Made by a program: the position numbers and the translations under genes. DNA of 36,164 nucleotides from an uncultured Olsenella sp. (GTDB lineage Bacteria > Actinomycetota > Coriobacteriia > Coriobacteriales > Atopobiaceae): assembly GCA_949287335.1 (NCBI GenBank), contig CASEGE010000018.1:1-36164 (forward strand), written 5' to 3'. Position 1 is the stretch's first letter. Each line of letters starts with the position of its first letter. Of this stretch, positions 1-36,164 are shown piece by piece. The notes under the pieces were generated by a model. It saw only the letters and a list, made by a program, of their open reading frames with translations. It did not search any database and was not told the origin of the DNA.

Positions 1-1241
1 CGGCGCTCGAACCACGCGCGCGTCCACAGCGACTGCGCCTCGAGGTGCGCGGGCGGCATGTGGGCGGGGTCGGTTGAGTACTGGCCCCTCCGGCCGCGCA
101 GCCTCCGGTGCTCGGCGACGACCTCGCCGCCGTCCAGGACGGCGACCGTCGCGGCGCCGAGCCTGACGTCGACGGTCCTGCCGACCAGGCGGTGCGGCAC
201 GGAGTAGCGCATGTTGTCGCACTGCACGTGGTAGTCCGGCGACACCTTGCAGCGGCGCCACTCGTACCACTCGAAGGGGGCCGCGGGCAGCGGGCTCAGC
301 GCGGCCCTCTCCTCGCCGAGGAAGGCGTCGTCGCGGCTGCCCTCGCGCCTGGAGAACGGGCGGGCGTTGAGCGCGTCGACGAGGCGGCGCACCTCGGCGT
401 TCAGCTCATCGAAGGACGTGAACCTCTCCTCGGCCAGCGGGGCGAGCACCCACGTCTCGCACAGGTCGACGGCCTTCTCCGCGGACGCCTTGTCCCTCGG
501 CCTGCGCACGCGCGCCGGGACCACCGCGCAGCCGTAGTGCTCGGCCATCTCGAGGTAGGCGTCGTTGACCTTCACCGGCTCCGACCTGCGGCGGCGGTCC
601 GTGGCGGTGGCGCAGTTGTCGGGCACGAGGATGTCGGGGACCCCGCCGGCGGCCCGGAAGGCGTGCACGTGGGCCTGGATCCAGGAGCGCGTCCGCATGT
701 CGGGGAAGCACTCCGCGTAGACCCACGCCGACCAGGGGAACGACGCGACGAACAGGTACGCCGGCGACCGCCTGCCCGTCACGGGGTCGAAGACCGAGGC
801 GGCGAGCCCGGCCCAGTCGACGAGCATCGTCCTGCCGGGCTCGTGCGCGATGCGGGCGACGAGGTCGTGCGTCCGGGCGTAGTCGCCGACCTTCTTGCAG
901 AACTGCGAGTACTGGTAGAGGCGCTTGCCGCGCGGGTTACAATCGAGGTAGCGCGCCCACCGCGGCGCGAGCGTCATCTTCGGCACCCTCGCGAGCTGGT
1001 CGCAGACGCGCGCGTAGTCGGGCTCGAGGTACTCTTCGCCGCGCTTTGACCGGCCGTCGGCGAAGAGGCCCGAGACCTCCGCGTCCGTCATCGACTCCAG
1101 CCTCTCGGCGCCGATGCGCTCCTCCTCCATCTTCGCGGCGCACTTCGCCACCGTCGCCTTGCTGCAGCCGAGGGACCGGGCGGCCTCGTTCCAGCTCACC
1201 CCCCTCAGCAGCTGGCGCATAATCTCCTTCTTCGTGGCCAT
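1..1241 (-). CDS. istA: IS21-family transposase IstA (3' end cut by window edge)
   Basis: This is a DDE transposase that cuts and joins the ends of an IS21-type element; its ATPase partner IstB would lie beyond position 1. The frame is open from the ATG at 1241 to the window edge, giving 413 codons without a stop. Residues 14-35 look like a helix-turn-helix (WNEAARSLGCSKATVAK), as in IstA N-termini. The integrase-like core shows a DDE set: D142 in VDWAG, D208 in VPDNC and E255 in KASAEKAV. After the core comes a basic, beta-rich region (around YSVPHRLVGRTVDVR), typical of the IstA C-terminal part. Nothing visible is broken, so the gene may be functional, but the C-terminus is unseen. A long frame also exists on the opposite strand and is treated as a shadow of this gene. 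Confidence 0.93.
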   Translation of the reverse strand, partial: MATKKEIMRQLLRGVSWNEAARSLGCSKATVAKCAAKMEEERIGAERLESMTDAEVSGLFADGRSKRGEEYLEPDYARVCDQLARVPKMTLAPRWARYLDCNPRGKRLYQYSQFCKKVGDYARTHDLVARIAHEPGRTMLVDWAGLAASVFDPVTGRRSPAYLFVASFPWSAWVYAECFPDMRTRSWIQAHVHAFRAAGGVPDILVPDNCATATDRRRRSEPVKVNDAYLEMAEHYGCAVVPARVRRPRDKASAEKAVDLCETWVLAPLAEERFTSFDELNAEVRRLVDALNARPFSRREGSRDDAFLGEERAALSPLPAAPFEWYEWRRCKVSPDYHVQCDNMRYSVPHRLVGRTVDVRLGAATVAVLDGGEVVAEHRRLRGRRGQYSTDPAHMPPAHLEAQSLWTRAWFER

Positions 1242-1310
1242 GCGGGCCCCCTTCCAACGGGCGAGGGCGCCCGGATGGCGCCCTCCTCACTGAAAGGCTA
1301 TTGGATTCAC

Positions 1311-1376
1311 CGGCCGGTACCGGTTATACGGAACGCCGGTACCGCATATGCAGAACGGCGGTACCAACTAGGTGCA
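1311..1376. repeat. 22-bp tandem terminal repeats of the IS21-type element
   Basis: The palindrome GGTACC occurs at 1316-1321, 1338-1343 and 1360-1365, exactly 22 bp apart. The flanking bases are also repeated: on the minus strand the units read GGTACCGCCGTTCTGCATAT and GGTACCGGCGTTCCGTATAA, each 22 bp in full. Multiple terminal repeats of this size are characteristic of IS21-family ends, where the transposase binds. They lie between the istA start and the presumed outer end at 1376. Confidence 0.75.
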
Positions 1377-1391
1377 GTACTCAAGGAGCAC

Positions 1392-3542
1392 ATGAGGGGA
1401 AAGGTCTTTGGTCCCTCGGTTGCGGCTTCGGTCCTGGTTGCGGGCGCCCTTGTCCTCTGTCCTGGCGTGGCGGCCGTGGCAGACGAAATAACGCCGGTAG
1501 AGGGTTCTGAGGAAATAGTCCTTACGGCGGGGGAGTCCGATGACAAGACGTTGCCCCAGACTACGCTGGACGACTCTCCCATACCAAGCGCTACCCAGAC
1601 GGACGATGACCTTCTCACGGCCCCTGTTGAGGACGACGCCATCCCCAATGAGGATTCAACCAAAGTTGATTCCTCTTTGCCCTTGGACGATGAGGGCGAG
1701 AAGCCCTAGGATCCGCAGGGCGTTACCGAGGAGGATTTGGAGGGCGAATCCGACGATGACGTCACGCAAGATCCTGAGAACGTGTCTGAGGAGGACGTCA
1801 TTGACGACAAGACGCCTGAGGTGCCTTCCGTGCCGCAGGATCCCGTTGAGGATGCTGAGGGTGACGTTGTCCTTGATGACGACCCAATGCCCGGCGACGA
1901 CGATTCCAGCGCCGTTGTGACGACTGAGCCCGCTGAGCCCGTCGAGCAGAAGCCGTCCCAGACCCCGACCTCCCAGGCTCCGACCCTTAAGGCACCCTCC
2001 GCGACTACCAACGCGGTTTTCGCCGACAAGACGGAGGGGACGTCCGCCAAGGAGGATGTCGAAGCGACTGATGCCGTCTCCACCCAGACTCTTGAGGACG
2101 ACAAGGACGCCGACTCCAAGGACGCCTCGACCAAAGAAGATGCCGAGAATGCCGCTGAGCCCAAGGCCGCTGCGAAGGCAAAGGCCGAGAACGTCACGCT
2201 CTACCGTCTCTACAATCCCAACTCTGGCGAGCACCTTTACACCGAGGATGCCCACGAGCGAGACGTGCTCGCGCGCATCGGCTGGGTTTACGAGGGCTCG
2301 GCGTGGGTTTCTCCCGGCAAGTCCGAGGCTGTGGTCTATCGACTCTATAACCCCAACACGGGTGATCACCACTACACCAAGGACAAGCACGAGTATGACA
2401 CCCTTGGTAAGCTTGGCTGGAAGCAGGAGGGCAGGGCATGGTACGGCGCGGCCTCCACAGAGACCGCTCTCTTCCGCCTCTATAACCCCAACGCCTACGT
2501 TGGCACCCACCACTACACCTCGGACGCCAACGAGCGCCTGAACATGGTTGCCAACGGCTGGGTTTACGAGGGGATTGCCTGGTATGGCGTTGACATGGGA
2601 CCGGTTGCTCCCACGGGTGCCAAGCCCGGCTGGACGAGCAGCGGCGGCGCCAAGTTCTACATCAAGTCCGACGGCACGGCGGCAACGGGCTGGCAGACCA
2701 TCAACAACAAGCGCTACCACTTTGACAACAAGGGGCGCGCCTCGACGGGCGTTCAGGACGTTGACGGGAAGATCTACTACTTCGCGAGCGACGGCACCAC
2801 CAAGACGACCTGGCAGAAGCTCTCCGGCTACTGGTACTACTTCGACCCCTCGAGCGGTGCGCTGAGGCGTGACGGCTGGTTCACCCAGGGCAACGTCACC
2901 TACTACCTTGACCCCACCTCTGGCGCCATGGCCACGGGGGACAAGTGGATTGGCGGGTACCTGCGCAGCTTCACCTCCGACGGCGTCTGCACCAAGACCG
3001 GCTATCAGGTGAAGTGGAAGAACCTCTCGCTCTCCTCGCAGAACGTTACGCTCCCGAGCTACGCCAACGGCTCGTACTGGAGCTACGTGCACCCCACTAT
3101 CATCTCCGCTGACGCCACGCGCTCCGAGTGCATCGAGGCCTTCATCTCCGTTGCCTACGAGTACATGAGTGCCGGCACGCGCTGGGTGGACAACAACTGC
3201 AGCCGCCCCGGCACCACGGTCGACTGCTCCGGCCTTGTGATGGAGGGCCTTTACGCGTGCGGCATGGACCTCACGGGTGCCGCGGGCGGGGACTACAACC
3301 CCTACAGCAAGTACTACTGGAACCATAGCTTTGCCAACACCTGGAGAAAGAACCAGACCTTCCAGCCGGTCTCGCTCAGTAAGATCGAGCGCGGCGACAT
3401 CATCTACTACGAGGGCCACGTTGCCATCTACCTTGGCAACGGGAAGATCATCGAGTCCACCTCGGTAGCGTCTAACGTGCGTGTGGGGAGCATGTACGCG
3501 CCGGGAACCATACTCGGGGCGGCGCGACCCTTTACCAAGTAA
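1392..3542 (+). pseudogene. Secreted NlpC/P60 cell-wall hydrolase with DUF5648 and choline-binding-type repeats, interrupted by an in-frame TAG
   Basis: The ATG at 1392 follows AAGGAG (1383-1388) by only 3 bp. It starts a clear signal peptide (MRGKVFGPS, hydrophobic core, cleavage near AVA-30). A very acidic, low-complexity stalk follows. Codon 106 (1707-1709) is TAG, yet the same frame stays open through 1710-3542 with unchanged composition, so one gene is interrupted by a single stop, probably CAG to TAG. Downstream of the stalk are three DUF5648-like repeats (YRLYNPNSGEHLYT, YRLYNPNTGDHHYT, FRLYNPNAYVGTHHYT). Next come choline/glucan-binding-type repeats (GWQTINNKRYHF, GKIYYFASDG, YWYYFDPSSG). 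The C-terminus is an NlpC/P60 domain with its cysteine in DCSGL (C612) and a histidine in EGHVAIYLG (H676). The intact protein would be an exported peptidoglycan endopeptidase of about 716 residues. As read, only a 105-residue exported acidic peptide would be made unless the stop is read through. A TTG at 1737 could restart the frame but would lack a signal peptide. Confidence 0.85.
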
Positions 3543-3548
3543 CAAGTT

Positions 3549-3583
3549 CGGGGCGGGGAGCCTAAGCTCCTCGCCCCGATTTC
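3549..3583. terminator. Bidirectional Rho-independent terminator
   Basis: A 13-bp stem with one G-T wobble (arms 3549-3561 and 3566-3578, loop CTAA) is followed by ATTTCGTTT. It lies between the convergent NlpC/P60 and FmdB genes and could serve both. Confidence 0.8.
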
Positions 3584-3606
3584 GTTTGCTCCCTTGGTTG
3601 CGTCCG

Positions 3607-3834
3607 CTAGTCGCAGGCCTTGCAGCCCTCGCACTTCTCGGACGAGCCCGCGCCCTTGCCGCGCTGGTCGGTGTTGTAGAAGCCCGAGCCCTTGAAGACG
3701 ATGCCGGACGGGTCAAAGACGCGATCTGCCTCGTGTCCGCAGCTGGGGCAGCTCACCGTGGGGTGGGCGCTCATGGGGTGCTCAACCTCAAACGTTGCCC
3801 CGCACTCGGGGCAGTGGTAGTCGTAACGTGCCAT
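3607..3834 (-). CDS. FmdB-family zinc-ribbon protein
   Basis: This is a 75-residue protein starting MARYDYHCPECGATFE. The N-terminal half is a FmdB/CxxC_CXXC_SSSS-type zinc ribbon with C8, C11, C29 and C32 (CPEC and CPSC) as evident metal ligands. The middle GIVFKGSGFYNTD is the typical FmdB segment. The C-terminus has a further CEGCKACD cluster that may be flexible or bind metal. The name comes from a putative regulator near formamidase genes; the role of most members is unknown, and nothing here shows a specific function. It is transcribed alone and converges on the terminator at 3549-3583. The roughly 137-bp gap up to 3972 must hold its promoter and that of the divergent fusion gene. Confidence 0.88.
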   Translation of the reverse strand: MARYDYHCPECGATFEVEHPMSAHPTVSCPSCGHEADRVFDPSGIVFKGSGFYNTDQRGKGAGSSEKCEGCKACD

Positions 3835-3971
3835 TGCAGATCCTCCGCGACGCTTTCATCCAAACGCAAGATACTTTACCCAACGAGCGCCCCTGCGGGC
3901 GCGAGGTTTTTCTCGCCGGGCGGTATATCATCATATCTGCTTTCTGTTGGGCTCGGATCAGTGGGGGAGCG

Positions 3972-5330
3972 ATGGAGATAACGGGAGCCATCTTTGACTG
4001 CGACGGCACGCTCGTCGACTCGATGAGCATGTGGAAGGGTTCCTACGACTGGCTCTACGCCCATTACGGCGTTCCCGGCGCGCCCATGGAGGTCGTTGAG
4101 CCGCTCTCCCTTGCGGACGCGTGCGACCTCTTCTACAACGAGTACGGTATGGGCTCCTCTCCCGAGGAGGTCTACGAGACGCTCTGCGCCCACGTGCGCG
4201 AGGGCTACGAGACCGTGGTCACGCTCATGCCCGGTGTGCGCGATTTCCTTGATGAGCTGCGCGCGGCGGGCGTTCCCATGATCATCGCCTCGTCCACGCC
4301 GGTGCGCGAGCTCAGGCACGCGCTTGCGACCCATGGCCTGACGGACTACTTCCTTGACGTTGTGAGCACCGAGGACGTGGGTGGTAGGGACAAGGAGTTT
4401 CCGGACGTCTACCTTGAGGCGTGCCGTCGCCTGGGAACGAGCCGCGAGACCACGTGGGTCTTCGAGGACGCGCCGTTTGGCGTCCGCTCCGCGCACCGGG
4501 CCGGCTTTGCCGTCGTTGGACTCATGAACGACCACGACGGGCGCCGCGAGGAGGACGTTCGCCCGTGGTGTGACGTGTACTGCCACGGGTACGCCGAGCT
4601 CTCCCTCAACCTGCTGCGAGACTACGAGCGTCCCGTCGCGGCGGTGGGCGACCCCCTGCGCGCCCTTGTGGTGGATGGGTCTCCCGAGCCTAGCTCGCCC
4701 GAGCTCGTGGCGTTTCTTTCCGATGGGTCTGACTACGTGATCTGCGCGGATGGGGGCGCGGACGTGTGCCGTCGCGCCGGCATTGCGCCGGACGTCTTCT
4801 GCGGGGACTCCGACTCGGCGTCGGACGAGGCCGCCTCATGGGCTGCCTCCGCGGCGCGGACCTGCGTGCGCTTTCCCGTTGAGAAGTACGCGACCGACCT
4901 TGCTCTTGCCATCGACTGCGCGCGGCACGAGGCGGCTCGCCGTGCGGCCCCGCTTGCGCTGACGGTGACGTGCGGCTCTGGCGGGCGCGCCGATCACTCT
5001 CTCGCGGTTGTGGGCCTGCTTGCGGGTGCGGGCTGTGCCTCTGCGCGCATCGTTGAGGACGGCTATGAGATGAGGATTGTCTCCCCGGAGGGGGAGAGCT
5101 GCTGGCGGCTGGGTCCAGATGCCGTGGGCAGGACCTTCTCGGCCGTTGCCGTGGCGCCCGACACGTGCGTGAGCGAGCGGGGCATGCAATGGGAGCTTTC
5201 CGACAAGTCCATGGGGCTTCTCGACGACCTGGGCATCTCCAACGTTGTGGTGTCCCCGGACGCCGAGATCTCCTGCACCTCCGGCCGCGTTGCCGCGTAC
5301 GTGCTGGGGACAACAAAAACGCCACAATAA
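3972..5330 (+). CDS. HAD phosphatase fused to thiamine pyrophosphokinase
   Basis: This 452-residue protein has two enzymes in one chain. Residues 1 to about 215 are a beta-phosphoglucomutase-like HAD hydrolase: motif I FDCDGTLVDS with D9 and D11, motif II in IIASSTP, motif III K141, and motif IV FEDAPFG. Residues from about 228 to 452 are a thiamine pyrophosphokinase: CADGGA (258-263), GDSDS (278-282), EKYATDLAL (304-312) and GGRADH (337-342). This enzyme type transfers pyrophosphate from ATP to thiamine, giving thiamine diphosphate. The ATG at 3972 with GGGGGAG just upstream is chosen; the frame is open further upstream but lacks HAD homology there. Thiamine pyrophosphokinase also precedes rpmB in Bacillus (thiN), so the position is conserved and the HAD part is the addition. 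An attractive but unproven idea is that the HAD half dephosphorylates thiamine monophosphate to feed the kinase half. Confidence 0.9.
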   Translation: MEITGAIFDCDGTLVDSMSMWKGSYDWLYAHYGVPGAPMEVVEPLSLADACDLFYNEYGMGSSPEEVYETLCAHVREGYETVVTLMPGVRDFLDELRAAGVPMIIASSTPVRELRHALATHGLTDYFLDVVSTEDVGGRDKEFPDVYLEACRRLGTSRETTWVFEDAPFGVRSAHRAGFAVVGLMNDHDGRREEDVRPWCDVYCHGYAELSLNLLRDYERPVAAVGDPLRALVVDGSPEPSSPELVAFLSDGSDYVICADGGADVCRRAGIAPDVFCGDSDSASDEAASWAASAARTCVRFPVEKYATDLALAIDCARHEAARRAAPLALTVTCGSGGRADHSLAVVGLLAGAGCASARIVEDGYEMRIVSPEGESCWRLGPDAVGRTFSAVAVAPDTCVSERGMQWELSDKSMGLLDDLGISNVVVSPDAEISCTSGRVAAYVLGTTKTPQ

Positions 5331-5344
5331 GTTGGGGTTTGCCC

Positions 5345-5372
5345 TTGCAGGGCCCACCGCATGTGCTATAGT
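5345..5372 (+). promoter_or_regulatory. Probable rpmB promoter with extended -10
   Basis: TTGCAG at 5345-5350, a 16-bp spacer and TATAGT at 5367-5372 preceded by TGC form a good extended -10 promoter. It lies about 60 bp upstream of the rpmB start. The core GTGCTATAGTT is the same as in front of rpmF. Confidence 0.65.
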
Positions 5373-5391
5373 TGGCGAGCTGTGTAAATGC

Positions 5392-5413
5392 GGGCGCGAG
5401 GAGCGCCGCGCCC
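5392..5413 (+). promoter_or_regulatory. Hairpin in the rpmB leader
   Basis: GGGCGCG (5392-5398) and CGCGCCC (5407-5413) form a perfect 7-bp stem that ends 2 bp before the ribosome binding site GAGGAGG (5416-5422). It could modulate ribosomal protein synthesis. There is no proof, and such stems are common in GC-rich leaders. Confidence 0.35.
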
Positions 5414-5429
5414 CCGAGGAGGTACGAGC

Positions 5430-5618
5430 ATGTCCAAGGTTTGTGAGTTCTGCGGCAAGCACGCCGTTGCCGGTCATTCCATCAGCCACTCCAACCGTGT
5501 GGTTAACCGCACGTTCAAGCCGAACATCCAGCGCGTCACCGTCGTTGTTGACGGTCACCGTCGCAAGGCCAACGTCTGCTCTCGTTGCCTTAAGTCCGGC
5601 AAGATTGCCCGCAGCTAG
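5430..5618 (+). CDS. rpmB: Large ribosomal subunit protein bL28
   Basis: This is a 62-residue protein starting MSKVCEFCGKHAVAGHSISH, with the bL28 core NRTFKPNIQRV. It belongs to the cysteine-containing form of L28: CEFC near the N-terminus and CSRC near the C-terminus would bind zinc. The start at 5430 has GAGGAGG (5416-5422) 7 bp upstream. It has its own promoter and a terminator directly after it, so it is probably monocistronic. The thiamine pyrophosphokinase-rpmB order is the same as in Bacillus, where yloU (asp23-like) would follow; here a repeat array and the lysine cluster come between. Confidence 0.97.
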   Translation: MSKVCEFCGKHAVAGHSISHSNRVVNRTFKPNIQRVTVVVDGHRRKANVCSRCLKSGKIARS

Positions 5619-5641
5619 TTCTGCGCAACATCGAGTGAGCT

Positions 5642-5671
5642 GGAGGCTGCCCTCGGGTGGCCTCCTTTTTT
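5642..5671 (+). terminator. Rho-independent terminator of rpmB
   Basis: The stem GGAGGC (5642-5647) / GCCTCC (5660-5665) encloses an inner GCC/GGG pairing and is followed by six T (5666-5671). The first repeat of the 61-bp array starts 9 bp after the T run. Confidence 0.85.
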
Positions 5672-5679
5672 ATCCCTAA

Positions 5680-6194
5680 CCGTCCAGAAGCTGCCCGTGT
5701 TAGTGGTTGGGGCGGATTGTGGACGGTTCTTCTCCCCAAACCGTCCAGCTGCCGCCTGTATGTGAAATTGGGGCGGCGCCCGGACGTTTTCATTCTCAAG
5801 ACCGTCCAGAACCTGCCCGTATCTGAGGTTGGGGCGGGCCGTGGACGGTTTACGGTTCCAGACCGTCCGAAACCTGCCCGCACCCAAGGTAGGGGCAAGT
5901 TGTGGACGGTCTACAGTTCCAGACCGTCCGGAACCTGCCCGTACCCAAGGTTGGGGCGGATTGTGGCCGGTTCTTCTCTTCAAATCGTCCGGAACTAGCC
6001 TGTAGTTGAGGAGGGGGCAGGTTGTGGACGGATTCTCTCGTCAAAATGTCCGAAACCTGCCCGCACCCAAGGTAGGGGCAAGTTGTGGACGGTTTACGGT
6101 TCCAGACCGTCCGGGACCCGCCCGTACCCAAGGTAGGGGCGGGATTTGGACGAAATTCGGTCTCAGACTGTCCGGAAGCAGCCCGTGCTTATCG
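5680..6194. repeat. Tandem array of 61-bp dyad repeats (eight units plus a partial ninth)
   Basis: Units begin at 5680, 5741, 5802, 5863, 5924, 5985, 6046, 6107 and 6168, so the period is exactly 61 bp throughout. A typical unit starts CCGTCCGGAACCTGCCC and carries the inverted partner GGGGCGGGTTGTGGACGG, followed by a linker of two types: TTTACGGTTCCAGA, or TTCTTCTC plus C/T plus CAAA. Each unit is therefore an imperfect inverted repeat. A second dyad (GGACGGT / ACCGTCC) spans the junctions between some units. Units 4 and 7 are nearly identical, suggesting block duplication; units 2 and 6 are more diverged. Because 61 is not a multiple of three, no coding frame is conserved. The array fills the gap between the rpmB terminator and the stop of the minus-strand deacetylase gene. 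Confidence 0.95.
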
Positions 6195-6206
6195 GCTGTC
6201 GTATCG

Positions 6207-7358
6207 TTACGCCATCGTGAGCAGTCGGCGGTATGCGGCAACGCCGGCGAGAAGGACCTGTTCGTCAAAGTCAAAGCGGTCGGAGTGGAGCGGCGTGCCC
6301 GTTCCGGTTCCCAGAAGCAGGAACACGCCGGGCAGCGCGCGCTGGTAGAAGGAGAAGTCCTCGGCTATGAGCAGCGGCTCATCCACGTACTCGAGCTTGG
6401 GAAGCGCGGCCTTCACCGCATTATAGAGGTGCGGGTCGTTCACGACGGGCGGATATCCCTCCGAGAAGGTGAGCTCGACCGTGCAGCCCTCGGTTCGCGC
6501 AGCGTTCTCGGCAAGCGCCGCGATTGCCTCGCGCGCCCGATCGAACATCGTGTCCGAGAAGACGCGCAGGCTTCCCTCGGCGCACGCGTGACCTGCAATG
6601 GCGTTTCTCACGGTTCCGGCCTCGAGCCTGCCAAAGCGCAGCAGGCAGGGCTCGTTCCTCTTTACCGCAAAGCGCCCGCAGGCCGCCTCGGCGGAGGGGA
6701 CAAAGCGTGTTGCCGCGGCAAGGGCGTCACGTCCTTCTCGCCAACGCGCGATGTGGCTTGATACGCCCGTGAAGGTTGCCGTGACCTCGCTGGAGCGGGC
6801 GAGCAGTGCCCCGGGGCGCGTCGCTATGACACCGGCGGGAAGGTCCGGCCAGAGATGGAACCCAAAGATGCGCTCCACCTTGTAACGCTCAAAGACGCCG
6901 CTCTCGCAGACCATCCGCGCCCCGCCCGTCGTCTCTTCAGTGGGCTGGAAGACGAGAAGCACGTTGCGCGGCAGCTCGTCAGCGCTCGTCGTTGAATCCT
7001 GCCCCGCTATGACACGATCGAGCCAGGTTGCCGCCGCAAGCGCCATGGCCATGTGCCCGTCGTGGCCGCAGGCGTGCATGCGCCCCGCTCGCTCGCTCGC
7101 GTAGGGGGCGCCGGTCATCTCGGAGACGGGGAGGGCGTCCATGTCCGCTCGCAGGGCAACGGCGCTTTTGCGCCCAAGGTCAAACCAGGCGCACACGGTG
7201 CTCCTGCAGGGGGAGAAGACCTCGCACGAGAGCCCCTCGAGCACGCTGCGAACGTACGCCACCGTCTCCGGTAGGTCAAAGTCGAGCTCCGGAATGCGGT
7301 GCAGGTCACGGCGCCAGCGGGTGAGGGCGGCGAGCTCAAGGTTCTTCTCGGTGGACAT
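6207..7358 (-). CDS. M20 amidohydrolase, probable N-acetyldiaminopimelate deacetylase
   Basis: This 383-residue protein is an M20D-type metallo-amidohydrolase. Metal and catalytic motifs are LRADMDALP (about 69-77), HACGHDGH (95-102), PTEE (139-142), FHLW (H168) and AEDFSFY near the C-terminus. Family members hydrolyse N-acyl amino acids: hippurate, N-acetylcysteine, indole-acetyl conjugates or N-acetyl-L,L-diaminopimelate. The DapH-type acetyltransferase and other DAP genes nearby make N-acetyl-DAP deacetylation (as in Bacillus YkuR/DapL) the best guess, but this is inference from context. The ATG at 7358 is chosen because GGAGGA lies just upstream of it; the TTG 12 bp earlier would overlap that site. 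The gene is divergent from the riboswitch-lysA unit, so it is not under that riboswitch. Confidence 0.85.
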   Translation of the reverse strand: MSTEKNLELAALTRWRRDLHRIPELDFDLPETVAYVRSVLEGLSCEVFSPCRSTVCAWFDLGRKSAVALRADMDALPVSEMTGAPYASERAGRMHACGHDGHMAMALAAATWLDRVIAGQDSTTSADELPRNVLLVFQPTEETTGGARMVCESGVFERYKVERIFGFHLWPDLPAGVIATRPGALLARSSEVTATFTGVSSHIARWREGRDALAAATRFVPSAEAACGRFAVKRNEPCLLRFGRLEAGTVRNAIAGHACAEGSLRVFSDTMFDRAREAIAALAENAARTEGCTVELTFSEGYPPVVNDPHLYNAVKAALPKLEYVDEPLLIAEDFSFYQRALPGVFLLLGTGTGTPLHSDRFDFDEQVLLAGVAAYRRLLTMA

Positions 7359-7414
7359 GGCTTCCTCCAATCGTTACGAGAGTATATCAGCCGCTCATTT
7401 CCAAACGGGCACAT

Positions 7415-7422
7415 GCTACAGT
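7415..7422 (+). promoter_or_regulatory. -10 element of the lysA riboswitch transcript
   Basis: TACAGT (7417-7422) is preceded by ATGC, giving the TGCTANNNT pattern seen at other promoters in the window. A start about 7 bp downstream would fall just before the riboswitch P1 stem at 7433. The -35 region is weak. Confidence 0.5.
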
Positions 7423-7432
7423 GGTCACACTC

Positions 7433-7591
7433 GATAGAGGCGCGGGTAAGAAGAGCCTTGGGGCAGCCGGCAGGCGTCACGACCCTGAGGGGAGGCAAGC
7501 CCGCCGAACTTGGCGTCCGGGCGCGGTCGCGGGGTGGGCCTGCGGGGAAGACCCGCAGGACTGTCTGCATGAAACCTGCAGGAGCGCTATC
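7433..7591 (+). ncRNA. Lysine riboswitch (L-box) upstream of lysA
   Basis: The conserved lysine-riboswitch core is readable. GATAGAGGCGC (7433-7443) opens P1 and the core, GGGGAGGCAAG and CCGCCGAAC (to about 7509) follow, then GGACTGTC (7558-7565) and GGAGCGCTATC (7581-7591). P1 pairs GATAG with CTATC (7587-7591). A perfect 8-bp stem CCTGCGGG/CCCGCAGG (7539-7559) and a TGCA/TGCA stem are further helices. The ribosome binding site AAGGGAG (7592-7598) directly abuts the 3' strand of P1 and no T-run terminator is seen, so control of translation initiation is likely. Lysine binding should lower LysA, and probably DapA and DapB, synthesis. Confidence 0.9.
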
Positions 7592-7603
7592 AAGGGAGCT
7601 TGC

Positions 7604-8908
7604 ATGAAGCAGCCTTTTGTGACCAAGGAACAGCTCGTAGACATTGCCGAGCGCTATCCCACGCCCTTTCACCTGTATGACGAGGCCGGCATTCGCGCCA
7701 ACGCGCGCGCCGTCGCCGAGGCCTTCTCGTGGAATCCGGGCTTTCGAGAGTACTTTGCCGTGAAGGCCAATCCCAACCCAACGCTCGTGCGCATCCTCGC
7801 GGAGGAGGGCTGCGGCTGCGACTGCTCCAGCCTCACGGAGCTCATGATCGCACGCGCCCTGGGCATCACGGGCGAGAAGATCATGTTCTCGTCAAACGAC
7901 ACGCCCGCCGAGGACTTTCGTCTTGCGCGCGAGCTGGGCGCCATCGTGAACTTTGACGACATCTCCCACATACCGTTCTTTGAGGAGGTGGCCGGTCCGG
8001 TGCCGGAGGTCGCGAGCTGCCGATTTAACCCGGGCGGGCTCTTCCGGCTGGCAAACGGCATCATGGACAACCCCGGGGACTCCAAGTACGGCATGACCGA
8101 GGAGCAGCTCTTCGAGGCGTATCGCATGCTCGTCGCCCGCGGCTGCACCACGCTGGGGCTGCATGCGTTTCTCGCCAGCAACACGCACGGAAACGACTAC
8201 TACCCGGCGCTCGCGCGCATTCTGTTTGAGCTGGCGGTACGCCTGCGTGACGAGACGGGTGCGCACGTGGGGTTTGTGAACCTCTCCGGCGGCGTTGGTA
8301 TTCCGTATCGGCCGGACGAGGAGCCCTGCGACATCCGTGCCATCGGGGAGGGCGTGCGTCGGGCGTACGAGGAGGTGCTCGTGCCTGCGGGCATGGGCGA
8401 CGTTGCCATCTACACCGAGATGGGTCGCTTTATGATGGGCCCCTACGGCTGTCTGGTCACGCGCGCCCTGCACGAGAAGCGCATCTACAAGGACTACATT
8501 GGTGTGGACGCGAGTGCCGTCGACCTCATTCGGCCCGCAATGTACGGCGCCTACCACCACATCACCGTGATGGGCCAGGCTGGCGGCCCGGACAAGTCCG
8601 CGTGGCCGGCTACGCGCACCTACGATGTCACGGGAAACCTCTGCGAGAACAACGACAAGTTCGCGATTGACCGCGAGCTGCCCGAGATCGATCGCGGAGA
8701 CCTGCTCGTCATCCACGACACCGGTGCCCACGGCTACTCGATGGGCTACAACTACAACGGCCGACTCAGGTCTGCGGAGGTGCTGCTGCGCGAGGATGGC
8801 TCATGCGAGCTCATCCGGCGCGCCGAGAAGCCCTCAGACTACTTCGCAACCCTGGATATTGGTGATTCAAATGGGGACAGACCCCTTTTGAATCATTGCT
8901 GCTCATGA
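7604..8908 (+). CDS. lysA: Diaminopimelate decarboxylase
   Basis: This 434-residue PLP enzyme of fold type III converts meso-diaminopimelate to L-lysine. The PLP lysine is in FAVKANPNP (K54). The barrel continues with CDCSSLTE, FNPGG, a glycine-rich NLSGGVGIPY, and the C-terminal GNLCENNDKFAIDRELP, GAHGYSMGYNYNG region. The usual EPGR phosphate-binding segment reads EMGRFMMGP, so this is a divergent LysA subgroup. The start ATG at 7604 has AAGGGAG 5 bp upstream; the open frame before it is riboswitch. The last 15 or so residues (from GDSNGDRPLLNH onward) are encoded by a REP-like repeat that also supplies the TGA stop, so the ancestral protein probably ended near FATLDI. It is the first gene of lysA-dapA-dapB. 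Confidence 0.93.
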   Translation: MKQPFVTKEQLVDIAERYPTPFHLYDEAGIRANARAVAEAFSWNPGFREYFAVKANPNPTLVRILAEEGCGCDCSSLTELMIARALGITGEKIMFSSNDTPAEDFRLARELGAIVNFDDISHIPFFEEVAGPVPEVASCRFNPGGLFRLANGIMDNPGDSKYGMTEEQLFEAYRMLVARGCTTLGLHAFLASNTHGNDYYPALARILFELAVRLRDETGAHVGFVNLSGGVGIPYRPDEEPCDIRAIGEGVRRAYEEVLVPAGMGDVAIYTEMGRFMMGPYGCLVTRALHEKRIYKDYIGVDASAVDLIRPAMYGAYHHITVMGQAGGPDKSAWPATRTYDVTGNLCENNDKFAIDRELPEIDRGDLLVIHDTGAHGYSMGYNYNGRLRSAEVLLREDGSCELIRRAEKPSDYFATLDIGDSNGDRPLLNHCCS

Positions 8909-8938
8909 TTCAAAAGGGGCCTGTCCCCATTTGAATCA
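8863..8938. repeat. Inverted pair of REP-like TGATTCAAA elements
   Basis: Two 33-bp hairpin-forming copies (8863-8895 and 8906-8938) face each other with 10 bp between them. Each has arms TGATTCAAA.../...TTTGAATCA around a GGGGACAG/CTGTCCCC core. One copy is the reverse complement of the other with one difference. The lysA stop lies in the second copy, and the dapA ribosome binding site follows 6 bp after it. A third copy is at 33964-33996. The arrangement resembles paired REP/BIME elements. Confidence 0.92.
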
Positions 8939-8959
8939 TCTACCGAGAGAGGTAACACC

Positions 8960-9850
8960 ATGGATATGACAAACCTGACCGGATCAATCGTCGCCCTCGT
9001 CACGCCGTTTGCCGAGGACGGCTCCGTTGACTTTGAGGCCCTGGAGCGCCTCGTGGACTTCCACTTGGAAAACGGCACGGACGGCATTCTCGTGCTCGGC
9101 ACCACGGGCGAGTCCTCAACCATGACCGACGAGGAGGACCTCGCCGTGGCGCGCTGCGTCATCGAGCGCGTGGCAGGCCGCGTCCCCGTGATCGGCGGCG
9201 CGGGCTCCAACGCCACCTTCGAGTCCGAGCGCAAGGCGGCCGGCCTCGTCAAGCTCGGCATCGACGGGCTTCTCCTCATCACGCCGTACTACAACAAGTC
9301 CAACGAGGAGGGCATCTATCGCCACTTCACCGCGGTCATGGACAAGGTGGACGTGCCGTGCATCCTCTATAACATCCCCGGTCGCACCGGCTGCTCCATC
9401 AGCGAGAAGAACCTCGCCCGCCTGGCGCAGCACCCCAACGCGTGGGGCCTCAAGGAGGCCTCGGGCTCCATCAGCTACGCCACCATGGCGGCGCGCTACC
9501 TTTCCGACGACTTCCGCATGTTCTCCGGCAACGACGACATCGTGGTGCCGCTCATGAGCCTCGGCGCCAAGGGCGTCATCTCCGTGTGGGCGGACGTGGC
9601 CCCGGCCACGGTGCACCAGATGTGCGCTGACTTCCTCGTCGGCAACATCGAGGCCGCGCGCCGCACGCAGCTCGAGAACCTCGAGCTCATCCACGCACTC
9701 TTTTGTGAGGTGAACCCCATTCCGGTCAAGTGCGCCCTGGCCGAGATGGGCATGATCGGCGAGCACTACCGCCAGCCGCTCTGGACGATCTCCGACGCCG
9801 GCCGCGAGCGTCTCGTCGCCGCCATGAGGGGAGTTGGTCTCCTTGACTAG
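8960..9850 (+). CDS. dapA: 4-hydroxy-tetrahydrodipicolinate synthase
   Basis: This 296-residue TIM-barrel aldolase condenses pyruvate with aspartate semialdehyde, the first committed step to DAP and lysine. Motifs are GTTGES (47-52), the catalytic tyrosine Y137 in LYNIPGRTG, and the Schiff-base lysine K165 in GLKEAS. The length is normal for the family. The ATG at 8960 has GAGAGAGG (8945-8952) 7 bp upstream; a second ATG at 8966 is less well placed. It is separated from lysA only by the paired REP-like repeat, so it is probably co-transcribed from the riboswitch promoter. Its end overlaps the start region of dapB. Confidence 0.97.
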   Translation: MDMTNLTGSIVALVTPFAEDGSVDFEALERLVDFHLENGTDGILVLGTTGESSTMTDEEDLAVARCVIERVAGRVPVIGGAGSNATFESERKAAGLVKLGIDGLLLITPYYNKSNEEGIYRHFTAVMDKVDVPCILYNIPGRTGCSISEKNLARLAQHPNAWGLKEASGSISYATMAARYLSDDFRMFSGNDDIVVPLMSLGAKGVISVWADVAPATVHQMCADFLVGNIEAARRTQLENLELIHALFCEVNPIPVKCALAEMGMIGEHYRQPLWTISDAGRERLVAAMRGVGLLD

Positions 9851-10580
9851 CGCGGTGCGTGCAAGATCCGCGATTGTGGTCGGCGGCAACGGCCGCATGG
9901 GCCGTCTCGTGCGCGAGGCACTTGTCGGCGCGGGCTTTGACGTTATCGGCTCCTATGATGTGGATAACATCGACGAGCTTGACGCTGGGGCTCCTGCGGC
10001 AGACGTCGTCGTGGACTTCTCGGCCCCGGCGGCGCTGCCTCACGTGGCGGCGTATGTGCGACGCACGGGCTCCGCGCTCGTGAGCGGCGCCACGGGCTTC
10101 TCGCCTGCGCAGCTTGACGAGCTCCGGGCACTGGGCGAGAAGAGCCGCGTGGTGTGGTCGTCCAACTACTCCCTTGGGGTTGCCGCCCTGCGGCATGCGA
10201 CAGCGCTCGTTGCCGCCGCGCTTCCCGCCTGGGATGTGGAGATCGTCGAGACGCACCACAACCAGAAGGCCGACGCACCGAGCGGGACCGCCAAGGCGCT
10301 TCTCGCCGCGGTTGATCCGACGGGGGAGCGACCCGTCGTAAGTGGTCGCGACGGCATTGTGGGGCCGCGCGTTGCGGGTGAGATCGGCATGCACGCCGTC
10401 CGCGGCGGAACCGTTGCCGGTACGCACGAGGTGCACTTCTTTGGCACGGACGAGGAGGTCTGCCTCACGCACCGCGCGGCGAGCCGCCAGATCTTCGTCG
10501 CCGGCGCCGTTGCCGCGGCGGAGCGCCTGCTCGAGCGCGATCCGGGCTACTATGACTTTGACACGCTGATGTTTGGCTAG
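9843..10580 (+). CDS. dapB: 4-hydroxy-tetrahydrodipicolinate reductase
   Basis: This enzyme of about 245 residues reduces the DapA product to tetrahydrodipicolinate with NAD(P)H. The Rossmann motif VVGGNGRMG lies at about residues 12-20. The DapB catalytic segment ETHHNQKADAPSGTA holds H138, H139 and K142. It is a little shorter than the E. coli enzyme (273) but complete. The start is uncertain: TTG at 9843 is 9 bp after GAGGGGAG (9826-9833), while TTG at 9834 touches that site and GTG at 9855 is also possible. With the chosen start it overlaps dapA by 8 bp, which suggests translational coupling. Confidence 0.93.
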   Translation: MTSAVRARSAIVVGGNGRMGRLVREALVGAGFDVIGSYDVDNIDELDAGAPAADVVVDFSAPAALPHVAAYVRRTGSALVSGATGFSPAQLDELRALGEKSRVVWSSNYSLGVAALRHATALVAAALPAWDVEIVETHHNQKADAPSGTAKALLAAVDPTGERPVVSGRDGIVGPRVAGEIGMHAVRGGTVAGTHEVHFFGTDEEVCLTHRAASRQIFVAGAVAAAERLLERDPGYYDFDTLMFG

Positions 10581-10616
10581 GGTCTCGTGGCGTCGTGCGG
10601 CCTCTCTCGTGCGCCG

Positions 10617-10730
10617 GACTCACTTCCGGAAATGAGTCGTCAAATTCACTCATATCCGGAAATGAGTCGCAAAGCGCACAGAATATGGGGGCTTCGGCAC
10701 AAGTTTCGACTCATTTCCGGAAATGAGTCG
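10617..10730. repeat. Three TTCCGGAA-centred palindromes between dapB and dapH
   Basis: Copies lie at 10617-10638, about 10648-10669 and 10707-10730. The third is a perfect 24-bp palindrome (arm CGACTCATTTCC). The first two are imperfect on the left arm (GACTCACTTCC and ACTCATATCC), while the right arm GGAAATGAGTCG is identical in all three. Centres are 30 bp and 61 bp apart. No coding frame was recognised in the 240-bp gap 10581-10820, and no T run follows the palindromes. They may be binding sites or a mobile repeat family. Confidence 0.9.
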
Positions 10731-10820
10731 CAGCCTTGGCCGATGGCTCCAAGAGCGAAGGCACCGCTTAGCCGAGAAGAGCGACGCTCCGGAGACTGTT
10801 GATCGAAGGGGGACATTCGG

Positions 10821-11522
10821 GTGGACGCACAGGAAATCATCGACTTCATAGCCCGCGCACCCAAGAAGACGCCGGTCAAGCTCTATGTGCGCGAGAAGAG
10901 CGGGATGCGCTGGGACTGGGGCGGTGCCCGCGTCTACGGCGGGCGCGACGGGAAGATCGTCTTTGGTGAGTGGTCGGAGCTCTCGCCAATTCTCGCCGAG
11001 CACGCGGACGAGATCGAGTACGTTGACGTTGAGGCGGACCGTCGCAACTCCGCCGTGCCCCTACTCGACTTGCGCAACGTGAACGCTCGCATCGAGCCGG
11101 GCGCCATCATCCGCGACCAAGTTGAGATTGGCGACAACGCCGTGATCATGATGGGCGCCGTCATCAACATCGGGGCCGTAATAGGCGAGGGCACCATGAT
11201 CGACATGGGCGCGGTCCTCGGCGGGCGCGCAACGGTGGGCGCGCGCTGCCACATTGGCGCGGGGACCGTGCTCGCCGGTGTCGTGGAACCCGCGAGCGCC
11301 ACGCCCGTCATCGTTGAGGACGACGTCATGATCGGCGCCAACGCCGTCGTGCTCGAGGGCGTTCATGTGGGGGAGCACGCGGTCGTAGCCGCAGGAGCCG
11401 TCTGCGTTGAGGACGTGCCCGCTGGTGCCGTTGTTGCCGGCGTGCCTGCTCGTGTCATCAAGATGCGCGACGACAAGACCGACTCCAAGACCGGTCTCAT
11501 CGACGCGCTTCGCACCCTCTAG
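10821..11522 (+). CDS. dapH: Tetrahydrodipicolinate N-acetyltransferase
   Basis: This 233-residue enzyme acetylates tetrahydrodipicolinate using acetyl-CoA, entering the N-acetyl branch of the DAP pathway. Residues 1 to about 85 form the DapH N-terminal domain. The rest is a left-handed parallel beta-helix of hexapeptide repeats ([26 protein letters not shown] and following turns, then [22 protein letters not shown]). The DapH type, rather than the succinylating DapD, is supported by the N-terminal domain and length. The GTG at 10821 has GAAGGGGGA (10805-10813) about 8 bp upstream. It is separated from dapB by the palindromic repeat region, so whether it is read through from lysA-dapA-dapB is open. 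Confidence 0.94.
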
Positions 11523-11572
11523 CTGCGCGACAAGATCATGTGATGAAACAAGTCTCTCCACCAACGCTGGCG

Positions 11573-11598
11573 TTGACATCAGCGCCCTGCGGTATACT
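11573..11598 (+). promoter_or_regulatory. Possible promoter of the asp23-fakA-recG operon
   Basis: A perfect TTGACA (11573-11578) and a strong TATACT (11593-11598) lie upstream of the asp23-like gene. The spacing is only 14 bp, which is short for a normal sigma-70 promoter, so one of the two hexamers may not be used. Confidence 0.45.
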
Positions 11599-11646
11599 TA
11601 CCCAGATACTGAAGATTCGCACGTCCGGCCAGCGAGAGGAGACCAC

Positions 11647-11994
11647 ATGTCTGGTGTCGTACCAGGAACGCTGAGGGTGTCAAACGATTGCATCGCCGAC
11701 CTCGCCGGCTATGCCGCCCTCGAGTGCTACGGCGTGGTTGGCATGGCAGAGATTGACGAGCAGGCCGGTGTTGCCCGCCTGCTCCCGTCGCAGCGTCTGA
11801 GGAAGGGCATCGACGTGGCCGCCGCCGGCGGGCGCGTCTCGGTTGACCTCCACGTGATCGTGGAGCAGGGCGTCAACATGGCCTCTGTTGTGGGCAACCT
11901 CACGAGCTCCGTCAAGTTCCTGCTCAAGCAGATCGCGGAGCTCGACAACGTTGACGTTAAGGTTCACATCGAGGGTCTGCGCAACGCGCGCTAG
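11647..11994 (+). CDS. Asp23/Gls24 family protein (YloU-like)
   Basis: This is a 115-residue Asp23/Gls24 (DUF322) domain protein. It has the typical core VSNDCIADLAGYAALECYGVVGMAE at the N-terminus and a GRVSVDLHVIVEQGVNM beta-strand segment, followed by the final helix and VKVHIEG. It has no signal peptide or membrane segment. The family has envelope-stress-associated members in Firmicutes, and the YloU type sits next to fakA/yloV. The start ATG at 11647 follows AGAGGAG (11635-11641) by 5 bp. The gene immediately precedes fakA, as in Bacillus. Its biochemical role is not known. Confidence 0.93.
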   Translation: MSGVVPGTLRVSNDCIADLAGYAALECYGVVGMAEIDEQAGVARLLPSQRLRKGIDVAAAGGRVSVDLHVIVEQGVNMASVVGNLTSSVKFLLKQIAELDNVDVKVHIEGLRNAR

Positions 11995-12027
11995 GCTCGC
12001 CACGATCACAAGAAGAGGTTCCCTAAG

Positions 12028-13695
12028 ATGATTTCCACCGTCATCCGCACATGCTTCCCGGCTGCCGCAAAGGTCGTGGCAGACAGGGCCGAGGAGATCA
12101 ACAAGCTCAACGTTTTCCCCGTCCCCGACGGCGACACCGGCACTAACATGTCGCTTACCCTCAACACCGTCGTGGGTGAGGTCCAGGCCCTTCCCGCTGA
12201 TGCCACGATCGAGGACATCGCCAAGGCCATCACGCACGGCTCGCTCATGGGCGCTCGCGGCAACTCGGGCGTCATCACGAGCCAGATCCTGCGCGGCATC
12301 GCCGAGGGCCTCGTTGACGCCAAGAACCAGGAGCACCCCACCCCCGCAGACATCGCCCACGCTTGGCGCCGCGGTGTGAAGGTTGCCTTCAAGGCCGTCC
12401 GAAAGCCCGTCGAGGGCACCATCCTCACCGTCCTGCGTGACGTCTCCTCCAAGGCGGACCAGCTCGAGAAGACCAAGATCTCCACGTCCGAGATGCTCGA
12501 CGCCCTTGTCGTCGAGGCGTACGAGTCCGTTGCGCGCACCCCCGAGCTCCTGCCCGTCCTCAAGGAGAACGGCGTCGTCGACTCGGGCGCCTTCGGCTTT
12601 GCCACGTTCCTCGAGGCCTTCGTGAACGCCGCCACCGGCAAGGCCGGCGAGCTCACCGAGTTCAAGACCACCGTTGACGCCAAGGCGGACGTCTCCTCCA
12701 AGGTCCAGATCGAGCTCAACGACGACTGGGAGGGCTCGGAGTTCCGCTACTGCAACGAGTTCCTCTTCAAGGCCGAGAAGCCCTTTGACGTCGACGAGTC
12801 CCTGGCGTATCTCGCCACGCTCGGCGATTGCGAGCTCATCGTGGGCGCCTATCCGGACTTCAAGGTGCACGTGCACTCCAACGAGCCCAACCGCGTGCTC
12901 GAGTACATGCTCCAGTTTGGTCAGGTCTACGAGGTCTTCATCCACAACATGGATATGGAGTCCCACGACCGCACCGCTAAGATCGCGGCCGACCAGGCCG
13001 ACGCTGCCGAGAAGAGCGACGAGCCCAAGAAAACCCTGGGCTTTGTGGCCGTTGCGGCGGGCTCTGGCGAGGAGGAGATCCTGCGTTCCCTCGGCGTTGA
13101 CGTTGTCGTCTCCGGCGGACAGACCATGAACCCCTCCACCGCCGACATCCTCAACGCCATCGAGCAGGTCAACGCCGAGAGCGTCATCGTGCTCCCGGGC
13201 AACGGCAACATCCGCATGGCCGCCGAGGCCGCGGCGAGCGCCTGCGAGGACGCCAAGGTTGCCGTGGTTCCCACCAAGACCGTGCTCCAGGGCTTCTCGG
13301 CCATGTTTGCCATCGACCCCGAGGGCACGCTCGAGGACAACGTCGAGGCCATGACCGAGGCCATCCAGGGCGTTCGCGGCGGCGAGGTCACCACTGCCGT
13401 GCGCGACTCGCAGGCTGCCGATGGCTCGCCCATTCACGCAGGTGACGTCATGGGCATCCAGGACGACTCTATCGACGTCGTGGGCTCCTCCGTCGAGCAG
13501 GTCACGCTCGACCTCATTGCCAAGATGCAGGACGAGGAGGAGGGCGACTCGCTCACCATCCTCGCCGGCCAGGACATGGACGACGAGGCCTTCGAAGCAC
13601 TCGTTGCGGCCATTGAGGAGGCTCAGCCCGACCTCGAGGTTGACCCGCATCGCGGCGAGCAGCCCCTCTACCCGGTGATCTTCTCGATCGAGTAG
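12028..13695 (+). CDS. fakA: DAK2-domain fatty acid kinase catalytic subunit (FakA/YloV)
   Basis: This 555-residue protein has an N-terminal DAK2 (DhaL-like) domain with the Mg-ATP site NVFPVPDGDTGTNM (D34, D36) and GARGNSG (74-80). A central region and a C-terminal FakA-type domain (about 335-555) follow. Members phosphorylate exogenous fatty acids bound to FakB (DegV-like) proteins. The acyl phosphates can then feed PlsX/PlsY-type phospholipid synthesis, and plsX is present downstream in this window; no fakB is seen here. The ATG at 12028 follows AGAAGAGG (12011-12018) by 9 bp. The gene is part of the asp23-fakA-recG-rsmD-coaD string, with a 4-bp gap to recG. Confidence 0.93.
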   Translation: MISTVIRTCFPAAAKVVADRAEEINKLNVFPVPDGDTGTNMSLTLNTVVGEVQALPADATIEDIAKAITHGSLMGARGNSGVITSQILRGIAEGLVDAKNQEHPTPADIAHAWRRGVKVAFKAVRKPVEGTILTVLRDVSSKADQLEKTKISTSEMLDALVVEAYESVARTPELLPVLKENGVVDSGAFGFATFLEAFVNAATGKAGELTEFKTTVDAKADVSSKVQIELNDDWEGSEFRYCNEFLFKAEKPFDVDESLAYLATLGDCELIVGAYPDFKVHVHSNEPNRVLEYMLQFGQVYEVFIHNMDMESHDRTAKIAADQADAAEKSDEPKKTLGFVAVAAGSGEEEILRSLGVDVVVSGGQTMNPSTADILNAIEQVNAESVIVLPGNGNIRMAAEAAASACEDAKVAVVPTKTVLQGFSAMFAIDPEGTLEDNVEAMTEAIQGVRGGEVTTAVRDSQAADGSPIHAGDVMGIQDDSIDVVGSSVEQVTLDLIAKMQDEEEGDSLTILAGQDMDDEAFEALVAAIEEAQPDLEVDPHRGEQPLYPVIFSIE

Positions 13696-13699
13696 GCGC

Positions 13700-15862
13700 T
13701 TGGGGTCCCATCTGGCCATATCGACCGCTTCGGAGAGGGTGCAGAGAACCTGCGCCCTCTCTGACTCTGTTTCGAGGCTGCGCTACGTGAAGGGCGCGCG
13801 CTTGGCGGCGCTCGAGCGGCTTGGCCTCAATCGCGTGAGGGACCTCTTCCTGCACATTCCGCATCGCTACCTTGACTTCACGCGAGTCTCAAAGATCGCC
13901 TTTGCCGATGTTGGCACCGACGCCACCGTTGTTGCCACGGTTGACAGGGTGAAACTCAAGCGTCCGCGGCCGCGCATGCAGATCGTCGAGCTCTCGGTCA
14001 TGGACGACACGGGCGTTCTTATCGCCACGTTCTTCAAGCAGCCATGGATTGCCGATCAGGTCAAGCAGGGTGACGTGGTGGCGCTTTCCGGCAAGGTCAC
14101 CTTTGCCTATGGCTTCAAGCAGATGAAGGCGCCCTTCTATGAGGTGGTCGGGTCATCTGCGGATGCCGGTGGCTACGCACGTGTCCTTCCAGTCCACTCG
14201 GTGGGCGAGGGTGTGAGCGTCCCCTGGATGCGGCGCATCATGGCTGCGGCACTTGCCGACATGGGCGACGTATCGGATTACCTTCCTTCTCGCCTGGTGT
14301 GCGAGCACGGCCTCATGTCGCTTGCGCGCTCCCTCCGGGAGGTTCACTTCCCGCGCACCGTGGCCTCTGCGGAGCGTGCGCGCCGCCGCCTTGCCTACGA
14401 CGAGCTCCTCTGTCTGCAGCTTGCCCTCATTACCAGGAGGAATCTCGAGCTTGGGGGAGTTGAGCCCACTCGTCATGTGACAAATGGCCCTCATATGGAG
14501 GCGCTTCTCCGCGCCCTGCCCTTTACCCTCACTGACGAGCAGCGCGTGGCCGCGGACGAGATTCTTGAGGACATGGCATCGCCGCATGTGATGAACAGGC
14601 TGCTTCTGGGAGACGTTGGCACGGGCAAGACCGCCGTTGCCGCTGTGGCCCTGGCCGCCGTCGCAGACACCGGGACGCAGGCGGCCGTCATGGCACCGAC
14701 CTCGGTTCTCGCGCGCCAGTATGCGGAGAAGCTCGGTCCTGTGCTCGATGCCGCCCACGTGAGCTGGGCTCTCATCACGGGCGCCACCCCCGCGGACGAG
14801 CGCCTTCTGTCCGAGGCCTCAATCTCGCGTGGTGAGACGAGCGTGGTGTTCGGTACCACCGCGCTGCTTTCAGGGGGAGTCGACTTTGCCTCGCTCTCCC
14901 TCGTGGTCATTGACGAGCAGCACCGCTTTGGCGTCGACCAGCGCGCGGCGCTTCGACGCAAGGGGGCCGGTGCGGACCTTCTCGCCATGACGGCAACGCC
15001 CATCCCGCGCACGCTCGCGCTCTCGCTCTATGGGGACGTCGATCTTTCCCGCATTCGACGCCGTCCGAGGGCGGGGGCGGGCATAACCACGCACGTGGTT
15101 TCCCCCGACAACCTCGACCTTGCCTGGGGCGCCATTCGAGACGCCGTTGTCGCTGGACATCAGGCCTACGTTATCTGCCCGCTTGTAGACGAGTCGGATG
15201 ATGGCTCGACGCTCGACGACGTTCCCGAGGTGCTGCGCTCTCAGTCCCAGCGGCTGCGTTCCGCCACCGCCACGCTCGAGGAGCTGAGGTCGCAGATTCT
15301 GACGGGGCCCTCCTGTGACATTCTCACGGGTCGCATGTCGGCGGCCGACAAGGACCTTGCCATGGAACGTTTTCGAGAGGGGCGAACGCAGGTCCTCGTT
15401 GCGACGACGGTCGTCGAGGTGGGCGTTGACGTCCCCAACGCCACGGTTATGGTGGTCCTGGATGCGGACCGCTTTGGCCTTGCCACGTTGCACCAGCTTC
15501 GCGGCCGTGTCGGCCGCGGGGATGTGGCTGGAACGGTCTACCTGAGCTGCGCAGCCAAGCGCGAGAGCCGCGCGCGCGAGCGCCTGGCCGCCCTGGAGGC
15601 CACCTCTGACGGATTTGAGCTCGCTGAGCTTGACCTGCGTCTTCGGCATGAGGGAGAGGTCCTGGGGTATCGTCAGAGCGGTGGCGTCTCGCTCGAGATT
15701 TCGGACCTCGACGCGGACCGCGACCTTGTGGAGGCGGCGCACGCGGACGCCAGAGTGATTGCCGCCGAGGACCCGAGGCTTCTCTTGCCGGTGCACCGTG
15801 CGCTTGCGCTCGAGGTGCGCGACAGATTTGGTGCCTACTTTGATGAGCTGGAGCGAGCATGA
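13700..15862 (+). CDS. recG: ATP-dependent DNA helicase RecG
   Basis: This superfamily 2 helicase of up to 720 residues remodels stalled replication forks and Holliday junctions. The N-terminal OB-fold wedge region is about residues 60-155. The helicase core has Walker A GDVGTGKT (304-311), DEQH (405-408), TATPIPRT and the C-terminal QLRGRVGRG. The start is uncertain. TTG at 13700 leaves only 4 bp after fakA and has a weak ribosome site; GTG at 13739 follows GGAGAGG too closely. The length is near the usual 680-700. The last 4 bp overlap rsmD (ATGA). Confidence 0.95.
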   Translation: MGSHLAISTASERVQRTCALSDSVSRLRYVKGARLAALERLGLNRVRDLFLHIPHRYLDFTRVSKIAFADVGTDATVVATVDRVKLKRPRPRMQIVELSVMDDTGVLIATFFKQPWIADQVKQGDVVALSGKVTFAYGFKQMKAPFYEVVGSSADAGGYARVLPVHSVGEGVSVPWMRRIMAAALADMGDVSDYLPSRLVCEHGLMSLARSLREVHFPRTVASAERARRRLAYDELLCLQLALITRRNLELGGVEPTRHVTNGPHMEALLRALPFTLTDEQRVAADEILEDMASPHVMNRLLLGDVGTGKTAVAAVALAAVADTGTQAAVMAPTSVLARQYAEKLGPVLDAAHVSWALITGATPADERLLSEASISRGETSVVFGTTALLSGGVDFASLSLVVIDEQHRFGVDQRAALRRKGAGADLLAMTATPIPRTLALSLYGDVDLSRIRRRPRAGAGITTHVVSPDNLDLAWGAIRDAVVAGHQAYVICPLVDESDDGSTLDDVPEVLRSQSQRLRSATATLEELRSQILTGPSCDILTGRMSAADKDLAMERFREGRTQVLVATTVVEVGVDVPNATVMVVLDADRFGLATLHQLRGRVGRGDVAGTVYLSCAAKRESRARERLAALEATSDGFELAELDLRLRHEGEVLGYRQSGGVSLEISDLDADRDLVEAAHADARVIAAEDPRLLLPVHRALALEVRDRFGAYFDELERA

Positions 15863-16452
15863 GGATTGTTGGCGGAAGATGGCGCGGACGCAGCATCGAG
15901 GCGCCCGAGGGTAGGGGAGTCACGCGTCCCACGACTGATAGGACCCGCGAGCAGATTGCCTCGATGATTCTCTCGGCCCGCGGTCTTGATCTTTCGGGGG
16001 AGTCGGTGCTCGACGCCTTTGCGGGATCGGGTGCGATGGGGCTTGAGCTGCTCTCCCGCGGTGCCTTGAGGGCAACGTTCGTTGACAGCGACCGCCGTGC
16101 CGTGCAGCGCATTCGTCGCAGCGCTACCGCGCTTGGTGCTGCACAGTCGGAGTTTTGCGCAACGTGTGGCGACGTCTTCGCACTTACGCGGCGCGGCCTT
16201 GTTGGCGCCCCCTTTGATATCGTGTTTCTGGATCCGCCGTATGCCATCGAGGCAGAGCGAGTTTCTGGGCTTGTGAGTGAGCTTGTCGCGAGCGGACAGC
16301 TCTCAGCGGGGGCGACGGTTATCTACGAGCATGCCTCGAACGCGCGAGGCCTTGTATGCGACGGACTTGAGCTGCTTAAGTCCAAGACGCATGGAATTAC
16401 CGCCGTCGATCTTCTGGTCGTGCGGCGCGAGGAGGACAGCCATGAGCTTTGA
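15859..16452 (+). CDS. rsmD: 16S rRNA (guanine966-N2)-methyltransferase
   Basis: This 197-residue SAM-dependent methyltransferase starts MRIVGGRWRGRSIEAP, the standard RsmD N-terminus. The SAM-binding loop is DAFAGSGAMGLE (52-63) and the catalytic motif is DPPY (125-128). It methylates one 16S rRNA guanine (966 in E. coli numbering) during 30S assembly. The ATGA overlap with recG and the 11-bp overlap with coaD point to one operon with coupled translation. rsmD-coaD pairing is very common in bacteria. Confidence 0.95.
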   Translation: MRIVGGRWRGRSIEAPEGRGVTRPTTDRTREQIASMILSARGLDLSGESVLDAFAGSGAMGLELLSRGALRATFVDSDRRAVQRIRRSATALGAAQSEFCATCGDVFALTRRGLVGAPFDIVFLDPPYAIEAERVSGLVSELVASGQLSAGATVIYEHASNARGLVCDGLELLKSKTHGITAVDLLVVRREEDSHEL

Positions 16453-16957
16453 TACCATCACACATGTTGTTGTGCCGGGAACGTTTGACCCCGTGACGCT
16501 TGGACACATCGATGTCATTCGTCGCACGCGGAGGCTCTTTCCCAAGGTGAGCGTTGCCGTTGCGGCATCTGTCAACAAGAACGGGAAGGGAACGACCTTC
16601 ACGCTCGACGAGCGCGTTGAGATGATTCGAGAGGCCCTCTCAATCGAGGGTCTGCCCGATGACATTGAAGTCATGCCGTTTACCGGTCTTCTTGTCGAGT
16701 TTTGCAAGGAGATTGGCGCTGGCGGCGTGGTCAAGGGCCTTCGCGCCATGACCGACTTTGAGTACGAGCTCCAGCAGGCAGATCTCAACAGTCATCTTTC
16801 GCCCGACCTTGAGTCGGTCTTTGTCATGTCTAACCCCAAGTACGGCTACGTCTCTTCCTCGATTGTTCGTGAGATTGCCTCGATGGGCTCCGACGTGAGC
16901 ATTCTTGTGCCCTCCAACGTCGACAGGCGCCTCCGTGAGCATTACGCCAAGATGTGA
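16442..16957 (+). CDS. coaD: Phosphopantetheine adenylyltransferase
   Basis: This 171-residue nucleotidyltransferase joins AMP to 4'-phosphopantetheine, the penultimate step of coenzyme A synthesis. The T/HxGH signature is in PGTFDPVTLGHID (GHID, 21-24). Other family segments are KGLRAMTDFEYELQ and the C-terminal YGYVSSSIVREIA. The start ATG at 16442 lies inside the end of rsmD; GAGGACAGCC just before it gives a modest ribosome site. It is the last gene of the asp23-to-coaD string, followed by a large inverted repeat. Confidence 0.96.
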   Translation: MSFDTITHVVVPGTFDPVTLGHIDVIRRTRRLFPKVSVAVAASVNKNGKGTTFTLDERVEMIREALSIEGLPDDIEVMPFTGLLVEFCKEIGAGGVVKGLRAMTDFEYELQQADLNSHLSPDLESVFVMSNPKYGYVSSSIVREIASMGSDVSILVPSNVDRRLREHYAKM

Positions 16958-16969
16958 CGCTGCTCGGAT

Positions 16970-17190
16970 GTGCAAAATCCTCGTTCGTGCCACAAACCCG
17001 CGTCCTGCCGTGCAAATTCCGCACTCGTGCCACCTGTTTTTTCCAACTATGCCAGATATGATTCAAAAGATGATGCGCTTATCTGGGCTTTTATGGTGAC
17101 GATACTCTGACCACCCCCGAAAACATGTGGCACGAGCGGCGATTTTGTACGGCAGGACGCGGGTTTGTGGCACGGACGAAACTTTTGCGC
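16970..17190. repeat. Large inverted repeat with arms of about 75 bp downstream of coaD
   Basis: The arms (16970-17044 and 17117-17190) are reverse complements over about 75 bp with roughly a dozen to fifteen differences. They include an uninterrupted shared stretch (CACAAACCCGCGTCCTGCCG). Each arm carries two GTGCCAC motifs exactly 40 bp apart (16987 and 17027; inverted at 17127 and 17167). The roughly 72-bp middle holds a smaller stem, GCCAGATA (17051-17058) / TATCTGGGC (17080-17088), and the sequence TGATTCAAAAG shared with the REP-like family. No protein was recognised in 16958-17384. It could be a MITE-like element, or a cruciform that also ends coaD transcription. Confidence 0.88.
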
Positions 17191-17316
17191 AGGACCAAAC
17201 ACGTTGGATAAGAGAGGAGTCACGCGCAAAAGAGCTTGCCAAGCGCGCCGGTAGGGCAGGTTGTGAATGACCTTCTCGTTAAGATGCCGATGCGTTTTCT
17301 ATATTGGCCGATAATC

Positions 17317-17325
17317 TGCTAACAT
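17317..17325 (+). promoter_or_regulatory. Extended -10 element upstream of the sepIVA-like gene
   Basis: TGC TAACAT (17317-17325) fits the TGCTANNNT pattern of this window, 60 bp before the ATG at 17385. No good -35 hexamer is seen. Confidence 0.45.
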
Positions 17326-17384
17326 GCTCAGAGAGTGGGCCGGGGAAACCAGGCTACCGATGAGTCACGCGAAAGGAACTATAG

Positions 17385-17882
17385 ATGCAGCCAGGTGAGG
17401 AAATCGAGAGCTTGGTCGACGAGCTCGAGCAGATCGTTAGCGAGGCCAAGTCCCCCCTCATGGACAACGGCCAGAAGAAGATTGTCGACGCGCAGGACGT
17501 TTACGAGATTCTCGATGAGATTCGTCGTGTGTTCCCCCAGGAGTTCCAGGATGCTCGCCGCATCATCAAGGAGGAGCAGGAGACGCTCGACCGCGCTCAG
17601 CAGCAGGCCAACTCCATCATTGCCGACGCACAGCAGCAGGCCATGATTCTCGCTGGCGACCAGGAGATCGTTCGTCTTGCCCAGCAGCAGGCCGATGGCA
17701 TCCGTGACCAGGCAGCTCAGTATGAGCGTGACACCCGTTACAACGCCGAGGAGTACGCCGATACCGTGCTCGCTCACCTTGAGGAGAACCTCAAGAGCCT
17801 CACGAGCTCCGTCTCGCGCGTTCGTCAAACCCTTGACGAGAACTCCGGCCCTCGTAATACCACCAACAACGTTCCCTGGTAG
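17385..17882 (+). CDS. Coiled-coil DivIVA-like protein, probable SepIVA homologue
   Basis: This 165-residue, highly charged protein has no signal peptide. Residues 1-60 are acidic-helical (EEIESLVDELEQIVSEAK, then a VYEILDEIRRVFPQEF segment). Residues from about 60 to 145 form a glutamine- and alanine-rich coiled coil (EEQETLDRAQQQANSIIADA and similar), also reminiscent of ATP synthase b subunits. The tail NSGPRNTTNNVPW is unstructured. It lies after coaD and directly before DUF177 and rpmF. In mycobacteria SepIVA, a DivIVA-domain septation factor, sits next to DUF177 and rnc, so septum or polar-growth function is likely by position. Sequence similarity was not tested. AAAGGA (17372-17377) lies 7 bp before the ATG. 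DUF177 follows 2 bp after the stop. Confidence 0.7.
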   Translation: MQPGEEIESLVDELEQIVSEAKSPLMDNGQKKIVDAQDVYEILDEIRRVFPQEFQDARRIIKEEQETLDRAQQQANSIIADAQQQAMILAGDQEIVRLAQQQADGIRDQAAQYERDTRYNAEEYADTVLAHLEENLKSLTSSVSRVRQTLDENSGPRNTTNNVPW

Positions 17883-17884
17883 TT

Positions 17885-18463
17885 ATGGAACCCATCATCA
17901 TCTGCGTTGACGACCGGCTCGCCAATCCTGGCGACACTTGGTCGGTTGCCGCTCATCTCGATGAGGCGTGCTATACGCTTGGAGATCATGAGTTCTCGCT
18001 TCCCGGGGGCATTGACTACGATGTCGTCCTCACCAATGCGGGCGAGGGCATTCTCGTCACGGGGTTGCTGCGTGCTCGCGTGGTGGGAACGTGCGATCGC
18101 TGCCTGGGCGAAGCCGAGTTCGACGTTGCCTCGGAGGTGGACGAGTACTACCTCTTCGAGGAGCCCGAGGAGCTTGGCGAGGACGAGGACGAGGCTGACT
18201 ACGAGCTCGTTTCGGCAGACCGTACGATTGACCTCTCCGGTGCGCTGCTCACCGCGCTTGTGATGGAGACCCCCTTCGTGGTGCTTTGCCGCGAGGATTG
18301 CAAGGGCCTCTGCCCTGTGTGCGGTGCCAACCTCAACGAGGAGGACTGCGGGCACGCCTCTCAGATCGAGGCGGAGCGCGAGGAGGAGCGTCTCAAGGCA
18401 TCTCCCTTCGCCGCTCTGGCGGGTCTCGATCTTTCCAGAGGAGATGACACCGGCGCTGAGTGA
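17885..18463 (+). CDS. DUF177 (YceD) family protein
   Basis: This 192-residue protein belongs to DUF177, a family nearly always encoded just upstream of rpmF and linked with large-subunit ribosome or 23S rRNA maturation. C70 and C73 (CDRC) in the middle, and C135, C139, C143 and C146 (CREDCKGLCPVC) later, form the expected cysteine sets, followed by the GANLNEEDCGH segment. An acidic stretch (EEPEELGEDEDEAD) lies around 92-106. The ATG at 17885 is 2 bp after the sepIVA-like stop, so translation is probably coupled. The biochemical activity is unknown. Confidence 0.9.
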   Translation: MEPIIICVDDRLANPGDTWSVAAHLDEACYTLGDHEFSLPGGIDYDVVLTNAGEGILVTGLLRARVVGTCDRCLGEAEFDVASEVDEYYLFEEPEELGEDEDEADYELVSADRTIDLSGALLTALVMETPFVVLCREDCKGLCPVCGANLNEEDCGHASQIEAEREEERLKASPFAALAGLDLSRGDDTGAE

Positions 18464-18499
18464 AGAATTGCTGTTCTCGCTCGATTTCTGAGGCAAACG

Positions 18500-18508
18500 T
18501 GCTATAGT
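18500..18508 (+). promoter_or_regulatory. Probable rpmF promoter, extended -10
   Basis: TGC TATAGT (18500-18508), in the context GTGCTATAGTTT, matches the rpmB promoter core. It lies about 80 bp before rpmF. A hairpin (GCGCCGCCG at 18536-18544 with CGGCGGGC at 18553-18560) follows in the leader, as in rpmB. The -35 is weak. Confidence 0.55.
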
Positions 18509-18588
18509 TTCGCCTTGCATGACTCTGGTGATTATGCGCCGCCGAGCGCGAACGGCGGGCGTAGGTACGAAACAAGAGAGGTTTTGAC

Positions 18589-18768
18589 ATGGCAGTACCC
18601 AAGCAAAAGAAGGGCCGCGGCGCCACTCACACCCGTCGTTCGGCTAACAGCAAGCTCGCGGCTCCGGCTCGCTCCGTCTGCCCGCAGTGCGGCGCCCCTA
18701 AGCTCCCGCACCACGTGTGCCCCAACTGCGGTCACTACAAGGACCGCGAGGTCATCGTCACCGAGTAG
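18589..18768 (+). CDS. rpmF: Large ribosomal subunit protein bL32
   Basis: This 59-residue protein starts MAVPKQKKGRGATHTRRSAN, the typical bL32 beginning. It has a C-terminal zinc ribbon CPQC (C31, C34) and CPNC (C44, C47) and ends KDREVIVTE. GAGAGG lies about 6 bp upstream of the ATG. It follows DUF177 as in most bacteria, but has its own promoter and a strong terminator directly after. Short genes like this are easily skipped by length cut-offs. Confidence 0.97.
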   Translation: MAVPKQKKGRGATHTRRSANSKLAAPARSVCPQCGAPKLPHHVCPNCGHYKDREVIVTE

Positions 18769-18792
18769 TGCCTCGGAACAGATTGACTTGCC

Positions 18793-18827
18793 AGGCCGGC
18801 TCCCTCATGGGGCCGGCCTTTTCTTTT
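18793..18827 (+). terminator. Rho-independent terminator of rpmF
   Basis: The stem AGGCCGGC (18793-18800) / GCCGGCCT (18812-18819), extended inside by TCC/GGG pairing, is followed by TTTTCTTTT. Confidence 0.88.
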
Positions 18828-18926
18828 GGCATGGATTGGCAGCCTAGCGAGAAGGACGCGCACCCGCAGGTTGCGTCATAATGATAGGGCATGTGACGGG
18901 GCGCCATGCCCCACGAAGGAGGAAGC

Positions 18927-19916
18927 ATGACCACCATCTGCGTAGATGTCATGGGCGCCGACAAGGAGCCTGCCGTTCTTCTCGAGGGCGTCGCGAGCGC
19001 GCTTGCCGATGACGCAGACCTCTCGGTGCTGGTTGCCGGCGCGGCCGACGTCGTCGAGCCGTTCTGCGCCTCGCACGACCGCGCTCGCGCGCTCGTGACC
19101 ACCGAGGTCATCACCATGTCCGAGCACCCTGCGCAGGCGGTGCGCGCAAAGAAGGACGCCTCCATCGTGCGCGCGGCTGCGGCGGTTCATGCTGGCGAGG
19201 CCGACGGCCTCTTCTCCGCTGGCTCCACCGGTGCCGTGCTCACCGCCGCCACCTTTGGCGTCGGTCGCCTCAAGGGCATCAAGCGCCCCGCGCTCTCCCT
19301 GCCGTTCCCGGGCATCTCCGGCAAGCCGACGGTGTTTCTTGACATGGGCGCCAATGCCGACGTCAAGCCCGACGTGCTCGTGCAGTTTGCGCACATGGGC
19401 CGCGCCTATAGCCGTGCGATCCTGGGCGTGACCAACCCTCGCGTGGGCCTTCTCTGCAACGGCTCCGAGGACACCAAGGGCTCCGAGATGGCGCTCGCGT
19501 ACCATGCCGCGCTCGAGGCGGGCAACTGCGGTTTTGCGGGCAATGCCGAGGGGACGGACCTTCTTGCTGGGACCTTTGACGTCATTGTGGCCGACGGCTT
19601 CACCGGAAACGTTGCGCTCAAGTCCATCGAGGGCACGGGCAAGTTTGTCATCAAGCGCCTCAAGGCCGCGATGGGGGAGTCTCTCACCAACAAGATTGGC
19701 ATGGCGCTTCTTGCCAAGTCACTCAAGTCGCTTGCCGCTGAGATGTCCGGCGACGAGTACGGCGGCGCCATTCTGCTCGGCCTTCGTGCGCCGGTGGTGA
19801 AGGGCCACGGCGCCACGAGCGCCCAGGCCGTGCGCATGGGAACGCTCGCTGCCGCCCGCGCCGCGCGCGCCGGGCTCTCCGAGAAGATCGCCGCCGCCTG
19901 CGAGCTCACTAAATGA
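18927..19916 (+). CDS. plsX: Phosphate acyltransferase PlsX
   Basis: This 329-residue protein starts MTTICVDVMGADKEP, close to the PlsX MDxMGGD start. Family segments include FSAGSTGAVLTAATF, FLDMGANADVKPD, LLCNGSEDTKG, ADGFTGNVALKSIEG and GAILLGLRAPVVKGHG. PlsX interconverts acyl-ACP and acyl phosphate, which PlsY then uses for phosphatidic acid. The start at 18927 is just after AAGGAGG. Because a terminator precedes it, plsX needs its own promoter; CATAAT at 18877-18882 is a weak candidate. Unlike Bacillus, no fapR precedes and no fabD or fabG follows. Confidence 0.95.
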   Translation: MTTICVDVMGADKEPAVLLEGVASALADDADLSVLVAGAADVVEPFCASHDRARALVTTEVITMSEHPAQAVRAKKDASIVRAAAAVHAGEADGLFSAGSTGAVLTAATFGVGRLKGIKRPALSLPFPGISGKPTVFLDMGANADVKPDVLVQFAHMGRAYSRAILGVTNPRVGLLCNGSEDTKGSEMALAYHAALEAGNCGFAGNAEGTDLLAGTFDVIVADGFTGNVALKSIEGTGKFVIKRLKAAMGESLTNKIGMALLAKSLKSLAAEMSGDEYGGAILLGLRAPVVKGHGATSAQAVRMGTLAAARAARAGLSEKIAAACELTK

Positions 19917-19933
19917 CGAAATGAGGCTGTCCC

Positions 19934-19971
19934 GTTTCCGCGCCGCCCCTTTTGGGCGGAGCGGGTAGAAT
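19934..19971 (+). promoter_or_regulatory. Hairpin and possible -10 upstream of acpP
   Basis: CCGCCC (19943-19948) and GGGCGG (19954-19959) form a stem with loop CTTTT. TAGAAT (19966-19971) follows and could be a -10 element for acpP, but no -35 is seen. No T run follows the stem, so it is not a clear terminator. Confidence 0.3.
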
Positions 19972-20001
19972 GGGACGGAGCACATAACCAGAGGAGGAAC
20001 T

Positions 20002-20241
20002 ATGGATCGTGACGCCATTCTCGCCAAGGTCATCGAGGTCGTTGAGGACACCCTCTCCCTTGGTTCCGATGTCCAGCTGAACGAGGGCACCAACCTGAAG
20101 GAGCTCGGTGCCGACTCGTTTGACCTGCTCGAGCTGGTGACCGCCCTCGAGGACGAGTTCTCCATGACGTTTGCCGACGACGCCGTTGGCAGCATCGCCA
20201 CCGTTGGCGAGGTCGTGGACGCCATCGCGAGCGCCCAGTAA
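20002..20241 (+). CDS. acpP: Acyl carrier protein
   Basis: This 79-residue acidic four-helix protein carries the phosphopantetheine attachment serine in GADSFDLLEL (S39). It carries growing acyl chains for fatty acid synthesis and is the acyl donor for PlsX. Most ACPs have DSLD at this site; the DSF variant is a common alternative. The start ATG at 20002 has GAGGAGG (19991-19997) 4 bp upstream. It lies between plsX and rnc, as in Bacillus without fabD and fabG. Confidence 0.96.
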   Translation: MDRDAILAKVIEVVEDTLSLGSDVQLNEGTNLKELGADSFDLLELVTALEDEFSMTFADDAVGSIATVGEVVDAIASAQ

Positions 20242-20257
20242 GCAGGGGGCCGTTTCT

Positions 20258-20986
20258 TTGAAGATGCACCATCGGGTAGCCGAGGCGGAGAGGATCTGCG
20301 GGCACCACTTCGAGCATCAGGAGCTCATCGCCGCCGCCCTCACGCACCCCTCCGCCGCGGAGGGCAAGTCCGTCTCGGCCTCCTATGAGCGGCTCGAGTT
20401 TCTGGGGGACTCGATTCTCGGAGCCATTGTCGCAACCGACCTCTTTGAGCGCTTCCCCGACATGGACGAGGGGGCGCTCACGCAGGCCAAGATCAGTCTT
20501 GTCTCGGGCAAGATGCTCTCAAGCGTTGCCGAGAAGCTCGGCGTGGCCCCGCTCATCGTGATGGGGGAGTCCGAGAAGGGCACGGGCGCGCGCGGCATGC
20601 ACTCGGCCCTCGAGAACGTCTACGAGGCCCTGGTGGGCGCGCTCTACCTTGACGCGGGCTATCGCGTCACCCATGAGTTTGTCATGCGCACGCTGGGTCC
20701 GGAGGTCTCTCCTGCGCTGGCGAGAAAGCCTATCAGCCCCAAGTCACGCCTTCAGGAGGTTGCCCAGCGAGACATGCACTGCGGGCCCGAGTACAAGCTC
20801 GTCGCGGAGGAGGGGCCCGCGCACGACCCCACCTTCACCTCCGTCGTCATGGTTGACGGGCGCCGCATCGGCCGCGGCAGCGGGCCCTCGAAGAAGTCCT
20901 CCGAGAGTGCGGCTGCCATCGACGCCCTCGTCAGCCTCGGGTATGCTGAGACGGGCGACTTCGAGGGCGCCGGAACCACCAACTAG
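20258..20986 (+). CDS. rnc: Ribonuclease III
   Basis: This double-strand-specific endoribonuclease of 242 residues processes rRNA precursors and regulatory duplexes. The RNase III signature ERLEFLGDS (about 44-52) and the second acidic segment VYEALVGALYLD (E123) form the catalytic site. The C-terminal third (about 165-240) is a double-stranded RNA-binding domain (SRLQEVAQR, GPEYKLVAEEG, GRGSGPSKKSSESAAA). The TTG at 20258 is preferred because GCAGGGGG (20242-20249) is 8 bp upstream; the ATG at 20264 would be 14 bp away and shortens the protein by two residues. smc follows 24 bp after the stop. Confidence 0.94.
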   Translation: MKMHHRVAEAERICGHHFEHQELIAAALTHPSAAEGKSVSASYERLEFLGDSILGAIVATDLFERFPDMDEGALTQAKISLVSGKMLSSVAEKLGVAPLIVMGESEKGTGARGMHSALENVYEALVGALYLDAGYRVTHEFVMRTLGPEVSPALARKPISPKSRLQEVAQRDMHCGPEYKLVAEEGPAHDPTFTSVVMVDGRRIGRGSGPSKKSSESAAAIDALVSLGYAETGDFEGAGTTN

Positions 20987-21010
20987 GCAAGACGCAAGGA
21001 GAAGCGCCGC

Positions 21011-24000
21011 GTGTATCTGAAGTCGCTCACACTCAAAGGATTCAAGTCGTTCGCCGACCGGACGCAGATGGCCTTCGACCCCGGCCTCACGGTGGTCGTG
21101 GGGCCCAACGGCTCGGGAAAGTCCAACGTGTCCGACGCCATTCTCTGGGTTCTCGGCGAGCAGAGCGCAAAGCAGCTGCGCGGCCAGGCCATGGAGGACG
21201 TCATCTTCTCCGGCTCCTCCGCACGCGGCGCGGTGAGCGTGGCCGAGGTCACGCTCGTGCTCGACAACTCCGACCACACCCTGCCCATCGACTTTTCCGA
21301 GGTGGGCATCACGCGCCGGATGTATCGCTCCGGCGAGTCCGAGTACCTCATCAACGGCTCGCCGAGCCGTCTCATGGACGTTCAGGACATCCTGCACGAC
21401 TCGGGTCTCGGCAAGGATACGCACTCGATTATCTCGCAGGGCAAGCTCGACTCCATTCTCTCGAGCCGCCCCGAGGAGCGTCGCGCCCTCATCGAGGAGG
21501 CGGCCGACATCTCCAAGCACCGACGCCGCAAGGAGCGCAGCCAGCGCAAGCTCGTCTCGATGGACGAGAACCTCTCGCGAGCCAAGGTGGTTTCGCGCGA
21601 GCTGTCGCGCCAGCTTAAGCCCCTTGCGCGCCAGGTGGACAAGGCACAGCGGGCGCGTGCGCTCGAAGACGAGCTCAAGGAGCTCGAGGTGCAGCTCGCC
21701 GTTGACGACCTCAGGCGCCTCCAGGAGAGCTACGGTCGTCTCTCCGCGCGCGGCAAGGAGGCCGACGCGGCCATCGAGCTCGCTCAGTACCGCTTTGACG
21801 AGAAGAGCAAGGAGCTTGAGAAGCTCCAGTCCCTCCTCGAGCAGAAGGGGCTCTTCGTCGGTGACCTCGGCGAGCAGCGCCGTCGCATGCAGGACGTGCT
21901 CGCTCAGATCGATGCGGACATGCGCGTGCTCGAGGAAAAGGGCCGCAACATGGTCTCTCGCCTCTCCGACATGCGCATGCAGCTCTCGTCGATGGAGAAA
22001 CAGCGCGCAGACGCCGCCTCGGAGCACGAGCGCCTGCTCGACGAGCTCTCGGACATGAGCGTGCGCGAGCGTGACCTTCGTGAGTCAGTGGACGAGCTCT
22101 CCCGTGCCTCGCACGAGGCGGTCGAGCGCAGACGCGTCCTCGACGCCCAGATCTCGCGCATCAACTCTGAGGAGCGTGCCGCGCGGGCGGAGGCTGATCG
22201 CGAGACCCTCGCCTACGCGAAGCTCGAGGACCAGATCTCTAACGCTCAGCTTGAGGACGAGATGTTTGTCTCTCGTCTTGAGCAGCTCGAGGACTCCGTG
22301 AGCACGGCTGAGGAGGCGCTCGCGGAGCGCATCGCGCGCGCCGACGAGATTCAGGACGAGCTCACCTCCGCGCGAGCGCGTGCCGAGGAGCTCTCACGCG
22401 AGATCTCACGCCACAGCTCCGAGCTCGTTGCCGCCCGCCAGGCCGAGGGCGAGGCCCGCACGGCCCTCTCGTCCTCCCAGGCCACCCTTGACGCCCTTCG
22501 GGCCGTTGATGCCGAGGTCGAGAAGGCAAGCCCGCTCGTGGCGGCCCTCGTCGAGGCCGAGGGGGAGCGCGTGCGGTGCCGCCTCGCCGATCTCATCGAG
22601 GCGGACGGCGAGATTGAGTCCCTTGTTGAGCAGCTGCTCGGGGACGACCTCGCCGCGCTTGTTGTCGCGGACGCCGTCGCTGCCTCCAGTGTTGCCGAGC
22701 GCGCGGCTTCGCTTGCCGAGAAGGGCGGGCGCGCCACGATCGTCTCGCTTTCCGCCCCAAGCGTTCCCGCGACCGCGGATGCCCCCGGCACGCCGCTCGT
22801 CGAGCGGCTGCATGTGGTCGAGGGGTCCCGCGCCCTTCTCGCCGCGCTTCTCGGTGACGTCAGGCTTGTCGAGAACGTGTCCGCCGCGGTCTTTGCGCAC
22901 GAGAGCTTCCCCTCGCTCACCTTTGTGACCGCCGAGGGTGCCGTCGTGCTGCCGGACGGCCGCGTTCACGTGGGGTCGGTGCCGAGCAGCGAGACGGGCG
23001 CCCTCGAGCGCAAGCGCAGGATTCGCTCGCTCACCGAGGGGATGGACGAGCTGTGCCACGCCCTTGAGGATGCCTCCGCCAGGGTCCTTGAGATCGAGGA
23101 GTCCCTCTCTGCGGCGAGGGAGGAGGAGGCCGCCCTCAAGGGTGACGTTGCGCGCCTGAGCGCCGAGCTCTCCTCCGTGACCTCGGAGCGCGGGCGCCTC
23201 GAGGCACAGATCTCCGCTGCCGTCTCGGAGCGCTCTCAGGTCACCAAGCGCCGCGAGGCATCCCGTGAGAAGGCCGCCGAGGCGCGTGGGGAGATCGAGG
23301 ACCACCGCGCCGCCGCACGTGCCGCTCGCGAGCGCGCCGACGCCCTCGCCTCCGAGCTCTCCGAGAAGAACGACGAGCACCAGGAGGCCATCTCGGCCCA
23401 GGGGAAGGCGAGCCGCGCCCTCTCTGACGGCCGTCTCGAGCTTGCCATGACGAGCGAGCGCCGCGCCAACCTCCAGACGCGCGAGCGAGAGCTGGGCCGT
23501 CGCGTGAGCGACCTCGCGCAGCGCATCGGCGCCACGGAGCGCTCCTCTCGCGCCCTTGAGGTAGTTCGCCTGCGCGTGGACCCGCTCCATGACATCTACG
23601 AGGCAATTCGCGAGCGCGCCCTCGACTGGTCCGTGCGCCTCAGGGACCGCGCGTCGCTTGCCGAGGCGGACTCCGAGTCCCTCAAGCGCACGATCGGCGA
23701 CGCCCGCGAGGCCGTGAGCGTCGCCTCGCGCGAGCTTGACGACGCGCGCAGCGTGGCCTCCGACGTCAAGGTTGACCTCGGCAAGCTCGAGGTGCAGGTG
23801 GAGGCCGCCATCAACGCGATCGTTGCCACCGGCGCCGTGCTCGACGAGGCGCTCACCATCCCCGAGCCCGAGGATCGCGACGCCGCGGAGCGACGCGTCT
23901 CCTCGCTCAGGAGCCAGCTCGAGTCCATCGGTCCCGTCAACGCCGTCGCCATGGACGAGTACCTGCGCCTCAAGGAGCGCGCCGACTACATTGACGAGCA

Positions 24001-24547
24001 GGTCGCGGACCTCGAGAGCGCCCGCGCGTCCCTGAAGAAGATCACGGCGGCCATCGACCGCAAGATGCGCACGCGCTTCCTGACGGTCTTTGAGAAGGTG
24101 AACGAGAACTTCTCGGAGATCTTCTCGCTGCTCTTCCCCGGTGGCCAGGCGCATATCGAGATGACCGACCCGGACAATCCCTCCGAGACGGGCATCGAGA
24201 TCATCGCGCAGCCGCGCGGCAAGCGCATCGCCAAGATGATGCTCATGAGCGGCGGCGAGAAGTCGCTCACGGCGCTTGCCCTGCTCTTTGCCGTCTACAA
24301 GGTGCGCACCGTCCCGTTCTACGTCTTTGACGAGGTCGAGGCGGCACTTGATGACTCCAACCTCTCCAAGCTGCTCGACGCCATCGAGCGGCTCAAGGAG
24401 AGCACCCAGCTCATCGTGATCTCCCACCAGAGGCGCACGATGGAGCAGGCTGACGTTCTCTATGGCGTGTCGATGCAGGCCGACGGCGTGAGCCACGTGG
24501 TCTCGCAGCGACTCGACCGTGCCACGGGAAAGGTGGTTGATGCATAA
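21011..24547 (+). CDS. smc: Chromosome segregation ATPase SMC
   Basis: This 1178-residue protein has the SMC layout. The N-terminal head carries Walker A GPNGSGKS (31-38). A long coiled coil (about 165-495) leads to a hinge domain (about 500-655), then a second coiled coil (to about 1010). The C-terminal head has signature LMSGGEKS (1078-1085) and Walker B YVFDE (D1107, E1108). SMC, with ScpA and ScpB encoded elsewhere, compacts and separates chromosomes. The GTG at 21011 has AAGGAGA 7 bp upstream. The length is usual for the family. The stop overlaps the ftsY start (ATGCATAA), indicating coupling. The strongly biased coiled-coil composition explains the long shadow frames on both strands. 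Confidence 0.97.
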   Translation: MYLKSLTLKGFKSFADRTQMAFDPGLTVVVGPNGSGKSNVSDAILWVLGEQSAKQLRGQAMEDVIFSGSSARGAVSVAEVTLVLDNSDHTLPIDFSEVGITRRMYRSGESEYLINGSPSRLMDVQDILHDSGLGKDTHSIISQGKLDSILSSRPEERRALIEEAADISKHRRRKERSQRKLVSMDENLSRAKVVSRELSRQLKPLARQVDKAQRARALEDELKELEVQLAVDDLRRLQESYGRLSARGKEADAAIELAQYRFDEKSKELEKLQSLLEQKGLFVGDLGEQRRRMQDVLAQIDADMRVLEEKGRNMVSRLSDMRMQLSSMEKQRADAASEHERLLDELSDMSVRERDLRESVDELSRASHEAVERRRVLDAQISRINSEERAARAEADRETLAYAKLEDQISNAQLEDEMFVSRLEQLEDSVSTAEEALAERIARADEIQDELTSARARAEELSREISRHSSELVAARQAEGEARTALSSSQATLDALRAVDAEVEKASPLVAALVEAEGERVRCRLADLIEADGEIESLVEQLLGDDLAALVVADAVAASSVAERAASLAEKGGRATIVSLSAPSVPATADAPGTPLVERLHVVEGSRALLAALLGDVRLVENVSAAVFAHESFPSLTFVTAEGAVVLPDGRVHVGSVPSSETGALERKRRIRSLTEGMDELCHALEDASARVLEIEESLSAAREEEAALKGDVARLSAELSSVTSERGRLEAQISAAVSERSQVTKRREASREKAAEARGEIEDHRAAARAARERADALASELSEKNDEHQEAISAQGKASRALSDGRLELAMTSERRANLQTRERELGRRVSDLAQRIGATERSSRALEVVRLRVDPLHDIYEAIRERALDWSVRLRDRASLAEADSESLKRTIGDAREAVSVASRELDDARSVASDVKVDLGKLEVQVEAAINAIVATGAVLDEALTIPEPEDRDAAERRVSSLRSQLESIGPVNAVAMDEYLRLKERADYIDEQVADLESARASLKKITAAIDRKMRTRFLTVFEKVNENFSEIFSLLFPGGQAHIEMTDPDNPSETGIEIIAQPRGKRIAKMMLMSGGEKSLTALALLFAVYKVRTVPFYVFDEVEAALDDSNLSKLLDAIERLKESTQLIVISHQRRTMEQADVLYGVSMQADGVSHVVSQRLDRATGKVVDA

Positions 24548-25448
24548 GATGGGCTTCTTTGACAGCCTGAAGGCCGGCCTCAAGCGCTCTCGCGAGGCCA
24601 TCAACGAGATCTTCTACATGGGTGGCGAGGTTGACGAGGAGTTCTGGGAGGACCTCGAGGACACGCTCGTCATGGGGGACATGGGCGCCGAGGTGGCCAT
24701 GCGCGTGACCGACGACCTGCGCGAGCAGGCCGCGCGCGAGAACCTCGTGCGCGCCGACCAGCTGCGCGACGCCCTCATCCAGCGCCTTGCCGCCGAGTTT
24801 CCCTCGGCGGAGCGCGATCCCTTCACCGACGTTCCGAGCTGCGTGCTCTTTGTGGGCATCAACGGTGCGGGCAAGACCACGACGGTGGGCAAGCTCGCCG
24901 GTCGCGCCCGTGACGCCGGCATTCCCTGCGTGATAGGCGGCGCCGACACCTTCCGCGCAGCTGCCATCGAGCAGCTCGAGGTCTGGGGACAGCGCGCCGG
25001 CATCGACGTCATCACTCGCGAGCGCGGGGCCGACCCGGCGAGCGTCTGCTACGACGTGGTGGAGGAGGCCGAGAAGCGCGGCAGCAGGCTCGTCCTTATC
25101 GACACCGCGGGCCGCCTCCACACCTCGGCCGACCTCATGCGCGAGCTCGCGAAGGTCGTGAACGTCACGAGAAAGCGCTCCACGATTCCCGTCTCCGTGG
25201 TGCTCGTCATCGACGCCACAACGGGGCAGAACGGCCTCAACCAGGCCAAGGAGTTCAACGACGCCCTAGAGCTCGACGGCCTTATCGTCACCAAGCTCGA
25301 CGGAACCGCGAAGGGCGGCATCGCGCTTGCTATCTCCACCCAGCTCAACCTGCCGATCTATCGCATTGGCGTGGGCGAGTCCATCGACGACCTCCAGACC
25401 TTTGACGCGCTCGACTTCTGCCGCGCGCTCGTGGGCGAAGGGATGTAG
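24540..25448 (+). CDS. ftsY: Signal recognition particle receptor FtsY
   Basis: This 302-residue SRP-type GTPase docks the Ffh-ribosome complex to the membrane. The NG domain shows GINGAGKT (106-113), DTFRAAA, DTAGRL (187-192) and TKLDGTAKGG (250-259). There is almost no acidic A domain: the protein begins directly at the N domain (MGFFDSLKAGLKRSREAI), as in short Gram-positive forms. The ATG at 24540 overlaps the smc stop and is 4-5 bp after GGGAAAGGTGG; the ATG at 24549 is the alternative. ffh follows 2 bp after the stop, so receptor and particle protein are co-expressed. Confidence 0.96.
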   Translation: MHKMGFFDSLKAGLKRSREAINEIFYMGGEVDEEFWEDLEDTLVMGDMGAEVAMRVTDDLREQAARENLVRADQLRDALIQRLAAEFPSAERDPFTDVPSCVLFVGINGAGKTTTVGKLAGRARDAGIPCVIGGADTFRAAAIEQLEVWGQRAGIDVITRERGADPASVCYDVVEEAEKRGSRLVLIDTAGRLHTSADLMRELAKVVNVTRKRSTIPVSVVLVIDATTGQNGLNQAKEFNDALELDGLIVTKLDGTAKGGIALAISTQLNLPIYRIGVGESIDDLQTFDALDFCRALVGEGM

Positions 25449-25450
25449 CC

Positions 25451-26854
25451 ATGTTCAACTCTCTTTCCGACCGTCTCCAGGACACCTTTGAGAAGCTTCG
25501 CGGCAAGGGTCGCCTCACGGAGGATGACATCAACGTCGCAATGCGCGAGATTCGCATGGCGCTTCTCGAGGCGGACGTCAACTTCCGCGTGGTCAAGGAG
25601 TTTGTGGCGCGCTGCAAGGAGAAGTGTCTCACCGCCGAGGTAATGGATTCGCTCACACCCGCGCAAAACGTCGTGCGCATCGTGCTCGACGAGCTTACGG
25701 CGCTTCTGGGTTCCACGGACTCCAAGCTCACGCTCGCGCAGAACCGCACGCCCAACGTGATCATGCTCGTGGGCCTGCAGGGCTCGGGCAAGACGACGGC
25801 TGCTGCCAAGCTCGCCTACCTGCTCAAGAGCCAGGGTCACAGCCCGCTGCTTGCCGCGTGCGACACGCACCGTCCGGCCGCAGCTGACCAGCTCGCCACG
25901 CTTGGCGGCGAGATCGGCGTCTCGGTCTTCCGCGGCGACGGGAAGGACGCCGTGGCGGTGGCCGAGGGCTCCATCCGGGAGGCCATCGACCACCTCAATG
26001 ACATCGTCATCGTGGACACCGCCGGCCGCCTCCAGATCGACGAGGAGATGATGGAGGAGGCCGTGGCCATCAAGCGCGCGGTGCGCCCCGACCAGATCCT
26101 CATGGTCGTCGATGCCATGACCGGTCAGGACATCGTGAACGTGGTCACGGAGTTTGCCAACCGCGTGGACTTTGACGGCGTCATCATGTCCAAGCTCGAC
26201 GGCGACGCCCGCGGCGGCGGCGCGCTCTCCGTGCGCGAGGTCACCGGCAAGCCGATCAAGTTTGTCTCGATGGGGGAGAAGCCCGACTCGCTCGAGGTCT
26301 TCCACCCCGACCGCATGGCCAAGCGCATCCTGGGCATGGGCGACGTGGTGGGCATCATCGAGCAGGCCCAGAAGATGGCCGACGAGCAGCAGATCGAGGA
26401 TGCGGAGCGCATGCTGCGCGAGGGCTTCACGATGGACGACCTTCTCGCGCAGATGCAGCAGATTCGCAAGATGGGCGGTCTCGCCAAGATCATGGGGATG
26501 ATTCCCGGCATGGAGCGCGCCATGTCGCAGATGCCCCAGGCGGCCGACGACTCCCAGCTCACGCGCATTGAGGCCATCATCCGCTCCATGACGCGCGAGG
26601 AGCGCGTGCGACCCAAGATCATCAACGGCCAGCGCCGCAAGCGCATCGCCGCGGGTTCCGGGCGCAGCGTTCAGGAGGTCAACCAGCTCATCAAGCAGTG
26701 GGACGAGATGAACAAGATGATGGGCAAGATGCGCGGCATGGCCCAGCAGATGGGCGGAAAGGGCGGCAAGAAGAACCGTCGCGCCATGCAGCAGATGATG
26801 CGCAACATGGGCAACATGGGTAACATGGGCGGCGGAGGAAGGTTGCCGTTCTAG
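25451..26854 (+). CDS. ffh: Signal recognition particle protein Ffh
   Basis: This 467-residue GTPase binds signal sequences of nascent membrane and secreted proteins together with 4.5S RNA. Its NG domain has GLQGSGKT (108-115), DTHRPAA, DTAGRL (189-194) and SKLDGDARGG. The methionine-rich M domain starts at about residue 320 and contains the RNA-binding helix (RRKRIAAGSGRSVQEVN). A tail of repeated M, G and N residues (GNMGNMGGGG) ends the protein. No 4.5S RNA gene was recognised in the window. It closes the long rnc-smc-ftsY-ffh unit, followed by a strong terminator. Confidence 0.97.
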   Translation: MFNSLSDRLQDTFEKLRGKGRLTEDDINVAMREIRMALLEADVNFRVVKEFVARCKEKCLTAEVMDSLTPAQNVVRIVLDELTALLGSTDSKLTLAQNRTPNVIMLVGLQGSGKTTAAAKLAYLLKSQGHSPLLAACDTHRPAAADQLATLGGEIGVSVFRGDGKDAVAVAEGSIREAIDHLNDIVIVDTAGRLQIDEEMMEEAVAIKRAVRPDQILMVVDAMTGQDIVNVVTEFANRVDFDGVIMSKLDGDARGGGALSVREVTGKPIKFVSMGEKPDSLEVFHPDRMAKRILGMGDVVGIIEQAQKMADEQQIEDAERMLREGFTMDDLLAQMQQIRKMGGLAKIMGMIPGMERAMSQMPQAADDSQLTRIEAIIRSMTREERVRPKIINGQRRKRIAAGSGRSVQEVNQLIKQWDEMNKMMGKMRGMAQQMGGKGGKKNRRAMQQMMRNMGNMGNMGGGGRLPF

Positions 26855-26871
26855 GGCTTCTCCCCAACGCG

Positions 26872-26918
26872 ACCGGGGCCCGCACGCTTTCGTCAAGCGT
26901 GCGGGCCCCGGTTTGTCT
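26872..26918. terminator. Strong bidirectional terminator after ffh
   Basis: A perfect 18-bp stem (26872-26889 with 26895-26912, loop TCGTC) is followed by TTTGTCTT. It separates the convergent ffh and L,D-transpeptidase genes. Confidence 0.9.
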
Positions 26919-26938
26919 TGCGCTGGCGAGAAGTGCGC

Positions 26939-28447
26939 CTACTTGTGAACCACCACGGCGTCGCCCTTCTGGGCAACCTTGTAGAGCGCCTGGCCGGAAT
27001 CGTAGCTCAGGCGGACGCAGCCATGGCTGCCGTTGTAGAGGTAGGTGTCGCCACCGAAGGGCTGGTACTGCCACGGGGCGTTGTGGAACCCGATGAGGTT
27101 GCCGTTTCGGCTCCCTCCGTTGCCGACAAAGCCCACCCAGAAGTCAACGTGGCTGTCCCACTCGGGCTGACCGGTGGCGGGGTCGATGGGGCCCTTGAGA
27201 TTGATGTCGCCGTCCGTTGCCGCGGACTTGACGCTGTCGACAGTCCACACGCCCGTGGGAGTCTCGCCGCCCGTGCCCTGGCCGGGCATGCCGGAGGTGA
27301 TGTCGGCCTCCCAGATGAGCTCGCCGTTATCGTAGTACCTGGCGTGCTGCTCGGTGAGGTCAACGTCGATGTAGCGCTCCCCCCAGTCCTGACCGCCGGG
27401 GTTGATCTGGGCGGCGGTCTGAATGGTGGGGATGTCGATCGTCGTGGCCGTGCCAGACTCAAGGGCAGCCACGATCTGCTCTGCCGTTGCGGTACCGTCG
27501 ATGATCCAGCCATAGCTGCTGCGGCCGTAGACGTTGGTCATGCTGTCACTCACGGTGAAGGTCTTTCCGTCGGGGCGCGTGTAGGTGCGCTCCGTGCCGG
27601 CGGTGTCGGTGAGGTCGGAGAGCTCGCCCTTGCACCACTCGGTGATAGCATCCTGGTTGAGGGATACGCTCATGTCTTCGCCGATGACGACCCAGCCCGC
27701 GACCATCTCGCTGGTGAGGTCGTAGACCTCCTCGCCGGCAAGGTTGAGGGTGGGGATGGCGGAGAGATAGCTGTTAGCCTTGGTGACGGCGTTCTCGATT
27801 GAGTCGCCCACGTCAAGCGTCTCCACGCCGAGGGTGAGCTCGGTCTCGCGCGCCTCGATGGCCTGCGCGATGCGCTCGACAACGGCATCGACGTTGATGT
27901 GCTGCGCGATGACGCCGTCGGCGAGCTTGAAGGTGCCCTGCTCGGCATCGTAGGAGATGCCAATCCCGCCGGTTGCGTCCACGGCCTGCTTGCCCTGCTC
28001 CACCACGGGCTCGATGAGGGCTGCGATCTTCTCGCGGTCGTAGGAGATCGATGCCTCTGAGGTGAGGTTGCGCTGCTGGGCGATCTCGAGGGGCCACGCC
28101 CATGTGTTCACGCTCTCGATCGCGGACTGTGCGTAGGCCTCCCCGTCGCAGGTGAGGTCTATGTCTGCGGGGGTGATCGTGAGGTCGATGCCGTTGCCGC
28201 TCACGTGGAGCTGGTAGTCGTCGAGCTCCCTGGACTTCTCGGCGGCAACGTCCGAGACGGTGCGCATCGAGACGTCCTCGCCGTCGAGCGTGGTCCCGGG
28301 CATGAAGTACTGGTTGAAGGCAAGCGCCCCAGCCACGTATGCGCCTCCCAGGAGCACCACCACAGTAACAAGAACGATTACGGCAATCAGGGGACCCTTC
28401 CCGCCTTTGGGGGAGGGCTTCTCAACAGGGCTCATATGGCTTGGCAT
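26939..28447 (-). CDS. Membrane-anchored L,D-transpeptidase (YkuD) with PG-binding domain
   Basis: This 502-residue protein has a short cytoplasmic tail and one membrane helix (about 19-42, GPLIAVIVLVTVVVLLGGAY). A long extracellular region resembling the PG_binding_4 domain, probably with two copies, spans about residues 60-345. A C-terminal YkuD catalytic domain (about 360-502) follows. The catalytic motif is SHGCVRLS (H475, C477), with an upstream conserved histidine in GFHNA (H455). Such enzymes form 3-3 cross-links in peptidoglycan or attach proteins to it. The ATG at 28447 has GAGGAT about 8 bp upstream; an internal ATG at 28435 is possible. It is transcribed alone, divergent from the methyltransferase gene. 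Confidence 0.94.
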   Translation of the reverse strand: MPSHMSPVEKPSPKGGKGPLIAVIVLVTVVVLLGGAYVAGALAFNQYFMPGTTLDGEDVSMRTVSDVAAEKSRELDDYQLHVSGNGIDLTITPADIDLTCDGEAYAQSAIESVNTWAWPLEIAQQRNLTSEASISYDREKIAALIEPVVEQGKQAVDATGGIGISYDAEQGTFKLADGVIAQHINVDAVVERIAQAIEARETELTLGVETLDVGDSIENAVTKANSYLSAIPTLNLAGEEVYDLTSEMVAGWVVIGEDMSVSLNQDAITEWCKGELSDLTDTAGTERTYTRPDGKTFTVSDSMTNVYGRSSYGWIIDGTATAEQIVAALESGTATTIDIPTIQTAAQINPGGQDWGERYIDVDLTEQHARYYDNGELIWEADITSGMPGQGTGGETPTGVWTVDSVKSAATDGDINLKGPIDPATGQPEWDSHVDFWVGFVGNGGSRNGNLIGFHNAPWQYQPFGGDTYLYNGSHGCVRLSYDSGQALYKVAQKGDAVVVHK

Positions 28448-28555
28448 GTGGCTATCCTCGCACTACGCTTATGAACGGCAGCGGGCCTCTCGGTCCTGTC
28501 ACCTGTCATAATTCTGTTTAGTACGGAAGCATCTTACACCGAATGGAACGCGGTG

Positions 28556-29380
28556 ATGGGCATGGCACAAATCCTGCAGCTTCGCTCCCTCGATGACGAG
28601 CGGCTCGACGTCTTTGCGCGCCTTACCGAGCACCAGTTGAAAAACTCGCTCGATGTGGAGAGGGGAGTGCTCGTCGCGGAGTCGCGCCTCGTCGTCGAGG
28701 TGGCACTGAGGCGTGGCGTGCGCCCACGGGCGTTTCTCGTTGACGAGCGCGACCTGGATGCGAGCGAGGACCTTCTTGCCTTAGCGGGCGATGACGTTCC
28801 CGCCTTTGTCCTGCCCCATGAGCAGATGGAGCGCCTCACTGGCTTCAGGCTCACGCGCGGGCTACTCTGTGCCATGGAGCGGCCACGTGCCCAAGGCGTG
28901 GGCGAGGTTCTGGACGACGCGCGCCGCGTTGCCGTTGTGGAGGACCTCGTCGACGTCTCCAATGTGGGGGCGCTCTTTCGCAGCGCGGCAGCCCTGGGTG
29001 CCGATGCCGTGATTCTCTCCCCGCGCTGTGCGGACCCGCTCTGCCGTCGCTCCGTGCGCGTCTCCATGGGGACGGTCTTTCAGGTGCCCTGGGCGCGCGC
29101 CGACAAGGACGACTGGCCGCGCGCGACGTTTGACCTGCTGCGCGAGAGGGGCTTCTCGGTGCTTGCCATGGCGCTTGAGCCAGATGCGATGCCGATCGAC
29201 GACCCCTCGCTCCTTACTACCGAGAAGCGCGCGCTCGTCTTTGGCAGCGAGGGCTTTGGGCTTTCGTACGAGGCGCTCGATGCCTGCGACCGGAGCGTCA
29301 TCATCCCGATGTCACACGGGGTGGACTCCCTCAACGTGGCGGCAAGCTCAGCCGTAGCCTTCTGGCAGCTCTTTCGCTGA
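28556..29380 (+). CDS. SpoU/TrmH-family RNA 2'-O-methyltransferase
   Basis: This protein of about 274 residues has a SpoU-type knotted methyltransferase domain. Motif 1 is SNVGALFRSAAALGA, motif 2 LVFGSEGFGLS, and motif 3 IPMSHGVDSLNVAASSAVAFW. The N-terminal part (residues 1 to about 110) is a substrate-binding domain (LLCAMERP ends it). It methylates a ribose 2'-OH in rRNA or tRNA; the exact target cannot be told from sequence alone. The start is uncertain among GTG 28553, ATG 28556 and ATG 28562, with only a weak ribosome site (TGGAAC). It shares a 108-bp divergent gap with the L,D-transpeptidase. Confidence 0.92.
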   Translation: MGMAQILQLRSLDDERLDVFARLTEHQLKNSLDVERGVLVAESRLVVEVALRRGVRPRAFLVDERDLDASEDLLALAGDDVPAFVLPHEQMERLTGFRLTRGLLCAMERPRAQGVGEVLDDARRVAVVEDLVDVSNVGALFRSAAALGADAVILSPRCADPLCRRSVRVSMGTVFQVPWARADKDDWPRATFDLLRERGFSVLAMALEPDAMPIDDPSLLTTEKRALVFGSEGFGLSYEALDACDRSVIIPMSHGVDSLNVAASSAVAFWQLFR

Positions 29381-29450
29381 TTCCCCGCTATTCCGGGCAC
29401 GTGCGACGACTTAGTCTTCAAATTGACAATTTTGACTCGTTAGTTGACAC

Positions 29451-29537
29451 GCCCGCACAGAGAAGGACCGACCCTCACGCGACTTCTGCGAAGCAGTGAG
29501 CAATGAGGGAGGGCGGACCCGTCTTGGGCGCTGCGAG

Positions 29538-29550
<13 letters not shown>
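29451..29550. other. Nested inverted repeats between the methyltransferase and ftsH ends
   Basis: GCCCGCACAG (29451-29460) pairs with CTGTGCCGGC (29541-29550) with one mismatch. Inside, GGACCGACCCTCA (29465-29477) can pair with TGAGGGAGGGCGGACC (29504-29519). CTTCTGCGAAG forms an inner hairpin. The outer arm includes the ftsH stop region. It may end transcription of the two convergent genes, but no T run is present. Two TTGACA motifs lie at about 29423-29450 without partners. Confidence 0.4.
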
Positions 29551-31442
<1,892 letters not shown>

Positions 31443-31545
31443 CGTTTGCGTTTGCCCTTCTTAGGAGGTGGTACTTCGCACTTCTGATACCCAAATTATC
31501 CGTCAAATTCACCGAGGGTACCTACGGCCCAAAGAAACTCTCCTT

Positions 31546-31599
31546 TTGACCTGACGGGCGGAGCTGACAAATCGCCCCCGTCCCCATCTGTCAGGTCAA
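31546..31599. repeat. TTGACCTGAC hairpin repeat between fbp and ftsH
   Basis: Perfect 10-bp arms TTGACCTGAC (31546-31555) and GTCAGGTCAA (31590-31599) enclose an inner stem GGGCG (31556-31560) / CGCCC (31573-31577). On the minus strand the core reads GATGGGGACGGGGGCG, recalling the GGGGACAG core of the TGATTCAAA repeats. It lies just beyond the fbp stop, so it may also act at the fbp transcript end. Confidence 0.75.
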
Positions 31600-31615
31600 G
31601 GCAGGCTTGATGGGG

Positions 31616-33502
31616 CTAGGAGCGGGTGCGCTCGGGGAGCTCGCCGGTGCGGTAGGCGTCGAGAAGGGCGCGCAGGTCGAAGATTTGCTCGCGAATGTCG
31701 GCGCCGGTGTCGGTGTCGTCTATCGTGAGGGGTCGCGGCTGCACTTCGAAACGATCATCGTCGCTCATGATGTCTGCGTTGAGGTCGAGGACGTCGGCAA
31801 TCGATCCGAAGGGGCGGTGCGCCTTGATGCGCATGCCGCGCGGGTCGGCGATGAGGGTGTAGCCCGCAATGCCCGTCGTCTTGTGATAGGCCTGGCAGAA
31901 GCCGCCGTCGATGACAATGAGCCTGCCTCCGGCGCGCACGGCCTTCTCGCCATCCGCGGCGTGGACGGGCGTGTGCCCGTTGATGATGTGCCCTCGCTCC
32001 GGGTCAGCGCCAAACTCCTCGAGGATGCGTCGGCAGACCTGCTCGTCGTCCGTGAGCGCGTAGTAGGGGTCACGAGGCTCGGCCCACGTGCTGCGATCCT
32101 TGAAGTACGTGCGCTCGAAGGTCTTGACCACGCGACCCGAGAGCGGGGAGTAGCGCCCGCACCAGAGGTACCACATCCAGTCGAGCGAGACCTCGTCGTG
32201 CTCGTGCCAAGCACGGCGCGCCAAGCGGTCGGCGTAGTCGTAGTAGGCCTTGCCCGCGAGTAGCTGGCCCTGATGGTTCACGGGGTGGAAGGTGCCGTCC
32301 TCGTTCATGGGAACGCAGGCGTGGAAGAGCACGTCATCGTTATGAACGAGGTAGGCACTCCCGCGCTCGTAGAGGAAGTTCACGTGTTTCTGCAGCTTGT
32401 AGGAGGTGCGCACGGCCTCGAGGAGGTTATCCATCACGCGCAGCTCGTCGTCGGAGAGCGCGTAGGGGTCTTCCGGGTCCAGGGTGGGGAAGTCGCTCGT
32501 TAGAAGCTCGTAGTCCTTATCGCCCACGTGCGCCACGCCTCGTGCGGGGTCAACGTGCTCGAGCAGCAGGCGATCTTCCATGTGCCAGTTGGGATGGCGA
32601 AGGATCGTCTGCCCCTCCAGCTTGAAGAGGATGACCGAGATGGCCTTCTCAAGCGGGCTCATGGTGTCGTCTGCGCGGTAGGTGGCCTCGGCGAAGAGGG
32701 CGAGCTCTCGCAGGGAGATGCCGTACGCCCCCTCGAGGATCTTGAGGGAGTCGTAGCGGATGTTGTTGCGAATCACCGCGGCGAGGCACGTGGCCGATCC
32801 CGCGGCGGCGCCCATCCAGACGATGTCGTGGTTGCCCCATTGGAGGTCCACCGAGTGGTACTCCATGAGGCGGTCGAGGATCTTATCGGCATGGGAGCCA
32901 CGGTCAAAGACGTCGCCCACGAGGTGGAGGTGGTCGACGGCGAGGCGCTTGATGAGCGAGGCGAGGCTCACGATGAAGTCGTCTGCGGAGCCGGTGTCCA
33001 CGATGGTGTCGATGATGCGCTGGTGGTAGCGCTGGCGCTGCTCGCCCTCGCCGGGTGCGGCATGGAGGAGCTCGTCGATGATGTAAGCGTACTCGACGGG
33101 CATGGCCTTGCGTACCTTGGAGCGCGTGTAGGAGTCCGAGAGGTAGCGCGCCAGGCGCACGAGCCGCATGAGGGTGATGGCGTACCATTCCGCGGTTGCC
33201 GTCCCTGCCGACTTGAGCCGCCGCAGCTTGCGGTGGGGGTAGTAGATGAGGGTGCAGAGGTCCGCCTGCTCGTCATGGGTGAGCTCAAAGCGGAAGGTTG
33301 CCGCCACGCGCTCTCGGATGACGCCCGAGCAGTTGTTGAGGATGTGCTTGAAGGCGTCATATTCGCCGTGGACGTCCGAGACAAAGTGCTCGGTGCCCTT
33401 GGGCAGGTTGAGGATGGCCTCGAGGTTGATGATCTCGGTGTAGGCCGACTGCGCGGAGGGGAACTTCTCCGAGAGGAGCTCGAGATACTTGCGGTCAGGC
33501 AT
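31616..33502 (-). CDS. fbp: Class III fructose-1,6-bisphosphatase
   Basis: This 628-residue protein is of the Firmicutes-type class III FBPase family, which converts fructose 1,6-bisphosphate to fructose 6-phosphate in gluconeogenesis. Calcineurin-like metal motifs are SDVHGEYDAF (D43, H45), GDVFDRG (196-202), GNHD (223-226), and the later HIINGHTPVH and VIDGGFC. The open frame extends further upstream, but the ATG at 33502 is chosen because MPDRKYLELLSEKFP is the family start and AAGGGA lies about 7 bp upstream. It is monocistronic. The upstream region is unusually AT-rich and holds a palindrome at 33579-33593. Confidence 0.95.
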   Translation of the reverse strand: MPDRKYLELLSEKFPSAQSAYTEIINLEAILNLPKGTEHFVSDVHGEYDAFKHILNNCSGVIRERVAATFRFELTHDEQADLCTLIYYPHRKLRRLKSAGTATAEWYAITLMRLVRLARYLSDSYTRSKVRKAMPVEYAYIIDELLHAAPGEGEQRQRYHQRIIDTIVDTGSADDFIVSLASLIKRLAVDHLHLVGDVFDRGSHADKILDRLMEYHSVDLQWGNHDIVWMGAAAGSATCLAAVIRNNIRYDSLKILEGAYGISLRELALFAEATYRADDTMSPLEKAISVILFKLEGQTILRHPNWHMEDRLLLEHVDPARGVAHVGDKDYELLTSDFPTLDPEDPYALSDDELRVMDNLLEAVRTSYKLQKHVNFLYERGSAYLVHNDDVLFHACVPMNEDGTFHPVNHQGQLLAGKAYYDYADRLARRAWHEHDEVSLDWMWYLWCGRYSPLSGRVVKTFERTYFKDRSTWAEPRDPYYALTDDEQVCRRILEEFGADPERGHIINGHTPVHAADGEKAVRAGGRLIVIDGGFCQAYHKTTGIAGYTLIADPRGMRIKAHRPFGSIADVLDLNADIMSDDDRFEVQPRPLTIDDTDTGADIREQIFDLRALLDAYRTGELPERTRS

Positions 33503-33578
33503 GACGTGTCCCTTCTCGCCGGCTTTTTTCACATAATACGCCTTTGAAATTGGTTTCTGTTGTGACGCAGACAAAGAA

Positions 33579-33593
33579 TTTTCGAATCGAAAA
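33579..33593. promoter_or_regulatory. Operator-like palindrome in the fbp-ileS gap
   Basis: TTTTCGAATCGAAAA is a 7-bp inverted repeat around one central base, extended outward by AA/TT. It lies about 80 bp upstream of fbp in a distinctly AT-rich island and could be a repressor site. TATTAT, read on the minus strand around 33532-33537, may be the fbp -10. No regulator is identified. Confidence 0.4.
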
Positions 33594-33664
33594 CAATTGA
33601 TCGCCGTTCCCAGCGCACGCGTCATTGTGAAGCGTTTGCGCGATGCCCGATACCACTGAAATCG

Positions 33665-33673
33665 TGCTACCAT
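33665..33673 (+). promoter_or_regulatory. Extended -10 of the ileS T-box transcript
   Basis: TGC TACCAT (33665-33673) fits the TGCTANNNT pattern and lies about 10-15 bp before the T-box stem I. No convincing -35 was found at the right distance. Confidence 0.45.
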
Positions 33674-33683
33674 ACACACTCAG

Positions 33684-33956
33684 GCGATGACGGGGAGAGT
33701 ACCCGGGGTCGCGCGGTCACGAGAGAGCGGGGACGGTGGGAGCCCGCGGCCGCGTCCCGGCGAAGATCACCCCTGAGCCGCGGCCCCAAAGCGCCGAGAA
33801 GAGCGTTCTTCTCGCCGCGCGAGTAGGCGTCGCCGGAGTGGCCGCCGACACAGGTCAGCCGAGTAAGGCGGATATCCGCTCGCTGGGTGGTTCACAAGCG
33901 AAGTCGCAGGCGCGCTTCGTCCCAGCAGGAGGGACGGGCGCGTTTTTTGTGCCCGA
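33684..33956 (+). ncRNA. T-box riboswitch for isoleucyl-tRNA upstream of ileS
   Basis: Stem I is clear. A lower helix GGGG (33692-33695) / CCCC (33770-33773) and an upper helix CCGG (33703-33706) / CCGG (33757-33760) flank an internal loop with AGAGTA on one side and CGAAGATCA on the other. This loop presents ATC (33766-33768), an isoleucine codon, as specifier. AGAGAGCGGGGACGGTGGGAG is the usual distal part of stem I. The T-box itself is GGGTGGTTCAC (33885-33895), where TGGT can pair with the ACCA end of tRNA-Ile. A terminator follows at 33911-33948, so uncharged tRNA-Ile should promote antitermination. Confidence 0.92.
33911..33948 (+). terminator. Regulated terminator of the ileS T-box
   Basis: CGCGC..CGTCCC (33911-33923) pairs with GGGACG..CGCG (33931-33942) and is followed by six T (33943-33948). 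The 5' arm overlaps the region that would be held by the antiterminator with the T-box sequence. Confidence 0.85.
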
Positions 33957-33963
33957 GGAGAAA

Positions 33964-33996
33964 TGATTCAAAAGGGGTCTGTCCCCTTTTGAATCA
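33964..33996. repeat. Third copy of the TGATTCAAAAGGGG REP-like element
   Basis: This 33-bp hairpin (arms TGATTCAAAAGGGG / CCCCTTTTGAATCA around TCTGT) is a perfect 14-bp inverted repeat of the same family as the pair at 8863-8938. It is in the ileS leader, after the T-box terminator and directly before the ribosome binding site AAGGAGG (33999-34005). Confidence 0.92.
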
Positions 33997-34010
33997 CGAA
34001 GGAGGAGAGC

Positions 34011-36164
34011 GTGGCGAAGAACGAGTACAAGAAGACGACCAACCTGCCGAGCACGGGCTTTCCCATGCGCGCCAGCCTGGCCCAGAACGAGCCCAAGCGT
34101 CTGGCGATGTGGGAGGAGAACCACGTCTACGAGCAGATGATCGCCAAGAACGAGGGGCACGAGAAGTTCGTCCTGCACGACGGCCCCCCGTACGCCAACG
34201 GCCCCATCCACCTTGGCCACGCGCAGAACAAGATCTCCAAGGACATCATCAACCGCTACTGGTCCATGCGCGGCTACCAGACGCCGTACGTCCCCGGCTG
34301 GGACTGCCACGGCCAGCCCATCGAGCACAAGGTCGAGACCATGCTCGGGACCGAGAAGTTCAACCAGCTTCCCACCGAGAAGATTCGCGAGCTCTGCCGC
34401 AAGATGGCCGTCGAGCAGGTTGACACCCAGCGCCGGGGCTTCAAGCGCCTGGGCGTGCTGGGCGAGTGGGACAACCCCTACCTCACCTACGTGAACGACT
34501 ACGACGCCACCGACGTCGAGATCTTCAAGGCCATCTTCGACGCCGGTGCCATCACGCAGGGCTCCAAGCCCGTGCACTGGTGCTCGCACTGCCACACGGC
34601 CCTCGCCGAGGCGGAGATCGAGTACGGCGACGAGGTCAGCCCCGCCATCTTCGTGCGCTTTGAGATGACCACGGTGCCGGAGGGCCTGGAGGCCTGGGCC
34701 GGCAAGCTCTTCGTTGACATCTGGACCACCACGCCGTGGACCCTTCCCGCCGACGACGCCGTCATCTGCCACCCCGAGGCCACCTACGTGGCGCTCGTCC
34801 ACGACGGCCGCGCGGAGATCGTGGCCGAGGCGCTCGCCGAGCGCTGCGCCGCCAAATTTGGCTACGGCGAGGTCGAGCTCGTGCGCGGCGAGGACGGCGA
34901 GCCCTGGCGCGCCACGGGCGAGGCTCTCGCGCACAACCGTTACAAGCAGCCGATCTTTGGCGACCAGGGCGAGACGGGCGAGTTCATCTACGCCGACTAC
35001 GTCACCCTCGATGACGGTACGGGCATCGTCCACTGCGCGCCCGGCCACGGCGTGGACGACTACCTCGCCGGCCAGAAGTTCGGTATCCCTACGGTCATGC
35101 CGGTTGACGACGACGGTCGCTTCTTCGTGGGCGACGGCATGGGCACCGGCGGCCCGTGGTCCGGCATGGAGGTCAACGAGGCCAACCCCAAGATCATCGA
35201 GTGGCTGCGCGAGCGCGGCACGCTGATCCTCCACGAGGACATCAACCACAGCTACCCGCACTGCTGGCGCTGCAAGGAGCCGGTCATCTTCCGCGCCACG
35301 AGCCAGTGGTTCGTCTCGATGGACAAGCCGCTGCGCGGCGGCAAGAGCCTCCGCGAGCAGGCGCTCGAGGAGCTCGCGAAGGTCAAGTTCTACCCCGGTC
35401 ACGCCATCAAGCGCATCGGCTCGATGGTTGAGGGCCGCCCGGATTGGTGCATCAGCCGCCAGCGTAACTGGGGCGTGCCCATCCCGGCCTTCACCTGCCA
35501 GGATTGCGGCGAGACCGTCATGAACGACAACACGCTCGACGCCGTGATCAAGCTCTTCCGTGAGAAGGGCTCCGACGCCTGGTTCACCGACGACCCCGCC
35601 AGTTACCTCGGTGACGCCTGCGTCTGCCCCAAGTGCGGCGGGCACCACCTCAAGGCCAACAAGGACATCCTTGACGTCTGGTGGGACTCCGGCGTCTCCC
35701 ACACCGCCGTCTGCCGCCACCGCGACAATCTCACGTTCCCCGCGGACATGTACCTCGAGGGCTCCGACCAGCACCGCGGCTGGTTCATGAGTTCGCTCAT
35801 GACCTCCGTGGGCGCCTACGGCGTGGCTCCGTACAAGTCCGTGGTCTCCCAGGGCTTCACGCTCGACGGCCAGGGCCGCAAGATGTCCAAGTCGCTCGGC
35901 AACGTGATCGACCCCAATGCCGAGTGCGACACCCGCGGCGCCGACATCCTGCGCCTCTGGGTCACCTCGGTCGACACCTCCAACGACATCCCCTGTGACG
36001 ACTCCATTCTCGACCACGTGGGCGAGGCCTATCGTCGCTTCCGCAACACGCTGCGTTTCCTGCTTGGAGAGATCGAGGGCCAGTTTGACCCGGCCACCGA
36101 CGCCGTGCCGTACGACGAGCTCCTCGCCTACGACAAGCTCACGCTCGCGCGCCTCTGCCAGGTC
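34011..36164 (+). CDS. ileS: Isoleucine-tRNA ligase (3' end beyond window)
   Basis: This is a class I aminoacyl-tRNA synthetase; 718 codons are visible without a stop. The N-terminus (VAKNEYKKTTNLPSTGFPMR, read with Met first) is that of IleRS. The HIGH motif is HLGH (67-70) in GPPYANGPIHLGHAQNKI. The editing domain occupies about residues 200-400 (WTTTPWTLPAD at its beginning, GIVHCAPGHGVDDY later). The tryptophan- and cysteine-rich FVSMDK, HCWRCKEPV and WWDSGVSHT segments follow. KMSKS is at 624-628 (GRKMSKSLGN). The GTG at 34011 has AAGGAGGAG just upstream. Expression is likely controlled by the T-box leader. The C-terminal anticodon-binding region continues past the window. Confidence 0.97.
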   Translation, partial: MAKNEYKKTTNLPSTGFPMRASLAQNEPKRLAMWEENHVYEQMIAKNEGHEKFVLHDGPPYANGPIHLGHAQNKISKDIINRYWSMRGYQTPYVPGWDCHGQPIEHKVETMLGTEKFNQLPTEKIRELCRKMAVEQVDTQRRGFKRLGVLGEWDNPYLTYVNDYDATDVEIFKAIFDAGAITQGSKPVHWCSHCHTALAEAEIEYGDEVSPAIFVRFEMTTVPEGLEAWAGKLFVDIWTTTPWTLPADDAVICHPEATYVALVHDGRAEIVAEALAERCAAKFGYGEVELVRGEDGEPWRATGEALAHNRYKQPIFGDQGETGEFIYADYVTLDDGTGIVHCAPGHGVDDYLAGQKFGIPTVMPVDDDGRFFVGDGMGTGGPWSGMEVNEANPKIIEWLRERGTLILHEDINHSYPHCWRCKEPVIFRATSQWFVSMDKPLRGGKSLREQALEELAKVKFYPGHAIKRIGSMVEGRPDWCISRQRNWGVPIPAFTCQDCGETVMNDNTLDAVIKLFREKGSDAWFTDDPASYLGDACVCPKCGGHHLKANKDILDVWWDSGVSHTAVCRHRDNLTFPADMYLEGSDQHRGWFMSSLMTSVGAYGVAPYKSVVSQGFTLDGQGRKMSKSLGNVIDPNAECDTRGADILRLWVTSVDTSNDIPCDDSILDHVGEAYRRFRNTLRFLLGEIEGQFDPATDAVPYDELLAYDKLTLARLCQV

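Follow-up and report, generated by a model that had tools for sequence, protein, structure and literature searches.

An uncultured Olsenella carries a gene frame for a secreted NlpC/P60 protein that is split by one TAG codon, and the locus raises the question of whether this codon is read through, belongs to an on/off switch, is a wrong base, or marks the loss of the gene. We analyzed the frame and its surroundings in a stretch of 36,164 nucleotides, referred to as the window, which lies on contig C18. The frame starts with ATG at 1392, meets the TAG at codon 106, and stays open in the same frame for a further 610 codons up to a terminal TAA at 3540–3542. The TAG was the only interruption, and the rest of the frame was without damage. 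The broken gene comprises the following parts:

1392–1706, plus strand: 5' part of the broken gene, 105 codons for the signal peptide and the first stretch of the acidic linker (from the reading frame and orthologues)
1707–1709, plus strand: in-frame TAG, codon 106 (from the reading frame)
1710–3542, plus strand: 3' part of the broken gene with the remaining acidic linker, DUF5648, choline-binding-type repeats, NlpC/P60, and the terminal TAA (from the reading frame and domain matches)

The part 3' of the TAG matched DUF5648 (E 1.6e-46), Choline_bind_3 (E 9.8e-24), Choline_bind_1 (E 3.3e-11), and NLPC_P60 (E 6.8e-11), and the matches to DUF5648, the choline-binding repeats, and NLPC_P60 were all well over the Pfam cut-offs. 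An antisense frame of 686 amino acids overlaps the gene; thus, in this GC-rich DNA, the length of an open frame alone is little proof of a gene, and the frame at 1392–3542 was established as one by its domain matches and orthologues. Restart of translation at the TTG at 1737 was considered and set aside, as the product would have no signal peptide and is unlikely to be functional.

Six close orthologues of 590–796 codons, each with a signal peptide and linker, were found as intact single frames. They belong to Thermophilibacter provencensis (L058), Candidatus Olsenella pullicola (L059), uncultured Olsenella and Atopobiaceae (L061 and L062), Olsenella sp. KH3B4 (L063), and genome G007 (L125). 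As these orthologues read the region as one frame, the two halves in the window belong to one ancestral gene, and the interruption is derived. The position of the TAG is not conserved: the six orthologues have no stop, and the orthologue of Candidatus Olsenella pullistercoris (L060, DXBM01000010.1) has a single in-frame TAA at another position, codon 88 (4992–4994), in its acidic linker.

The initial annotation, which had reported the single TAG correctly, missed the end of an IS21-family element adjoining the gene on its 5' side. The features found there are as follows:

3–1241, minus strand: IS21-family transposase (IstA-like), cut by the contig end (NF033546 transpos_IS21; PF22483 and rve)
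1300–1383, no strand assigned: IS21-family terminal region ending in ...GCAGTACTCA (end motif at two genomic sites, one on C18 and one on C154, oriented toward each other)
1384–1390, plus strand: AGGAGCA, a 7-base target-site duplication common to the end of C154 (flank comparison)

The transposase scored 220 bits against a cut-off of 160 for NF033546, which identifies it as an IS21 IstA. The element runs up to base 1383, with eight bases between it and the start codon, and is followed by AGGAGCAC and then the ATG. Its opposite end was located at the tip of contig C154 by a 70-base match (24371–24440, start approximate), and the end motif occurs at exactly these two sites genome-wide. The sequence directly before the element on C154 is GTGCTAAAGTTCGTTGGTTGACTTTTTT...GAGGAGCA; its core has a single copy in the genome and aligns with the sequence immediately 5' of the gene in T. 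provencensis and Candidatus O. pullicola. The duplicated AGGAGCA likely contains the ribosome-binding site of the NlpC/P60 gene. A conserved upstream block, AAAGTTCGTTGGTTGACTTTTTT, has one copy elsewhere in the genome, at the tip of C154. When the element was removed, the deduced empty site also aligned with the upstream region in T. provencensis and Candidatus O. pullicola.

The order of the contigs was supported by synteny. The 10–14 kb region of C154 matched DNA upstream of the gene in L058, L059, L060, and L061 (81–87% identity), and the window from approximately 3.6 kb matched DNA downstream of the gene in the same four (74–86%); thus, C154 and the window are neighbors across the gene. 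With C154:24328–24529 and window positions 1–1391, the two contigs can be ordered across the unassembled IS21 element. A short frame at the tip of C154, approximately 19 codons long, may be the end of IstB; the middle of the element, including IstB, is absent from the assembly. In T. provencensis and Candidatus O. pullicola, a gene with an L,D-transpeptidase-like C-terminal sequence lies just upstream; C154 has an ABC transporter at this place.

An IS21-type element therefore sits between the upstream (control) block of the gene and its ribosome-binding site and start codon. We infer that the conserved block is the promoter region. The gene is very probably a recently inactivated one, formerly encoding a secreted, cell-wall-binding peptidoglycan hydrolase of the Olsenella/Thermophilibacter group of Atopobiaceae, and lost by ordinary pseudogenization. 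The element went in on the 5' side of the ribosome-binding site, parting it from the upstream region and generating the 7-base duplication, and the frame of the same gene also has the nonsense codon in the acidic linker. The native promoter presumably no longer drives transcription of the gene, and any ribosome that still initiated would probably make only the signal peptide and an acidic peptide of 70–80 residues. Recent pseudogenization is preferred because two disabling features meet in one gene that is intact in relatives, and because the insertion is independent of the one questionable base. Some observations weigh on the other side: insertion sequences can drive adjacent genes, although a crude scan of 1200–1800 retrieved no sigma-70-like promoter or terminator consensus, and the assembly is a draft fragmented into 317 contigs (completeness 88.65%, contamination 6.25%) that does not span the element. 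Furthermore, the downstream domains are without visible decay, as read-through would also predict, and the L060 orthologue has its independent linker stop with no insertion sequence adjoining it and with an upstream block similar to that of the window gene.

The main rival is a single wrong base in the draft consensus at the TAG, or the variant of a minority strain, which would leave the frame whole and the insertion in place. The contaminated, 317-contig draft and the otherwise undamaged frame are in its favor; however, the insertion points independently to inactivation of this gene, and we regard a base error as unlikely.

TAG is an ordinary stop in this genome, which uses the standard code. 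RF1 (prfA) was present with 476.9 bits, over the curated cut-off. Six of the 13 other complete ORFs inspected in the window end in TAG, including those for a dihydrodipicolinate synthetase family protein, a FakA-like protein, and SRP54, and a paralogue on contig C15 ends in TAG as well. Stops were listed inside several other DUF5648 matches; the one checked, that of the C15 paralogue, is an ordinary protein end, since the domain is C-terminal there. A suppressor tRNA with a CTA anticodon, which the initial annotation had suggested looking for, was not found among the tRNA matches typed with ARAGORN in this incomplete genome, in which a truncated match at the end of contig C205 was untyped. Recoding or reassignment of TAG was rejected on the presence of RF1, the lack of a CTA tRNA among those found, and the normal use of TAG as a stop.

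The NlpC part had dN/dS values of 0.14–0.15 in comparisons of the window with the two nearest intact orthologues, and values of 0.05–0.42 were obtained among the remaining orthologue pairs (Nei–Gojobori). As this part is still constrained within the range of the other copies, the inactivation appears to be too recent for visible decay; the low dN/dS is consistent with recent loss and also compatible with residual expression. Belinky et al. (2021) proposed read-through for many in-frame bacterial stops with low dN/dS and found that most in-frame stops persist only for short periods (PMC7918605). By analogy, low-level read-through in the flexible linker could supply a small amount of full-length enzyme, and the acidic setting of the stop, the constrained NlpC part, and the independent linker TAA of L060 would suit this. 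It is nevertheless improbable, given that RF1 is present, the suppressor tRNA was not found, the RNA fold after the TAG is unremarkable (z −1.52), and the insertion cuts off the native upstream region; moreover, the stop differs in position and kind in L060 and is absent from the other close orthologues. Read-through, one of three explanations originally offered for the TAG, thus gained no positive support.

The second, phase-like switching, fared no better. Either the IS21 element or the stop would have to toggle the surface protein reversibly. Surface proteins are often variable, and several related species have homologues disrupted by different routes; however, no simple repeat was visible at the stop, IS21-type elements seldom excise precisely, and we consider switching the least probable of the readings weighed here. 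The third, a nonsense mutation of very recent date, has the strongest support of the three, as orthologues are intact, the downstream domains are constrained, and an IS21-type element separates the gene from its upstream region.

Further stops or frameshifts in relatives had been named as a sign of plain decay: L060 has its TAA, and the distant homologues L132 (G089), L137 (G131), and L142 (G050) appear to be frameshifted within their repeat regions. The family has thus been interrupted several times over by different kinds of change, the pattern expected of decay, whereas programmed read-through predicts the same stop in the same place. Since each of two species independently has one stop in the same linker (TAG in one, TAA in the other) and an otherwise undamaged frame, it is conceivable that linker stops in this family are tolerated or selected, with leaky read-through giving very low expression, but we give this reading very little weight. 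With the linker making up about a third of each protein, we estimate the chance that both stops fall in it at approximately 1 in 10, which is not significant.

Gene inactivation by an insertion sequence and a nonsense codon is of a kind already known. As in other bacterial pseudogenes of this type, there is an insertion sequence with a target-site duplication beside the start codon, an in-frame nonsense codon, and intact orthologues; nothing essential differs, and the window gene is at an early stage of decay. It shares with the stops in genes of dN/dS < 1 described by Belinky et al. (PMC7918605) a single stop, constrained downstream sequence, and recent origin, but here the insertion additionally cuts the gene off from its upstream region, which argues against regulated expression. 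The secreted NlpC/P60 proteins of Atopobiaceae, represented by the Thermophilibacter and Olsenella orthologues, have the same signal peptide, linker, DUF5648, cell-wall-binding repeats, and NlpC/P60, whereas the window copy is interrupted. The locus is a clean snapshot of the loss of a dispensable surface gene in gut Atopobiaceae, and it is a reminder to interpret a lone in-frame stop in the light of the neighboring DNA, here an insertion sequence split over two contigs, before proposing recoding.

The C-terminal region was retrieved at E ≤ 1e-30 in 38 of the 140 genomes of the family and in eight of the 31 of the genus (including the source genome; one match was weak). Its lack in most of the genus indicates that the gene is dispensable. 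Three genomes of the same genus (G009, G010, and G025) each had at least 40 matches to the NlpC/P60 protein, mostly to its DUF5648 part, and most sister species had few or none, a pattern that corresponds to a large expansion of DUF5648 proteins in these three.
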